Made by a program: the position numbers and the translations under genes. The notes beneath the pieces were generated by a model. The model saw only the letters and a program-made list of their open reading frames with translations, was not told where the DNA came from and ran no database searches. Shown here one piece after another: positions 1 to 46,807 of a DNA stretch of 46,807 nt. Each line of letters starts with the position of its first letter. The stretch's first letter is position 1. The DNA comes from Deltaproteobacteria bacterium (lineage in GTDB: Bacteria > Myxococcota > Myxococcia > Myxococcales > SZAS-1): assembly GCA_018266075.1 (NCBI GenBank), contig JAFEBB010000057.1:1-46807 (forward strand), in the 5' to 3' direction.

Positions 1-115
1 GGCCAACGTGCGGGCGTCGATCGCTTGCTGGCTGTTACCCGGACAGGCTCCTAGAAGGCTCATTGAAGCTTTTGAGCGCCCGTGGCACGCAGGAGGCGTG
101 TCCCGGGAGCTTCTC

Positions 116-1522
116 ATGCGCGTTCGTCCGTTGATCCTCGTCCTCGCTGGCCTGGCCGTCGGCTGCACCGGCTCGCACGGCACCACCGGCGGGACGGGGA
201 GTGGCACGACCTCGTCGTCGTCGTCGTCGGGCACGACCACGAGCACCACCACCGCCGGCAACGGCAGCACGACGACGACTACCACCACCACGTCGACCAA
301 CGGCGGCACAACGGGCGGCATCGACGGAGGCCCCATCGGCCCCACCAACTGCGTGAACCCGCCCACCGCCGACGGCGGATTGATCGGCGCGTTCGTGGCC
401 GGCAACACCCAGTTTGCGTTCAACCTGCTCGGCCAGCTCTCGAACGACGGCGGCGCGGGCAACGTCTTCCTCGCGCCGTACAGCGTCTCCAGCGCGTTCG
501 CGATGCTCTACCCGGGCGCGGTGAACCAGAACCTCACCGAGATTCAGCAGGTGCTTCAGTTCCCCGCCGACCCGATCACGCTCGGGCCCGCCGTGGGCGC
601 GCTGGATTGCATGCTCACCACCGACGGCATCGGCGAGGACGGCGGCCGGCTCGACATCGCCAACGGGCTCTTCGTGGACGACCAGTTCGCGCTCAAGCAG
701 CCGTTCCTCGACGAGGCCCAGGCGGACTTCGGCGCCAAGGTGGATCACGTCGACTTCGCCAATCACCCCGACGTGGCCACCACCACCATCAACGACTGGG
801 TGTCGTACCAAACGCAGGGCCTCATTCCGCAGCTCATCCAGCCCGGGCAGATCACGCCGGACATCGTGCTGGTGCTCGTGAACGCGCTCTACTTCGGCGG
901 CGAGTGGCCCACCAAGTTCCCCACCGCGAGCGACGGCACCTTCTACGCGGGCGGCACCGCCGCCAAGACCGTCCCCACGATGTCCGACCAGACCCACTGG
1001 GCCGGCTTCAGCGACCAGGGCACCTACAAGGTCCTCGAGCTGCAGACCTCGGGCTCGCAGATCGCCGTGGACTTCCTCTTGCCCAACGCGAGCGACGGAC
1101 TGCCTGAGCTCGTGGCCGCGCTCACGCCGGCCGCTTTCCAGAGCGCCGTCGACGCGGCCACGCCGACCACGGTCGACGTGCAGCTGCCCAAGCTGCACCT
1201 CGACTTCGGCAAGGACCTGAAGCCCACCCTGCAGACGTTGGGCATGCAGGCGCCGTTCAACCTGAGCTCGAATTTCTCCAACCTCGGCGACGGCGACCTG
1301 GGGATCTTCTTCGTGCAGCACGAGGCCGTGCTCGACCTCGACGAGGGCGGCGTGCACGCGGCAGGCTCCACCGCCATCGGCGTGGGCGCGACCGGCGGCG
1401 CCACCGGCATCGGCGTGACCAGCGTGTTCCACGCGGATCACCCGTTCCTGATCGCCATCCGCGATGTGCCCACCGGAACGATCCTGTTCCTCGGGCAAGT
1501 GGTCGATGCAAGTCAGCACTGA
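116..1522 (+). CDS. Serpin-family lipoprotein (serine/cysteine protease inhibitor)
   Basis: A 468-residue protein. The ATG at 116 is chosen over the earlier in-frame start because it follows GGGAGC and begins a clean lipoprotein signal (MRVRPLILVLAGLAVGC, lipobox LAVGC). Residues about 20-85 are a Ser/Thr/Gly-rich low-complexity linker, then about 380 residues of serpin fold. Visible serpin marks are LVNALYFGGEW, the hinge DEGGVHAAGSTA and the closing block HADHPFLIAIRD...GTILFLGQV. Known family role: the reactive loop is cut by a target protease, which is then trapped covalently. The hinge is rich in small residues, as in inhibitory serpins, but the loop after it is Gly/Ala/Thr-rich with no Arg or Lys. 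A trypsin-like target is therefore unlikely; an elastase- or subtilisin-like target is an inference. The lipid anchor suggests a surface or periplasmic shield against the cell's own or a prey's proteases. Confidence 0.93.
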   Translation: MRVRPLILVLAGLAVGCTGSHGTTGGTGSGTTSSSSSSGTTTSTTTAGNGSTTTTTTTTSTNGGTTGGIDGGPIGPTNCVNPPTADGGLIGAFVAGNTQFAFNLLGQLSNDGGAGNVFLAPYSVSSAFAMLYPGAVNQNLTEIQQVLQFPADPITLGPAVGALDCMLTTDGIGEDGGRLDIANGLFVDDQFALKQPFLDEAQADFGAKVDHVDFANHPDVATTTINDWVSYQTQGLIPQLIQPGQITPDIVLVLVNALYFGGEWPTKFPTASDGTFYAGGTAAKTVPTMSDQTHWAGFSDQGTYKVLELQTSGSQIAVDFLLPNASDGLPELVAALTPAAFQSAVDAATPTTVDVQLPKLHLDFGKDLKPTLQTLGMQAPFNLSSNFSNLGDGDLGIFFVQHEAVLDLDEGGVHAAGSTAIGVGATGGATGIGVTSVFHADHPFLIAIRDVPTGTILFLGQVVDASQH

Positions 1523-1567
1523 CGGCCGGAAACTGGACGCGGGATCAAGCGCCGGTAGCTTTGGCGC

Positions 1568-1909
1568 ATGGCGAGCCCGCGTCCGCTTCAACGCTTGGTG
1601 CAGGTGGTGCTCTACGGCGCCGTGCGCGAGAAACATCGACGGCTGGTCTTCCTGCGCACCGATGACGTCTGCCGCGTGCTCGTGACCGACGATCGGCCGC
1701 GGACGTTGACCGAGCCCGACTTCACCGAGCACCAGGCGCTCTTGCAAGAGCTCGCTCGCCTTGCCAACGCCGACCTCGACGAGGACGGCACCGGCCGCGG
1801 CGAGATCGCCATCGACGGCGACGAGCACGGCACCTGGCGCGCGCGCGTGGCGTTCGATGCTGGGCTGCGCGGCGAAGGTCGCGCTGTGGTCGAATTCGCG
1901 CGCGCCTGA
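1568..1909 (+). CDS. Uncharacterised small protein
   Basis: A 113-residue soluble protein that I do not recognise. It opens with a basic stretch (MASPRPLQRLVQVVLYGAVREKHRRLVFLRTDD), continues with an acidic helical middle (HQALLQELARLANADLDEDG) and ends in beta-rich sequence (GTWRARVAFD...GRAVVEFARA). No signal peptide or membrane segment is seen. The ATG has only a weak ribosome site, and a short inverted repeat (GCGCC/GGCGC, 1550-1567) sits directly before it. It lies 45 bp after the serpin on the same strand and about 75 bp before the Rieske gene. Codon use is like its neighbours, so it is probably real, but no function can be argued. Confidence 0.6.
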   Translation: MASPRPLQRLVQVVLYGAVREKHRRLVFLRTDDVCRVLVTDDRPRTLTEPDFTEHQALLQELARLANADLDEDGTGRGEIAIDGDEHGTWRARVAFDAGLRGEGRAVVEFARA

Positions 1910-1984
1910 GCGCGACGCATCCGTTCTGCGCATCTGCCGTTGAGATCTCCGAGGGGACGTGGCCGGCACCTTGGGAATCTCGAC

Positions 1985-2413
1985 ATGTCCTGTCCAACTC
2001 GGCGTGAGCTCCTCAAGCTCCTCGGCGCGGGCGCGGTGGTGGCTTGCACCGGCTGCGGCGGCCCTCCACAACCCAGCGGTGACTTTGCTGCAGGCAACGT
2101 GAGCGCGCTCTCGGTGGGCGAGCTCAAGCTCGTGCCCTCGGGCTCACTCATCGTTGGCCGCGACGCGAACGGCGTCTACGCCATGACCGCCATCTGCACG
2201 CACGCCCAGTGCGACATGACCATGAACGGCAGCGTGAGCGCACAGGGCGTGTTCTGCACTTGCCATGGCAGCCTGTTCGACGCGAACGGCAACGTGAAGC
2301 AAGGCCCGGCGCGCTCGCCGCTGCAGCACTTCGCCGTGAGCGTCGACGCGTCCGGCAACATCACCGTGCACGGCGGCCAATCGGTCGATGCGAGCACGCG
2401 CGTCTCGGTCTGA
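1985..2413 (+). CDS. Rieske [2Fe-2S] protein with Tat/lipoprotein signal
   Basis: A 142-residue exported ferredoxin-like protein. The N-terminus carries a twin-arginine motif (TRRELLKLL), a hydrophobic stretch and a lipobox-like Cys (VVACTGCGG). Export is therefore probably in folded form by Tat, followed by lipid anchoring. The Rieske cluster ligands are visible as CTH (box I) and CTCHGSLFD (box II), with GPARSPLQHF following as in small Rieske proteins. It is much shorter than a cytochrome bc1 Rieske subunit and has no transmembrane anchor, so it is likely a stand-alone electron carrier or an oxygenase partner. No partner gene is adjacent. The ATG at 1985 is preferred over an upstream in-frame start because it gives the Tat signal directly. 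Confidence 0.92.
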   Translation: MSCPTRRELLKLLGAGAVVACTGCGGPPQPSGDFAAGNVSALSVGELKLVPSGSLIVGRDANGVYAMTAICTHAQCDMTMNGSVSAQGVFCTCHGSLFDANGNVKQGPARSPLQHFAVSVDASGNITVHGGQSVDASTRVSV

Positions 2414-2435
2414 TCCATTCGCGAGTCGAAAATGA

Positions 2436-2470
2436 CGAAGCCCGCGTCCCTCTCGGGAGCGCGGGCTTCG
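2436..2470 (-). terminator. Rho-independent terminator between rpsA and the Rieske gene
   Basis: An 11-bp perfect stem (CGAAGCCCGCG, 2436-2446, pairing with 2460-2470) has a loop that can extend the pairing (TCCC/GGGA). On the minus strand the stem is followed by TCATTTTC, a T-rich tail fitting termination of rpsA. It may also serve the convergent Rieske gene, but the plus-side tail is not T-rich. Confidence 0.75.
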
Positions 2471-2492
2471 GACCTTCGGCGCTGATTCGCGA

Positions 2493-4196
<1,704 letters not shown>

Positions 4197-4466
4197 TAAT
4201 TTGATTCCGTACCTTCAGAACTCTCCGAGCGCCAAAGCGCGAATAAAGAGCCCAAACCCCTGGTTGAGAGCTCGCCTGCGCCACGGGGAGTGATGGCGCT
4301 TGGCGTGGGACCCGGATGGGCCCCCCTGAAAAAGCCGGCGGACCCTAGTGTCCGCGTAGGCATGAAGTCAAGCGACCTACCTGCGACCTCGCTGCGGCCG
4401 AGGATCAGGCGGGCGCCAGGCTTTCCCTCGGATGCTCCATCCACTCCGTGCTTGGGGAACGGTGAC

Positions 4467-4506
4467 GGTGATCGGTTCTCGGTGATCGGGCCGATCACAC
4501 CGATCA
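4467..4506. promoter_or_regulatory. Cluster of GGTGATCGG direct and inverted half-sites (candidate operator)
   Basis: GGTGATCGG occurs at 4467-4475 and again at 4481-4489. The second copy forms a perfect palindrome with CCGATCAC (8-bp arms GTGATCGG/CCGATCAC around one G, 4482-4498), and a fourth half-site ACCGATCA follows at 4499-4506. Four related half-sites within 40 bp in a divergent promoter region is the layout of a regulator-binding array. The regulator is unknown. Confidence 0.5.
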
Positions 4507-4776
4507 ACTGTACGGTTTCCCAAGCAAGCGTGCGTCCGAGTGAAGCGGGGAAACTTCGCGCCCCCCAATCGCCGGACCCTGCAATTCGTACAGTGCGAGC
4601 CCCGACGACACGGGCCACCTCGCCGGGACTTCTTACAGGCCCGCTCGACCGCACCGCGTAAACCGCCCCGCAGCGCCCGTTCCAGCACCGTATGCACGAC
4701 CCGGCCAAGTGGCACACGCGTTGCTGCCTGACTCTCCAGACCCAATCACTCGAAAGCCAGTCGGTTTTCGCGTGAC

Positions 4777-4810
4777 GCCCTGCCCGCCTGCAGGGCGGTT
4801 GTCCTGGAGG
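4777..4810 (+). promoter_or_regulatory. Hairpin and ribosome site before the TTG-started sigma-factor gene
   Basis: A 7-bp stem GCCCTGC/GCAGGGC (4777-4783 with 4790-4796, loop CCGCCT) ends 9 nt before a strong GGAGG at 4806-4810, which is 5 nt from the TTG start. The ribosome site decides that start. The hairpin does not cover GGAGG, so a thermosensor role is only a possibility. Confidence 0.45.
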
Positions 4811-4815
4811 CCGCC

Positions 4816-5712
4816 TTGCAACTCTCCAACCTGCCGTCGTCGTCGGGCTCGCTGGCGATGTACCTCTCCGAAATCAACCGCTACCCCCTGCTCACACAAG
4901 AGGAGGAGCAGCGGTTGGCTCGGCTGTATCGGAAGAACGGCAACCTGCGCGCCGCGCACATCCTCGTCACCTCGAACCTCCGGTTCGTGGTGAAGGTGAG
5001 CTACGAGTACCGCTCGTACGGCATCAAGATGAGCGACCTCATCCAGGAGGGGAACATCGGCCTGATGAAGGCCGTCGAGAAGTTCGACCCCGACAAGGAC
5101 ATCCGCCTCATCTCCTACGCCGTCTGGTGGATCCGCGCGTACATCCAGAACTACATCCTCAAGTCGTGGTCGCTGGTGAAGCTGGGCACCACCCAGGCCC
5201 AGCGAAAGCTCTTCTTCAGCCTCGCCCGCACCAAGCGCGAGCTGGAGAAGCTGCACGCCGCCGGCGAGAAGCTCGACGCCAAGGAGATCGCCAAGCGGCT
5301 TCGGGTGAAGCCCACCGAAGTGCAGGAGATGGAGCAGCGCATGGAGGGCCGCGACCTCTCGCTCGACGCGCCCATGGGCGATGACGGCGGCAACAGCCAC
5401 GTGGACTTCGTGGTGGGCCACGAGGCGCCGCAAGACGAAGAGCTCAGCTCGAAGCAAGAGCGCGAGCTGGTGACGAGCAAGGTCGAGCTCGCCTTGCGCC
5501 GGCTGGATCAGCGCGAGCGCTTCATCATCGAAAAGCGCGTGATGAGCGACAAGCCCATGACCTTGAAGGAGCTGGGCGAGCACTTCGGCTTCTCGCGCGA
5601 GCGCGCCCGGCAGCTGGAGATCCGGGCGAAGGAGAAGCTGCGCCAGGAGCTGAACCAGCTCGCCGAAGAGCTCGGCGTCGCCGGCGGCACGCCCGTCGAG
5701 CTGCCCATGTAG
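4816..5712 (+). CDS. RNA polymerase sigma factor, RpoH/sigma-32 family (SigB/SigC-like)
   Basis: A 298-residue alternative sigma factor. Region 1.2/2 spans about residues 14-125 with the conserved [19 protein letters not shown] and WWIRAYIQ. The RpoH box QRKLFF lies at about 130-135. Region 4 near the C-terminus has the helix-turn-helix [20 protein letters not shown]. The RpoH box marks it as heat-shock family; in myxobacteria this family has been recruited for development (SigB, SigC), so heat shock or starvation control are both open. The start is TTG behind GGAGG, which likely limits expression. It stands alone, divergent from rpsA, and is followed by a hairpin terminator. Confidence 0.95.
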
Positions 5713-5736
5713 CCAGGTTCGAAATCGACGTCCAAG

Positions 5737-5772
5737 CGCCGGCGCGGCTTTGGCCCGCCGGCGTCGTCGTTT
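5737..5772 (+). terminator. Hairpin terminator after the sigma-factor gene
   Basis: The self-complementary octamer CGCCGGCG occurs at 5737-5744 and 5756-5763. GGC/GCC pair inside it around a TTTG loop, with one unpaired C. TCGTCGTTT follows. The stem is very stable and the T tail is short. Confidence 0.65.
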
Positions 5773-5863
5773 CCAAGTGGCCGTGCTCCGGACCGATTTG
5801 GCGTTCGCAGAATCGCTGGCTCCAGCCCGATAGAATGAAGGGTGTTGAACCGGGGAGCCGGCC

Positions 5864-6103
5864 ATGGTGCGCAAGACAGCCTTCGCTGCAGTCCTCTTGG
5901 GAGTTGGTTTCGCGGGAGGCGCGCTCGCCAGCCCGCGCGATCACCTTGGAAAGATCACCGGGGCGCAGAAGCACCTCGAGGCCGCGCAGATGTCACTCGG
6001 CGAGGCCGGCGACGACTTCGGTGGCCACAAGTCAAAGGCGCAGCAGCTCATCAAGGACGCGCAGTCCGAGCTGAACCTCGCCGTCCAGTTCGCTCAGCAC
6101 TGA
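5864..6103 (+). CDS. Small exported helical protein
   Basis: A 79-residue protein with a Sec signal peptide (MVRKTAFAAVLLGVGFAGGALA, cleavage probably after ALA near residue 22). The mature part of about 57 residues is predicted all-helical: HLEAAQMSLGEAGDDFGGHKSKAQQLIKDAQSEL. The pattern HL..A...L..A..D.GGH...A...I..A..EL is recurrent in small periplasmic proteins of proteobacteria, some described as metal-binding; I do not infer metal binding here, as only two His fall in the motif. The ATG at 5864 follows GGGGAGCCGGCC. It lies between a terminator and the desaturase promoter region, so it is probably a single-gene unit. Confidence 0.8.
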   Translation: MVRKTAFAAVLLGVGFAGGALASPRDHLGKITGAQKHLEAAQMSLGEAGDDFGGHKSKAQQLIKDAQSELNLAVQFAQH

Positions 6104-6134
6104 CGCCGATCAAGGCCCAGCCTGCAAGTTCGTG

Positions 6135-6162
6135 TTGTTCCGGCCTGGATTCGGGTTATGTA
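6135..6162 (+). promoter_or_regulatory. Candidate sigma-70-type promoter of the desaturase cassette
   Basis: TTGTTC (6135-6140) and TATGTA (6157-6162) are separated by 16 bp, about 60 bp before the GTG start at 6224. The match is moderate and was read by eye. Confidence 0.35.
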
Positions 6163-6223
6163 CGCCCGTTTGCAGGTGTAGCCCCTTTTGTGGCAAGCAG
6201 CAGCCCGTCCGGAGGAGGAACTG

Positions 6224-7240
6224 GTGGCCGAGCTCGACTTCATGCGCGTGGAGTACAGGGAGCCGCACCTCGTGCGCACCCGCGACATCCTGGCCAAGCA
6301 CCCCGAGGTGCGCAGCCTCTTCGGCAACACGCCCTCCACCGCGATCTTCCTCTTCGCGATTGTGGGCCTGCAGGTCGCCGTGGCCTACGCGCTGCGCGCC
6401 CAGCCGTGGTGGATGGTGCTCATTGCCGCCTACACCATCGGCGCCGTGGCCAACCACGGCTGCTGGGTGCTCATCCACGAGTGCAGCCACAACCTCATCT
6501 TCAAGAAGCCCTGGGCGAACCAGCTCCTGCACATCGTCGCCAACCTGCCGATCGTGGTGCCCAGCTCCATCAGCTTCCGCAAGTACCACCTGCTGCACCA
6601 CAACTATCAGGGCTCCGAGAGCCTCGACGCCGACCTCGCGGCGCCCTTCGAGGCCAAGCTCATCGGCAACACGGCGCTGGGCAAGGCCTTCTGGCTGCTG
6701 ATGTTCCCGCTGTTCCAGGCCATCCGCATCCCGCGGCTCAACAAGATCAAGTTCATCGACAAGTGGTACGTCGGGAACTTCATCGTTCAGTTCGCCTTCG
6801 ACGGCCTGATCATCTACTTCTTCGGCTGGAACGCGTTCCTGTATCTGGCGCTGGCGACATTCTTCAGCGTGGGCCTGCACCCGGTTGGCGCGCGGTGGAT
6901 TCAGGAGCACTTCCTGACCCACGCGCCGCAGGAGACGTACTCGTACTACGGCCCGTACAACATCGTGGCCTTCAACGTGGGCTTCCACAACGAGCACCAC
7001 GACCTGATGCGCGTGCCCTGGTCGCGGCTGCCCGAGGTGAAGCGCCTCGCGCCCGAGTTCTACGAGACGCTGCACTTCCACACCTCGTGGACCAAGCTGC
7101 TGCTGCAGTTCATCTTCGATCCCAAGCTCTCGCTGTACAGCCGCGTGGTGCGCAAGCCCACCGAGCGCGACGCCGAGCTTGCGAGCGCGGCGCCCGTTAT
7201 CCCTGGCGACACCGCCATCTCGCTCAACCCGCAGGCCTAA
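6224..7240 (+). CDS. DES1-like membrane fatty acyl/sphingolipid desaturase
   Basis: A 338-residue integral membrane di-iron desaturase. The GTG start is set by GGAGGAGG at 6211-6218; an upstream TTG has no ribosome site. Histidine boxes are HECSH (residues 85-89), HLLHH (122-126) and HNEHH (255-259). Beyond the boxes, it follows eukaryotic dihydroceramide Delta4-desaturase (DES1/DEGS) closely by my recollection of that family: an N-terminal block with REPH...R..ILAKHPEVRSLFG, ANLPI..P.SISF.KYH..HH.Y.G, and ETYSYYGPYNIVAFNVGFHNEHHD. Several hydrophobic segments flank the boxes. Likely reaction: O2-dependent desaturation of a long-chain base or acyl chain. The next gene is an FA2H-like hydroxylase 2 bp away, so a ceramide-type substrate is inferred. 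A general acyl-lipid desaturase remains possible. Confidence 0.92.
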   Translation: MAELDFMRVEYREPHLVRTRDILAKHPEVRSLFGNTPSTAIFLFAIVGLQVAVAYALRAQPWWMVLIAAYTIGAVANHGCWVLIHECSHNLIFKKPWANQLLHIVANLPIVVPSSISFRKYHLLHHNYQGSESLDADLAAPFEAKLIGNTALGKAFWLLMFPLFQAIRIPRLNKIKFIDKWYVGNFIVQFAFDGLIIYFFGWNAFLYLALATFFSVGLHPVGARWIQEHFLTHAPQETYSYYGPYNIVAFNVGFHNEHHDLMRVPWSRLPEVKRLAPEFYETLHFHTSWTKLLLQFIFDPKLSLYSRVVRKPTERDAELASAAPVIPGDTAISLNPQA

Positions 7241-7242
7241 CC

Positions 7243-7929
7243 ATGTTCTGGCTCGCGCCCCACGAAGCCGTCACGCGTCCCCAGCCGGGAAGCCCGCGCA
7301 TGTTCCGCGTGGAGTTCATCGAGAAGTACCTCTCGCGCGTGAAGCCCTGGCACATCGTCTCGGTGTGGGGCCCGCTCTCGGCGTACCTGCTGTACCGCGG
7401 CCTGCGCGATCCCTCGATGACGCTCGCGACCTGGGCGGAGCTGGTGGCCGGGGGCATCTTCTTCTGGACGCTGCTCGAGTACATCCTCCACCGCGGCGTG
7501 TTTCACTTCCCGTTCAACAAGAAGAGCGAGGTCCAGAATGACCTCTCCTTCCTCATCCACGGCATCCACCACGACTACCCCAACGACGCCGACCGCCTGG
7601 TGATGCCGCCGACGATCACCGCGGTGGTGGCCGTGATGGTGGGCGTGCCGGTGTGGTTCATCGCCGGGCCGCACGCGTTCTTCCCGTTCTTCGGGGCCAC
7701 GATGGTCGGCTACATCTGGTACGACCTCACGCACTACGCGCTGCACCACGTGAAGGCCTTCACGCCCTGGGGCAAGCGCCAGAAGCAGTACCACCTGGTG
7801 CACCACTATCAGACGCCGCACATGCGCTACGGCGTGACCACCCCGCTCTGGGACATCGTCTTCGGGACGTACGTGTGGGGCTCGAGCGCGCCAGCGTCGG
7901 GTGAACAGCAGTCGACCGCCGCGCACTGA
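7243..7929 (+). CDS. FA2H-like fatty acid hydroxylase (sterol desaturase superfamily)
   Basis: A 228-residue membrane di-iron hydroxylase starting at an ATG 2 bp after the desaturase stop. Histidine motifs run in the superfamily order: HRGVFH (83-88), HGIHHDYPND (from 106), DLTHYALHH (161-169) and HLVHH (184-188). HGIHHDYPNDADRLVMPP and GYIWYDLTHYALHH are typical of the fatty acid 2-hydroxylase (FA2H/Scs7) branch, which hydroxylates the N-acyl chain of ceramides; other branches act on sterols or carotenoids. It has four or so membrane spans and lacks the N-terminal cytochrome b5 domain of eukaryotic Scs7/FA2H, so a separate electron donor is needed. Overlap with the next gene (TGATG) shows tight translational coupling. 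Confidence 0.92.
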   Translation: MFWLAPHEAVTRPQPGSPRMFRVEFIEKYLSRVKPWHIVSVWGPLSAYLLYRGLRDPSMTLATWAELVAGGIFFWTLLEYILHRGVFHFPFNKKSEVQNDLSFLIHGIHHDYPNDADRLVMPPTITAVVAVMVGVPVWFIAGPHAFFPFFGATMVGYIWYDLTHYALHHVKAFTPWGKRQKQYHLVHHYQTPHMRYGVTTPLWDIVFGTYVWGSSAPASGEQQSTAAH

Positions 7930-8366
7930 TGGTCGATATTCGCGTCGAGCGGGTGCTGCCCTTTCCGCGCGAGCGCGTCTCCGCGTTCGCCGGCGACCCG
8001 ACCAACGCGCCAGCCTGGTACGCGAACATCAAGTCGGTGGAGTGGAAGACGCCGCCTCCGGTGGTCATCGGATCTCGGATGGCGTTCGTGGCCCAGTTCC
8101 TCGGTCGACGGCTCGCGTACACCTACGAGGTCACAGAGCTGGTCCCGGGCGACAAGCTCGTGATGCGCACCGCCGAAGGTCCATTCCCCATGGAGACGAC
8201 CTACCTCTGGGCGGACGCCGGCCTGGGCCACACGCGAATGGTGCTGCAGAACCGCGGAGAGCCGGCAGGCTTCTCCAAGCTCGCTGCGCCGCTGATGTCC
8301 GTGGCCATGCGCTCGGCGATGGCGAAGGACCTGGCGCGGCTCGAACAGCGCCTCGGTCCGCGCTGA
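7929..8366 (+). CDS. SRPBCC (START-like) family protein
   Basis: A 145-residue soluble protein of the helix-grip polyketide cyclase/START-like superfamily: an N-terminal strand with P.ERV..F..DP.N.P.WY, the GSRMAF...GR.L.YTYEVTEL.PG core, and a long C-terminal helix (AMRSAMAKDLARLEQRL). Such proteins bind hydrophobic ligands in a cavity. It overlaps the hydroxylase stop codon by one base and is followed by a strong terminator, so it is the last gene of the desaturase-hydroxylase cassette. A role in carrying or presenting the lipid substrate is inferred from context only; no specific ligand can be read. Confidence 0.85.
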   Translation: MVDIRVERVLPFPRERVSAFAGDPTNAPAWYANIKSVEWKTPPPVVIGSRMAFVAQFLGRRLAYTYEVTELVPGDKLVMRTAEGPFPMETTYLWADAGLGHTRMVLQNRGEPAGFSKLAAPLMSVAMRSAMAKDLARLEQRLGPR

Positions 8367-8382
8367 GACCGTTTCACAGTTC

Positions 8383-8425
8383 AAAGCCCGCACGCCCGCT
8401 ACCCACGCGGGCGCGCGCGCTTTTT
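8383..8425 (+). terminator. Rho-independent terminator of the lipid-modification cassette
   Basis: Arms 8383-8399 and 8407-8423 pair over 17 positions with two mismatches (core CGCCCGC/GCGGGCG, loop TACCCAC), followed by TTTTT at 8421-8425. It is one of the cleanest terminators in the window. Confidence 0.85.
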
Positions 8426-8511
8426 GGGTTGTGCCGCGCGGGCGGACTTGCAACGTTATGGGCCCGCTTCGCGCGCGCTGCGTGCGCGTGAACGCCTTTC
8501 CCGAGGCCCAG

Positions 8512-11058
8512 ATGGCGCACCCCACCGACGACAAGAACTTCCGCCTGCCCGCGTCCGTGCGGCCCTCGCGCTACCAGGCCACGCTGACCATCGACCTCAA
8601 GGACAAGAAGTTCGCCGGGCACCAGTCGGTGGACATCGAGCTGCAGAAGCCCACGCGCGAGCTCGCGCTGCACGCCATCGAGCTCAACCTCTCGCAGGTG
8701 CACTTCCACGACAAGGCCGGCAAGCACACCGGCAAGGTGACCGTGAAGCCCGCGAGTGAGACGGTGCTGCTCTCGTTCGACGACGAGCTCGCCGCGGGTG
8801 AAGGCCGGCTCGAGGTGCACTGGACGGGCGCGTTCTGCGCGGGTTTGCGCGGGCTGTACGCGGCCGGCAGCGTGGCCGTGACCCAGTTCGAGGCCGCCGA
8901 CGCGCGCCGCGTGTTCCCCTGCTTCGACGAGCCCGCGTTCAAGGCGCGCTGGGCGCTGACGCTGAATGTTCCCCAGGGCGCGGTGGCGCTCTCCAACGGC
9001 GAGCAGCTCGATCGCCAGAGCACGGGCACGACGGACAAGGTCGTCTTCAAAGAGACGCCGCTCCTCTCGAGCTATCTCGTCGCGATGGCCGTGGGCGAGG
9101 TGGTGTCCACGCCGATGCAGCCGGTGCGTGAAGTGCCGACGCGGACCTGGTCCACGCCGGAGAAGAAGCACCTCGCCGCGTTCGGCCAGGACGTGGCCGT
9201 GAACGTGCTCCCGCGGCTCGAGGACTACTTCGGCCTTCCGTACGCGTTCGGGAAGCTCGACCAGATCGGCATCCCCGACTTCGAAGCCGGCGCGATGGAG
9301 AACGCGGGCCTCATCACCTACCGCGAGGTGGCGCTGCTGCTCGATCCAGCGACGGCTTCACTCCCTGTGAAGAAGCGCGTGGCCGAAGTCGTGACGCACG
9401 AGCTCGCGCACCAGTGGTTCGGCAACTGGGTCACGATGGTGTGGTGGGACGACCTCTGGCTGAACGAGGCGTTCGCGACGTGGATGGCCTACAAGATCGT
9501 CGACCAGTGGCACCCCGAGTGGCGGGTGTGGCTCGACTTCGACAACGGCAAGGCCGCCGCGCTCCAGCTCGACGCGCTCGCGTCCACCCATCCCGTGCGG
9601 CCGCCGGAGATCAAGAACGCCGCCGAGGCCACCGAGAGCTTCGACGCGATCACCTATGAAAAGGGCGGCGCGGTGCTGCGCATGATCGAGGGCTACCTCG
9701 GCGAGGCCCCGTTCCGCGATGGCATCCGGCTGTACATGAAGAAGTTCGCCCAGGCGAACGCGACGGCCGATGACTTGTGGAGCTCGCTGGGCGAGGCGTC
9801 GAAGCAGCCGGTGCTCGAGCTCGCGAACGCGTGGATTCGGCAGAGCGGTTATCCGCTCCTCTCTGCGAGCTTGAACGGCAAAGACCTGAGCCTCTCGCAG
9901 CGGCGCTTCTTCAGCGCGCCGGGCGCGAGCGGCAAGGAGCAGTGGCCGGTGCCGGTGGTGCTCAAGTTCGAGGACGCGCGCGGCGTGCGCGAGCAGCGCG
10001 TGCTCCTGCGCGGCGATCAGAGGATCGCGCTCGAGGCCGAGGGCGAGGTGAAGTGGCTCTGCGCCAACGCCGGCGCGACCGGCTTCTACCGCGTGGGCTA
10101 CGACGGCGCGCTGATGGCGAAGCTGGGGAAGAACCTGGCGAAGCTGTCGCCGGCCGAGAAGGTGTCGCTGCTCGCCGACGGCTGGGCGCTCGTTCGCGCG
10201 GGCAACGCGGAGATCGGCGCGTTCCTCGACTTCGCCCAGAGCTACGGCAACGAGACCGACTACGCCGTACTGGATGAGCTGGTGGCGCGGCTCTCGTCGA
10301 TCGAGCACCGGCTGGTGTCCGACGCGGACCGGCCCAAGCTGCAGCAGGTGGTGGCCAAGCTGCTGGGCAACCAGCTCGGCCAGGTGGGCTGGGATCCCAA
10401 GGCCGATGAGGACTCGGCGCCCCGTCTGCGACGCGCGGCCATCGTGCGCGCGCTGGGCGGCGTCGCGCGGGACGCGAAGGTCGTGGCCGAGGCCAGCGCC
10501 CGGCTCGATCGCTTCCTCGGCGGCGACAGCTCGGCCATCGAAGCGAACCTCCAGGACGGCGTGGTGGGAATGGCCGCCCGCGCCGGCGACGCCAAGCGCT
10601 TCGATCAGCTGCTCGCGAAGTACCGCGATGAGAAGGACCCCGCGTTCAAGCGGCGCTACCTGCTCTCGCTGACGGCCTTCGAAGACCCGGCCCTCGCCAA
10701 GCGCGCGGTGGAGATGGCGCTCGGCGAGACGGTGCCCCTTCAAGATTTGGCGTTCTTCATCGGCGGCCTGCTCGCCAACCGCGCGGCGCGCGAGCAGGCG
10801 TTCGCGCTCGTGACCACGCGCTGGGCCGAGATCGAGAAGAAGGGCGGCGGCGCGCCCATGTTGCTCCGCCGCGTGGTGGAGGCCGTGGGCGCCATGCCCG
10901 AGCGCCGGCACTACGAGGCGGCGAAGACGTTCTTCGAGGCCCACACCTCCGACGCCATCAAGATGGCCGTGGCCCAGACGCTCGAGCGGCTGGACCAGGA
11001 CACGGCGCTGCGCGACCGCTGCATGGCCCCGCTCTCGGCGTGGCTCGCCAAGGCGTGA
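8512..11058 (+). CDS. M1-family zinc aminopeptidase
   Basis: An 848-residue gluzincin aminopeptidase that releases N-terminal residues from peptides. The exopeptidase motif GAMEN is at residues 260-264. The zinc site is HELAH (296-300) with the distal Glu in WLNEAFATWM eighteen residues on. The C-terminal half is a helical ERAP1_C-like domain. The N-terminus FRLPASVRPSRYQATLTIDL is the usual M1 beginning without a signal peptide, so it is likely cytoplasmic. The ATG at 8512 is chosen because homologous sequence begins there; an upstream in-frame start adds 27 residues of unlikely sequence. It is closer to the Ape2/puromycin-sensitive type than to E. coli PepN. It has its own transcription unit after the terminator at 8425, and glpD follows 39 bp downstream. 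Confidence 0.96.
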   Translation: MAHPTDDKNFRLPASVRPSRYQATLTIDLKDKKFAGHQSVDIELQKPTRELALHAIELNLSQVHFHDKAGKHTGKVTVKPASETVLLSFDDELAAGEGRLEVHWTGAFCAGLRGLYAAGSVAVTQFEAADARRVFPCFDEPAFKARWALTLNVPQGAVALSNGEQLDRQSTGTTDKVVFKETPLLSSYLVAMAVGEVVSTPMQPVREVPTRTWSTPEKKHLAAFGQDVAVNVLPRLEDYFGLPYAFGKLDQIGIPDFEAGAMENAGLITYREVALLLDPATASLPVKKRVAEVVTHELAHQWFGNWVTMVWWDDLWLNEAFATWMAYKIVDQWHPEWRVWLDFDNGKAAALQLDALASTHPVRPPEIKNAAEATESFDAITYEKGGAVLRMIEGYLGEAPFRDGIRLYMKKFAQANATADDLWSSLGEASKQPVLELANAWIRQSGYPLLSASLNGKDLSLSQRRFFSAPGASGKEQWPVPVVLKFEDARGVREQRVLLRGDQRIALEAEGEVKWLCANAGATGFYRVGYDGALMAKLGKNLAKLSPAEKVSLLADGWALVRAGNAEIGAFLDFAQSYGNETDYAVLDELVARLSSIEHRLVSDADRPKLQQVVAKLLGNQLGQVGWDPKADEDSAPRLRRAAIVRALGGVARDAKVVAEASARLDRFLGGDSSAIEANLQDGVVGMAARAGDAKRFDQLLAKYRDEKDPAFKRRYLLSLTAFEDPALAKRAVEMALGETVPLQDLAFFIGGLLANRAAREQAFALVTTRWAEIEKKGGGAPMLLRRVVEAVGAMPERRHYEAAKTFFEAHTSDAIKMAVAQTLERLDQDTALRDRCMAPLSAWLAKA

Positions 11059-11097
11059 CCCTGGGTTAGGATGAGCGCTCGTTGAGGTGAATGACAC

Positions 11098-12768
11098 GTG
11101 GTCGCCGCGCCGCAGCTCCCGCAAACCGAAGCGCCGCTCTCGCTGACGCGCGCCGTCTCGCGGCTCGCGGATGACGCCTTCGACGTCGCGGTCGTCGGCG
11201 GCGGCATCTCCGGCGTGGCCATCGCCTACGAGGCGGCCGCGCGCGGGCTCAAGGTGGCGCTCGTCGAGCGCGGCGACTTCGCGGCCGGCACGACGACCGC
11301 GTCCACGAAGCTGATTCACGGCGGCGTCCGCTACCTCGAGTCGTACGAGTTCGGGCTGGTGCGCGAGGCGCTCCGCGAGCGTCGGATCCTGCTGAACATG
11401 GCGCCGCACCTGGTGAACACGGTGCCGTTCCTGATTCCGCACTACGTCCACGACAAGGTGGGCCTGCTCAAGCTCCACGCGGGCATGTTCGTGTACGACG
11501 TGCTCAGCTACGACAAGAACTGGAAGGCGCGCTCCGACAAGCACGTGCCGTGGCGCAAGAGCCTCTCCAAGTCGGGAATGCTCGCGCTCGAGCCGGGCCT
11601 CCGCGACGACGGCCTCACCGGCGGCGCGATGTATTACGACGGCCAGGTGCCCTCGCCCGCGCGCCTGACCATCGAGTTCGCCAAGAGCGCCGAAGCGCGC
11701 GGCGCGGCCATCGCCAACTACTGCGAGGTCGTGGGCGTGCAGCTCGAGGGCGGCAAGGTCACCGCGCTCGAGGTCCGCGACCTGCGCGAGAAGCGCGACG
11801 TCAAGCTGCGCGCGAAGGTCGTGGTCAACGCGGCGGGGCTCTGGGCCACGCGGATCATGGGGCTCTTGAAGCACGAGCCGTCGCGGAAGCTGGCGCCGTC
11901 GAAGGGCATCCACCTCATCACCCGGCCGCTCCTGCGCGATCACGCCGCCGTCTTCACCACCCGGGCCGGCCGCAAGCTGATGGTCATCCCCTGGCAAGGG
12001 AAGAGCCTCATCGGCACCACCGACGAGTTCTACCAAGGCAACCTCGAGCGCATCCGCTGCACGCGCGACGAGGTGGCGCGCATGGTGGCCGAGGTGAACG
12101 AGGTGCTCCCCTCTTCGAAGCTGCAAGTCGAAGAGGTGGACCGCGCCTACGCCGGCTGCCGGCCGCTCATCGCCAAGGAAGGTGTGAGCTCGCTGGACCT
12201 CTCGCGGCACTGGGAGATCGTCGACCACGCCCACGAGGGCGCAGGCGGCGTGTACAGCGTGGTTGGCGGCAAGCTCACCACCAGCCGCAGCGTGGCCATG
12301 CACGTCATCAACCGCGTGGAGCACCACCTCGGCCAGCGCGCGCCCAGCCCCACGCGCACCCTGCCCATCGGCGGCGGCGACATCGGCCCGCTCGTCGACG
12401 AGGTCTCCAGCCTGGAGAAGTCGCACGGCCTGCCGCACGACGTGGCCAATGGGCTGGTGCACGCGTACGGTTCGTCGGCGCCGCGGGTGCTGGCCGAGCA
12501 AGCGTCGAAGCCGGGCGCGCTCGACAAGCTCCGGCCCGACATGCCCTTCGTGCGCGCGCAGGTGCGGCACGCGGTGCAGCGGGAGATGGCCTTCCGCGTG
12601 TCGGACGTGGCCTTGCGCCGCATGGACCTGGGCAACCTGGGCGACCACGGCGCCGAGGGCGGAAAGATCGTCGCCGCCGAGCTGCAGAAGCTCCTCGGCT
12701 GGAGCGACGCCGAGCGGGAATCGCAGCTCGCGGAGTACCTCGACGAGCTCGCGATCGATGAGAAGTAG
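11098..12768 (+). CDS. glpD: Aerobic glycerol-3-phosphate dehydrogenase
   Basis: A 556-residue FAD enzyme oxidising sn-glycerol-3-phosphate to dihydroxyacetone phosphate at the membrane and passing electrons to quinone. The N-terminal dinucleotide site is FDVAVVGGGISGVAIAYEAA (about residues 28-47), followed by the GlpD signature TTTASTKLIHGGVRYLE. The C-terminal half shows CR.LIAKEG...DHAHEGAGGVYSVVGGKLTTSR. The start is GTG at 11098, fixed by GAGGTGA at 11084-11090; the ATG seven bases earlier is out of frame. It lies after the aminopeptidase and before a lipase gene. Glycerol released from lipids could feed it, although the lipase has its own promoter-like sequence. Confidence 0.96.
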   Translation: MVAAPQLPQTEAPLSLTRAVSRLADDAFDVAVVGGGISGVAIAYEAAARGLKVALVERGDFAAGTTTASTKLIHGGVRYLESYEFGLVREALRERRILLNMAPHLVNTVPFLIPHYVHDKVGLLKLHAGMFVYDVLSYDKNWKARSDKHVPWRKSLSKSGMLALEPGLRDDGLTGGAMYYDGQVPSPARLTIEFAKSAEARGAAIANYCEVVGVQLEGGKVTALEVRDLREKRDVKLRAKVVVNAAGLWATRIMGLLKHEPSRKLAPSKGIHLITRPLLRDHAAVFTTRAGRKLMVIPWQGKSLIGTTDEFYQGNLERIRCTRDEVARMVAEVNEVLPSSKLQVEEVDRAYAGCRPLIAKEGVSSLDLSRHWEIVDHAHEGAGGVYSVVGGKLTTSRSVAMHVINRVEHHLGQRAPSPTRTLPIGGGDIGPLVDEVSSLEKSHGLPHDVANGLVHAYGSSAPRVLAEQASKPGALDKLRPDMPFVRAQVRHAVQREMAFRVSDVALRRMDLGNLGDHGAEGGKIVAAELQKLLGWSDAERESQLAEYLDELAIDEK

Positions 12769-12832
12769 CGCGACGCGTCGACAACCGATCGAAAACGTCT
12801 TCTGCAAGTGTGCAGATTCTGTGTGATTCCGC

Positions 12833-12861
12833 TTGCGCGACACTGTTCGCTTGCGTAGAAC
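12833..12861 (+). promoter_or_regulatory. Candidate sigma-70-type promoter of the lipase-FadL unit
   Basis: TTGCGC (12833-12838) and TAGAAC (12856-12861) with 17-bp spacing, about 58 bp before the ATG at 12919. This is a better than average match for so GC-rich a region. Confidence 0.45.
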
Positions 12862-12918
12862 GCCACACGTTTGCCGCAGTTGGTCTCGGCGGCTCGATCA
12901 GCGAAAGGGGCGCTGCCC

Positions 12919-15900
12919 ATGAAGAAGCTGGCCCTCGTCGTGGCCCTCGTTGGCCTCGCGGCTTGCTCCAAGGACATTCCGCAGAATCCGCCGCCTACGG
13001 TCGTGGTGGCGAACTTCAACCCCGGCGCCAACCCACCGGTGGTGCCTGCGCCCAACGACCTCGCGGTCAATCCGGCCACGGGTCTGCTCAACGTGACCAC
13101 CGGCGTGACGCCGGCGGATCAGGAGTTCGAGCAGTACCTGAACTCCCTGAACGGCTTCCCCGCTGACACACCGGCGACCACCTCGTTCAACGCCGCGGTG
13201 AACCCGTCGACCATCACCAGCGACGACGTGCTCATCTACGACATCACCGGTGGCGCCAGCACCGCCACGGCCGTGAGCGGCGCCGCGCTGTCGTACGCCG
13301 ACGTGAGCGCCACAAGCCACGTGCTCAACATCGTTCCCCCGGGCGCGGCCTGGCTGCCGGGTCACACCTATATGGTGGCCCTCATCGGCTACTCGAGCGG
13401 CATCCAGGGCGCCAAGGGCGACCCGGTGGTTGCCGACCTCGCCTGGGCGCTGCTGCGCAGCACCAACCCGCTCGTCACCGGCTGTGACCCCACCGCGGCC
13501 ACCCCCGCGGGCTGCCAGGCCACCACGGCGCTCATCCCCTCTGACCTCCAGGATCCCGCGGCGCGCCTCGCCGACCAGGGCGCCACCGCCCAGCAGCTCG
13601 AGCTCCTGCGCCTGAAGTACGCGCCTGACCTCGACTTCCTCGACAGCCAGGGCCACCCCCGCAACACCGTCGCGCTGCTGTGGAGCTTCCGCATCGCCGA
13701 CCACATCGTGACGCCGGTCTTCCAGCTGGATCCGAACCCGTGCAACGTGCACATCCCTCTGCCGAACGACCTGGCCATCGACCCCACCACGCACCTGCTC
13801 AACGCGCCCGCCAACTGCCCGGGCCAGGGCCCCGCGGAGCAGGAGTTCACGGCCGACTACCTCGATCACCTCAACGGCTTCCCCACGGCGGCCGAGGGCT
13901 CGGCGCAGATCGTGGGCGGTCAGCTCGATCCCTCGACCGTCATCCTCGGGCCGAACAACGTGGTCTTCGCCGACCTCACCGCGGCCGCTGACCCCACGGG
14001 CGCCACGCCCGCGGCGGTGCCCTCCGCCATCCGCTACGACACCACCAACGGCATCACCTTCGATCCGCCGAACGGCACCAACGGCACCACGGTGGGCTGG
14101 CCGAAGGGCCACCAGTTCGCGGTCGCGCTCATGCCGGGCATCAAGGGCGCCCAGGGCGAGGAGCTGATCGCGAGCGATCAGTTCGCGTTCCTGCGCTCCA
14201 CCCAGCCGCTCGTCGATTGCGACCTCACCAACCCGGCCACCGACCCCAGCACCTGCCACTCCGCGGTGACCCTCGCGCCGATCAGCGACGCCCAGGCCGT
14301 TCAGCTCGAGCAGATCCGCCTCTCGCTGCAGCCCGCCTTCGCGGCGCTCGGCGTGGATCCCTCGCAGACCGCGGCGCTCTGGACCTTCACCATCTTCAGC
14401 AACCCGGAGCTGAGCTTCAACCTCGCGCTCGATCCGAACCAGGTGGTCGTGCCCTTCCCCTTCAGCGGCCGCGACCTGCCCACCAGCCTGGGCGACATCT
14501 TCGAGTGGTGGATCCCCCCCACCGACGGCGGCAACGGCCAGACGCACATGCCGGCGAGCACGCCGTTCGCCGACGCGCTCAACACCCAGGACGGCTTCTC
14601 CACCACGGCGCCCGTGGTGACCTCGTTCGGCGCCAGCTTCCCGCGCGACCTCACCGACAACGCCAACGTGGACCCGGCGAGCATCAACCCGACCACCGAC
14701 GCGGGCACCGCGTTCAACGTGGGCCTGGTGAACCTCTCGGGCACCAGCACGCCGGTGTTCAACTCCTGCGTGAACTGCGGCAAGGCCTCGGGCTTCACCC
14801 TGCTGCCCGACGGCGGCCAGGGCGTGGCCGCGGCCGAGCCGGAGCTGCTTCAGATCGTCCCCACGGTGCCGCTCGACGAGCAGACCACCTACGCGGGCTT
14901 CGTGACCATCACCCTCGCCGACACGGCCGGCGTGACGGTGGCCCCCGCTTCGGCCTTCTCGCTGATGCGCATGAAGAACCCCATCATCGACCCGGCCACC
15001 AACCTGCCCTCCATCCCGGCCATCGCGGCGGCGGCGGCGGCGGGCCAGCTCGGCCCCTGCCAGAGCTACCCGACCAACTGCCAGGCGGTGTCGCTGCTGC
15101 GCATCCTCGAGACGGTGCGCCAGGCGTACCAGGGCATGTTCGACACCCTCGACGCCGACGGCTACCCGCGCAGCAGCCTCGCGCTCGCGTGGGACTTCCA
15201 CACCATGAGCACCTGGTCGCAGCTGAACGCGCTGCACACGGTGCCGAGCAACCCGCTCATCGCCGCGGCCATCCCGCCCGCGCCGAACTTCGTGGCCCCC
15301 GCGCCCGCGGCGCTGCTGGGCGCGCTGCCCGCGCAGCTCAAGACCAACATCAACAAGGCCTTCGTGGGCTCGGTGAACACGCCGTTCCTGCTCCGTCAGG
15401 GCGCGAGCCGCCCGGCCCCGGGCACCTACGGCCCCATCGACCTCTCCAACCCCACGCCGCAGGCGATGCCCATCATCGTCTATGAGCCCACGGGCACCCC
15501 GCCCGCGAGCGGCTGGCCGGTGGCCATCTTCGGTCACGGGCTCACCAGCTCGAGCGTGAGCTCGGTGCTCCTCGCCAACGCGGTGAACGCCGCGGGCTAC
15601 GCGCTGCTCGCCTACGACGAGCCGTTCCACGGCGACCGCAGCTTCTGCGTGGGCTCGGCGCTCGCGACCGGCGCGCCGTCGGACGATGCCTCCTGCGCGG
15701 CGCCCACCGGCACCGCCACCTGCGATGAGTCGCCGACCTCGGCCAGCTATGGCCGCTGCGTGGCCGCGAGCCGCACCGTGGCCTGCGACGCCGCCAGCCT
15801 GCCGGCCAACACCCCCGCCGACGCCTTCTGCCAGGCGCAGAACCTGGGCAACTGCACCAACGACGGCACCGGCCTCACCTGCGAGGGCGCCCACCTCGCC

Positions 15901-16686
15901 ACCGACGCCAACGGCACGGCGCTCATCTCCGGCTGGAACTTCATCGACCTTCCCGGCCTGCCCAGCTACTTCTTCCTCAGCACGCGCGATCACTTCCGCC
16001 AGGCGGTGGTGGACGAGGCGCAGCTCGAGTCGATGCTGGCGCTGCCGGCGGCGACCACGGGCTCGCTCAACTTCTTCCTCGCGGCCGAGGGCGGCGACGC
16101 GCTCGACGGCAGCAACGTGGCCTACGTGGGCCAGAGCCTCGGCGGCATCCTGGGGACGCTCGAGACTTCTGCGAGCCCGCTGGTCGGTCACACGGTGCTC
16201 AACGTGGCCGGCGGCGATCTCACCCTGCTCCTCTCCAGCTCGCCCGGCCTGGCCCCGCTGCGCACGGGCCTGCAGACGGCGCTCTCGGCGCAGAACGTGA
16301 ACGTGGGCGACCCGTCGTACGACCAGTTCATCAACTTCGCTCAGTGGGTGATGGACCCGGCCGACCCGGTGAACGCCGCGGGCAACCTGGTGAACACCAT
16401 CACGCCCTCGCCGGCCAACCGCGCGGTGCTGGTGCAGTGGATCGATCAGGACCAGGTGGTGGTGAACCCGACCACCGCGAAGCTCCTGGCCTCGGCCAAC
16501 CGCGACCCGGCCAACCTGCTCGCCGCCGACACCGAGTACAGCCCGAGCGTGGCCGATGTCCCGCTGGCCCAGCGCCACGGCTTCCTGCTCAACGGCTACA
16601 CGGCCAGCGCGCCCGCGACCGAGGTGCCGGTCACGACTGCCGCGCAGACCGAGGCGGCCACCTGGATCGCCACGGGTACCAAGTAA
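12919..16686 (+). CDS. Large lipoprotein with repeated beta domains and a C-terminal alpha/beta-hydrolase (lipase/esterase)
   Basis: A 1255-residue lipoprotein (signal MKKLALVVALVGLAACSK, lipobox LAAC; ribosome site AAAGGGGCG). The first two thirds hold at least three related Ig-like/beta modules, each opening with a PNDLA(V/I)(N/D)P..G/HLLN or similar block, a LNGFP or QDGFS turn and DP(S)TI; this resembles the N-terminal region of the VolA-type surface lipases. The last third is an alpha/beta-hydrolase: oxyanion block FGHGLTSS (His 873), a YDEPFHGDR loop and the nucleophile elbow GQSLGG (Ser 1073). A late QRHGFLLN could supply the catalytic His. A Cys-rich insertion (about residues 910-1000) lies in the hydrolase. 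Inferred role: surface hydrolysis of exogenous lipid, with the adjacent FadL channel importing the products. Confidence 0.88.
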   Translation: MKKLALVVALVGLAACSKDIPQNPPPTVVVANFNPGANPPVVPAPNDLAVNPATGLLNVTTGVTPADQEFEQYLNSLNGFPADTPATTSFNAAVNPSTITSDDVLIYDITGGASTATAVSGAALSYADVSATSHVLNIVPPGAAWLPGHTYMVALIGYSSGIQGAKGDPVVADLAWALLRSTNPLVTGCDPTAATPAGCQATTALIPSDLQDPAARLADQGATAQQLELLRLKYAPDLDFLDSQGHPRNTVALLWSFRIADHIVTPVFQLDPNPCNVHIPLPNDLAIDPTTHLLNAPANCPGQGPAEQEFTADYLDHLNGFPTAAEGSAQIVGGQLDPSTVILGPNNVVFADLTAAADPTGATPAAVPSAIRYDTTNGITFDPPNGTNGTTVGWPKGHQFAVALMPGIKGAQGEELIASDQFAFLRSTQPLVDCDLTNPATDPSTCHSAVTLAPISDAQAVQLEQIRLSLQPAFAALGVDPSQTAALWTFTIFSNPELSFNLALDPNQVVVPFPFSGRDLPTSLGDIFEWWIPPTDGGNGQTHMPASTPFADALNTQDGFSTTAPVVTSFGASFPRDLTDNANVDPASINPTTDAGTAFNVGLVNLSGTSTPVFNSCVNCGKASGFTLLPDGGQGVAAAEPELLQIVPTVPLDEQTTYAGFVTITLADTAGVTVAPASAFSLMRMKNPIIDPATNLPSIPAIAAAAAAGQLGPCQSYPTNCQAVSLLRILETVRQAYQGMFDTLDADGYPRSSLALAWDFHTMSTWSQLNALHTVPSNPLIAAAIPPAPNFVAPAPAALLGALPAQLKTNINKAFVGSVNTPFLLRQGASRPAPGTYGPIDLSNPTPQAMPIIVYEPTGTPPASGWPVAIFGHGLTSSSVSSVLLANAVNAAGYALLAYDEPFHGDRSFCVGSALATGAPSDDASCAAPTGTATCDESPTSASYGRCVAASRTVACDAASLPANTPADAFCQAQNLGNCTNDGTGLTCEGAHLATDANGTALISGWNFIDLPGLPSYFFLSTRDHFRQAVVDEAQLESMLALPAATTGSLNFFLAAEGGDALDGSNVAYVGQSLGGILGTLETSASPLVGHTVLNVAGGDLTLLLSSSPGLAPLRTGLQTALSAQNVNVGDPSYDQFINFAQWVMDPADPVNAAGNLVNTITPSPANRAVLVQWIDQDQVVVNPTTAKLLASANRDPANLLAADTEYSPSVADVPLAQRHGFLLNGYTASAPATEVPVTTAAQTEAATWIATGTK

Positions 16687-16758
16687 CAACCACCGGCCGC
16701 CGGCCTGCGCCCTGCGCGCTCGCCGGCGGCGCAGCCTAGAGACTTTGGGAGGGTTCAC

Positions 16759-17973
16759 ATGAAGAAGCTCATCTCGGCTCTTGCGGCGGTGGTTGCGCTC
16801 GGGGCCACCAGCCAGGCCCACGCCGCGGGCTTCCAGCTCGACGTGGTCACGGCGCGCGGCACCGGCATGGCCGGCTCGATGACCGCGGCCGTCGATGACG
16901 CCTCGGCGTCGTTCTACAACCCGGCGGGTCTGGCGCGCGGTCAGTACTACGACCTCGAGGCCGGGTTGGCGCTGATCGTCCCCAGCTTCAGCTTCACGCC
17001 CGCGAGCGGTGGCCCGAGCACCAGCACCGACTCCGGGCCGGTGCCGCCGCCGGGCCTCTTCGCCGCGTGGGGCCCCACCGACGAGCTGGCGCTGGGCATC
17101 GGCGAGTTCACCAACTACGGCAACCACCTCTCGTGGCCGGAGTCGTTCCCGGGCCGCTACCTGATTCGCAGCATCTCGCTGCAGAACTTCACCCTCAACC
17201 CCACCGCGGCCTTCAAGATTGGCGACCGGGTGCGGGTGGGCATCGGCGTGCAGATCGTTCGCTCGATTGCCGAGCTCACCCAGGACATCAACTTCATCGA
17301 CAGCGTGGGCTCGGTGGACCTGGGCGCGGATACCTGGGGTGCCGGCGGCAACCTGGGCCTGCAGGTGGACATCATGCCCAAGCTGCTCACCTTCGGCGCG
17401 GCGTACCGCTCGCCGGTGGACCTGAACTTCACCAACGGCCTGGCTCACTTCAGCAACATTCCGATCGAGTTCGCCAACACCCTCAAGGACCAGCCGGGCA
17501 CGCTGGAGCTGGTGATGCCGCAGACGCTGCAGTTTGGTCTCTCGTCGCGGCCCATCGAGCCGCTGCTCCTCGACCTCGACGTCCAGTACACCGGCTGGCA
17601 GACCAACAGCGCCATCGTGCTGAGCTTCGAGGACCCGCAGCTCTCGCGCACGGAGCCCAAGAACTGGACCCACAGCTGGAACTACCGCATCGGCGCGGAG
17701 TACAAGATCACCCCGTCGATCACGGTGCGCGGCGGCCTGCTCATCGACCCCACGCCCTCCCCGACGGACACCGTGGGCCCGGATCTCCCGGACGCGAGCC
17801 GCGTGAACATCGCGCTCGGCGGTCGCTACACGTACAACGACTTCAAGTTCGACCTGGGCTACCAGCTGGTGTTGTTCTCGTCGGTCACCACCACCAACCC
17901 GGTGCTGCCCGGCGACTACAAGGGCCTGGCCAACGTGATCTCGCTGACCGTCTCGTACGGCAACCTCAAGTAG
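16759..17973 (+). CDS. FadL/OMPP1/TodX-family outer-membrane hydrophobe transporter
   Basis: A 404-residue outer-membrane beta-barrel with a signal peptide (MKKLISALAAVVALGATSQAHA). The mature protein starts AGFQLDVVTARGTGMAGSMTAAVDDASASFYNPAGLA, the family's N-terminal hatch with the NPA block. Alternating beta-strands fill the rest, and the C-terminus VISLTVSYGNLK is a closing strand. FadL proteins bring long-chain fatty acids or other hydrophobic molecules across the outer membrane by lateral diffusion. It follows the lipase by 72 bp with GGGAGG at 16748-16753, and is closed by a terminator; co-transcription with the lipase is likely. Confidence 0.93.
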   Translation: MKKLISALAAVVALGATSQAHAAGFQLDVVTARGTGMAGSMTAAVDDASASFYNPAGLARGQYYDLEAGLALIVPSFSFTPASGGPSTSTDSGPVPPPGLFAAWGPTDELALGIGEFTNYGNHLSWPESFPGRYLIRSISLQNFTLNPTAAFKIGDRVRVGIGVQIVRSIAELTQDINFIDSVGSVDLGADTWGAGGNLGLQVDIMPKLLTFGAAYRSPVDLNFTNGLAHFSNIPIEFANTLKDQPGTLELVMPQTLQFGLSSRPIEPLLLDLDVQYTGWQTNSAIVLSFEDPQLSRTEPKNWTHSWNYRIGAEYKITPSITVRGGLLIDPTPSPTDTVGPDLPDASRVNIALGGRYTYNDFKFDLGYQLVLFSSVTTTNPVLPGDYKGLANVISLTVSYGNLK

Positions 17974-17996
17974 CCGAGCCGGCAGAAAGCCATGGA

Positions 17997-18032
17997 CGCC
18001 CGATCGCGCGAGCGGTCGGGCGTTTCCATTTT
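17997..18032 (+). terminator. Rho-independent terminator after the FadL gene
   Basis: An 11-bp stem (17997-18007 with 18012-18022, one G-T pair) is closed by a GCGA tetraloop of GNRA type, followed by TTTCCATTTT. It separates the FadL gene from the convergent helicase. Confidence 0.85.
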
Positions 18033-18037
18033 CAGCG

Positions 18038-20098
18038 CTACTTGCGCGCGCCGAGCAACGCCACTTGCCCGGGCGGCAGCGGCTCGTGGGCCACCGCTTC
18101 GATCTGCACGCGATCGTAGGGCGCGGCGTCGCCGGCCGGCAGCTCCTCGATGAAGCGCGACACGCGCAGCAAGAGCCGCTCGCGATCGCGCGGGGCGGCG
18201 ACGATGGGATAGGTGAGCCAGAGCTCGTCGCGGGCGCGGGTGCAGGCCACATAGAAGAGCCGCCGCTCCTCTTCCTCCTCCTCGAGCTCGCGCAGCGCCT
18301 GGGACATGGGAAAGCGGCCGTCGGCGAGCCAGATCACGAACACCGCGCGCCACTCCAGCCCCTTGGCCTGGTGCACGCTGGAGAGCACGACCTTCTCGTC
18401 GGGCGTCTCATCGGCCACCACCGCTTCCTCGGCGGCGAACTCGTTGAGCAGCGCGATCTCCGCGAGGAAGCCCTCGAGGTCCGGGTACTGCGAGGCGTAC
18501 TCCGAGAGCTGGCTGATGTCCGCGGCGCGCGACTCGGCGTCCTCGAGGTAGGTGAGCTCGAGGTGTTGCCGATAGCCGCCCTCGAGCACGGCGCGCACCA
18601 GCTCGCCCGGCGGCGACGTGCGGCCGGCGGTGAGCTGCTGGAGCATGGTGCGGAGCGCGTCGAAGGCCGGGAGCGCCTTCTTGGCCACGTGCGCGCGGAG
18701 GGCCTCGCCGGTCATGGCGACCAAGGGATCCGGCTGGCGCACCGCCTCTTCCCAGAGCCGCTCGGCGCTGGTGCCGCCCACGCCGTGGACGAGCTTCACC
18801 ATCCGCTTGAACGCCAGCTCGTCGTGCGGGTTGTGGACGAAGCGCAGGTGGGCGAGGACGTCCTTGATGTGCGCGCTCTCGATGAACCGCACGCCGGAGC
18901 GAACGGTGAAGGGAATGCCGCGCTTGGTGAGCTCGAGCTGGATCTCCAGCGCGTGCGAGTGCGCGCGGTAGAGCACGGCCATCTCCGAGAGCGGCACGCC
19001 CTCGTCGCGGAGCTCGAGGATGCGCTGGGCGACGAACTCCGCTTGCTGAAAGACGTCGCGCAGGGCGACCAGGGCGGGCGCCATGCCGCTGGGGCGCGTC
19101 GAGGTGAGCTCCTTCTTGAACTGCCGCCGATTGCACGCGATCGACGCGTTCGACAGCGCCAGGATCTCCGGCGTGGAACGGTAGTTGCGGGTGAGCTTGC
19201 ACAGGCGCGCGTCGGGATAGCGCGCGGGAAAGTCGATGATGTTGGTGAAGTCGGCGCCGCGGAAGCTGTAGATGCTCTGGGCGTCGTCGCCGACGACGGT
19301 GAGGTTCTTGTGCTCGGCGGCCATGAGGTCGATGAGGTCGCCCTGGAGCCGGTTGGTGTCCTGGTACTCGTCGACGAGGATGGCCTTGAAGCGCCGCTGC
19401 AGGAGCTGCCGTACATGCGGGTGATCCGTCAGCAGCCGCTTCCAGAGGAGCAGCAGGTCGTCGAAGTCGACCATGCCCTGCTCCGCCTTGCGCGACACGA
19501 AGCGCTGCGCCGCGCGAAGGATCTCCTCCTCGAGCGGCAAGAACTGCGGGCGCTCCTTGGCGAGCAAGTCGAGCAGCGGCTTCTGTCGATTGATCGCGGC
19601 GGAGATGAGCTCCACCAGCAGATCCGCCTTGGGGAAGCGGCGGGCGAGCTGGCCCATGCCCAGCTCGGCGACGCAGGTGGCCATGAGCTCCTTCGCGTCC
19701 GCGCGATCGAGGAGCGAGAGCGGCCCGTTGAAGCCGAGGTGGTGGGCGTGCTCCCGAAGGAGCGCGAACGCCACGTGGTGGAACGTGCCGCCCAGCATGC
19801 GCCGCGGATCGACGATGGCCTGGGTGAGGCTGGCCACGCGCGAGAGCATCTCCTTCGCGGCCTTGTTGGTGAAGGTGAGCAGGAGGATCTGCTCGGGCGG
19901 CGTGCCCTTCTCGATGAGCCGGGCCACGCGGTAGGTGAGCGTGCGGGTCTTGCCGCTGCCGGCGCCGGCGATGACGAGCACCGGGCCCGCGGGCGCGTCG
20001 ACGACCTCGAGCTGCTCGGGGTTGAGCTCGGCGGCGTAGTCGAGGCGCGCGGGCGCGGGGCGCGCGGTCTTGAGGACGTACTTCCGCTCCTGGCCCAT
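18038..20098 (-). CDS. UvrD/Rep-type superfamily 1A DNA helicase
   Basis: A 686-residue ATP-dependent 3'-5' helicase. Motifs in order are the Q-motif region LNPEQLEVV, Walker A AGAGSGKT (residues 44-51), Walker B VDEYQDTN, motif III VVGDDAQSIYSFRGAD, motif IV TRNYRS, motif V VHQAKGLEWRAVFV and motif VI RRLFYVACTRARDELWL. There is no RecB-type nuclease domain, so it is a UvrD/PcrA/Rep-like repair or replication-restart helicase. The ATG at 20098 is preferred; a GTG four codons upstream is possible and neither has a clear ribosome site. Two copies of a LexA-like repeat sit 17 and 77 bp upstream, which suggests damage control. It converges on the FadL gene. Confidence 0.95.
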   Translation of the reverse strand: MGQERKYVLKTARPAPARLDYAAELNPEQLEVVDAPAGPVLVIAGAGSGKTRTLTYRVARLIEKGTPPEQILLLTFTNKAAKEMLSRVASLTQAIVDPRRMLGGTFHHVAFALLREHAHHLGFNGPLSLLDRADAKELMATCVAELGMGQLARRFPKADLLVELISAAINRQKPLLDLLAKERPQFLPLEEEILRAAQRFVSRKAEQGMVDFDDLLLLWKRLLTDHPHVRQLLQRRFKAILVDEYQDTNRLQGDLIDLMAAEHKNLTVVGDDAQSIYSFRGADFTNIIDFPARYPDARLCKLTRNYRSTPEILALSNASIACNRRQFKKELTSTRPSGMAPALVALRDVFQQAEFVAQRILELRDEGVPLSEMAVLYRAHSHALEIQLELTKRGIPFTVRSGVRFIESAHIKDVLAHLRFVHNPHDELAFKRMVKLVHGVGGTSAERLWEEAVRQPDPLVAMTGEALRAHVAKKALPAFDALRTMLQQLTAGRTSPPGELVRAVLEGGYRQHLELTYLEDAESRAADISQLSEYASQYPDLEGFLAEIALLNEFAAEEAVVADETPDEKVVLSSVHQAKGLEWRAVFVIWLADGRFPMSQALRELEEEEEERRLFYVACTRARDELWLTYPIVAAPRDRERLLLRVSRFIEELPAGDAAPYDRVQIEAVAHEPLPPGQVALLGARK

Positions 20099-20114
20099 GC
20101 GGGCGCACACTACC

Positions 20115-20197
20115 GGAACGCGCGTTCAGAGGCGATGGGGGAGCCGATCGACCGAGCGGATCCGGCGGTCGTCAGGAACGCGCGTTCAGAGGCGATG
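20115..20197. repeat. Tandem 23-bp repeat with GAACGCGCGTTC palindrome (candidate LexA operators)
   Basis: An identical 23-bp block occurs at 20115-20137 and 20175-20197, exactly 60 bp apart. Each begins with G then the perfect 12-bp palindrome GAACGCGCGTTC, followed by AGAGGCGATG. Read with one flanking base, the copy nearer the helicase matches 15 of 17 positions of the Myxococcus LexA motif as I recall it (CTRHAMRYBYGTTCAGS); the other matches 14. The spacing is close to six helical turns. Both lie in the promoter region of the helicase gene. Confidence 0.6.
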
Positions 20198-20207
20198 CCC
20201 GCGGCGG

Positions 20208-20990
20208 CTATCCGGCCTGCGAGCGATCGAGCTTCAAGTAGATGGGGACCAGCGCCGGGTCGTTGATGCGGAGGTTGTAGACCTCCTCACCGAGCAGAAA
20301 GATGGCCTGGTCGTAGTACTCGCGGGCCGCCTGGATCTCCTGCTCCTTGTCGGCGGCGCTCGCATCGAGCTCGGCGAGGGCGGCGTTGTACTGCTCCACC
20401 CGCTCCTCGAGCTGCTTCTCGAGGTCCACGATGCGGCCCTTGGCGCGAATGGCCTCGGAGGCCGGCGAGTCGTCCTCGGGGAAGAGGATCTTGTCGGCCT
20501 CGGCCTTCATCTCGTTGATCTCGCGCTGGCGGCGCATCACGTCCATGCGGGCCATCTTGATGCTGCCGCGCGAGGCCTCGGCCCGGACCTTGTCGCCGAG
20601 CTCTTCGGCGTTCTTGAGCTTGGCCTCTTCCTTCTGCACCGAGAGCTTGGCGTGCTTGATGTCGTTCTCTTTGGAGGCGATCTTCTCCTTCGCCTTCTTG
20701 AGCTTGTCCTCGGCGAAGTTCACGCTCTTCTTGTACTTCTCGAGCATGGGCTCGAGCTCGGCCTTCTCGGCCTCGACGGCCTCGCGGAACTCGTTGTAGG
20801 CGCCCTCTTCCTCGTCCATCGCGCCTTCGATGCCCTTGAGCTCCTCTTCGCGGGCAGCGAGGGTCTCTTCGGCCTTGAGGACGCGATCCATGCTGCGCGG
20901 CGCATTGGGGCGGCCGCTGAGCCGCTCTCGGGCGAGGTCTCCGAGCTTGAAGACCAGGTCGTTGTAGTTCTCGGCTTTCGGCTCGGGCAT
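20208..20990 (-). CDS. Uncharacterised coiled-coil protein
   Basis: A 260-residue soluble protein, highly charged and helical. Long heptad-like stretches from about residue 35 to 225 (for example LKAEETLAAREEELKGIEGAM and EDKLKKAKEKIASKENDIKHAK) indicate an extended coiled coil. The two ends are less charged: the start MPEPKAENYNDLVFKLGDLARERL and the end YDQAIFLLGEEVYNLRINDPALVPIYLKLDRSQAG look like short globular caps. No signal peptide is present. The family is not one I can name. A structural or scaffold role is the most that can be inferred. It is transcribed toward the helicase with the repeat region between them. Confidence 0.8.
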   Translation of the reverse strand: MPEPKAENYNDLVFKLGDLARERLSGRPNAPRSMDRVLKAEETLAAREEELKGIEGAMDEEEGAYNEFREAVEAEKAELEPMLEKYKKSVNFAEDKLKKAKEKIASKENDIKHAKLSVQKEEAKLKNAEELGDKVRAEASRGSIKMARMDVMRRQREINEMKAEADKILFPEDDSPASEAIRAKGRIVDLEKQLEERVEQYNAALAELDASAADKEQEIQAAREYYDQAIFLLGEEVYNLRINDPALVPIYLKLDRSQAG

Positions 20991-21040
20991 GCGGAGAAGA
21001 TTCGACCGCGCACGGCGCGGGGAGTCAAGGACGGCGCGGG

Positions 21041-22092
21041 CTACTGAAGCGTGGCGCAGAACGGCGCGCTGATGTTGCCCAGGAGGTTGGTCGCGTCGTC
21101 CATGACGACGTTCGGCTGGGCGTCGAGCTGCACGGTGTTCGCTGGGCCGTTGATGTTGAGCTGTCCGCTCGCGGCGTTGTGATCGGAGTAGCCGCCATCC
21201 GGATAGAAAGTGCGAAGCGTGAGCGAGTCCGTGTCGAGTCCGAAGTTGTCGCTCGGAATGACGTAGGCGCCACCATTGAGCGCGAAGCCGAGGTTGTTCT
21301 TGGCCTCCGCAAAGACGATGCGCGTGATGTAATCGGGATGCCGCCAGACTGCAGGAACTCCGCGCAGGTGATGGGCTGGTCGTAGAGCACGAAGATCACG
21401 TCGCTCAGGTCCGCGCCGCCGCCATCCGCCGTCGCCGTGAACTCCAGCGCGGACTGCACCGTGAACGCATCCGGGCCGGTCAGCGTGCCGCTGCCCTCGC
21501 CGCCCGTGCTCGTCGTCGTGCTGGTGCCGGTGGTGGTGCTGGTTCCCGTGGTGGTCGACGTGCTCGTCGTCCCGGTCGTGCCCGTCGTGGTCGTGCTGCT
21601 GCTCGAGCTGCTCGTGGTGCTCGTCGCCGTGGTGCTCGAGCTGCTGCTGCTCGACGTCGCCGTGCTCGTGCCCGTGCTCCCGCTCGTGCCCGTGCTGGCC
21701 GTGGTGGAGCTGCTGCTGCTCGAGGTGCCGGTCGTCGTCGTCGTCGCGGCGCCGCTCGAGGCCGCGCCACTCGAGCCCGTGTCCGTCGTCGACGCCGCGC
21801 TGCCGCTGGTCCCGCCCGTCGACTGCGCGCCCGTGCTGCCGTTGTTGTTGCCCGTCCCGTTCGTGCCCGTGCCCGGGAAGACGCACTGGCCCAGCACCGC
21901 CTCGCAGACCTTGGAGCTCGCGCACTGCACGCAGGCCGCGCCGTGGTTGCCGCAGGTCTGGTTGCCGGCGCTCTGACACACCCCGCTCGCGTCGCAGCAG
22001 CCGCCGCAGGTGTCCGGACCGCAGCTGCTGCCGCCGCAACCCGCGAGCGAAGCCGAGACCGTCAAGACAGTGATGATGATGAAGAGCTTCAT
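21041..22092 (-). pseudogene. Frameshifted Cys-rich lipoprotein with Ser/Thr linker
   Basis: The gene starts at ATG 22092 with a lipoprotein signal (MKLFIIITVLTVSASLAGC) and a Cys-rich module (GPDTCGGCCDASGVC...CGNHGAACVQC, 11 Cys between residues 19 and 70). A Ser/Thr/Gly low-complexity linker of about 120 residues follows. A globular part begins DAFTVQSALEFTATADGGGADLSDVIFVLYDQPITCAEF and breaks at the GGG run 21335-21337. There the sensible sequence moves to another frame and continues YITRIVFAEAKNNLGFALNGGAYVIP to ...LGNISAPFCATLQ, stopping at 21041. One missing base restores a single protein of about 350 residues. This is either a real inactivating indel in a homopolymer or a sequencing error; the intact coding character on both sides suggests it is recent or artefactual. 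Confidence 0.8.
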
Positions 22093-22146
22093 GTCGACCG
22101 TCCTACGACGAGCCGTCCGGCCGCGACAAGCTGCCCCAGCCGGGCG

Positions 22147-22932
22147 TCAGGGTGCCCGCGCCAGCCGCACGTAGTCCGCGAACTGCCGCTCGAAGGCGCG
22201 CCGCGACGTGCCCACCGCCTGCTGAAACGCGGCGTCGAAGGTGAGCCCGCCCTGCATGGCCTGGAGCAAGCGCTGCACGGCGTCGACCCCGTGCGTGTCG
22301 ACCAGGTATGTGAAGGCCTGGTGGGCCGCGCCGTACACGACGTCGGCCTGCTCCTGGTAGAGCGCCTCCGCGTCGGCGATGGGATCTTCCTTGTGGCTGC
22401 GGTACCAGCCGGCGAGCTGGACGAGCGTCCCGCGACGATAGCCCTGCTTCGCCGTGTAGCTGGCCATGCCCTCGCGGAACCAGAGGGGGATGCCCTTGCG
22501 GCTCCAGTCGTCCTCGTTGGCGGCGAGCTGGTACATGACGCAGTGGGTGAGCTCGTGGAGCAAGAGCTCGTCCACGTCCTGCTGGTCGCTGCGCAGGATC
22601 CCCCACGTCGCCGGCGACTGCACCCAGACCTGCCGGTACCGCGCCCAGGCCCGCAGCCACCCGAAGCCCCGTCGATCGACGGCGCGCTCGAGCTCGTCGT
22701 GCGAGGGCTCCACCAGCACCGTCACCGGCGCGCGAAGATGGCCCCACGACGCGAGCCGGGGCGCGGCGCGCTCGATGGCGAGCTGCACCTGCCGGGCGGC
22801 GTCGGCGTCGGCCGCGGCGTAGCGCAGGACGAACGGGCCCGCGGCCGAGTCGGCCACCTCTTCGCGATCGAGGGGGATGGCGTGGGCACACCCCAGCGCG
22901 CCGAGCGCGATGAACGGGGCGACCCAACGCAC
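22147..22932 (-). CDS. Gluzincin-like lipoprotein (peptidase MA-type domain)
   Basis: A 261-residue putative zinc peptidase. The zinc-binding motif HELTH is at residues 126-130 and a likely third ligand is Glu 154 in WFREGMASYTA, the arrangement of the peptidase-MA/gluzincin clan. A segment before it (VTVLVEPSHDELERAVDRRGFGW) and a helical C-terminus (VDTHGVDAVQRLLQAMQGGLTFDAAFQQAVGTSRRAFERQFADYVRL) fit the same family. The start is uncertain: GTG at 22932 gives a short signal with Cys 15 (ALGALGC), while a TTG at 22968 overlaps the upstream stop codon. It is probably anchored and periplasmic. It is coupled to the metalloenzyme gene upstream (33 bp). The substrate is unknown. Confidence 0.82.
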   Translation of the reverse strand: MRWVAPFIALGALGCAHAIPLDREEVADSAAGPFVLRYAAADADAARQVQLAIERAAPRLASWGHLRAPVTVLVEPSHDELERAVDRRGFGWLRAWARYRQVWVQSPATWGILRSDQQDVDELLLHELTHCVMYQLAANEDDWSRKGIPLWFREGMASYTAKQGYRRGTLVQLAGWYRSHKEDPIADAEALYQEQADVVYGAAHQAFTYLVDTHGVDAVQRLLQAMQGGLTFDAAFQQAVGTSRRAFERQFADYVRLARAP

Positions 22933-22964
22933 GGCAGAAGCAGAACGCCGGGCGGCGCGCGTGG

Positions 22965-23936
22965 TCAAGCGGGCCGCGCCAGCTGTCCGGGCCGCTCGAG
23001 CTGCGCGAGCTCCAGCACCGCCGGCGCCACGTCGAGCAGCGACGTCGACCGCTTGGCGATCTGTTGCGCGCGCGGCCCGAAGCAGAGCAGCGGCACCGGA
23101 TTGAGCGTGTGCGAGCGCGTGCCCAGGTCTTCGCAGTTGCCGTGATCGCTCACCACGAGCAGGTGATCGCGCGGATCCAGCGAGCGCACGAGCGCGCGCA
23201 GGAAGGCGTCGAGCTCCCCGAGCACCGACACCGCGCGATCCATGTCGCAGGCGTGACCGGCCTCGTCGAGCAGGAAGTGCTCGAAGAGCACGAAGTCGTG
23301 GTCGTCCATCAGCGCGGTGAGGATCTCCGCGGCGGCCTGGGGCGTGCGCGAGGGCACGTCGAAGCCGTGGCGCTTGCGCGTGGAGCCGGTGATGTCGTGG
23401 GTGAGCGCCTGCGAGGCGGCCGCGTGCTCCAGCGTCCGCAACGGCCCATGCGCCGAGGCCGCGCACGTCGACGCCGAGGGCTGCAGGCGCCGCCGCATTC
23501 GCGGCTCGATCTGCAACGCCGGCGCGCGCGGGCCTTCGTAGGGCAAATCCAGCAGCGAGAGGTAGGGTCGCGGGTACGCGTTGGCGAACGTGGCCCGACC
23601 GCCCGCCGCGCCGACCTTCTTGAAGATCGACTCCGCCGCCAGGAGCTGCTTGAGCTTTCCGTTCGGGAAGCCGCAGAGGTGCCGCCCCAGGTGCGCGGAC
23701 GCGTTGCAGCCGGTGAAGATGGTCGCCTGGCCGGTGGCCGACTGGGGCCGCCCCTCGACGCCGAGCCGCGCGTCGACCGGGGCCAGCGCGCCGCCTGCGG
23801 GCAGGGCTTCTCCGGAGCCGTCCTCGAAGTGCGAGAGGAGGCTCGGAACGCGGGCCAGCGGGTTGCGCGCAGCGTCGCGCTTCCCGATGCCCACCCCGTC
23901 CACGAAGACCAGCGCCACCGACATGCAGGCATCCAT
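22965..23936 (-). CDS. Alkaline-phosphatase-superfamily metalloenzyme (iPGM/phosphopentomutase-like)
   Basis: A 323-residue protein with the metal and catalytic pattern of cofactor-independent phosphoglycerate mutase-like enzymes. It has VFVDGVGIG (first Asp ligand), TGQATIFTG (nucleophile Thr/Ser position), FEHFLLDEAGHACD, VVSDHGNCED (Asp-His ligands) and RSHTLNPVPLL (last His). It is much shorter than true iPGM (about 510 residues) and lacks the large inserted domain, so it is not the glycolytic enzyme. The superfamily also includes phosphodiesterases and phosphopentomutases; the substrate cannot be read. The ATG at 23936 has GGGGG about 10 nt upstream; ATG 23924 would remove four residues. 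It is upstream of the MA-type peptidase and probably co-transcribed. Confidence 0.85.
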   Translation of the reverse strand: MDACMSVALVFVDGVGIGKRDAARNPLARVPSLLSHFEDGSGEALPAGGALAPVDARLGVEGRPQSATGQATIFTGCNASAHLGRHLCGFPNGKLKQLLAAESIFKKVGAAGGRATFANAYPRPYLSLLDLPYEGPRAPALQIEPRMRRRLQPSASTCAASAHGPLRTLEHAAASQALTHDITGSTRKRHGFDVPSRTPQAAAEILTALMDDHDFVLFEHFLLDEAGHACDMDRAVSVLGELDAFLRALVRSLDPRDHLLVVSDHGNCEDLGTRSHTLNPVPLLCFGPRAQQIAKRSTSLLDVAPAVLELAQLERPGQLARPA

Positions 23937-24050
23937 AACACGCACGCCCCCTGCGCGCGCTCGCGCGTTCGGAGGCCATGCTGCCAAGCGTCAAAGGGGC
24001 GTGCCGGCGCTGGGAAGCGCCCCCCGCACACCCACTTCTACCGAGTGCTC

Positions 24051-25304
24051 CTACCGAGTGCTGCTGCGGACACAGGCCTGGGCGAGCAGGTACAGCGCGA
24101 ACGCCGCGTCTTCCCGGCTGGGCGCGCCGCTCGACAAATCCAGCAGCCGGCGCAGCTCGCGGCCGTCCATGCCGAGCAGGTAGCCGCCGAGGATCTCCTC
24201 GCCGCGATCTGTGCCCGCCAGCGTGCGAATCAAGCGGAGCGTCGAGCTCACGACCTCTGGATGGTCGCCCGCCGCGTAGCTCGCCTCGAGCGCGGCCACT
24301 TCGGCGCGCAGCGAGGGCGGCGCAAGCCGGGTCAGGAACGTTCCGCCGCGCTCGCTCGGCTCCCAGGCCTCGGGCTCATCCGGCTCGGGCGGATCGGCAG
24401 GTGCGAGCCGCGAGAGCGAGGGCCGCGCGGGATCGGTGTCCTCGATCTCTTCGGACTCGAGATCCGGCGAGAGCACGCGGGCGGACGCTGCGCCCACCGC
24501 GTGGTGCGAGGCCGGACGCGCCGCACGTGCCGGCTCGGGTCGCGGCGCCGGAATGGGCGCGGGCGGCGTGGGAATCGGCGCCACCAGCTGCATGTCGTCG
24601 CCGGTGCCGTGGAGTGGCTCGGTGAGCTCGCGAATCTGGCTCTCCAGCGAGCGCGCCGCGGACACGTCTGCGGGGTTCACGGCCTGCACCGACGAGATGG
24701 GCCGCTCGCCGCCCACCACGCCGCGCGCCTTGAGCTCGCGGATGACGAGCCGGGTGATGGCCTTGAGCGAGTCCATCACGCCGCCGCCCTCGGTGGCGGA
24801 AGCTTCGAACTCGGGCGCCTGGAAGCGGTTGAGCGCCTCGTGCAGCTCGGACACCGCCAGCACGCGCTTCAGGTCGCGCTTGTTGTACTGGATGACCAGC
24901 GGGAAGTGGGCGAGGTCGATGCCCTCGTCGCGCAGGTTGTCGACGAGGTTGTCCAGCGCCTCCACGTTCCGCTCCAGCGCGTCGGGTTGGCTGTCGGCCA
25001 CGAAGACCACGCCGTCGGCGCCCTGGAGCACCAGCTTGCGGGTGGCGTTGTAGAAGACCTGCCCGGGCACGGTGTACAGGCCCAGGCGCAGCGCGAAGTT
25101 GTTGATGCGCTCCACCTTCACCGGCAGGAAGTCGAAGAAGAGCGTGCGGTCGCCCTCGGTGGCCAGCGCGGTGAGCTCTCCGCGCGCCGTGGGCTTGACC
25201 GAGTCGTGGATGCGCTTGAGGTTGGTCGTCTTTCCAGAGAGGCCGGGGCCGTAATAGACAATCTTGGCCGCCACCTCGCGCGCGCTGACGTTGACGGTAC
25301 TCAC
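24051..25304 (-). CDS. MglA-like small GTPase with C-terminal extension
   Basis: A 417-residue protein. Residues 1-190 form an MglA-type Ras-like GTPase: AKIVYYGPGLSGKTTNLKRI (P-loop, 19-27), DRTLFFDFLPV, LGLYTVPGQVFYNATRKLVLQGADGVVFVADSQ (switch II with TVPGQ instead of DxxG, as in MglA) and VIQYNKRDL (guanine specificity). A Pro/Ala-rich linker (about 235-330) leads to a helical C-terminal domain. MglA controls cell polarity and motility with the GAP MglB, but no mglB is nearby, so the partner is unknown. The start is taken as GTG 25304 (MSTVNVSAREVAAKI), the usual beginning of this family. An earlier in-frame start would overlap the DUF2127 gene more deeply. Confidence 0.9.
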   Translation of the reverse strand: MSTVNVSAREVAAKIVYYGPGLSGKTTNLKRIHDSVKPTARGELTALATEGDRTLFFDFLPVKVERINNFALRLGLYTVPGQVFYNATRKLVLQGADGVVFVADSQPDALERNVEALDNLVDNLRDEGIDLAHFPLVIQYNKRDLKRVLAVSELHEALNRFQAPEFEASATEGGGVMDSLKAITRLVIRELKARGVVGGERPISSVQAVNPADVSAARSLESQIRELTEPLHGTGDDMQLVAPIPTPPAPIPAPRPEPARAARPASHHAVGAASARVLSPDLESEEIEDTDPARPSLSRLAPADPPEPDEPEAWEPSERGGTFLTRLAPPSLRAEVAALEASYAAGDHPEVVSSTLRLIRTLAGTDRGEEILGGYLLGMDGRELRRLLDLSSGAPSREDAAFALYLLAQACVRSSTR

Positions 25305-25314
25305 GTCCGACAGT

Positions 25315-25815
25315 CTAGGCCGGCCCTGATTCCCGGGAAACATCCCCCTCGCCGTGGTGGGTAAGCACCCGCCAAACCAGGTAGGCCACGATGGCCAGGT
25401 TCACGGCCAGCACCATCGCGCGCAGCACCGTGGGGTGGTGAACCAGCGCGTGCAGCTCCAGCGGAATCAAGGCGCCGGTGGCCACGACCACCCACCAGGC
25501 CGCCCAGCGCTGCCGGTAGTGCAGCCCGATGCCCTCGGCCGCCGTGGAGGCGGTGTCCAGCAGCAGGATGAGAGCGGCGATGCCCACGTTCTTCGAGGTC
25601 ACATCGGCGGTCAGCCACTGCGAGAGCGCGTCCCCCAGGCCAGCGAGGTGCCACCGGCTCACGTCGACCGCCAGGCGATGCGCCAGCCGAACCACCCCTC
25701 CGTGGGCGTGCACGTGCAGCAAGATCGCCGCAAGGATTCCCGTCGCCACCGACTTGCAGAGCTTGTAGGCGACGATGAGCTTGAGCCCCGGCCGGTTGGA
25801 CGCGAAGTGCTGCAC
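25315..25815 (-). CDS. DUF2127 membrane protein
   Basis: A protein of about 166 residues with four predicted membrane segments. Family-like features are NRPGLKLIVAYKLCKSVATGILAAILL at the start, a middle DALSQWLTADVTSKNVGIAALILLLDTASTAAEGIGLHYRQRWA, then VVATGALIPLELHALVHHPTVLRAMVLAVNLAIVAYLVWRVL. This matches the DUF2127 pattern (GLxLI..FKL.KG..., EG.GL...R.WA, P.E...L). No function is established for the family. The start is uncertain: GTG 25815 is used, but a TTG at 25851, one base after the coaD stop codon, would add 12 residues and tighten the coupling. The next gene downstream is the GTPase, 10 bp away. Confidence 0.8.
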   Translation of the reverse strand: MQHFASNRPGLKLIVAYKLCKSVATGILAAILLHVHAHGGVVRLAHRLAVDVSRWHLAGLGDALSQWLTADVTSKNVGIAALILLLDTASTAAEGIGLHYRQRWAAWWVVVATGALIPLELHALVHHPTVLRAMVLAVNLAIVAYLVWRVLTHHGEGDVSRESGPA

Positions 25816-25852
25816 GCCAGCGACGTTGGCGACGTCGCGACCCGGCAGCAAC

Positions 25853-26341
25853 TCAGGGCTTGGAAGCGAACTTCTGCTGCAGCTTGCGGAGCACGTTCTC
25901 GGGCACGAGGCCGGTCACGTCGCCGCCGAGGCTGGCCGCTTCGCGCACCAGCTGCGAGGAGATGTAGAAGTAGTCCTCGCCGGTCATCACGAAGACGGTC
26001 TCCAGCGCTGGGTTCAGCTTGCGGTTCATGTTCGCGAGCTGGAACTCGTAGTCAAAGTCCGACACCGCCCGCAGCCCGCGCAGCACCACGTTGATCCCGC
26101 GCTGGCGGGCATGCTCCACCATCAGCCCTTCGAAGGTCTCGATCTGCACCCGCGGATCCGGCACCGCCTCGCGGATGAGCTGGATGCGCTCTTCCTTGGT
26201 GAAGAGCGGCGTCTTCTTGGGGTTGTGGGCCACCGCCACGACGAGCGTGTCGAAGAGCCTGAGCCCGCGATAAATGAGCGAGAGGTGCCCGTTGGTCAGC
26301 GGGTCGAAGCTGCCGGGATAGAGGGCGACGCGGCCGTTCAC
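25853..26341 (-). CDS. coaD: Phosphopantetheine adenylyltransferase
   Basis: A protein of 162 residues that makes dephospho-CoA from 4'-phosphopantetheine and ATP, the penultimate step of CoA synthesis. The nucleotidyltransferase signature is [19 protein letters not shown], with HxGH-like [21 protein letters not shown] and the ISSQLVRE block near the end (ISSTxVRE family motif, with Gln for Thr) complete the pattern. Length is normal for CoaD (about 160). GTG 26341 is chosen as closest to the usual family start; GTG 26356 would add five residues. It lies between rsmD and DUF2127. The rsmD-coaD order is common in bacteria. panB and panC, earlier in the same pathway, are at about 40-42 kb. Confidence 0.95.
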
Positions 26342-26399
26342 GGGCTGAACTGTCACCCGCGAACCGCACCCGGTCAAGGCAAGTGCGCAGCGCGGCGCG

Positions 26400-26951
26400 T
26401 CAGGGCGTCGGACGCCGATAGAGTCGAATCCGGGTGTCCCCGAACTTGCGCTCGTCGACCTGCGGCAGGCGCGCGTCGTTCGGCGCCGGCTCGCGCTTGT
26501 CGGTCTCGATGATGAGCGTGCCGCCGTCGGCCAGCACCTTCGACGTCGCCAGCCGCTCGACGAGCCACGTTGCCGCCTGCGCGTCGTAGGGCGGGTCCGC
26601 GAAGATGAAGTCGAACGCATCGGCGCGGCGCTCGCAGAGGTCCAGCGCGCGCGCGGCGTCCATCTTGAGCAGCTCGGTGTGCTCCGCGAAGCCGAGCGTG
26701 GTCAGATTTTTTTCGATGAGCCCCTGCGCCTCGCGGCCGTTGTCGGCGAAGACGGCGCGCGTGGCTCCCCGCGAGAGCGCTTCGAGTCCCAGCGCGCCGG
26801 TGCCCGCGTACAAGTCGAGCACGCGGCCCTCGAGCCACGGGCCGATGATGTTGAAGAGGCTCTCGCGCACGCGATCCGAGGTCGGACGGATGCCTTCGCC
26901 TTTCGGCCCTTGAATCGGACGTCCGCGCGCGGTGCCGGCGATGATGCGCAT
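26400..26951 (-). CDS. rsmD: 16S rRNA (guanine966-N2)-methyltransferase
   Basis: A 183-residue SAM-dependent methyltransferase that modifies G966 of 16S rRNA. It begins [14 protein letters not shown], followed by [16 protein letters not shown], the standard RsmD start. The SAM site is [20 protein letters not shown], and the catalytic N-methyltransferase motif IV is FADPPYD (DPPY), as expected for amino-group methylation. Its ATG overlaps the stop of the upstream gene (TGATG), and coaD follows about 60 bp on, so the three are probably one operon. Confidence 0.96.
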
Positions 26952-27838
26952 CAGTACCCCGGCCGATCGGAGAGGGCGCGCATCACCCGCGCAGCGGCGC
27001 CGCGAATCGGGTCTTTCTGCAGCGCGCCCAGGGCCTCGGCGTAGATCAAGGCTTCCAATCGCAGCTGGGTGGGCTCGTCGATCGACTCGAGCTCGCGCGC
27101 GCGATCCGGACGCGCGCGCGGGCCGAGCACGCGCTCGGCGATGCGCTGCATGTCGGCCGACAAGTCCACGCCGCGGATCCCCGGCTTCGATTCGGCGACG
27201 GGGAGCTCCACCTCGGCGTCGAGCGCGCCTGCACCCTCGGCCGACTCGAGCGCCACGAGATCGAAGCTGACGTTCGCCATCTGCAGCTCTTCAATCGCGG
27301 CGGCCGCCTCGTCGGCGCGCTCGGCGCGGAGCACCACGGGCAGCTCGCGCTCGCGCACCGCGGCCAGGCCCGTCTGCAGCGTGGGCAGCGCATTCTCCGG
27401 CAGCGTACGGGCCAGCTGCAGGACGACCTCCGTGAAGCCGGCGTCGAGGTAGCGCTGCACCTCGGCGCGGAGCCGCTCGCCGGCCTCGTCACCGCCGGGA
27501 ATGGGAATCGGCGCAGTGCTCATGAAGAGCGGCCCCTGGTAGCCCATCTCGTCGGCGGCGCGAAAGACGGCCGAGGCGAACTGTGGCGCGCTCGGTCCGG
27601 CGCCTTGCAGCGCACCGGGCTTCACCAGTCCGAGCACCGCACCCGCGTCGCGCGCGGCGCGGAGCAGCGCGGGCACAGCGAAGAGCGCGGGCGCGACGGT
27701 CCGGGGCAGCGGCGCAGCGTCCGCTCGACGCAGATCGCGCGGGCTGAGCACCAGCAGCGGACTGCCCTTCGGCAGCGCGCTCACCACGTGGGTGGGCCGC
27801 AGGGAGCGCAGGGTCTGCAGCCAGGCCGGAACGGACAT
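26951..27838 (-). CDS. Uncharacterised protein, possible TIM-barrel fold
   Basis: A 295-residue soluble protein, first of a close-packed run into rsmD and coaD. The alternation of short hydrophobic strands and helices (LFAVPALLRAARDAGAVLGLVKPG, AVFRAADEMGYQGPLFMST, VQRYLDAGFTEVVLQLA, GLAAVRERELPVVLRAER, VSFDLVALES) is reminiscent of class II aldolase/GatZ-like TIM barrels. The zinc ligands of that class are not evident, so catalysis is doubtful. The C-terminal 70 residues are helical (RPDRARELESIDEPTQLRLEALIYAEALGAL). The stop overlaps the rsmD start by one base, which implies translational coupling. The function is unknown. Confidence 0.75.
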   Translation of the reverse strand: MSVPAWLQTLRSLRPTHVVSALPKGSPLLVLSPRDLRRADAAPLPRTVAPALFAVPALLRAARDAGAVLGLVKPGALQGAGPSAPQFASAVFRAADEMGYQGPLFMSTAPIPIPGGDEAGERLRAEVQRYLDAGFTEVVLQLARTLPENALPTLQTGLAAVRERELPVVLRAERADEAAAAIEELQMANVSFDLVALESAEGAGALDAEVELPVAESKPGIRGVDLSADMQRIAERVLGPRARPDRARELESIDEPTQLRLEALIYAEALGALQKDPIRGAAARVMRALSDRPGY

Positions 27839-27854
27839 GCGCCTGCTCTATACC

Positions 27855-28547
27855 TCAGCGCACGGCCAGGGTGCGCAACGGCCACATCGCGGTCTTGAGC
27901 AGCCGTCGCAGCGCCTGCACGGGCCCGCGCGGACGCACGCCCTGCCCGTCGCGAAACGGATCGAACCGGAGCGTCGTCTTCTCGTCGACCGGCGCGCCCA
28001 GCGTCACCCGGGTCACGCCCACCCAGGTGCCCGGCGCCACCTCGCCCTGCAGCTCGAGCCTCGCCGCGCCCACCGCCGCCGCCCGCGCCAGCCGCTCCTC
28101 GCGCGTGGGCCCGGCGAAGTGCGCCTTCTCGGGCACCAGGCGGAAGCGCAGCGTGCCCACGTCGTCGGCCTCGAACGCGGAGACGGCGTAGTAGTCGTTG
28201 GCGAGGAAGTCGTGCACGTCCGTCGTCGCGGGCGCGAAGAGCGTGGTCAGCGGCTGGCGCACGGTGGCGAAGAGCATGTCCTGCTCGCGGTCCTCGCGAC
28301 CCCGGAAGCGAATCGCGATCGCCAGCAGATCCGGCAGCTCGCGATCGCGCCAGAGCGCACCCGAGAGCCGGACCCGCGCGGGCCCGGCGAGCCGCTCGGC
28401 CAGGAGCCCCAGGCCCGCCGCGCCGGCCAGCGGCTGCGCGTCGGCCTCGTAGGTCACGCCGCGCTCGTGCAGGAGCCGATCGCGCGGCGCCAGCGAGGCG
28501 AGCTCGACGAGCCCGTCGAGAACCGCGGCGAGCCATGGACGGGCCAT
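27855..28547 (-). CDS. Uncharacterised protein
   Basis: A 230-residue soluble protein. Readable features are an N-terminal helix (WLAAVLDGLVELASL), RLLHERGVTYEADAQPL, ARVRLSGALW, LLAIAIRFRGREDREQDMLFATVRQP, a FLANDYYAVSAFE stretch, and a C-terminal basic tail (RALRRLLKTAMWPLRTLAVR). The order LLHE.G...(V/A)R.S......AIRF....DMLF faintly recalls the catalase-like fold, but the haem ligands cannot be identified, so I give no function. It is followed 16 bp later on the same strand by the TIM-barrel-like gene, and lies 18 bp after the lipoprotein gene. Confidence 0.7.
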   Translation of the reverse strand: MARPWLAAVLDGLVELASLAPRDRLLHERGVTYEADAQPLAGAAGLGLLAERLAGPARVRLSGALWRDRELPDLLAIAIRFRGREDREQDMLFATVRQPLTTLFAPATTDVHDFLANDYYAVSAFEADDVGTLRFRLVPEKAHFAGPTREERLARAAAVGAARLELQGEVAPGTWVGVTRVTLGAPVDEKTTLRFDPFRDGQGVRPRGPVQALRRLLKTAMWPLRTLAVR

Positions 28548-28565
28548 GGGCTCAACCTGACGATG

Positions 28566-29378
28566 TCAGTGTCCGCCGTCGAGGGCCGGCCCAGCAGGCG
28601 GGAGCGCGTTGCCCTCCTCGTCGAGCTGCACCACCTTGGCGCCCTTGGGCGGGTCCATGTGGAAGAGCGAGAGATCGGGCGCGCCGTTGAGGGTGATGTC
28701 TTTGTACTTGTAGGTGAACGTCCGGCCACCCGTCGCGAGGACGAGGGTGTGCGGGAAGCGGCCGCCGGGCTCGTCTTTGAAATCGTCGTAGGTGAGCTCG
28801 AAGCTCTGCGGCCCGGTGAAGACGGTGTGGACCACGTCCAGCGTCTTCGTGTCGATCTCCAGCACCTGCTTCACGCCCTGCAGCTCGAGGGTGAGCAGGT
28901 AGCGGTGGCGCTCGGCGTCGAGCACGAGCGTGCCGTCGTCCACGCCGATGCGCGGCACGTGGCCGAGCAAGAGCGTCACCGCGTTGCTGCAGGTGAACGG
29001 CAAGCCGCCCACGAAGCGCGAGAACACCTGCACGGAGTCGGGGCCCGTGTAGAAGACGTTCTTGTCCGGGTCGTAGACGCTGAACACGTTGGCCGCGCAG
29101 ACGACCACGCTCACCAGCTTGCCGAAGATGGCCATGCTCTCGATGTGCAATTCGGCGGGCAGCGTGGCGGCGACGAACTGACTCAGCGAGCCCGAGTTCT
29201 CCGGTGCCTCGACTTTGAAATTCGCGTTGCCCTGCAAGGTGACGAAGCGCGTGTCCTGCTTGGCGAGGAGCTGGATCATCGCCTTGGCGTCGGTGATTTC
29301 TCCCGAGGGGCCGAACTCCGGTCCGCGGTGCGGACAACCCGCGAGCAGAAGGAGCGAAACGATCGCGAGCCGGTTCAT
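28566..29378 (-). CDS. Putative lipoprotein (LolB/DUF4292-like size and layout)
   Basis: A 270-residue lipoprotein with signal MNRLAIVSLLLLAGC (lipobox LLAGC). The body is beta-rich with repeated statements of strands (LQGNANFKVEAPENSG, LPAELHIESMAIFG, VFSVYDPDKNVFYTG, TLELQGVKQVLEIDTKTLDVV, TFTYKYKDITLNGAP). An order of an N-terminal scaffold helix, AKMIQLL-like region and half-barrel recalls LolA/LolB or DUF4292 proteins that handle lipoproteins or lipids; this is a shape argument only. The ATG overlaps the stop of the upstream PLP-enzyme gene by ATGA, so it is translationally coupled to an amino-acid enzyme, an unexpected pairing. Confidence 0.82.
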   Translation of the reverse strand: MNRLAIVSLLLLAGCPHRGPEFGPSGEITDAKAMIQLLAKQDTRFVTLQGNANFKVEAPENSGSLSQFVAATLPAELHIESMAIFGKLVSVVVCAANVFSVYDPDKNVFYTGPDSVQVFSRFVGGLPFTCSNAVTLLLGHVPRIGVDDGTLVLDAERHRYLLTLELQGVKQVLEIDTKTLDVVHTVFTGPQSFELTYDDFKDEPGGRFPHTLVLATGGRTFTYKYKDITLNGAPDLSLFHMDPPKGAKVVQLDEEGNALPPAGPALDGGH

Positions 29379-30505
29379 GCCGACGCCTTCGCGAGTGCGC
29401 GATCGAGATCGGCCCAGAGCGCGTCTGCAGACTCGAGCCCCACGGAGATGCGCACCATCCCCGCATCGACGCCCGCGGCCGCGAGCTCCTCCGGCGAGAG
29501 CGCCGCGTGCGAGCTCATCACCGGCAAGCTGCACAAGCTCTCCACGCTCCCGAGCGACGCCGCGCGCGCGATGAGCTGGAGGTTGTCGAACACGCGCGAC
29601 GCGGCCGGCAAGCCGCCGGAGACGGTGAACGTCACCATGGCGCCGAAGCCCCGCATCTGCTTCTTGGCGAGCGCGTGGTCCGGATGCGACGTGAGGCCGG
29701 GATAGCTCACCGCCGCGACGCGCTTGTCCTTCGACAGCTTCTCCGCGAGCGCGTGCGCCGTCGTTTGCTGCCGCGCGAGGCGAACATCGAGGGTCTGCAG
29801 GCCGCGCATGAGCTCCCAGGCGGGCGCGGGATCCATGTTGTTGCCGAGCACCTGGCGGAGCTTGCGAATCGGCTCGATGTGCTTTTCGGAACCGAGCACG
29901 ACGCCGCCGAGCACATCGGAGTGGCCGTTCAGGTACTTGGTCACGCTGTGCATCACGAGGTCGACGCCGAGCTCGTTGAGCTTCTGGATTCCCGGCGGAC
30001 CGAACGTGGAATCGACGATCGTCAGCGCGCCGTGTGCGCGCGCGGCACGGACAATCGGCTCCGCATCGACGAGGCGCAGCGTCGGATTCACCGGCGTCTC
30101 GAAGTACACGAGCTTGGTGTTCGGCTTGAGCGAGCGTGGATCGGAGAGCGACGCCGCGTCGACGAGGCGAGCGGAGATGCCCCAGCGCGGCGCGACGTGC
30201 GCGAGGAACTTGTGCACGCCGCCGTAGATGTTGCGCGCGGCGAGCACCTCGTCGCCCTGGTTGAGGTTCGCGAGAATCGCGGTCGTCGCCGCGGCCATGC
30301 CGGAAGCGAACAGACAGCCGCGCTCGGTTCCCTGGAGCTGGGCGAGCTGCTTCTCCGCGGCGTCGACGGTGGGGTTCTCGTAGCGGCTGTACATGAACAG
30401 CCCGGGCAGCTCGCCGCGGTTGTAGCGGTCGAGCTCCGCCGCCGACTCGAAGCGGTGGGTCACCGAGCGGACGAGCGGCGGCACCAGATCGCGCGAGGTG
30501 GTCAT
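29375..30505 (-). CDS. Cys/Met-metabolism PLP-dependent enzyme (cystathionine synthase/lyase family)
   Basis: A 376-residue aminotransferase-fold-type-I enzyme. Signatures are YSRYENPTVDAAEKQLA, the active-site ASGMAAATTAIL, FETPVNPTLRLVD, DSTFGPPGIQ and the PLP lysine in HSVTKYLNGHSDVLGG (Lys 190). The C-terminus has SLGSVESLCSLPVMSSHA and VRISVGLES, as in cystathionine gamma-synthase, gamma-lyase and methionine gamma-lyase. These activities cannot be told apart by reading. The ATG at 30505 is used; a GTG eight codons upstream gives a less typical start. It is the promoter-proximal gene of a run with the lipoprotein. It diverges from the ExbB gene across about 235 bp in which I see no gene. 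Confidence 0.93.
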   Translation of the reverse strand: MTTSRDLVPPLVRSVTHRFESAAELDRYNRGELPGLFMYSRYENPTVDAAEKQLAQLQGTERGCLFASGMAAATTAILANLNQGDEVLAARNIYGGVHKFLAHVAPRWGISARLVDAASLSDPRSLKPNTKLVYFETPVNPTLRLVDAEPIVRAARAHGALTIVDSTFGPPGIQKLNELGVDLVMHSVTKYLNGHSDVLGGVVLGSEKHIEPIRKLRQVLGNNMDPAPAWELMRGLQTLDVRLARQQTTAHALAEKLSKDKRVAAVSYPGLTSHPDHALAKKQMRGFGAMVTFTVSGGLPAASRVFDNLQLIARAASLGSVESLCSLPVMSSHAALSPEELAAAGVDAGMVRISVGLESADALWADLDRALAKASA

Positions 30506-30740
30506 GGGGCGGCGGTTTAGCACGGGCACGCAGTCGCGGGCTCCCGGTTTCCTGTGTCCAAATCCTTAAGACGCAGAGCCGGGTTAACTTCAGCCGCCTC
30601 ATCGGTTATCTGGTGGTCGAACCGGGGCCCTGCCCCGCTCGCCCGACGTGCGGCCAGGCACTCCCCTTTTGGCCGGCACGGTCGCACCTTTGCAGGTAGA
30701 TTTGCCCATTGCCCGGCACTTGGCGGGCGCGAGGATTCCC

Positions 30741-31424
30741 GTGAGTGGAGCCGAGCTCTTTCACCTGATTCGCACCGGCGGCGCGGCGATGGTGGCCATC
30801 ATCGCCTGCTCCATCCTGTCGATTGCCGTCGCCGTCGAGCGCACCATCGCGCTCTGGAGCGTGGGCTCCGACGCCCGCAACCTGGGCGAGCTCATCTCGC
30901 GCCACCTCTTCCGCGGCGACATCGAAGAGGCGCGCAAGGCGTGCGAGCGCTCGCGCAGCATCGCCGCCGACATCTTCCTGGCCGGCTTCTCGCGCCACGG
31001 CCGAACGAGCTTCGACGCCGTGGCCAGCGCGGTGGAGCGCGAGCGCCAGCAGGTCGGCCTCAAGCTGCGCAGCCACGTGTGGATCCTGGGCACCATCGGC
31101 GCGACGGCGCCGTTCGTGGGCCTCTTCGGCACCGTGTGGGGCATCCTGCACTCGTTCCACCAGATGGCCGCCACCGGCCAGGGCGGCTTCGCCGTCGTCG
31201 CGGGCGGCATCTCCGAGGCCCTGGTGACCACGGCCGGCGGCATCCTCGTCGCCGTCGAGGCGGTGGTGCTCTACAACTTCTTCCAGACGCGCCTCTCCCG
31301 CACCGGCGTGGAGCTCAAGCTCGCGGCCGACGAGTTCCTGGAGCTGCTCAAGGAGCGGCCCAACCTGGCTGCTGCCGCGGGTGCGCCCTTGCCCACCGCC
31401 GAGCAGAAGCCGGCGAGCGCCTGA
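30741..31424 (+). CDS. MotA/TolQ/ExbB proton-channel family protein
   Basis: A 227-residue inner-membrane protein with three transmembrane segments: near residues 10-30 (GGAAMVAIIACSILSIAVAVERTIALW), about 115-140 (ILGTIGATAPFVGLFGTVWGIL) and about 155-180 (ISEALVTTAGGILVAVEAVVLYNFF). The GLFGTVWGI and TAGGI(L/A)VA(V/I) blocks are the ExbB/TolQ channel signature. It energises outer-membrane machines with the proton gradient as a partner of ExbD/TolR. The start is GTG 30741 with GAGG at 30731-30734; longer in-frame starts lack a ribosome site. The exbD-like gene follows by 9 bp. There is no TonB or TolA gene in the window. Confidence 0.94.
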   Translation: MSGAELFHLIRTGGAAMVAIIACSILSIAVAVERTIALWSVGSDARNLGELISRHLFRGDIEEARKACERSRSIAADIFLAGFSRHGRTSFDAVASAVERERQQVGLKLRSHVWILGTIGATAPFVGLFGTVWGILHSFHQMAATGQGGFAVVAGGISEALVTTAGGILVAVEAVVLYNFFQTRLSRTGVELKLAADEFLELLKERPNLAAAAGAPLPTAEQKPASA

Positions 31425-31433
31425 GGATTTCGC

Positions 31434-31874
31434 ATGGCGATGAGCAAGCTACCCGGTGACAGCGAGGAAGGCGCCGACGGCGTCTTCGCGGACATCAACA
31501 TCACCCCGCTCACCGACATCTTCCTGGTGCTGCTGATCATCTTCATGGTCACCAGCTCGGCCATCGTGGAGTCGCAGAGCGGCACCGCGGGCGTGAAGGT
31601 GAACCTGCCCAAGGGCGGCGCCACCGACGTGCAGACCACCCAGCAGGACCTCGCCGTGGCGGTGCTTGTCGACGGGCGCATCATCATCGGCGGCAAGGTG
31701 ATGACCCAGGACGAGCTCAAGGCCGCGTTCGAGTCCGCGCACGGCAAGAACCCGGACATGACGGTCATCGTCCAGGCCGACGCCGGCGTGCCCCACGGCA
31801 AGGTCGTGGACGTGATGGAGCTGGCCAAGGGCGCGGGCCTCGCGCACCTGGCGATCGCCACACGGGCGCAGTAG
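31434..31874 (+). CDS. ExbD/TolR-family biopolymer transport protein
   Basis: A 146-residue protein with one N-terminal transmembrane helix (ADINITPLTDIFLVLLIIFMVTSSAI). The Asp in ITPLTDIFLVLLIIFM is the conserved proton-carrying residue. The periplasmic domain follows, with KVNLPKGG and a C-terminal VDVMELAKGAGLAHLAIAT helix-strand. It pairs with the upstream channel protein (9-bp gap, GAGG ribosome site at 31423-31426) to form an ExbB-ExbD or TolQ-TolR motor. The stop codon is immediately followed by the convergent hydroxylase stop, with no intergenic base between them. Confidence 0.94.
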   Translation: MAMSKLPGDSEEGADGVFADINITPLTDIFLVLLIIFMVTSSAIVESQSGTAGVKVNLPKGGATDVQTTQQDLAVAVLVDGRIIIGGKVMTQDELKAAFESAHGKNPDMTVIVQADAGVPHGKVVDVMELAKGAGLAHLAIATRAQ

Positions 31875-32675
31875 TCACGCCGCCTCGGCGACCTCGGTCG
31901 GCGGCGCGAGGGGAAGCTCCTGCACCTTGCGGCTCCGCGCCTCGACGTAGCTCGGGAAGTGCGCCTGCTCCCAGATCGTCGCCCGCGTGCGCAGCGTCCC
32001 CATCAGCCAGTCGCCCAGCGGCAAGAGGAAGTTGGTGTTCGCCTCGGTGTCGAGGTGGTGCAGGTAGTGGTGCCGGTCGAGGAAGCCAAAGAACGGCAGC
32101 TTCTCGAGCGCGCTCTGCCCCGGATAGTGGACGGCGTCGTGCATGCGCACGAAGAGCCAGAGCTCCACGGCCAGCCCGCCGCAGAACGAAGCGGTGAACC
32201 ACGGGTTCTCCGCCAGGAGCGCCGTCGGCAGGACGACCGTCGCCGCCGCCACCGTGCCGTAGAAGAGCCACTGGGCGCCCATGGAGAGCACGCGGCTCCA
32301 CGCCGAGTCACACATCACCGCCGGCTGGGGCGGCCACACCGGGATGTAGTTGATGGGGCCGTCGTGCACGTAGCGCGCGGGCGTGTAGTGGATGAAGTGG
32401 TGCCCCCGGTGGTGCAGGTCGTAGATGGCGCGCAGAAGCGGCGGTCGCCAGCGCCGGTGCATGAGGAAGCGATGCACCAGCCATTCGCCCACCGCCCCAA
32501 CGAGCACCGAGGCGCCGAGCCCGAGCCCCGCGAGCACCACGTTGGGCACCAACCCTCGCCGAGCAGCCACGACGAGCGTGGCGTGCAGGAGCGACGTCCC
32601 GATGATCACCGAGAGGACGCGCGCGGCCGGCGGCCTCGGACGGCGCCCGTCCGACGAGGGCGACACGGCTTCCAT
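31875..32675 (-). CDS. Sterol desaturase/fatty acid hydroxylase superfamily membrane protein
   Basis: A 266-residue membrane di-iron protein with about four hydrophobic segments. The His-rich motifs are EWLVHRFLMHRR, LHHRGHHFIHY, VRMHDAVHY and DRHHYLHHLDTEANTNFLLPLGDWLMGTLR. The last block (HHYLHH....TN.....GDW..GT) is the superfamily C-terminal box. It is divergent from the FA2H-like gene at 7.2-7.9 kb and contains a long HDGPINYIPVWPPQPAVM insertion after box 2, so the substrate is open (acyl lipid, carotenoid or sterol). It lies 22 bp behind the kinase gene with GAGGGGGAG before its ATG, giving a kinase-hydroxylase operon. Confidence 0.88.
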   Translation of the reverse strand: MEAVSPSSDGRRPRPPAARVLSVIIGTSLLHATLVVAARRGLVPNVVLAGLGLGASVLVGAVGEWLVHRFLMHRRWRPPLLRAIYDLHHRGHHFIHYTPARYVHDGPINYIPVWPPQPAVMCDSAWSRVLSMGAQWLFYGTVAAATVVLPTALLAENPWFTASFCGGLAVELWLFVRMHDAVHYPGQSALEKLPFFGFLDRHHYLHHLDTEANTNFLLPLGDWLMGTLRTRATIWEQAHFPSYVEARSRKVQELPLAPPTEVAEAA

Positions 32676-32697
32676 GATCTCCCCCTCGGCGCAGCGG

Positions 32698-34224
32698 CTA
32701 CTTGAGCCACTTCAGCCACTTCTTCTTCTCGGGCTCCGGCTCGGCCTGCTTCTGCGCGGGCTGCGCCGGCGCGGCGGGCTTCTTGGCGGGCTCGTTCTCG
32801 TCGAGGTAGGCGCGGAGCATCTTGTCCAGCTCCGAGACCGACGAGCTCGGCCGCGCGGGCGGTACGCCCTTCGACGCCGGCCGCGCCTGCACCGGGTTCG
32901 ACTTCGACGCCGGCCGCGCCTGCGGCAAGCCTCCGCGCGGCGCCCGCGCGAGCTCCAGCGGCGCCTCGTCGATCGGCGGCATGGTCATCGGCCGGCTCGA
33001 GGGGGCGGGATTCGGGGTCGGCTTCACCAGCCCGGCGAGCGGCGACGTATCCGGCGGCGGGGGCGGCGGCGTGGCTGCGGGTCGCATCAGCCCCGAGATC
33101 GGCCCGGTGTCCGCAGGCGTCGGCCCGGACGGCTCGGGATCCATCAGGCTGCCGAAGAGCGGCGCTGGCTCGGGGATGGCGAGGTCCACGTCCTCGTCGT
33201 CCACGTGCACCGTGCCGGTGAGGATGGGCACGGAGAGGTCCTCGGCCGAGGGCGTGAACGAGAGATCGACCTTGAACGGCTGCTTCGGCTGCAGCACCTG
33301 GAGGTAGAGCCCGAAGTCCTCGCTGGAGGCCATGGGCACCTTGCCGGTCTGCGCCAGCCGGGTGATGTCGTTGGCGAAGGCAGCGCAGTCCGGGTAGCGC
33401 TCGTCGCGGTTGGCGGCCAGCGAGCGCCGCACGATGGCCGCCAGGTCCGGGTCGATGCCGGGCACCAGCTGCTCCACGGGCGCGTACGCGCCGCGCGCCA
33501 CGCGCTGGATGATCTCCGGCGTCTGCCCGAACGGGTACACCGGCGCGCCAGAGAGCATCTCGTAGAGCACGCAGCCTGCAGCGAACACGTCGACGCGCCC
33601 GTCCACCTCGCCCGTCAGCAGCTGCTCGGGCGCCATGTACTGCAGCTTGCCCTTGATGGTGTTGCCGTCGTCCTCGCCCTTGCCGCCCTGGTGCGCCACG
33701 CCGAAGTCGGCGACCTTGATGGCGCCCTCGTATGAGAGCAGCACGTTCGCCGGCGAGAGGTCGCGGTGCACCACGCCCAGCGAGCGGCCGCGCTCGTCGG
33801 TCAGCCGATGCGCGCCGTCGAGCCCGCGCAGCACGCCGATGGCGAGCAGCGTGGCGAACTCCAGGGGCAGCGCCTTGCCGAGCTGCTTGTGCGCGGTGAT
33901 CACCTTGCGCAGGTCGGAGCCCTCCACCAGCTCCATGGCCAGGAAGAGCTCGCCGTCGGTCTCCGCGAACTCGAAGACCTGGATGAGGTTGGGGTGCATC
34001 ATCCGCGAGCAGAGCCGTGCCTCGCGGACGAACATGTCCACGTACTCTTTGTTGGTGCGCGCCTCGGGGAGGATGCGCTTCACCGCGACCATCTTGTCGA
34101 AGCCCAGGGCGCCCGGCAGGCGAGCCTTGTAGACCTCGGCCATGCCGCCGCGGCCCAAGATCTCCAAGAGCTCGTAGCGACCGAGCTGCTTGAGCGCCTT
34201 GTCTGGACCTGCCGAGGCCGCCAT
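32698..34224 (-). CDS. Serine/threonine protein kinase, soluble, with Pro-rich C-terminal region
   Basis: A 508-residue Hanks-type kinase. The kinase domain (about 17-275) shows GRGGMAEV (24-31), the ATP lysine VAVKR (Lys 49), the catalytic loop HRDLSPAN (153-160, Asp 155), DFG (173-175) and APEQ. Ser replaces the usual Lys of HRDLKPEN; this variant is frequent in myxobacterial kinases, which are often active, but activity is not proven. No transmembrane segment is seen. The C-terminal 230 residues are Pro/Ala-rich, with duplicated blocks GP(I)SGLM/SPLAGLVKP and (Q/K)ARPASK, an S-x-SELDKMLRAYLDENEPAKK helix and a striking basic-aromatic tail EKKKWLKWLK. The tail could bind membrane or a partner. 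It precedes the hydroxylase gene in an operon. Confidence 0.94.
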   Translation of the reverse strand: MAASAGPDKALKQLGRYELLEILGRGGMAEVYKARLPGALGFDKMVAVKRILPEARTNKEYVDMFVREARLCSRMMHPNLIQVFEFAETDGELFLAMELVEGSDLRKVITAHKQLGKALPLEFATLLAIGVLRGLDGAHRLTDERGRSLGVVHRDLSPANVLLSYEGAIKVADFGVAHQGGKGEDDGNTIKGKLQYMAPEQLLTGEVDGRVDVFAAGCVLYEMLSGAPVYPFGQTPEIIQRVARGAYAPVEQLVPGIDPDLAAIVRRSLAANRDERYPDCAAFANDITRLAQTGKVPMASSEDFGLYLQVLQPKQPFKVDLSFTPSAEDLSVPILTGTVHVDDEDVDLAIPEPAPLFGSLMDPEPSGPTPADTGPISGLMRPAATPPPPPPDTSPLAGLVKPTPNPAPSSRPMTMPPIDEAPLELARAPRGGLPQARPASKSNPVQARPASKGVPPARPSSSVSELDKMLRAYLDENEPAKKPAAPAQPAQKQAEPEPEKKKWLKWLK

Positions 34225-34481
34225 CGAGAGCCTTCTCCACCTTCCCTGGAGCGCACACGCGCTCCAAACGCCGGGCCCCCGAGCCGTGGCGTCGATCGTG
34301 TAGGCGGCGGCCTCACCTGCTCCGTCAGCCGAAACGGGCGACCCCTTGATTATCGCGGGCCTCCGCGCGGGGCTGTCAAGGAGCGGCCGAAAGGGCCAGA
34401 ACCACGCAGATGTGGACGAGCGACACCGACAGCTTGCCGCGCCTGCGGGGTGTGCCCACGTTCTCTTGGGGGAGGGGCGTC

Positions 34482-34817
34482 GTGGCCTGTCGCTTTCTGG
34501 AGAGCCGGGGGCACCTCTCGCGGCGCTGCGGCGCCAGCGAGCCTTCGCGTGAGCCCAGCGCGGTGGAGCTGAAGGAGCTCTGCCTGGCGGCGGATCAGCG
34601 CGGCTGTCCCTACCACCGGTTCCGCAAGTGCTCGGGCCGCGCGCTGCGCCAGGAAGACCACCGGGCCTGGGAGCACAAGCGCCGCGACGAGGCCGCGCGC
34701 AAGGCCCAGAAGCCCGCGCCGCCTTCGCCGCCGCGGCCGCGCACCGAGCCGGGCCCGAGCTTCATCATCGAGTCCTTGGCGCCGCCGTTCTCCTCGCGCG
34801 GAGGCCACCTGTCGTGA
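34482..34817 (+). CDS. Small Cys-motif protein
   Basis: A 111-residue soluble protein. The GTG start at 34482 is chosen because GGAGGG lies 5 nt upstream and the conserved-looking part begins there (MACRFLESRGHLSRRCG); an ATG 24 codons earlier has no ribosome site. Cysteines occur as C-x(11)-C-x(16)-C-x(7)-C-P-Y, ending ELCLAADQRGCPYHRF. A similar pattern (C...C...CL....CP.Y) is found at the ends of many bacterial regulatory or LysM-type proteins and suggests a small metal- or cluster-binding unit; this is inference. The C-terminal half is Pro-rich and disordered. The stop overlaps a possible second gene by GTGA. Confidence 0.7.
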   Translation: MACRFLESRGHLSRRCGASEPSREPSAVELKELCLAADQRGCPYHRFRKCSGRALRQEDHRAWEHKRRDEAARKAQKPAPPSPPRPRTEPGPSFIIESLAPPFSSRGGHLS

Positions 34818-34825
34818 CGGCCGGA

Positions 34826-34987
34826 ATGCTGGCGCTCTGGCTGTTCTCGGCGCCTGCCACGCGCGGGGCGCCGCCGATGGAGCGGCCGGTGCACCACATC
34901 CTGCCGCGCAAGCCTTCACACCCGGTGAAGCTGCCGCCGACGCACGGCCGCCGCGACCGTCACAAGCAGCGCGTGGCCAAGAACTAG
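34826..34987 (+). CDS. Possible 53-residue secreted basic peptide
   Basis: A very short frame right behind the Cys-motif gene. ATG 34826 gives MLALWLFSAPATRGAP, which resembles a short signal peptide, followed by a His/Arg/Lys/Pro-rich segment (RPVHHILPRKPSHPVKLPPTHGRRDRHKQRVAKN). A GTG at 34814 overlapping the upstream stop (GTGA) would add four residues and couple translation. Its stop codon lies in the first of two tandem GAACTAGTTC palindromes. No family is recognised and it could be non-coding. Confidence 0.4.
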   Translation: MLALWLFSAPATRGAPPMERPVHHILPRKPSHPVKLPPTHGRRDRHKQRVAKN

Positions 34988-35000
34988 TTCGAACTAGTTC
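34981..35000. repeat. Two tandem copies of palindrome GAACTAGTTC
   Basis: GAACTAGTTC occurs at 34981-34990 and 34991-35000. Each copy is a perfect palindrome, and so is the whole. The plus-strand peptide gene ends with TAG in the first copy and ilvA (minus) ends with TAG in the second. It is AT-rich for the region. It could be a bidirectional terminator hairpin or a protein site. Confidence 0.6.
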
Positions 35001-36205
35001 TCTTCGACCACCGCGTAGCCGCGCTCGTTCAAGGTCTGCTTGAGCTCGGCGATGTGCTCGTTGCCGCGCGTCTCCAGGGTGACCTCGACGAAGGTCTCGC
35101 CCAGGTTGAGCGTCCGGCTGAACGTGCGGTTGTGATATATCTCGATGATGTTGGCCCGCTTCTCGGCCAGCACGCTGGTGAAGCGCGCGAGCGCGCCGGG
35201 GCGGTCGGGGAGCTTTACCTGGAGTCGCACCAGGCGGCCGTCCTTCACCAGGCCGCGCTCGATGATGCGTGAGATGAGGTTCACGTCGATCGAGCCGCCG
35301 CTGAGGATCATCGCCACCTTGCGGCCGTTGGTCTTGACCTTGCCGTTGATGACCGCGGCCAGCGCCGCCGCGCCCGCACCTTCGACGACGGTCTTCTCGC
35401 GCTCGAGCAGGAGCAGAATCGCGTTGGCGATCTCCTCCTCGTCCACCGCGACGATCTCGTCGACGTACTTCTGCACCACCGGGAAGGTGATCTCGCCCGC
35501 CTGCTTCACCGCGAGGCCGTCGGCGATGGTGACCGCGGGCTCGAGGACCACGCGCTCGCCCTTCTCCACCGCGGTCTTCATCGACGGCAGCACTGCGGGC
35601 TGCACGCCCACCACGCGGATGCGCGGGTTCACTTCCTTGAGCGCCGTGGCGATGCCGGCGATGAGCCCGCCGCCGCCAATGGGAACGACGACCATCTCGA
35701 GATAGGGATTCTGCTCCAGCAGCTCGAGGCCAACGGTGCCCTGCCCGGCGATGACGGCCGGGTCGTCGAAGGGGTGCACGAAGCAGAGGTTCTCGGCGGC
35801 CTGGATGCGGCGGGCCTCGGCGTAGGCCTCGTCGAAGTTGGCGCCGTGGAGCACCACCTTGGCGCCGTGGCCGCGCGTGCTCTGCACCTTGATGAGCGGC
35901 GTGGCCTCGGGCATCACGATGGTGGCGGTGATGCCCAGCCGGCCCGCGTGGTACGCGACGCCCTGCGCGTGATTGCCCGCCGACGCCGCGATCACGCCGC
36001 GCGCGCGCTCCTCCGCCGAGAGCTGCAGGAGCTTGTTGCACGCGCCGCGCTCCTTGAAGGAGCCGGTCATCTGGAGGTTCTCGAACTTGAACCAGCAGGC
36101 GGCGTCGGTGAGCTTGGCGAAGTGCTCGCTGCGCACGCAGGGCGAGAGCTTCACCTGATCGCCGATGCGCTTCCGCGCCGCTTCAATGTCGGAGAGCGTG
36201 ACCAT
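34994..36205 (-). CDS. ilvA: Threonine ammonia-lyase (threonine dehydratase) with ACT domain
   Basis: A 403-residue PLP enzyme converting threonine to 2-oxobutanoate, the first step to isoleucine. The PLP lysine is in MTGSFKERGA (Lys 51). SAGNHAQGVA and the glycine loop PIGGGGLIAG bind the cofactor phosphate and substrate. The catalytic part ends near residue 320, and one ACT-type domain follows (LVRLQVKLPDRPGALARFTSVLAEKRANIIEIYHNRTFS...VEVTLETRGNEHIAELKQTL). The length fits the single-ACT type of many bacteria rather than the 514-residue E. coli IlvA, so regulation by isoleucine/valine is possible but unproven. ATG 36205 is the usual family start. It is the last gene of a minus-strand run. 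Confidence 0.96.
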   Translation of the reverse strand: MVTLSDIEAARKRIGDQVKLSPCVRSEHFAKLTDAACWFKFENLQMTGSFKERGACNKLLQLSAEERARGVIAASAGNHAQGVAYHAGRLGITATIVMPEATPLIKVQSTRGHGAKVVLHGANFDEAYAEARRIQAAENLCFVHPFDDPAVIAGQGTVGLELLEQNPYLEMVVVPIGGGGLIAGIATALKEVNPRIRVVGVQPAVLPSMKTAVEKGERVVLEPAVTIADGLAVKQAGEITFPVVQKYVDEIVAVDEEEIANAILLLLEREKTVVEGAGAAALAAVINGKVKTNGRKVAMILSGGSIDVNLISRIIERGLVKDGRLVRLQVKLPDRPGALARFTSVLAEKRANIIEIYHNRTFSRTLNLGETFVEVTLETRGNEHIAELKQTLNERGYAVVEEN

Positions 36206-36244
36206 TTGGCCTCGGGCGCTTCTAGGCGTGTGCCCGCGCGGAAA

Positions 36245-37009
36245 TCAAGGATGGAGCGGCGCGCCGAAGGCGTCTTGCAGTGCACGCTTCAGATCACGCT
36301 CGTTGCCGACGCCGAGGCTCACCCGCTTGAGCCCGAAGCGCGTGCCCCAGCCCTTCTGCACCGACATCGCCGCGCGGTAGCCCGCTTGCTCGGCGAGGTC
36401 GCGCGTCTGGCTGGTGAAGGAGCCGAATGGATACGAGAAGAAATCGACCGGGTGCCCCAGGCGCTGCGCGAGCTGCGCCTTCGAATCTCGCAACTGCGCG
36501 AGCTGCACCTCAGGCAGAGCTCCCGATAGCCGCTCGTGCGTGACGCCGTGCGACTCGATCACGAAGCGGCCGCTCTTCTCCATCGCCTCGACTTCGGGCC
36601 AGGTGAGGAAGCCGTGGTCGCCCTTGGCGTCGTGCTCGACGTGCCGATGCGCGTCGTCGTCGCCGAGGAAGCTCGTGACCACGAAGGTCTCGGCCACCAT
36701 CTTGTGCTTCTCGAGCAGCGGGAGCGCCTCGGTGAGCTGGCAGCGCCGGCCGTCGTCGAACGTGAGGATCACCGGGCGCGCGGGGAGCGTGCCGTGGCCG
36801 TCGCGGGCGTCGAAGAGCTGCTCGAGCGTGACGGGCGTGGCGCCATAGGCCTCGATGTCGGAGAGCTCGCGGTCGAACTCCTCCGCGGGCACGTCATACA
36901 CGTCACCGGAGCAGCCCTTGCCCACCGCGTGCCAGAGGAAGATGGGCACCCCGCGCGCCGGGTTGCAGCCACAGAGGGCCAGCGCCAGCAGCGGCAGCAG
37001 CCTCGACAT
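36245..37009 (-). CDS. Polysaccharide deacetylase (NodB homology) lipoprotein
   Basis: A 254-residue carbohydrate esterase family 4-type enzyme. The signal MSRLLPLLALALCGC has a lipobox LCGC (Cys 15). The NodB metal site shows ILTFDDG (residues 83-87, catalytic base and first ligand Asp) and SHGVTH (His 154 and His 158). DFFSYPFGSFT is the substrate-groove motif. It removes N-acetyl or O-acetyl groups from a surface polysaccharide or peptidoglycan; which one cannot be told. The start codon is embedded in an AT-rich palindrome (37003-37024), and the upstream cyclic-nucleotide-binding gene ends 17 bp before it, so the palindrome may be its control site. Confidence 0.92.
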   Translation of the reverse strand: MSRLLPLLALALCGCNPARGVPIFLWHAVGKGCSGDVYDVPAEEFDRELSDIEAYGATPVTLEQLFDARDGHGTLPARPVILTFDDGRRCQLTEALPLLEKHKMVAETFVVTSFLGDDDAHRHVEHDAKGDHGFLTWPEVEAMEKSGRFVIESHGVTHERLSGALPEVQLAQLRDSKAQLAQRLGHPVDFFSYPFGSFTSQTRDLAEQAGYRAAMSVQKGWGTRFGLKRVSLGVGNERDLKRALQDAFGAPLHP

Positions 37010-37024
37010 ATCGCGATATATCGA
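37003..37024. repeat. AT-rich near-perfect palindrome over a start codon
   Basis: A 22-bp palindrome with one mismatch, core CATATCGCGATATATCGA, covers the ATG of the deacetylase gene and its upstream 15 bp. Related cores occur at 40884-40908, 44093-44107 and 44829-44845. It is strikingly AT-rich against the surrounding sequence. Confidence 0.6.
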
Positions 37025-37026
37025 AA

Positions 37027-37545
37027 TCAGAACGACCAGTTCTGCAGCACCTTCTGGAACTCGCTGAGCTCCTCGTGCCGCGAGCCGTCGGCCTGGGCGA
37101 GCAGGTCCACCACGCGCTGATCGAGGCGGGCCAGACGCTGGCTGAGCACCTTGGCCACGTTGCGCACGACCTTGAGCGCGGCCACGGCGTCCTGGCCGAG
37201 CAGGCCCTGGAAGCGCGGCGCGGGGATCTTGAGCAGCACCGCGTCGCTGGAGGCGCTCACGGTGGCCGAGCGCGCGCTCTGCTGCACCAGGCTCATCTCG
37301 CCGAGGACGGCGCCCGTGGTCACCGTCGCGATGGGCCGGTCCTTGCCCTCGCGGTCGCGCTTGAGGACCTCGAGCTCGCCGGAGAGGACGAGGAAGAGCG
37401 CGTCGCCGGCATCACCCTCGCGGAAGAGCGCCTGGCCGGCGACCGCGCGGACCTCTTCGCTGAGCGCGTGGATGGTGCGGATCTCGGCGTCGGAGAGCCC
37501 GCGGCAGACGTCGCTCTGGGCCAGCGCGTTCATCGGGACAGCCAT
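37027..37545 (-). CDS. Cyclic nucleotide-binding domain protein (Crp-like, no HTH)
   Basis: A 172-residue protein made of one cNMP-binding beta-barrel (about residues 25-125). It has VAGQALFREGDAGDALFLVLSGELEVL and a phosphate-binding-cassette-like GEMSLVQQSARSATVSAS, where the Arg in the ARSATV segment is the ligand-phosphate contact in the family. After the C-helix it ends in a short helical tail (VVDLLAQADGSRHEELSEFQKVLQNWSF). There is no helix-turn-helix, so it is not a DNA-binding Crp regulator but a sensor or adaptor subunit. ATG 37545 is preceded by GAGG. It is upstream of the deacetylase on the same strand. Confidence 0.92.
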   Translation of the reverse strand: MAVPMNALAQSDVCRGLSDAEIRTIHALSEEVRAVAGQALFREGDAGDALFLVLSGELEVLKRDREGKDRPIATVTTGAVLGEMSLVQQSARSATVSASSDAVLLKIPAPRFQGLLGQDAVAALKVVRNVAKVLSQRLARLDQRVVDLLAQADGSRHEELSEFQKVLQNWSF

Positions 37546-37633
37546 CGGAAACCTCGGCGGACAGGGCGGCAGGAACCTAGCACGGAGTGTACTTGGTGGC
37601 TGGCCTGCGATTCCGGGTTAGGTTGCGCGCGCC

Positions 37634-38476
37634 ATGGGCGTGGTCTTCGGCTTGGTCGCGGCGGTCTTCTGGGGCACCGCAGACTTCCTCGCGCGGCTCG
37701 CAGCCGAGCGCGTGGGCAGCGTGCGGACCATCTTCTACATGCAGTGCCTCGGCACCCTGTTCATGGGCTGCGTCGTCCTCGTGCCCGCGGCCCAGCCCTC
37801 GTGGCCCAGCGCGCAGGTGCTGCTGCTCGCGATCGTGCTCGGCTTGATGAACGTCACCGGCGGCTCGCTGCTGTATCGCGCGCTGGAGATTGGGACCGTT
37901 TCACTGGTGTCGCCGGTGTCGAGCACGTTCTCGGCCGTGACCGCCATGCTCGCCATTGTCGTCGCGGGCGAGCGGCCGCCGATGCTCACGCTCTTCGGAT
38001 TGGTGTTGTGCGTGCTGGGCGTGATCGCCGCGTCGGTGCCGCCGAAATCTGCGACCACGATCAGCCGCCGCGGCATTGGTCTCGCGGCCCTCGCGGCGTT
38101 GAGCTGGGGCATCTCGTTCTTCGCGCTGCGCTACGTGGTGCGCGATCTGGGGCCGTACTTTCCGGTCTGGGTCTCGCGCGCCACGAGCGCCATCGCCCTC
38201 GGCCTGCTCGCCCTCGCCCGACGCCAGAAGCTGCCCGCGCCCAAAGGCGCCTGGCTCTTCATCGCCGGCATCGCCGTCTTCGACTCGGCCGCGTTCGCCT
38301 TCTACAACCTGGGCATCTCCGCGGCGCTGACGTCGGTGGTCGCGGTGATCGCCTCGCTCTATGCGGCCTGGACGGTGCTGCTCGCGTTCTTCATCCTCCG
38401 CGAGCGATTGGGCGCGATTCAGTGGGCAGCCGTGGCCGTGATTTTCCTGGGCATCGGGCTCGTGTCCGGCGGCTGA
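37634..38476 (+). CDS. EamA/DMT-family transporter
   Basis: A 280-residue inner-membrane protein with ten predicted transmembrane helices arranged as two EamA repeats: MGVVFGLVAAVFWGTADFLARLAAE opens the first, and GIGLAALAALSWGISFFALRYVV opens the second. The end LGAIQWAAVAVIFLGIGLVSGG is the typical closing helix pair. Family members export or import metabolites and amino acids; the substrate cannot be read. A TAGGTT box lies only 10 nt before the ATG, so the transcript may have almost no leader. A DUF971 gene follows 20 bp downstream, and the same box occurs there. Confidence 0.93.
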   Translation: MGVVFGLVAAVFWGTADFLARLAAERVGSVRTIFYMQCLGTLFMGCVVLVPAAQPSWPSAQVLLLAIVLGLMNVTGGSLLYRALEIGTVSLVSPVSSTFSAVTAMLAIVVAGERPPMLTLFGLVLCVLGVIAASVPPKSATTISRRGIGLAALAALSWGISFFALRYVVRDLGPYFPVWVSRATSAIALGLLALARRQKLPAPKGAWLFIAGIAVFDSAAFAFYNLGISAALTSVVAVIASLYAAWTVLLAFFILRERLGAIQWAAVAVIFLGIGLVSGG

Positions 38477-38496
38477 GTCGAGGTTATGTTCGCGCC

Positions 38497-38841
38497 ATGA
38501 GCATCTGGGACTACATGAAGCCCGCGGCGCAGAGCGTCTCGGCGAGTGACGTGGCGCTCGACGGCCCGCGCACGCTGCTCGTGACCTGGAGCGATGGTTC
38601 GCGCACCCCGCTCCCCGCCCGGCTGCTTCGGCAGCAGTGTCCCTGCGCGGCCTGCGTGGACGAGTGGACCCACCAGCGGACCCTGAAGCCAGAGACCGTT
38701 CCCGCAGATATATCGATTCAGGAGCTGCGGCCCACGGGCAACTACGCGGTACAGCTCGCCTTCAGCGACGGGCATTCGACCGGCATCTTCACCTGGGTCT
38801 ACCTGCGCGAGCTGACGGCCAAGTCGGTCCTCGGCACGTAG
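38497..38841 (+). CDS. DUF971 domain protein
   Basis: A 114-residue protein of the DUF971 family (the N-terminal domain of gamma-butyrobetaine hydroxylase-like proteins). Features in order are LLVTWSDGSRTPLPARLLRQQCPCAACVDEWT, with the CPCAAC cluster typical of the family, then VPADISIQELRPTGNYAVQLAFSDGHSTGIFTWVYLREL, where GHSTGI(F/Y)(T/S)W is the family signature. The family has been linked to Fe-S or metal handling, but no specific role is proven. It may be in the same transcript as the DMT transporter, or have its own start (TATGTT box 7 nt before the ATG). It converges on sspB with 3 bp between stops. Confidence 0.92.
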   Translation: MSIWDYMKPAAQSVSASDVALDGPRTLLVTWSDGSRTPLPARLLRQQCPCAACVDEWTHQRTLKPETVPADISIQELRPTGNYAVQLAFSDGHSTGIFTWVYLRELTAKSVLGT

Positions 38842-38844
38842 CAG

Positions 38845-39372
38845 CTACTTCACCAGCCGCAGGTGCCCGCGGCGGATGCCGGGCGTGGGCTCGGCGTTCG
38901 GCGTCGTGGCCTGGGCCTCGCTGGGCGCGGGCTGGGCCGGCGCCTGCGACGCGCGCGCCTTGCGCTTCTCACCCCAGAGCGCCTGCGGCCGGTTCATCTC
39001 CAGCTCCTCGAGGCTGTAGCCCTCGCGCTGCAGGCGGGCCAGCGCGGCCTCCACCATCTCCTCGGGGAGGTCCTCGGGGAAGATCGTGGGCTGATCGGTC
39101 TGGTCCGGCTGGGACATCGCGAACACGGCGCTCCAGGGCACCGACACCGGGAACCACGCGCCGTTGAAGCGCAGCGTCTCGCGCACGCCCCAGTCGTTCA
39201 CCACGAGATCCGCGCGGCCCTTGGCGTGGTTGAAGTTGAGGCGCAGCCATTCCTGGTTCTTCAAGTAGTCGGGCACGCGGACGCCAGGCCGGCGGGCGTC
39301 GAGGTGCAGCATCACCACGCCCTTCTGGACCAGGCCGTTGAGGCTGCTCTGCTTGTCGGCGGGCGTACCCAT
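38845..39372 (-). CDS. sspB: SspB-like ClpXP adaptor
   Basis: A 175-residue protein with the SspB core at about residues 15-110: VMLHLDARRPGVRVPDYLKNQEWLRLNFN...RADLVVNDWGVRETLRFNGAWFPVSVPWSAVFAMSQ. This matches the SspB pattern in which a shallow groove holds the ssrA tag (HLLVDAT.PGV.VP......I.LN...A...L......F...FGG.....VP..AV.AI). The C-terminus is disordered and ends in GIRRGHLRLVK, a short basic tail of the kind that docks onto ClpX. ATG 39372 is preferred over 39378 because GGGGA then lies at good distance. It is downstream of smpB on the same strand (93-bp gap), linking the tagging and degradation ends of one pathway. Confidence 0.85.
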   Translation of the reverse strand: MGTPADKQSSLNGLVQKGVVMLHLDARRPGVRVPDYLKNQEWLRLNFNHAKGRADLVVNDWGVRETLRFNGAWFPVSVPWSAVFAMSQPDQTDQPTIFPEDLPEEMVEAALARLQREGYSLEELEMNRPQALWGEKRKARASQAPAQPAPSEAQATTPNAEPTPGIRRGHLRLVK

Positions 39373-39390
39373 GCTCATTCCCCGGCTCGG

Positions 39391-39411
39391 GACCCCGAAA
39401 ATCGGGGGGTC
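39391..39411 (-). promoter_or_regulatory. Hairpin in the smpB-sspB gap
   Basis: GACCCCGA and TCGGGG(GG)TC face each other around AAA, with two unpaired G. The hairpin sits about 20 nt before the sspB start. It lacks a T tail, so it could be an attenuator or mRNA-processing element. Confidence 0.35.
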
Positions 39412-39465
39412 ACGGCCCTTACATACTCGATCCTGGGGGTGTCGTGCTCGCCGTCGAGAAAATCG

Positions 39466-39963
39466 TCATTTCCGCCGGGGGCGCATGCCCCGCTCGATGT
39501 CGCGGGCGTGCTCGCGGGCCTTGATGTCCTGCCGGCGATCCTCGTGCGTCTTGCCCTTGCAGAGCGCCAGCTCGACCTTCGCGCGGCCGTTCTTGAAGTA
39601 GAGCGAGAGTGGGATGAGCGTGTAGCCGCCCTTGGTGATCTTGGCGGCGAGGTGGTCGAGCTCCGAGCGGTGCAGGAGCAGCTTGCGCGAGCGGACGGCG
39701 TCGGTGTGGCCATACGCGCCCGCGTGGGAATACGGCGTGATCTTGCAGTTGATGAGGAAGAGCTCGGTGCCCTTGGGGACGCCGTACGCGTCGGAGAGGA
39801 CCGCGTTGCCCTCGCGCAGCGCCTTCACCTCGGAGCCGCGCAGCTCCAGGCCGGCCTCGAGCTTCTCCTCGATCGAGAAGTCGAAGCGCGCGCGCCGGTT
39901 CTGGGCGATCACCTTGATGTGATCGCTCTTCTTCTCGGGCTGCGGTGCATGCTTGCCGGCCAT
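39466..39963 (-). CDS. smpB: SsrA-binding protein SmpB
   Basis: A 165-residue tmRNA partner. The OB-fold core starts VIAQNRRARFDFSIEEKLEAGLELRGSEVKALREG (with the family block GLELRGSEVKALR), followed by SDAYGVPKGTELFLINCKITPY and LLLHRSELDHLAAKITKGGYTLIPLSLYFKNGRAKVELALCKGKTHEDRR (KGK..HDKR-like). The C-terminal tail (DIKAREHARDIERGMRPRRK) is the decoding-centre helix. It brings tmRNA to stalled ribosomes, so that the nascent chain is tagged for ClpXP. The N-terminal KKSDHIKVIA is a typical start. It is directly upstream of the sspB-like gene. The ssrA RNA itself is not in the window. Confidence 0.97.
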   Translation of the reverse strand: MAGKHAPQPEKKSDHIKVIAQNRRARFDFSIEEKLEAGLELRGSEVKALREGNAVLSDAYGVPKGTELFLINCKITPYSHAGAYGHTDAVRSRKLLLHRSELDHLAAKITKGGYTLIPLSLYFKNGRAKVELALCKGKTHEDRRQDIKAREHARDIERGMRPRRK

Positions 39964-40035
39964 TGGGACGCGCCTTCTAGCACGCGCGCGTGCGCACGCG
40001 GGCCCAGATAGACGCGCGAGACGCCGACTTCCCGA

Positions 40036-40881
40036 CTAGCCGATTGCGACGTTGTCGATCAGCCGCGTCTTGCCCACGAACGCGGCCACGAGCAGCCGAG
40101 CGGGCCCGTCCACGCGGGTCAGCGCCTCGAGCGACTGGCTGTCCACGAGCTGGACGTAGTCCTCGCGGGCGTCGGCGGCCCGCAGCTCCACGCGCACGCG
40201 CTCGAGCAGCTTGGCCACGTCGCGCTCGCCCTTCGTGCACGCGTCGCGCGCGGCGAAGATTCCCTTCGACAGCGCCAGCGCGCGCTGCCGCTCGTCGGCC
40301 GTGAGGTACGAGTTCCGCGAGCTCATGGCCAGCCCGTCGGCCTCGCGGATGATGGGCATGCCCACCACGTCGATGCCGAAGTTCAGATCGTGGTTCAGGC
40401 GCTGGAGCACGCGCAGCTGCTGAAAGTCCTTCTCGCCGAAGAGCGCCACGTCGGGCCGGAAGATGTTGAAGAGCTTCGCCACCACCGTCGCCACGCCGCG
40501 GAAGTGCCCCGGCCGACTCGCGCCATCCAGCGGCTTCTGCACCTCCGTCACCTCGACATGGGTCTGAAACCCCTGCGGATAGACGTCGGCCGGCTGCGGC
40601 GCGTACACGAACTGCACGCCCGCAGAGCCGCACTTGGCCAGGTCACCCGACAGGTCCCGCGGGTAGCGCGAGAGATCCTCGTTCGGGCCGAACTGCGTCG
40701 GATTCACGAAGATGCTCGCGGCGACAACATCCGCGCGCTCGCCGCCCTCGCGCATCAGCGAGAGGTGGCCCTCGTGCAGAAAGCCCATGGTGGGCACGAG
40801 CGCCAGCTTCTTGCCGGCGCGGCGCAGCTCCGCACACCGCGCTTGCACCGCGCGGGCCTCGGCGAGGACCTCAGGATTCAT
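40036..40881 (-). CDS. panC: Pantothenate synthetase
   Basis: A 281-residue enzyme that ligates pantoate and beta-alanine with ATP to form pantothenate. The nucleotidyltransferase-fold signatures are LVPTMGFLHEGHLSLM (HxGH), VNPTQFGPNEDL, the FGEKDFQQLRVLQRL block and READGLAMSSRNSYLTADER (KMSKS-like loop). The length is normal. It is downstream of panB on the same strand, separated by 23 bp that carry an AT-rich palindromic element touching both the panB stop and the panC start region. The first codon is ATG with no clear ribosome site. Confidence 0.97.
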   Translation of the reverse strand: MNPEVLAEARAVQARCAELRRAGKKLALVPTMGFLHEGHLSLMREGGERADVVAASIFVNPTQFGPNEDLSRYPRDLSGDLAKCGSAGVQFVYAPQPADVYPQGFQTHVEVTEVQKPLDGASRPGHFRGVATVVAKLFNIFRPDVALFGEKDFQQLRVLQRLNHDLNFGIDVVGMPIIREADGLAMSSRNSYLTADERQRALALSKGIFAARDACTKGERDVAKLLERVRVELRAADAREDYVQLVDSQSLEALTRVDGPARLLVAAFVGKTRLIDNVAIG

Positions 40882-40883
40882 GA

Positions 40884-40904
40884 TCTATCTCGATATGTCG
40901 CGAT

Positions 40905-40908
<4 letters not shown>
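40884..40908. repeat. AT-rich palindromic element between panB and panC
   Basis: The gap holds TCTATCTCGATATGTCGCGA followed by TCTAGA. The core CGATATGTCGCGAT is shared with the element at 37003-37024 on its complement strand and with that in rsmA (44829-44845). The panB stop codon (TAG on minus, 40905-40907) lies in it. Confidence 0.55.
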
Positions 40909-41783
<875 letters not shown>

Positions 41784-41837
41784 GGTTCACCTCCTGTGAC
41801 TGTGGGGCGCCGCCGCATCGGAGCCCGGACACACGAA

Positions 41838-41867
41838 AGCCCAACTCCGTAGTGGCGAAGTTGGGCT
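41838..41867 (-). terminator. Hairpin between the deoxynucleoside kinase gene and panB
   Basis: A 9-bp perfect stem AGCCCAACT/AGTTGGGCT (41838-41846 with 41859-41867, 12-nt loop). On the minus strand it is followed by TTCGTGTG, a weak tail. It is placed as terminator of the kinase gene, but it may lie in the panB leader and act as an attenuator. Confidence 0.5.
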
Positions 41868-41979
41868 CTCTGGAACCGCGGCATGCGGGCCGCGGGGACT
41901 GCCGTCTCCTCTGCCGTGGGTCACCGTCCGTCGCCGGATCGCCGCCCCGTGCTGAGTGAAGCAACTCTAGTGCGCTGCC

Positions 41980-42636
41980 CTACGTTTTGCCACCCGAGGC
42001 CGCGCTCGCCAGCGTGAGGTGTTTGACGCCCTGCGTATGGTTCTCGATCAGGTCCACCACGTGCTCGAGATCCGCGGCGTTGCCCACGTAGTCGAAGTCG
42101 GACGTGTTGAGGATCAGGAGCGGCGTGTCGCTGTAGTGGCCGAAGTAGTCGTTGTACGAGCGGCTCACCTGCTCGAGGTAGCCCGGGTCGAACTGGCGCT
42201 CGAACTCGCGGCCGCGCTTTTTGATGCGCCCGAGCAGCACGTCCTGGCGCGCCTGCAGGTAGATGACGAGATCCGGCTTGAGCACCCGCGGCGCCAGCGC
42301 GTCGTACACGCGCTCGTAGAGGGCGAGCTCGTGCGAGCTCAGCGTGAGCTGCGCGAAGATCTTGTCCTTGGCGAAGAGGTAGTCGCTCACCGTGACCGGC
42401 TGGAGCAGGTCCGGCTGGAAGATGTCCTGCTGCTGCTTGTAGCGGCTGAGCAGGAAGAAGAGCTGGGTCTGGAAGGCGTACTTCTCGCGGTCGTCGTAGA
42501 AGCTGGAGAGGAACGGATTCTCCTCGACGATCTCGAAGACGGTGCGGGCGCGGTAGCGGGCGGCCAGGGCGTTGACCAACGAGGTCTTGCCGACCCCGAT
42601 GGGCCCCTCGACCACGATGTAGCGCGGACGATTCAC
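41980..42636 (-). CDS. Deoxynucleoside kinase (deoxyadenosine/deoxycytidine kinase family)
   Basis: A 218-residue salvage kinase that phosphorylates deoxynucleosides. The P-loop is VVEGPIGVGKTSL (residues 8-20). EENPFLSSFYDDREKYAFQTQLFFLLSRY is the substrate-site region, with Glu and Tyr contacts. SDYLFAKDKIFA supplies the DR(S)-like motif region (here SDYLFAKDKIFA), and IKKRGREFERQFDPGYLEQVSRSYNDYF gives the lid with Arg residues. Features of this type also occur in thymidine and dGTP-type kinases; base specificity cannot be read. The start is GTG 42636 with GGGAG at a good distance. Confidence 0.94.
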   Translation of the reverse strand: MNRPRYIVVEGPIGVGKTSLVNALAARYRARTVFEIVEENPFLSSFYDDREKYAFQTQLFFLLSRYKQQQDIFQPDLLQPVTVSDYLFAKDKIFAQLTLSSHELALYERVYDALAPRVLKPDLVIYLQARQDVLLGRIKKRGREFERQFDPGYLEQVSRSYNDYFGHYSDTPLLILNTSDFDYVGNAADLEHVVDLIENHTQGVKHLTLASAASGGKT

Positions 42637-42719
42637 TCGCTGCTCCCAGCCAAGCGCGAAGCCGACGCTTTAAAGCACAGCGATCGCGAACCTGTCTACG
42701 GCCCGACCTTCTACTCGGA

Positions 42720-44042
42720 TCAGTGGTGCTTGCCTGCGGGCTTGACGAGCTTCGGCTTCGCCACCGGCTCCGGCCCGATCTCTTGCTCGAGCGCGTCGAG
42801 CTCGTCGCGGACCTGGTCGAGATCCGGATCTTTCTCGAGCGCCACGTGCAGCTCGTGCCGCGCGTCGATCTTCTGGCCGAGCTCACCAAGCGCCATGCCC
42901 AGGTACGCGTGCGCCTCGCCCTCGTCGAAGCCGCCCGCAATCGACGCGCGCAGCTGCGCGACGGCGTCCTGGTTGAGGTCGTGGTTGTAGAGCCACACGC
43001 CGAAGCTGGCTTGCGCCTCGGGCGACGGGTCGGCCTTGTAGCTGGCCTCGCGAACCGTGCGCGCGTCGGCCATGCGGTTCTGGTCCTCGAGGAGATCCAC
43101 CAGCGTGTCCGCGGCGTCGGTATCCGTGGGCGCCTCGGCGAGCCGCTTGCGCAGCGAGGCCTCGCGGGCGTTGTCGGTGGCGCGCCGCGCGGCCTCGAAG
43201 CGATCGCGCACGGCCTTGGCCTTGTCGAGCTGGCCGCGCTCCTCATACTCGCTGGCGAGCCGGACCGCGAGGCCCTGGTCGCTGGGGGAATCCTCGAAGC
43301 GGTGCGCGTCGGCGTCGAGCTTGAGGTCCTGGGCGTACTCCTGGTTGCTCTTCACGCGCGTCGAGAGCGCGAACGGCAGCCCCACGGTCCCGAGCACCAG
43401 CGCCACCTCGAACACCACGAGGCCGATCATCTTGTTCCGCTTCGACGTCGCCAGCATGGCGCGCTCGTCGGCATCGGCGTCGGTCTGCTGCGCGGCCACG
43501 GTGCGCGGGATGACCATCGTCTTGCCGAGCAGATCGGCGAGCGTGCGGTTGTCCGGGTGGCCGAATGCGACGAGGTGTCCTGCCCCGGCGGCCATCAGCA
43601 AGAGCGAGCACAGCGCGAAGCCCCAGCCCATGCCGCCGAGCACCGCCGAGAACTGCGCCGCGCCCACCATCGACGCGATCAGGCCGAGCACCACCGCGCC
43701 CAAATACGCAGCCGGTCCGTAGCCGCGGCCGATGACTTCGCGGAAGAGCAGGTCCAGAAAATCAGGCGGCGTGCCGTCGCGGCTCACCAGCTCGAGGCCG
43801 AAGAGCCGCATGCCCAGCGTGGCTTGAAACGCCGCGAGCGGAACGACGGCATAGCCCAGCACCGCGGCGATGAGCGCCCACACCGGCAGCGACGCCGCGC
43901 CCACCCGGAACGGAATCCAGAACAAGAGGAAGCCCAGGCCCACCACGGCGAACGCGTCGAACGCGCCGGCGCCGATGCGCGGCCCGAGGGGCGCGGGAGC
44001 GAGGCGGGGCAAGGCTGGCTGGTCGGGATCGTGCTCGCTCAT
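42720..44042 (-). CDS. RDD-domain membrane protein fused to TPR-like region
   Basis: A 440-residue protein. The RDD domain occupies about residues 18-180, with four hydrophobic helices (LGPRIGAGAFDAFAVVGLGFLLFWI, PVWALIAAVLGYAVVPLAAF, then FLDLLFREVIGRGYGPAAYLGAVVLGLIASMVGA, then GFALCSLLLMAAGAGHLVAF) and the RDD-like R....L (GMRLFGLELVSRDGTPPDFLDLLFRE). HPDNRTLADLLGKTMVIPR closes the domain. A fifth helix (MIGLVVFEVALVLGTVGLPFAL) follows. The C-terminal 200 residues are TPR-like helices (SYKADPSPEAQASFGVWLYNHDLNQDAVAQLRASIAGG, AHAYLGMALGELGQKIDARHELHVALEKDPDL). RDD proteins include Na+/H+-type transporters, but function is generally unknown. The TPR part suggests a protein partner. Confidence 0.9.
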   Translation of the reverse strand: MSEHDPDQPALPRLAPAPLGPRIGAGAFDAFAVVGLGFLLFWIPFRVGAASLPVWALIAAVLGYAVVPLAAFQATLGMRLFGLELVSRDGTPPDFLDLLFREVIGRGYGPAAYLGAVVLGLIASMVGAAQFSAVLGGMGWGFALCSLLLMAAGAGHLVAFGHPDNRTLADLLGKTMVIPRTVAAQQTDADADERAMLATSKRNKMIGLVVFEVALVLGTVGLPFALSTRVKSNQEYAQDLKLDADAHRFEDSPSDQGLAVRLASEYEERGQLDKAKAVRDRFEAARRATDNAREASLRKRLAEAPTDTDAADTLVDLLEDQNRMADARTVREASYKADPSPEAQASFGVWLYNHDLNQDAVAQLRASIAGGFDEGEAHAYLGMALGELGQKIDARHELHVALEKDPDLDQVRDELDALEQEIGPEPVAKPKLVKPAGKHH

Positions 44043-44185
44043 GGTGTCGCTCTGCGAATAGCACGGTCAGCCGAGCCGTCACCAACGCGTCACGAGATAT
44101 GTCGAGAACCGCTTTACTTCGGGGATCTGGGGTCCTAACGTTCCGGACCGAAGAGACACGCAAACTTTCGAGGTCACGCCATCGC

Positions 44186-44473
44186 ATGACGCGAAACGGT
44201 CGCTCCGAGTCGTCCGCAGCTGTTGCAGCCGACCCCCTCTTCGCCGTGGCGATGTTGCGCATCGCCCTGGAGCTCAAGAAGAACCTCACGGATCCGCTCG
44301 ACGTCATCGCGGCGCGCGTGGCCCAGCGCATGCGCCTCGACGCCGCAGCGTTCCGCGCGTACCTCGACGGCAACCTCGGCTTGCTGAAGAGCGCGGGCCC
44401 GCGGGTCAGCGCGAAGGCGCCGGCGCGGGCGGTCCCAGCGCACGCTCCACGGCGGCGAACTCAGCAGGGCTGA
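44186..44473 (+). CDS. Small uncharacterised protein overlapping the rsmA 3' end
   Basis: A 95-residue soluble protein. The middle is helical and well organised (LFAVAMLRIALELKKNLTDPLDVIAARVAQRMRLDAAAFRAYLDGNLGLL); the ends are Arg/Ala-rich. The ATG at 44186 follows GAGG by 12 nt; an earlier ATG adds 29 residues of implausible sequence. Its last 68 bp overlap the C-terminal codons of rsmA on the other strand. The helical core pattern argues for a real gene. Function unknown. Confidence 0.55.
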   Translation: MTRNGRSESSAAVAADPLFAVAMLRIALELKKNLTDPLDVIAARVAQRMRLDAAAFRAYLDGNLGLLKSAGPRVSAKAPARAVPAHAPRRRTQQG

Positions 44474-45239
44474 GCGTCTCCGCGCGGCGTTTCCCATCGA
44501 TGCCTGCCGCGGCGAGCGCCGCGTCGGCCGGGAAGCCTCCGGCGTCGAGCGCGTTGGAGAGTGTCTTGCGCCGCTGCTGGAATGCGGCCTTCACCAATTT
44601 TTCGAAGCGCTCCTCGCTGAGCACCTCGGCGCGCGGCTTGGGCAAGAAGTCGATGCGCACGACCGAGCTCTCCACCTGCGGCGGGGGGAAGAACGCGCCC
44701 CGAGGGACCTCGAGCACCACCTCGACTTCGGCGTAGAGCTGCAGCAGCACCGAGAGCAGCCCGTAGTCCCGCGTGCCCGGACCTGCGGCGAGGCGCTCGG
44801 CGACCTCGCGCTGCAGCAAGAAGACACATCTCGATATATCGCGACGCTGGTGCAACGCCTGGAACGCAATCGGCGAGCTGAGGTGGTACGGCAGGTTTCC
44901 CACCACGGCCACGGGCTTGGTCCCGGCGACGTCGGCGAAGACGATCTCCGCGGCGTTCTCGGCCACCACGCGCACGTTGGGCAGCGCCAGCTCTTTCTCC
45001 AGCACCGTCACCAGCTCGCGGTCGCGCTCCACGGCCACGATGTTCGCGCCGCTCGACGCGAGGTGCCGCGTGAGATGTCCCAGGCCCGCGCCGAGCTCCA
45101 CGCAGGTCTCGCCCGGGCGCAGCGTACACGCGCGCGCGATCTCGCCCAGGATGTGGTCGTCGCCGAGGAAGTTCTGGCCCCAGCTCTTCTTCGGCCGCAG
45201 CCCGTGGCGCCGCAGGATCTGGTTCGGGGTCTCGCTCAT
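44406..45239 (-). CDS. rsmA: 16S rRNA (adenine1518-N6/adenine1519-N6)-dimethyltransferase
   Basis: A 277-residue KsgA/Dim1 enzyme that dimethylates A1518 and A1519 near the 3' end of 16S rRNA. The signatures are RPKKSWGQNFLGDDHIL, the SAM site VELGAGLGHLTRHLA, the catalytic NLPYHLSSP (motif IV, N-L-P-Y) and FLLQREVAERLAAGPGTRDYGLLSVLLQ. The C-terminus RRKTLSNAL is also typical. ATG 45239 overlaps the tsaD stop (ATGA), so the two are translationally coupled. In the middle of the gene (44829-44845) it carries the AT-rich core TCTCGATATATCGCGAC, encoding RDISR, with a rare ATA codon. Confidence 0.97.
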   Translation of the reverse strand: MSETPNQILRRHGLRPKKSWGQNFLGDDHILGEIARACTLRPGETCVELGAGLGHLTRHLASSGANIVAVERDRELVTVLEKELALPNVRVVAENAAEIVFADVAGTKPVAVVGNLPYHLSSPIAFQALHQRRDISRCVFLLQREVAERLAAGPGTRDYGLLSVLLQLYAEVEVVLEVPRGAFFPPPQVESSVVRIDFLPKPRAEVLSEERFEKLVKAAFQQRRKTLSNALDAGGFPADAALAAAGIDGKRRAETLSPAEFAAVERALGPPAPAPSR

Positions 45240-46231
45240 CCAATCCGCCAGGCCGCGTTGGCCTTGATGTCCTGGCCGCGCGGGCCGGTGCGCCTCATGG
45301 CGAAGAAGCCTGCGGCGGCGATCATTGCGCCGTTGTCGGTGCAGAACGCGGGGCGCGGCACGAAGAGCTCCAGGCCTGCACCTTGCGCACGCGACGCCGT
45401 CAGCGCCCGCAGCCGCGAGTTGGCCGCCACGCCGCCGCAGAGGACGAGCTGCTCGAGTCCGCTCGCCTTGGCCGCGGCGATGGCCTTCTTGCTGAGCACG
45501 TCGCAGATCGCCTCTTGAAAGCTCGCGCACAAATCCGCGAGCGCCTGCCCCTGCGGCATGCCGTGCGTCTGGAGGTGGTGCAACACCGCGGTCTTCACGC
45601 CGCTGAACGAGAACTCGAGGTTCTGTCCGGGCAGCGCGCGCGGAAAGCGGATGGCCTCGCGGTTGCCGGTCTGCGCGAGCTGATCGATCTCGCGCCCGGC
45701 CGGATAGGGCAGCCCGAGCAGCTTGCCGACCTTGTCGTAGGCCTCGCCGGCGGCGTCGTCGCGCGTGGAGCCGAGCAGCCGATACCCGTCCTCGCGAACC
45801 TCGTAGAGCGAGGTGTGCCCGCCCGAGACGACCAGCCCCAGGAACGGCAGCGTCGGCGCGCGCTCCTCGAGCAGCACCGCGAGCAGATGTCCCTCGAGGT
45901 GGTTCACGGCGACCAGCGGCTTGTTCACGGCCAGTGCGAGCGACTTCGCCACCTGCACGCCCACCAGCAGCGCGCCAATCAAGCCTGGCCCGGAGGTCAC
46001 GGCGATGGCGTCGAGGTCGGCGAGCTGGGTGTTCGCGCGCGTGAGCGCCTCGTCGACGACCGGCAGAACCTGAACCAAATGGTTACGTGACGCCAGCTCG
46101 GGGATCACCCCGCCCCAGCGCCGGTGCACGTCGATCTGCGTGGACACCACGTCCGCGAGGACGCGCCTTCCGTCCTCGACCACGGCCGCCGCCGTCTCGT
46201 CGCACGAGGTCTCGATGCCCAGGACTTTCAA
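45236..46231 (-). CDS. tsaD: tRNA N6-adenosine threonylcarbamoyltransferase
   Basis: A 331-residue ASKHA-fold enzyme that transfers the threonylcarbamoyl group to A37 of ANN-decoding tRNAs. MKVLGIETSCDETAAAVV is the family start. The metal-binding HLEGH is at residues 111-115 (His 111 and His 115). SGPGLIGALLVG, LVVSGGHTSLY and the FSFSGVKTAVL block follow, and VCGGVAANSRLR-type sequence (LCGGVAANSRLR) is present near the C-terminus. The start is TTG 46231, seven bases after the stop of the TPR gene upstream; no ATG or GTG fits the conserved N-terminus. It is coupled to rsmA downstream. Confidence 0.97.
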   Translation of the reverse strand: MKVLGIETSCDETAAAVVEDGRRVLADVVSTQIDVHRRWGGVIPELASRNHLVQVLPVVDEALTRANTQLADLDAIAVTSGPGLIGALLVGVQVAKSLALAVNKPLVAVNHLEGHLLAVLLEERAPTLPFLGLVVSGGHTSLYEVREDGYRLLGSTRDDAAGEAYDKVGKLLGLPYPAGREIDQLAQTGNREAIRFPRALPGQNLEFSFSGVKTAVLHHLQTHGMPQGQALADLCASFQEAICDVLSKKAIAAAKASGLEQLVLCGGVAANSRLRALTASRAQGAGLELFVPRPAFCTDNGAMIAAAGFFAMRRTGPRGQDIKANAAWRIG

Positions 46232-46238
46232 GGCGCGC

Positions 46239-46807
46239 CTACTGGTGATCGGCCTTGAGCTGGTCGAGCGCGCTCTGGATATCGCTCGCCTGCGCGCCCT
46301 GCGGGAACTTCTGCAGATAGAGCGAGTAGGTGTCGATGGCCTGCTTCCACTTCTCGGTGGTCTGGTAGGCCACGCCCAGCGCCGCGAGCGCCTTGTCCGC
46401 GCGGGCGTTGCCCGGGTCGGCCTTGAGGCCCTTGTCGAGGAAGGGGATGGCGGCCTTGGCGTCGTTGTCGAGGAGCGCGAGGCCCAGGTCGAGGTTGGCG
46501 TCGGCGCCGTCGGGGTTGAGCCTGAGCGCCTTGCGGTAGAGCTGCGCGGCCTTCGCGGTCTGGCTCTTCACGTACGCCGTCTCGCCGTCGGCCACGAGCT
46601 TGGCGTACTCGGCCGCCTTGGGATCCTCGGGCTTGGTGGCGTTGTCGGGCGGCTTGGCCTGATCCGGAGGATTCGCCTGCGCGTTCTCCGGCGGCTTCGC
46701 CTGGTCCGGCGGCTTGGCCTGCGCGTTCTCCGGCGGCTTGGCCTGGTCGGGCGGATTCGCCTGCGCGTTCTCCGGCGGCTTGGCTTGATCCGGAGGATTC
46801 GCCTGCG
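46239..46807 (-). CDS. TPR-repeat protein with Pro-rich tandem repeat (5' end outside the window)
   Basis: The C-terminal 188 residues are seen. The visible start is a four-unit 14-residue repeat, QA(N/K)PPDQAKPPENA, ending QANPPDQAKPPDNA (46638). A linker TKPEDPKAAEYAKLVADGE leads to TPR-type helices: AKAAQLYRKALRLNPDGADANLDLGLALLDNDAKAAIPFLDKGLKADPGNARADKALAALGVAYQTTEKWKQAIDTYSLYLQKFPQG. The frame stays open through the repeat to the window edge, so the gene must begin upstream. The Pro-rich repeat is probably a flexible tether, possibly across the periplasm or cytoplasm. It ends 7 bp before tsaD. Confidence 0.85.
   Translation of the reverse strand, partial: QANPPDQAKPPENAQANPPDQAKPPENAQAKPPDQAKPPENAQANPPDQAKPPDNATKPEDPKAAEYAKLVADGETAYVKSQTAKAAQLYRKALRLNPDGADANLDLGLALLDNDAKAAIPFLDKGLKADPGNARADKALAALGVAYQTTEKWKQAIDTYSLYLQKFPQGAQASDIQSALDQLKADHQ
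46638..46805 (-). repeat. Four 42-bp coding repeats
   Basis: Four units of 42 bp (46764-46805, 46722-46763, 46680-46721, 46638-46679) encode QA(N/K)PPDQAKPPENA with small changes; more may lie outside the window. The nucleotide units differ at a few third positions (for example AATCCTCCGGAT against AATCCGCCCGAC). Units 1 and 4 (the outermost) share the same CCTCCGGAT variant, while 2 and 3 differ. Confidence 0.75.

Follow-up and report, generated by a model that had tools for sequence, protein, structure and literature searches.

Positions 6224-7929 of the window (the whole stretch of 46,807 nucleotides analyzed here, from a myxobacterial genome) probably encode a pair of enzymes that finish ceramides, one placing a 4-ene in the long-chain base and the other a 2-hydroxyl group on the acyl chain. 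The analysis shows the gene structure, the families of the proteins, the conserved active-site histidines, SPT and its neighbor in the genome, the co-occurrence with SPT, and the linkage of the hydroxylase to SPT clusters; from these we infer the substrate, regiochemistry, co-transcription, and order of steps. According to this model, two membrane di-metal enzymes would act on a ceramide or keto precursor made elsewhere in the genome by serine palmitoyltransferase (SPT), a GNAT-type ceramide synthase, and, probably, a reductase of the epimerase type. Desaturation between C4 and C5 of the long-chain base by the DES-family enzyme would yield a sphingosine-type ceramide, and the FA2H-like enzyme would hydroxylate C2 of the N-acyl chain. 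The two genes would be co-transcribed because their products share a lipid substrate and a type of reductant.

The locus contains three genes on the forward strand. These encode a DES-family desaturase (6224-7240; 338 aa, GTG start), a putative FA2H/SCS7-like fatty acid (ceramide) 2-hydroxylase (7243-7929; 228 aa), and an SRPBCC (Polyketide_cyc2) helix-grip protein (7929-8366; 145 aa). Their coordinates agree with the layout given in the preliminary description: 2 bp separate the desaturase from the hydroxylase, and the hydroxylase stop and SRPBCC start share the bases TGATG. A Shine-Dalgarno-like sequence, GGAGGAGG (6211-6218, forward strand), lies five bases 5' of the desaturase GTG, and about 120 bases separate the desaturase from the upstream reading frame. 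A promoter-like site had been proposed ahead of the operon; the promoter scan detected no sigma-70-type promoter in the region, and the site is not supported. The terminator at the other end is also weaker than first described. A hairpin followed by TTTTT (8385-8424, forward strand; scan site 8409-8422) lies 3' of the SRPBCC stop and folds more stably than shuffled sequences (z -2.93), making it a candidate intrinsic terminator, but the number of terminator-like sites found by the scan of the region was not above that in shuffles. Further upstream, the window encodes a sigma-70-family factor with regions 1.2, 2, and 4 (4816-5712, same strand, about 500 bases ahead of the desaturase gene) and a small Rieske [2Fe-2S] protein whose N-terminus is lipoprotein-like (1940-2413).

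Comparison of domains, residues, and phylogeny supports the assignment of the first gene to the DES (sphingolipid desaturase) family and not to the acyl desaturases of the genome, as its original DES-like designation implied. The protein scores 94.9 bits against the Pfam model FA_desaturase (PF00487), above the curated cut-off, and its residues 5-37 match Lipid_DES (PF08557) with 38.8 bits against a cut-off of 23. In Pfam, Lipid_DES represents the N-terminal part of sphingolipid Delta4-desaturases. Among the nine FA_desaturase members of the genome, the domain is found in the window desaturase only, and it was detected in none of 14 control genomes. The histidine boxes (H85/H89, H122/H125/H126, H255/H258/H259) are invariant across the sequences of 17 relatives, in which the run QETYSYYGP.N...NVG.HNEHHD is also largely kept. 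The NCBIfam equivalog models for DesA and DesB, whose cut-off is 500 bits, score it at 18.1 and 27.6 bits.

In a tree of 45 bacterial proteins, seven of them other desaturases of the genome, the window desaturase falls in a supported clade (97/99) with DES proteins from Myxococcota and Bdellovibrionota. This clade is nested in a bacterial DES family that also takes in proteins from Bacteroidota, Ignavibacteriota, Gemmatimonadota, and KSB1, and these seven desaturases fall outside that family (93/93, on long branches). A DesA/DesB-type acyl desaturase identity was rejected because of the model scores and the tree. No relative able to root the tree was found on viral contigs. Searches of the PDB with the desaturase sequence and profile returned nothing useful, and structure comparison gave only weak matches, to AlkB and SCD1. 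The family is widespread: the contig scan detected at least 578 relatives, and Lipid_DES scores above its cut-off in 34 of 195 Myxococcota genomes and in 40 of 395 genomes sampled from the phylum of a Mucilaginibacter (Bacteroidota-type). In large-genome relatives of family f3, including Archangium and Hyalangium (L040-L049, L052-L062), two DES paralogues are often present: one is 319 aa long and has the highest Lipid_DES scores, and the other, of 330-390 aa, resembles the window desaturase.

The second gene is supported as FA2H/SCS7-like by similar comparisons. Its product scores 69 bits against FA_hydroxylase (PF04116), above the curated Pfam cut-off, and matches yeast SCS7 (4zr1) with an E-value of 3.1e-31 and 37% identity over the catalytic domain. 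All ten histidines of the SCS7 di-metal centre, which we take from the SCS7 structure to be metal ligands, are present in seven bacterial proteins as well as in SCS7 itself. A Pfam search of the 228 residues found no cytochrome b5 domain; together with the SCS7 match and the ten histidines, this bears out the earlier account of an FA2H-like hydroxylase without that domain. An N-terminal cytochrome b5 domain occurs in the animal and fungal FA2H/SCS7 proteins and not in the plant forms. PMC10002949 likewise describes plant FAH as having no such domain. As the position of the hydroxylase inside its own tree is poorly supported, we used only identity and gene context for this protein. The same genome has a second FA2H-like gene on contig C80 (G000; L227:7334-8119), which is 57% identical to the window hydroxylase and has a GMC oxidoreductase gene and a phosphodiesterase-type gene as neighbors, not SPT.

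The third gene is best read as a local addition to the pair. Its product scores 51.7 bits against PF10604, above the curated Pfam cut-off, and its AlphaFold2 model (pLDDT 92.4) adopts the helix-grip SRPBCC fold. The nearest structure identified by Foldseek is 2d4r (TM 0.84), TTHA0849, a protein without assigned function, and the proteins matched by fold are generic SRPBCC proteins. Relatives are present in 13 of the 195 Myxococcota genomes, and none of them outside the window lies beside a DES or hydroxylase gene. The START-like lipid-carrier role first suggested for this protein was abandoned, given the absence of linkage to lipid enzymes among these relatives.

The preliminary description proposed a search for SPT and ceramide synthase genes in the same genome, and contig C35 carries an SPT-like gene followed directly by a GNAT-family gene (L029:11421-12608). 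The SPT-like protein scores 521.5 bits against NF047600, below the cut-off of 640 and well above the 294 bits of a genuine BioF; it is named for its distance in score from BioF/KBL and for its context. Because none of the Myxococcota genomes reaches 640 bits, the break in scores was used as the SPT threshold for this phylum (about 420 bits and above, with ambiguous values of 404-412 counted as absent). Another SPT candidate, on contig C19, proved to be a genuine BioF (449.5 bits to bioF, cut-off 426; 294 bits to the SPT model). The GNAT-family neighbor of SPT is a ceramide-synthase candidate: in other groups, a GNAT gene adjoins SPT in 27 of 30 SPT loci from genomes bearing the desaturase, often with an epimerase-family gene nearby as well. 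Since bCerS is GNAT-like and CerR is epimerase-like, such an arrangement fits the bacterial ceramide pathway with its Spt, bCerS, and CerR. The reductase candidate of the window genome, on contig C88, is weaker, being only about 34% identical to the candidates that adjoin SPT elsewhere. A PAP2-family gene (L029:8671-9744, G000:C35) lies divergent to SPT and has homologues near SPT in several genomes; it is possibly a sphingolipid head-group enzyme.

With respect to gene neighborhood, the hydroxylase is better linked to SPT than the desaturase. In five Myxococcota genomes, SPT and a close relative of the hydroxylase are separated by 0.07-3.4 kb: the distance is 3.3-3.4 kb in three (G037, G051, G017), and the genes are immediate neighbors in two (G055, G189). 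In eight Bacteroidota genomes, 5-9 kb separate SPT from an FA2H homologue. The one Bacteroidota cluster annotated in full, from Mucilaginibacter (L268:4146-13990), contains genes for SPT, GNAT, an epimerase, inositol-1-phosphate synthase, a CDP-alcohol phosphatidyltransferase, and the FA2H homologue, together with one further large gene, and is likely a ceramide phosphoinositol cluster. When four other Bacteroidota clusters were checked by tblastn, the GNAT gene was found in three and not in that of Pedobacter (L269). Ceramide phosphoinositol has been reported from Myxococcus xanthus (PMC9246714). For the desaturase, none of 80 loci from other genomes has a hydroxylase, SPT, GNAT, or SRPBCC gene within 6 kb. 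The desaturase-hydroxylase pair occurs in the same order in the window genome and in genus g18, which belongs to another family, and was found in no other genome.

This distribution would be expected if the adjacency were incidental, that is, if both were sphingolipid genes forming no functional unit and the SRPBCC gene belonged elsewhere. The pair is confined to two places, the hydroxylase otherwise sits at SPT and the desaturase stands alone, and the relatives of the SRPBCC gene never adjoin either enzyme gene. We nevertheless regard an incidental arrangement as somewhat unlikely: the 2-bp gap and the overlap point to one transcript, and the g18 desaturase groups with that of g16 and not with the window desaturase. 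As the same order is found in two families whose desaturases are apart in the tree, the pair has either arisen more than once or been retained in these two and lost repeatedly elsewhere.

Both enzymes of the proposed ceramide-finishing pair track SPT by co-occurrence over several phyla. SPT is present in 29 of the 34 desaturase-bearing Myxococcota genomes, compared with 59 of the other 161 (Fisher p 1.5e-7, inflated by relatedness). A hand tally per genus gives 12 of 17 with the desaturase and 14 of 73 without it (p 9e-5, again inflated by relatedness). A second set of 36 desaturase-bearing genomes from several phyla was reached through named desaturase loci and overlaps the 195-genome set in a few Myxococcota; SPT reaches 470 bits or more in 30 of these, although the base rate of SPT in Bacteroidota is high, and an FA2H homologue is present in 33. 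Clear SPT is absent from five of the 34 desaturase-bearing Myxococcota and six of the 36 genomes in the second set. A close relative of the hydroxylase without any SPT-like gene occurs in twelve genomes, 11 of which belong to family f7, and the hydroxylase may therefore act on lipids other than sphingolipids too. The f7 hydroxylase (L228-L230; G013, G026, G006) has conserved neighbors of its own, namely clusters c20-c22.

The family and co-occurrence evidence would also fit a desaturase homologue that works on the sphingoid base with another outcome, either C4-hydroxylation to a phytoceramide in the manner of DES2 or a double bond elsewhere in the base. The eukaryotic DES family includes bifunctional Delta4-desaturase/C4-hydroxylases, and sequence alone does not separate the two activities; no result obtained here argues against such an outcome, and C4-hydroxylation is a serious alternative, although we consider the reading as a whole unlikely. 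It is more doubtful still that both enzymes act on the acyl chains of glycerolipids, on ether lipids, or on free fatty acids, with an indirect link to ceramide: the f7 hydroxylase relatives, the desaturase-bearing genomes without SPT, and the in vitro assay of FA2H on free fatty acids (PMC10002949) speak for it, and the co-occurrence with SPT, the association of hydroxylase genes with SPT clusters in two phyla, the presence of Lipid_DES, and DesA/DesB matches of 18-28 bits against a cut-off of 500 speak against it.

A pair acting on ceramide remains our preferred interpretation. Against it count the SPT scores below the cut-off, the rarity of the pairing, the hydroxylase relatives and the desaturases in genomes with no clear SPT, the weak structure matches, and the low identity of the reductase candidate. 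The preliminary description of the locus as a ceramide-modification cassette holds for the DES and FA2H families, the sphingolipid genes in the genome, and the tracking of SPT; its START carrier and its promoter are not supported.

Bacterial sphingolipids have mostly been described as dihydroceramides. Animals and fungi rely on DES and FA2H to introduce a double bond and a hydroxyl group into ceramides. The presence of myxobacterial relatives of both side by side, in a genome with ceramide-building genes, suggests that some bacteria finish ceramides much as eukaryotes do. The occurrence of a DES family tied to SPT across several bacterial phyla leads us to expect ceramides of the sphingosine type in soil and predatory bacteria. 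This bears on the lipids that bacteria release to their eukaryotic neighbors and on the origin of the eukaryotic ceramide-modifying enzymes. More tentatively, the bacterial DES family (above the Pfam cut-off in 34 of the 195 Myxococcota genomes and 40 of the 395 Bacteroidota-type genomes sampled, in addition to Bdellovibrionota, Gemmatimonadota, and KSB1) might provide many bacteria with eukaryotic-type Delta4-unsaturated, often 2-hydroxylated ceramides, and eukaryotic DES1 and FA2H might share ancestry with the bacterial pool.

The preliminary description knew of no account of a dedicated operon of this sort with a START partner, a claim of novelty that has to be narrowed. Our search of the open-licence literature turned up neither a bacterial DES family nor a DES-hydroxylase pair, and the word desaturase does not occur in PMC6148460, a review published in 2018 on sphingolipid biosynthesis in man and microbes. 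Ring, Schwaer, and Bode (2009, as cited in the review PMC10002949) reported functional 2-hydroxylases of the FA2H-like kind from myxobacteria, with a link to sphingolipids, and the hydroxylase half of the pair is therefore known in kind. Those enzymes are like that of the window in enzyme kind, bacterial group, and link to sphingolipids, and the account of them in this review makes no mention of an operon with a DES gene.

Among known systems, the window desaturase resembles eukaryotic DES1/DEGS1 (PF00487 and PF08557) in its Lipid_DES N-terminus, its three histidine boxes, and its length; it differs in being bacterial and paired with a hydroxylase gene. The hydroxylase is likewise similar to FA2H/SCS7 in its 37% identity to the SCS7 catalytic domain and its ten metal-ligand histidines, whereas it is bacterial, lacks the fused cytochrome b5, and belongs to a family linked to an SPT or DES gene. 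The Spt-bCerS-CerR system of Caulobacter (reference in PMC11765627) is paralleled by the clusters of SPT, GNAT, and epimerase genes in desaturase-bearing genomes, but the window genome has its SPT and GNAT genes on a contig other than that of the window, and its reductase candidate is separate from them. Caulobacter CC_0202 (PMC11324152) is comparable in that it hydroxylates the amide-linked acyl chain of a bacterial sphingolipid; it is annotated as a desaturase/hydroxylase of the DesA family, in contrast to the FA2H-like hydroxylase of the window.
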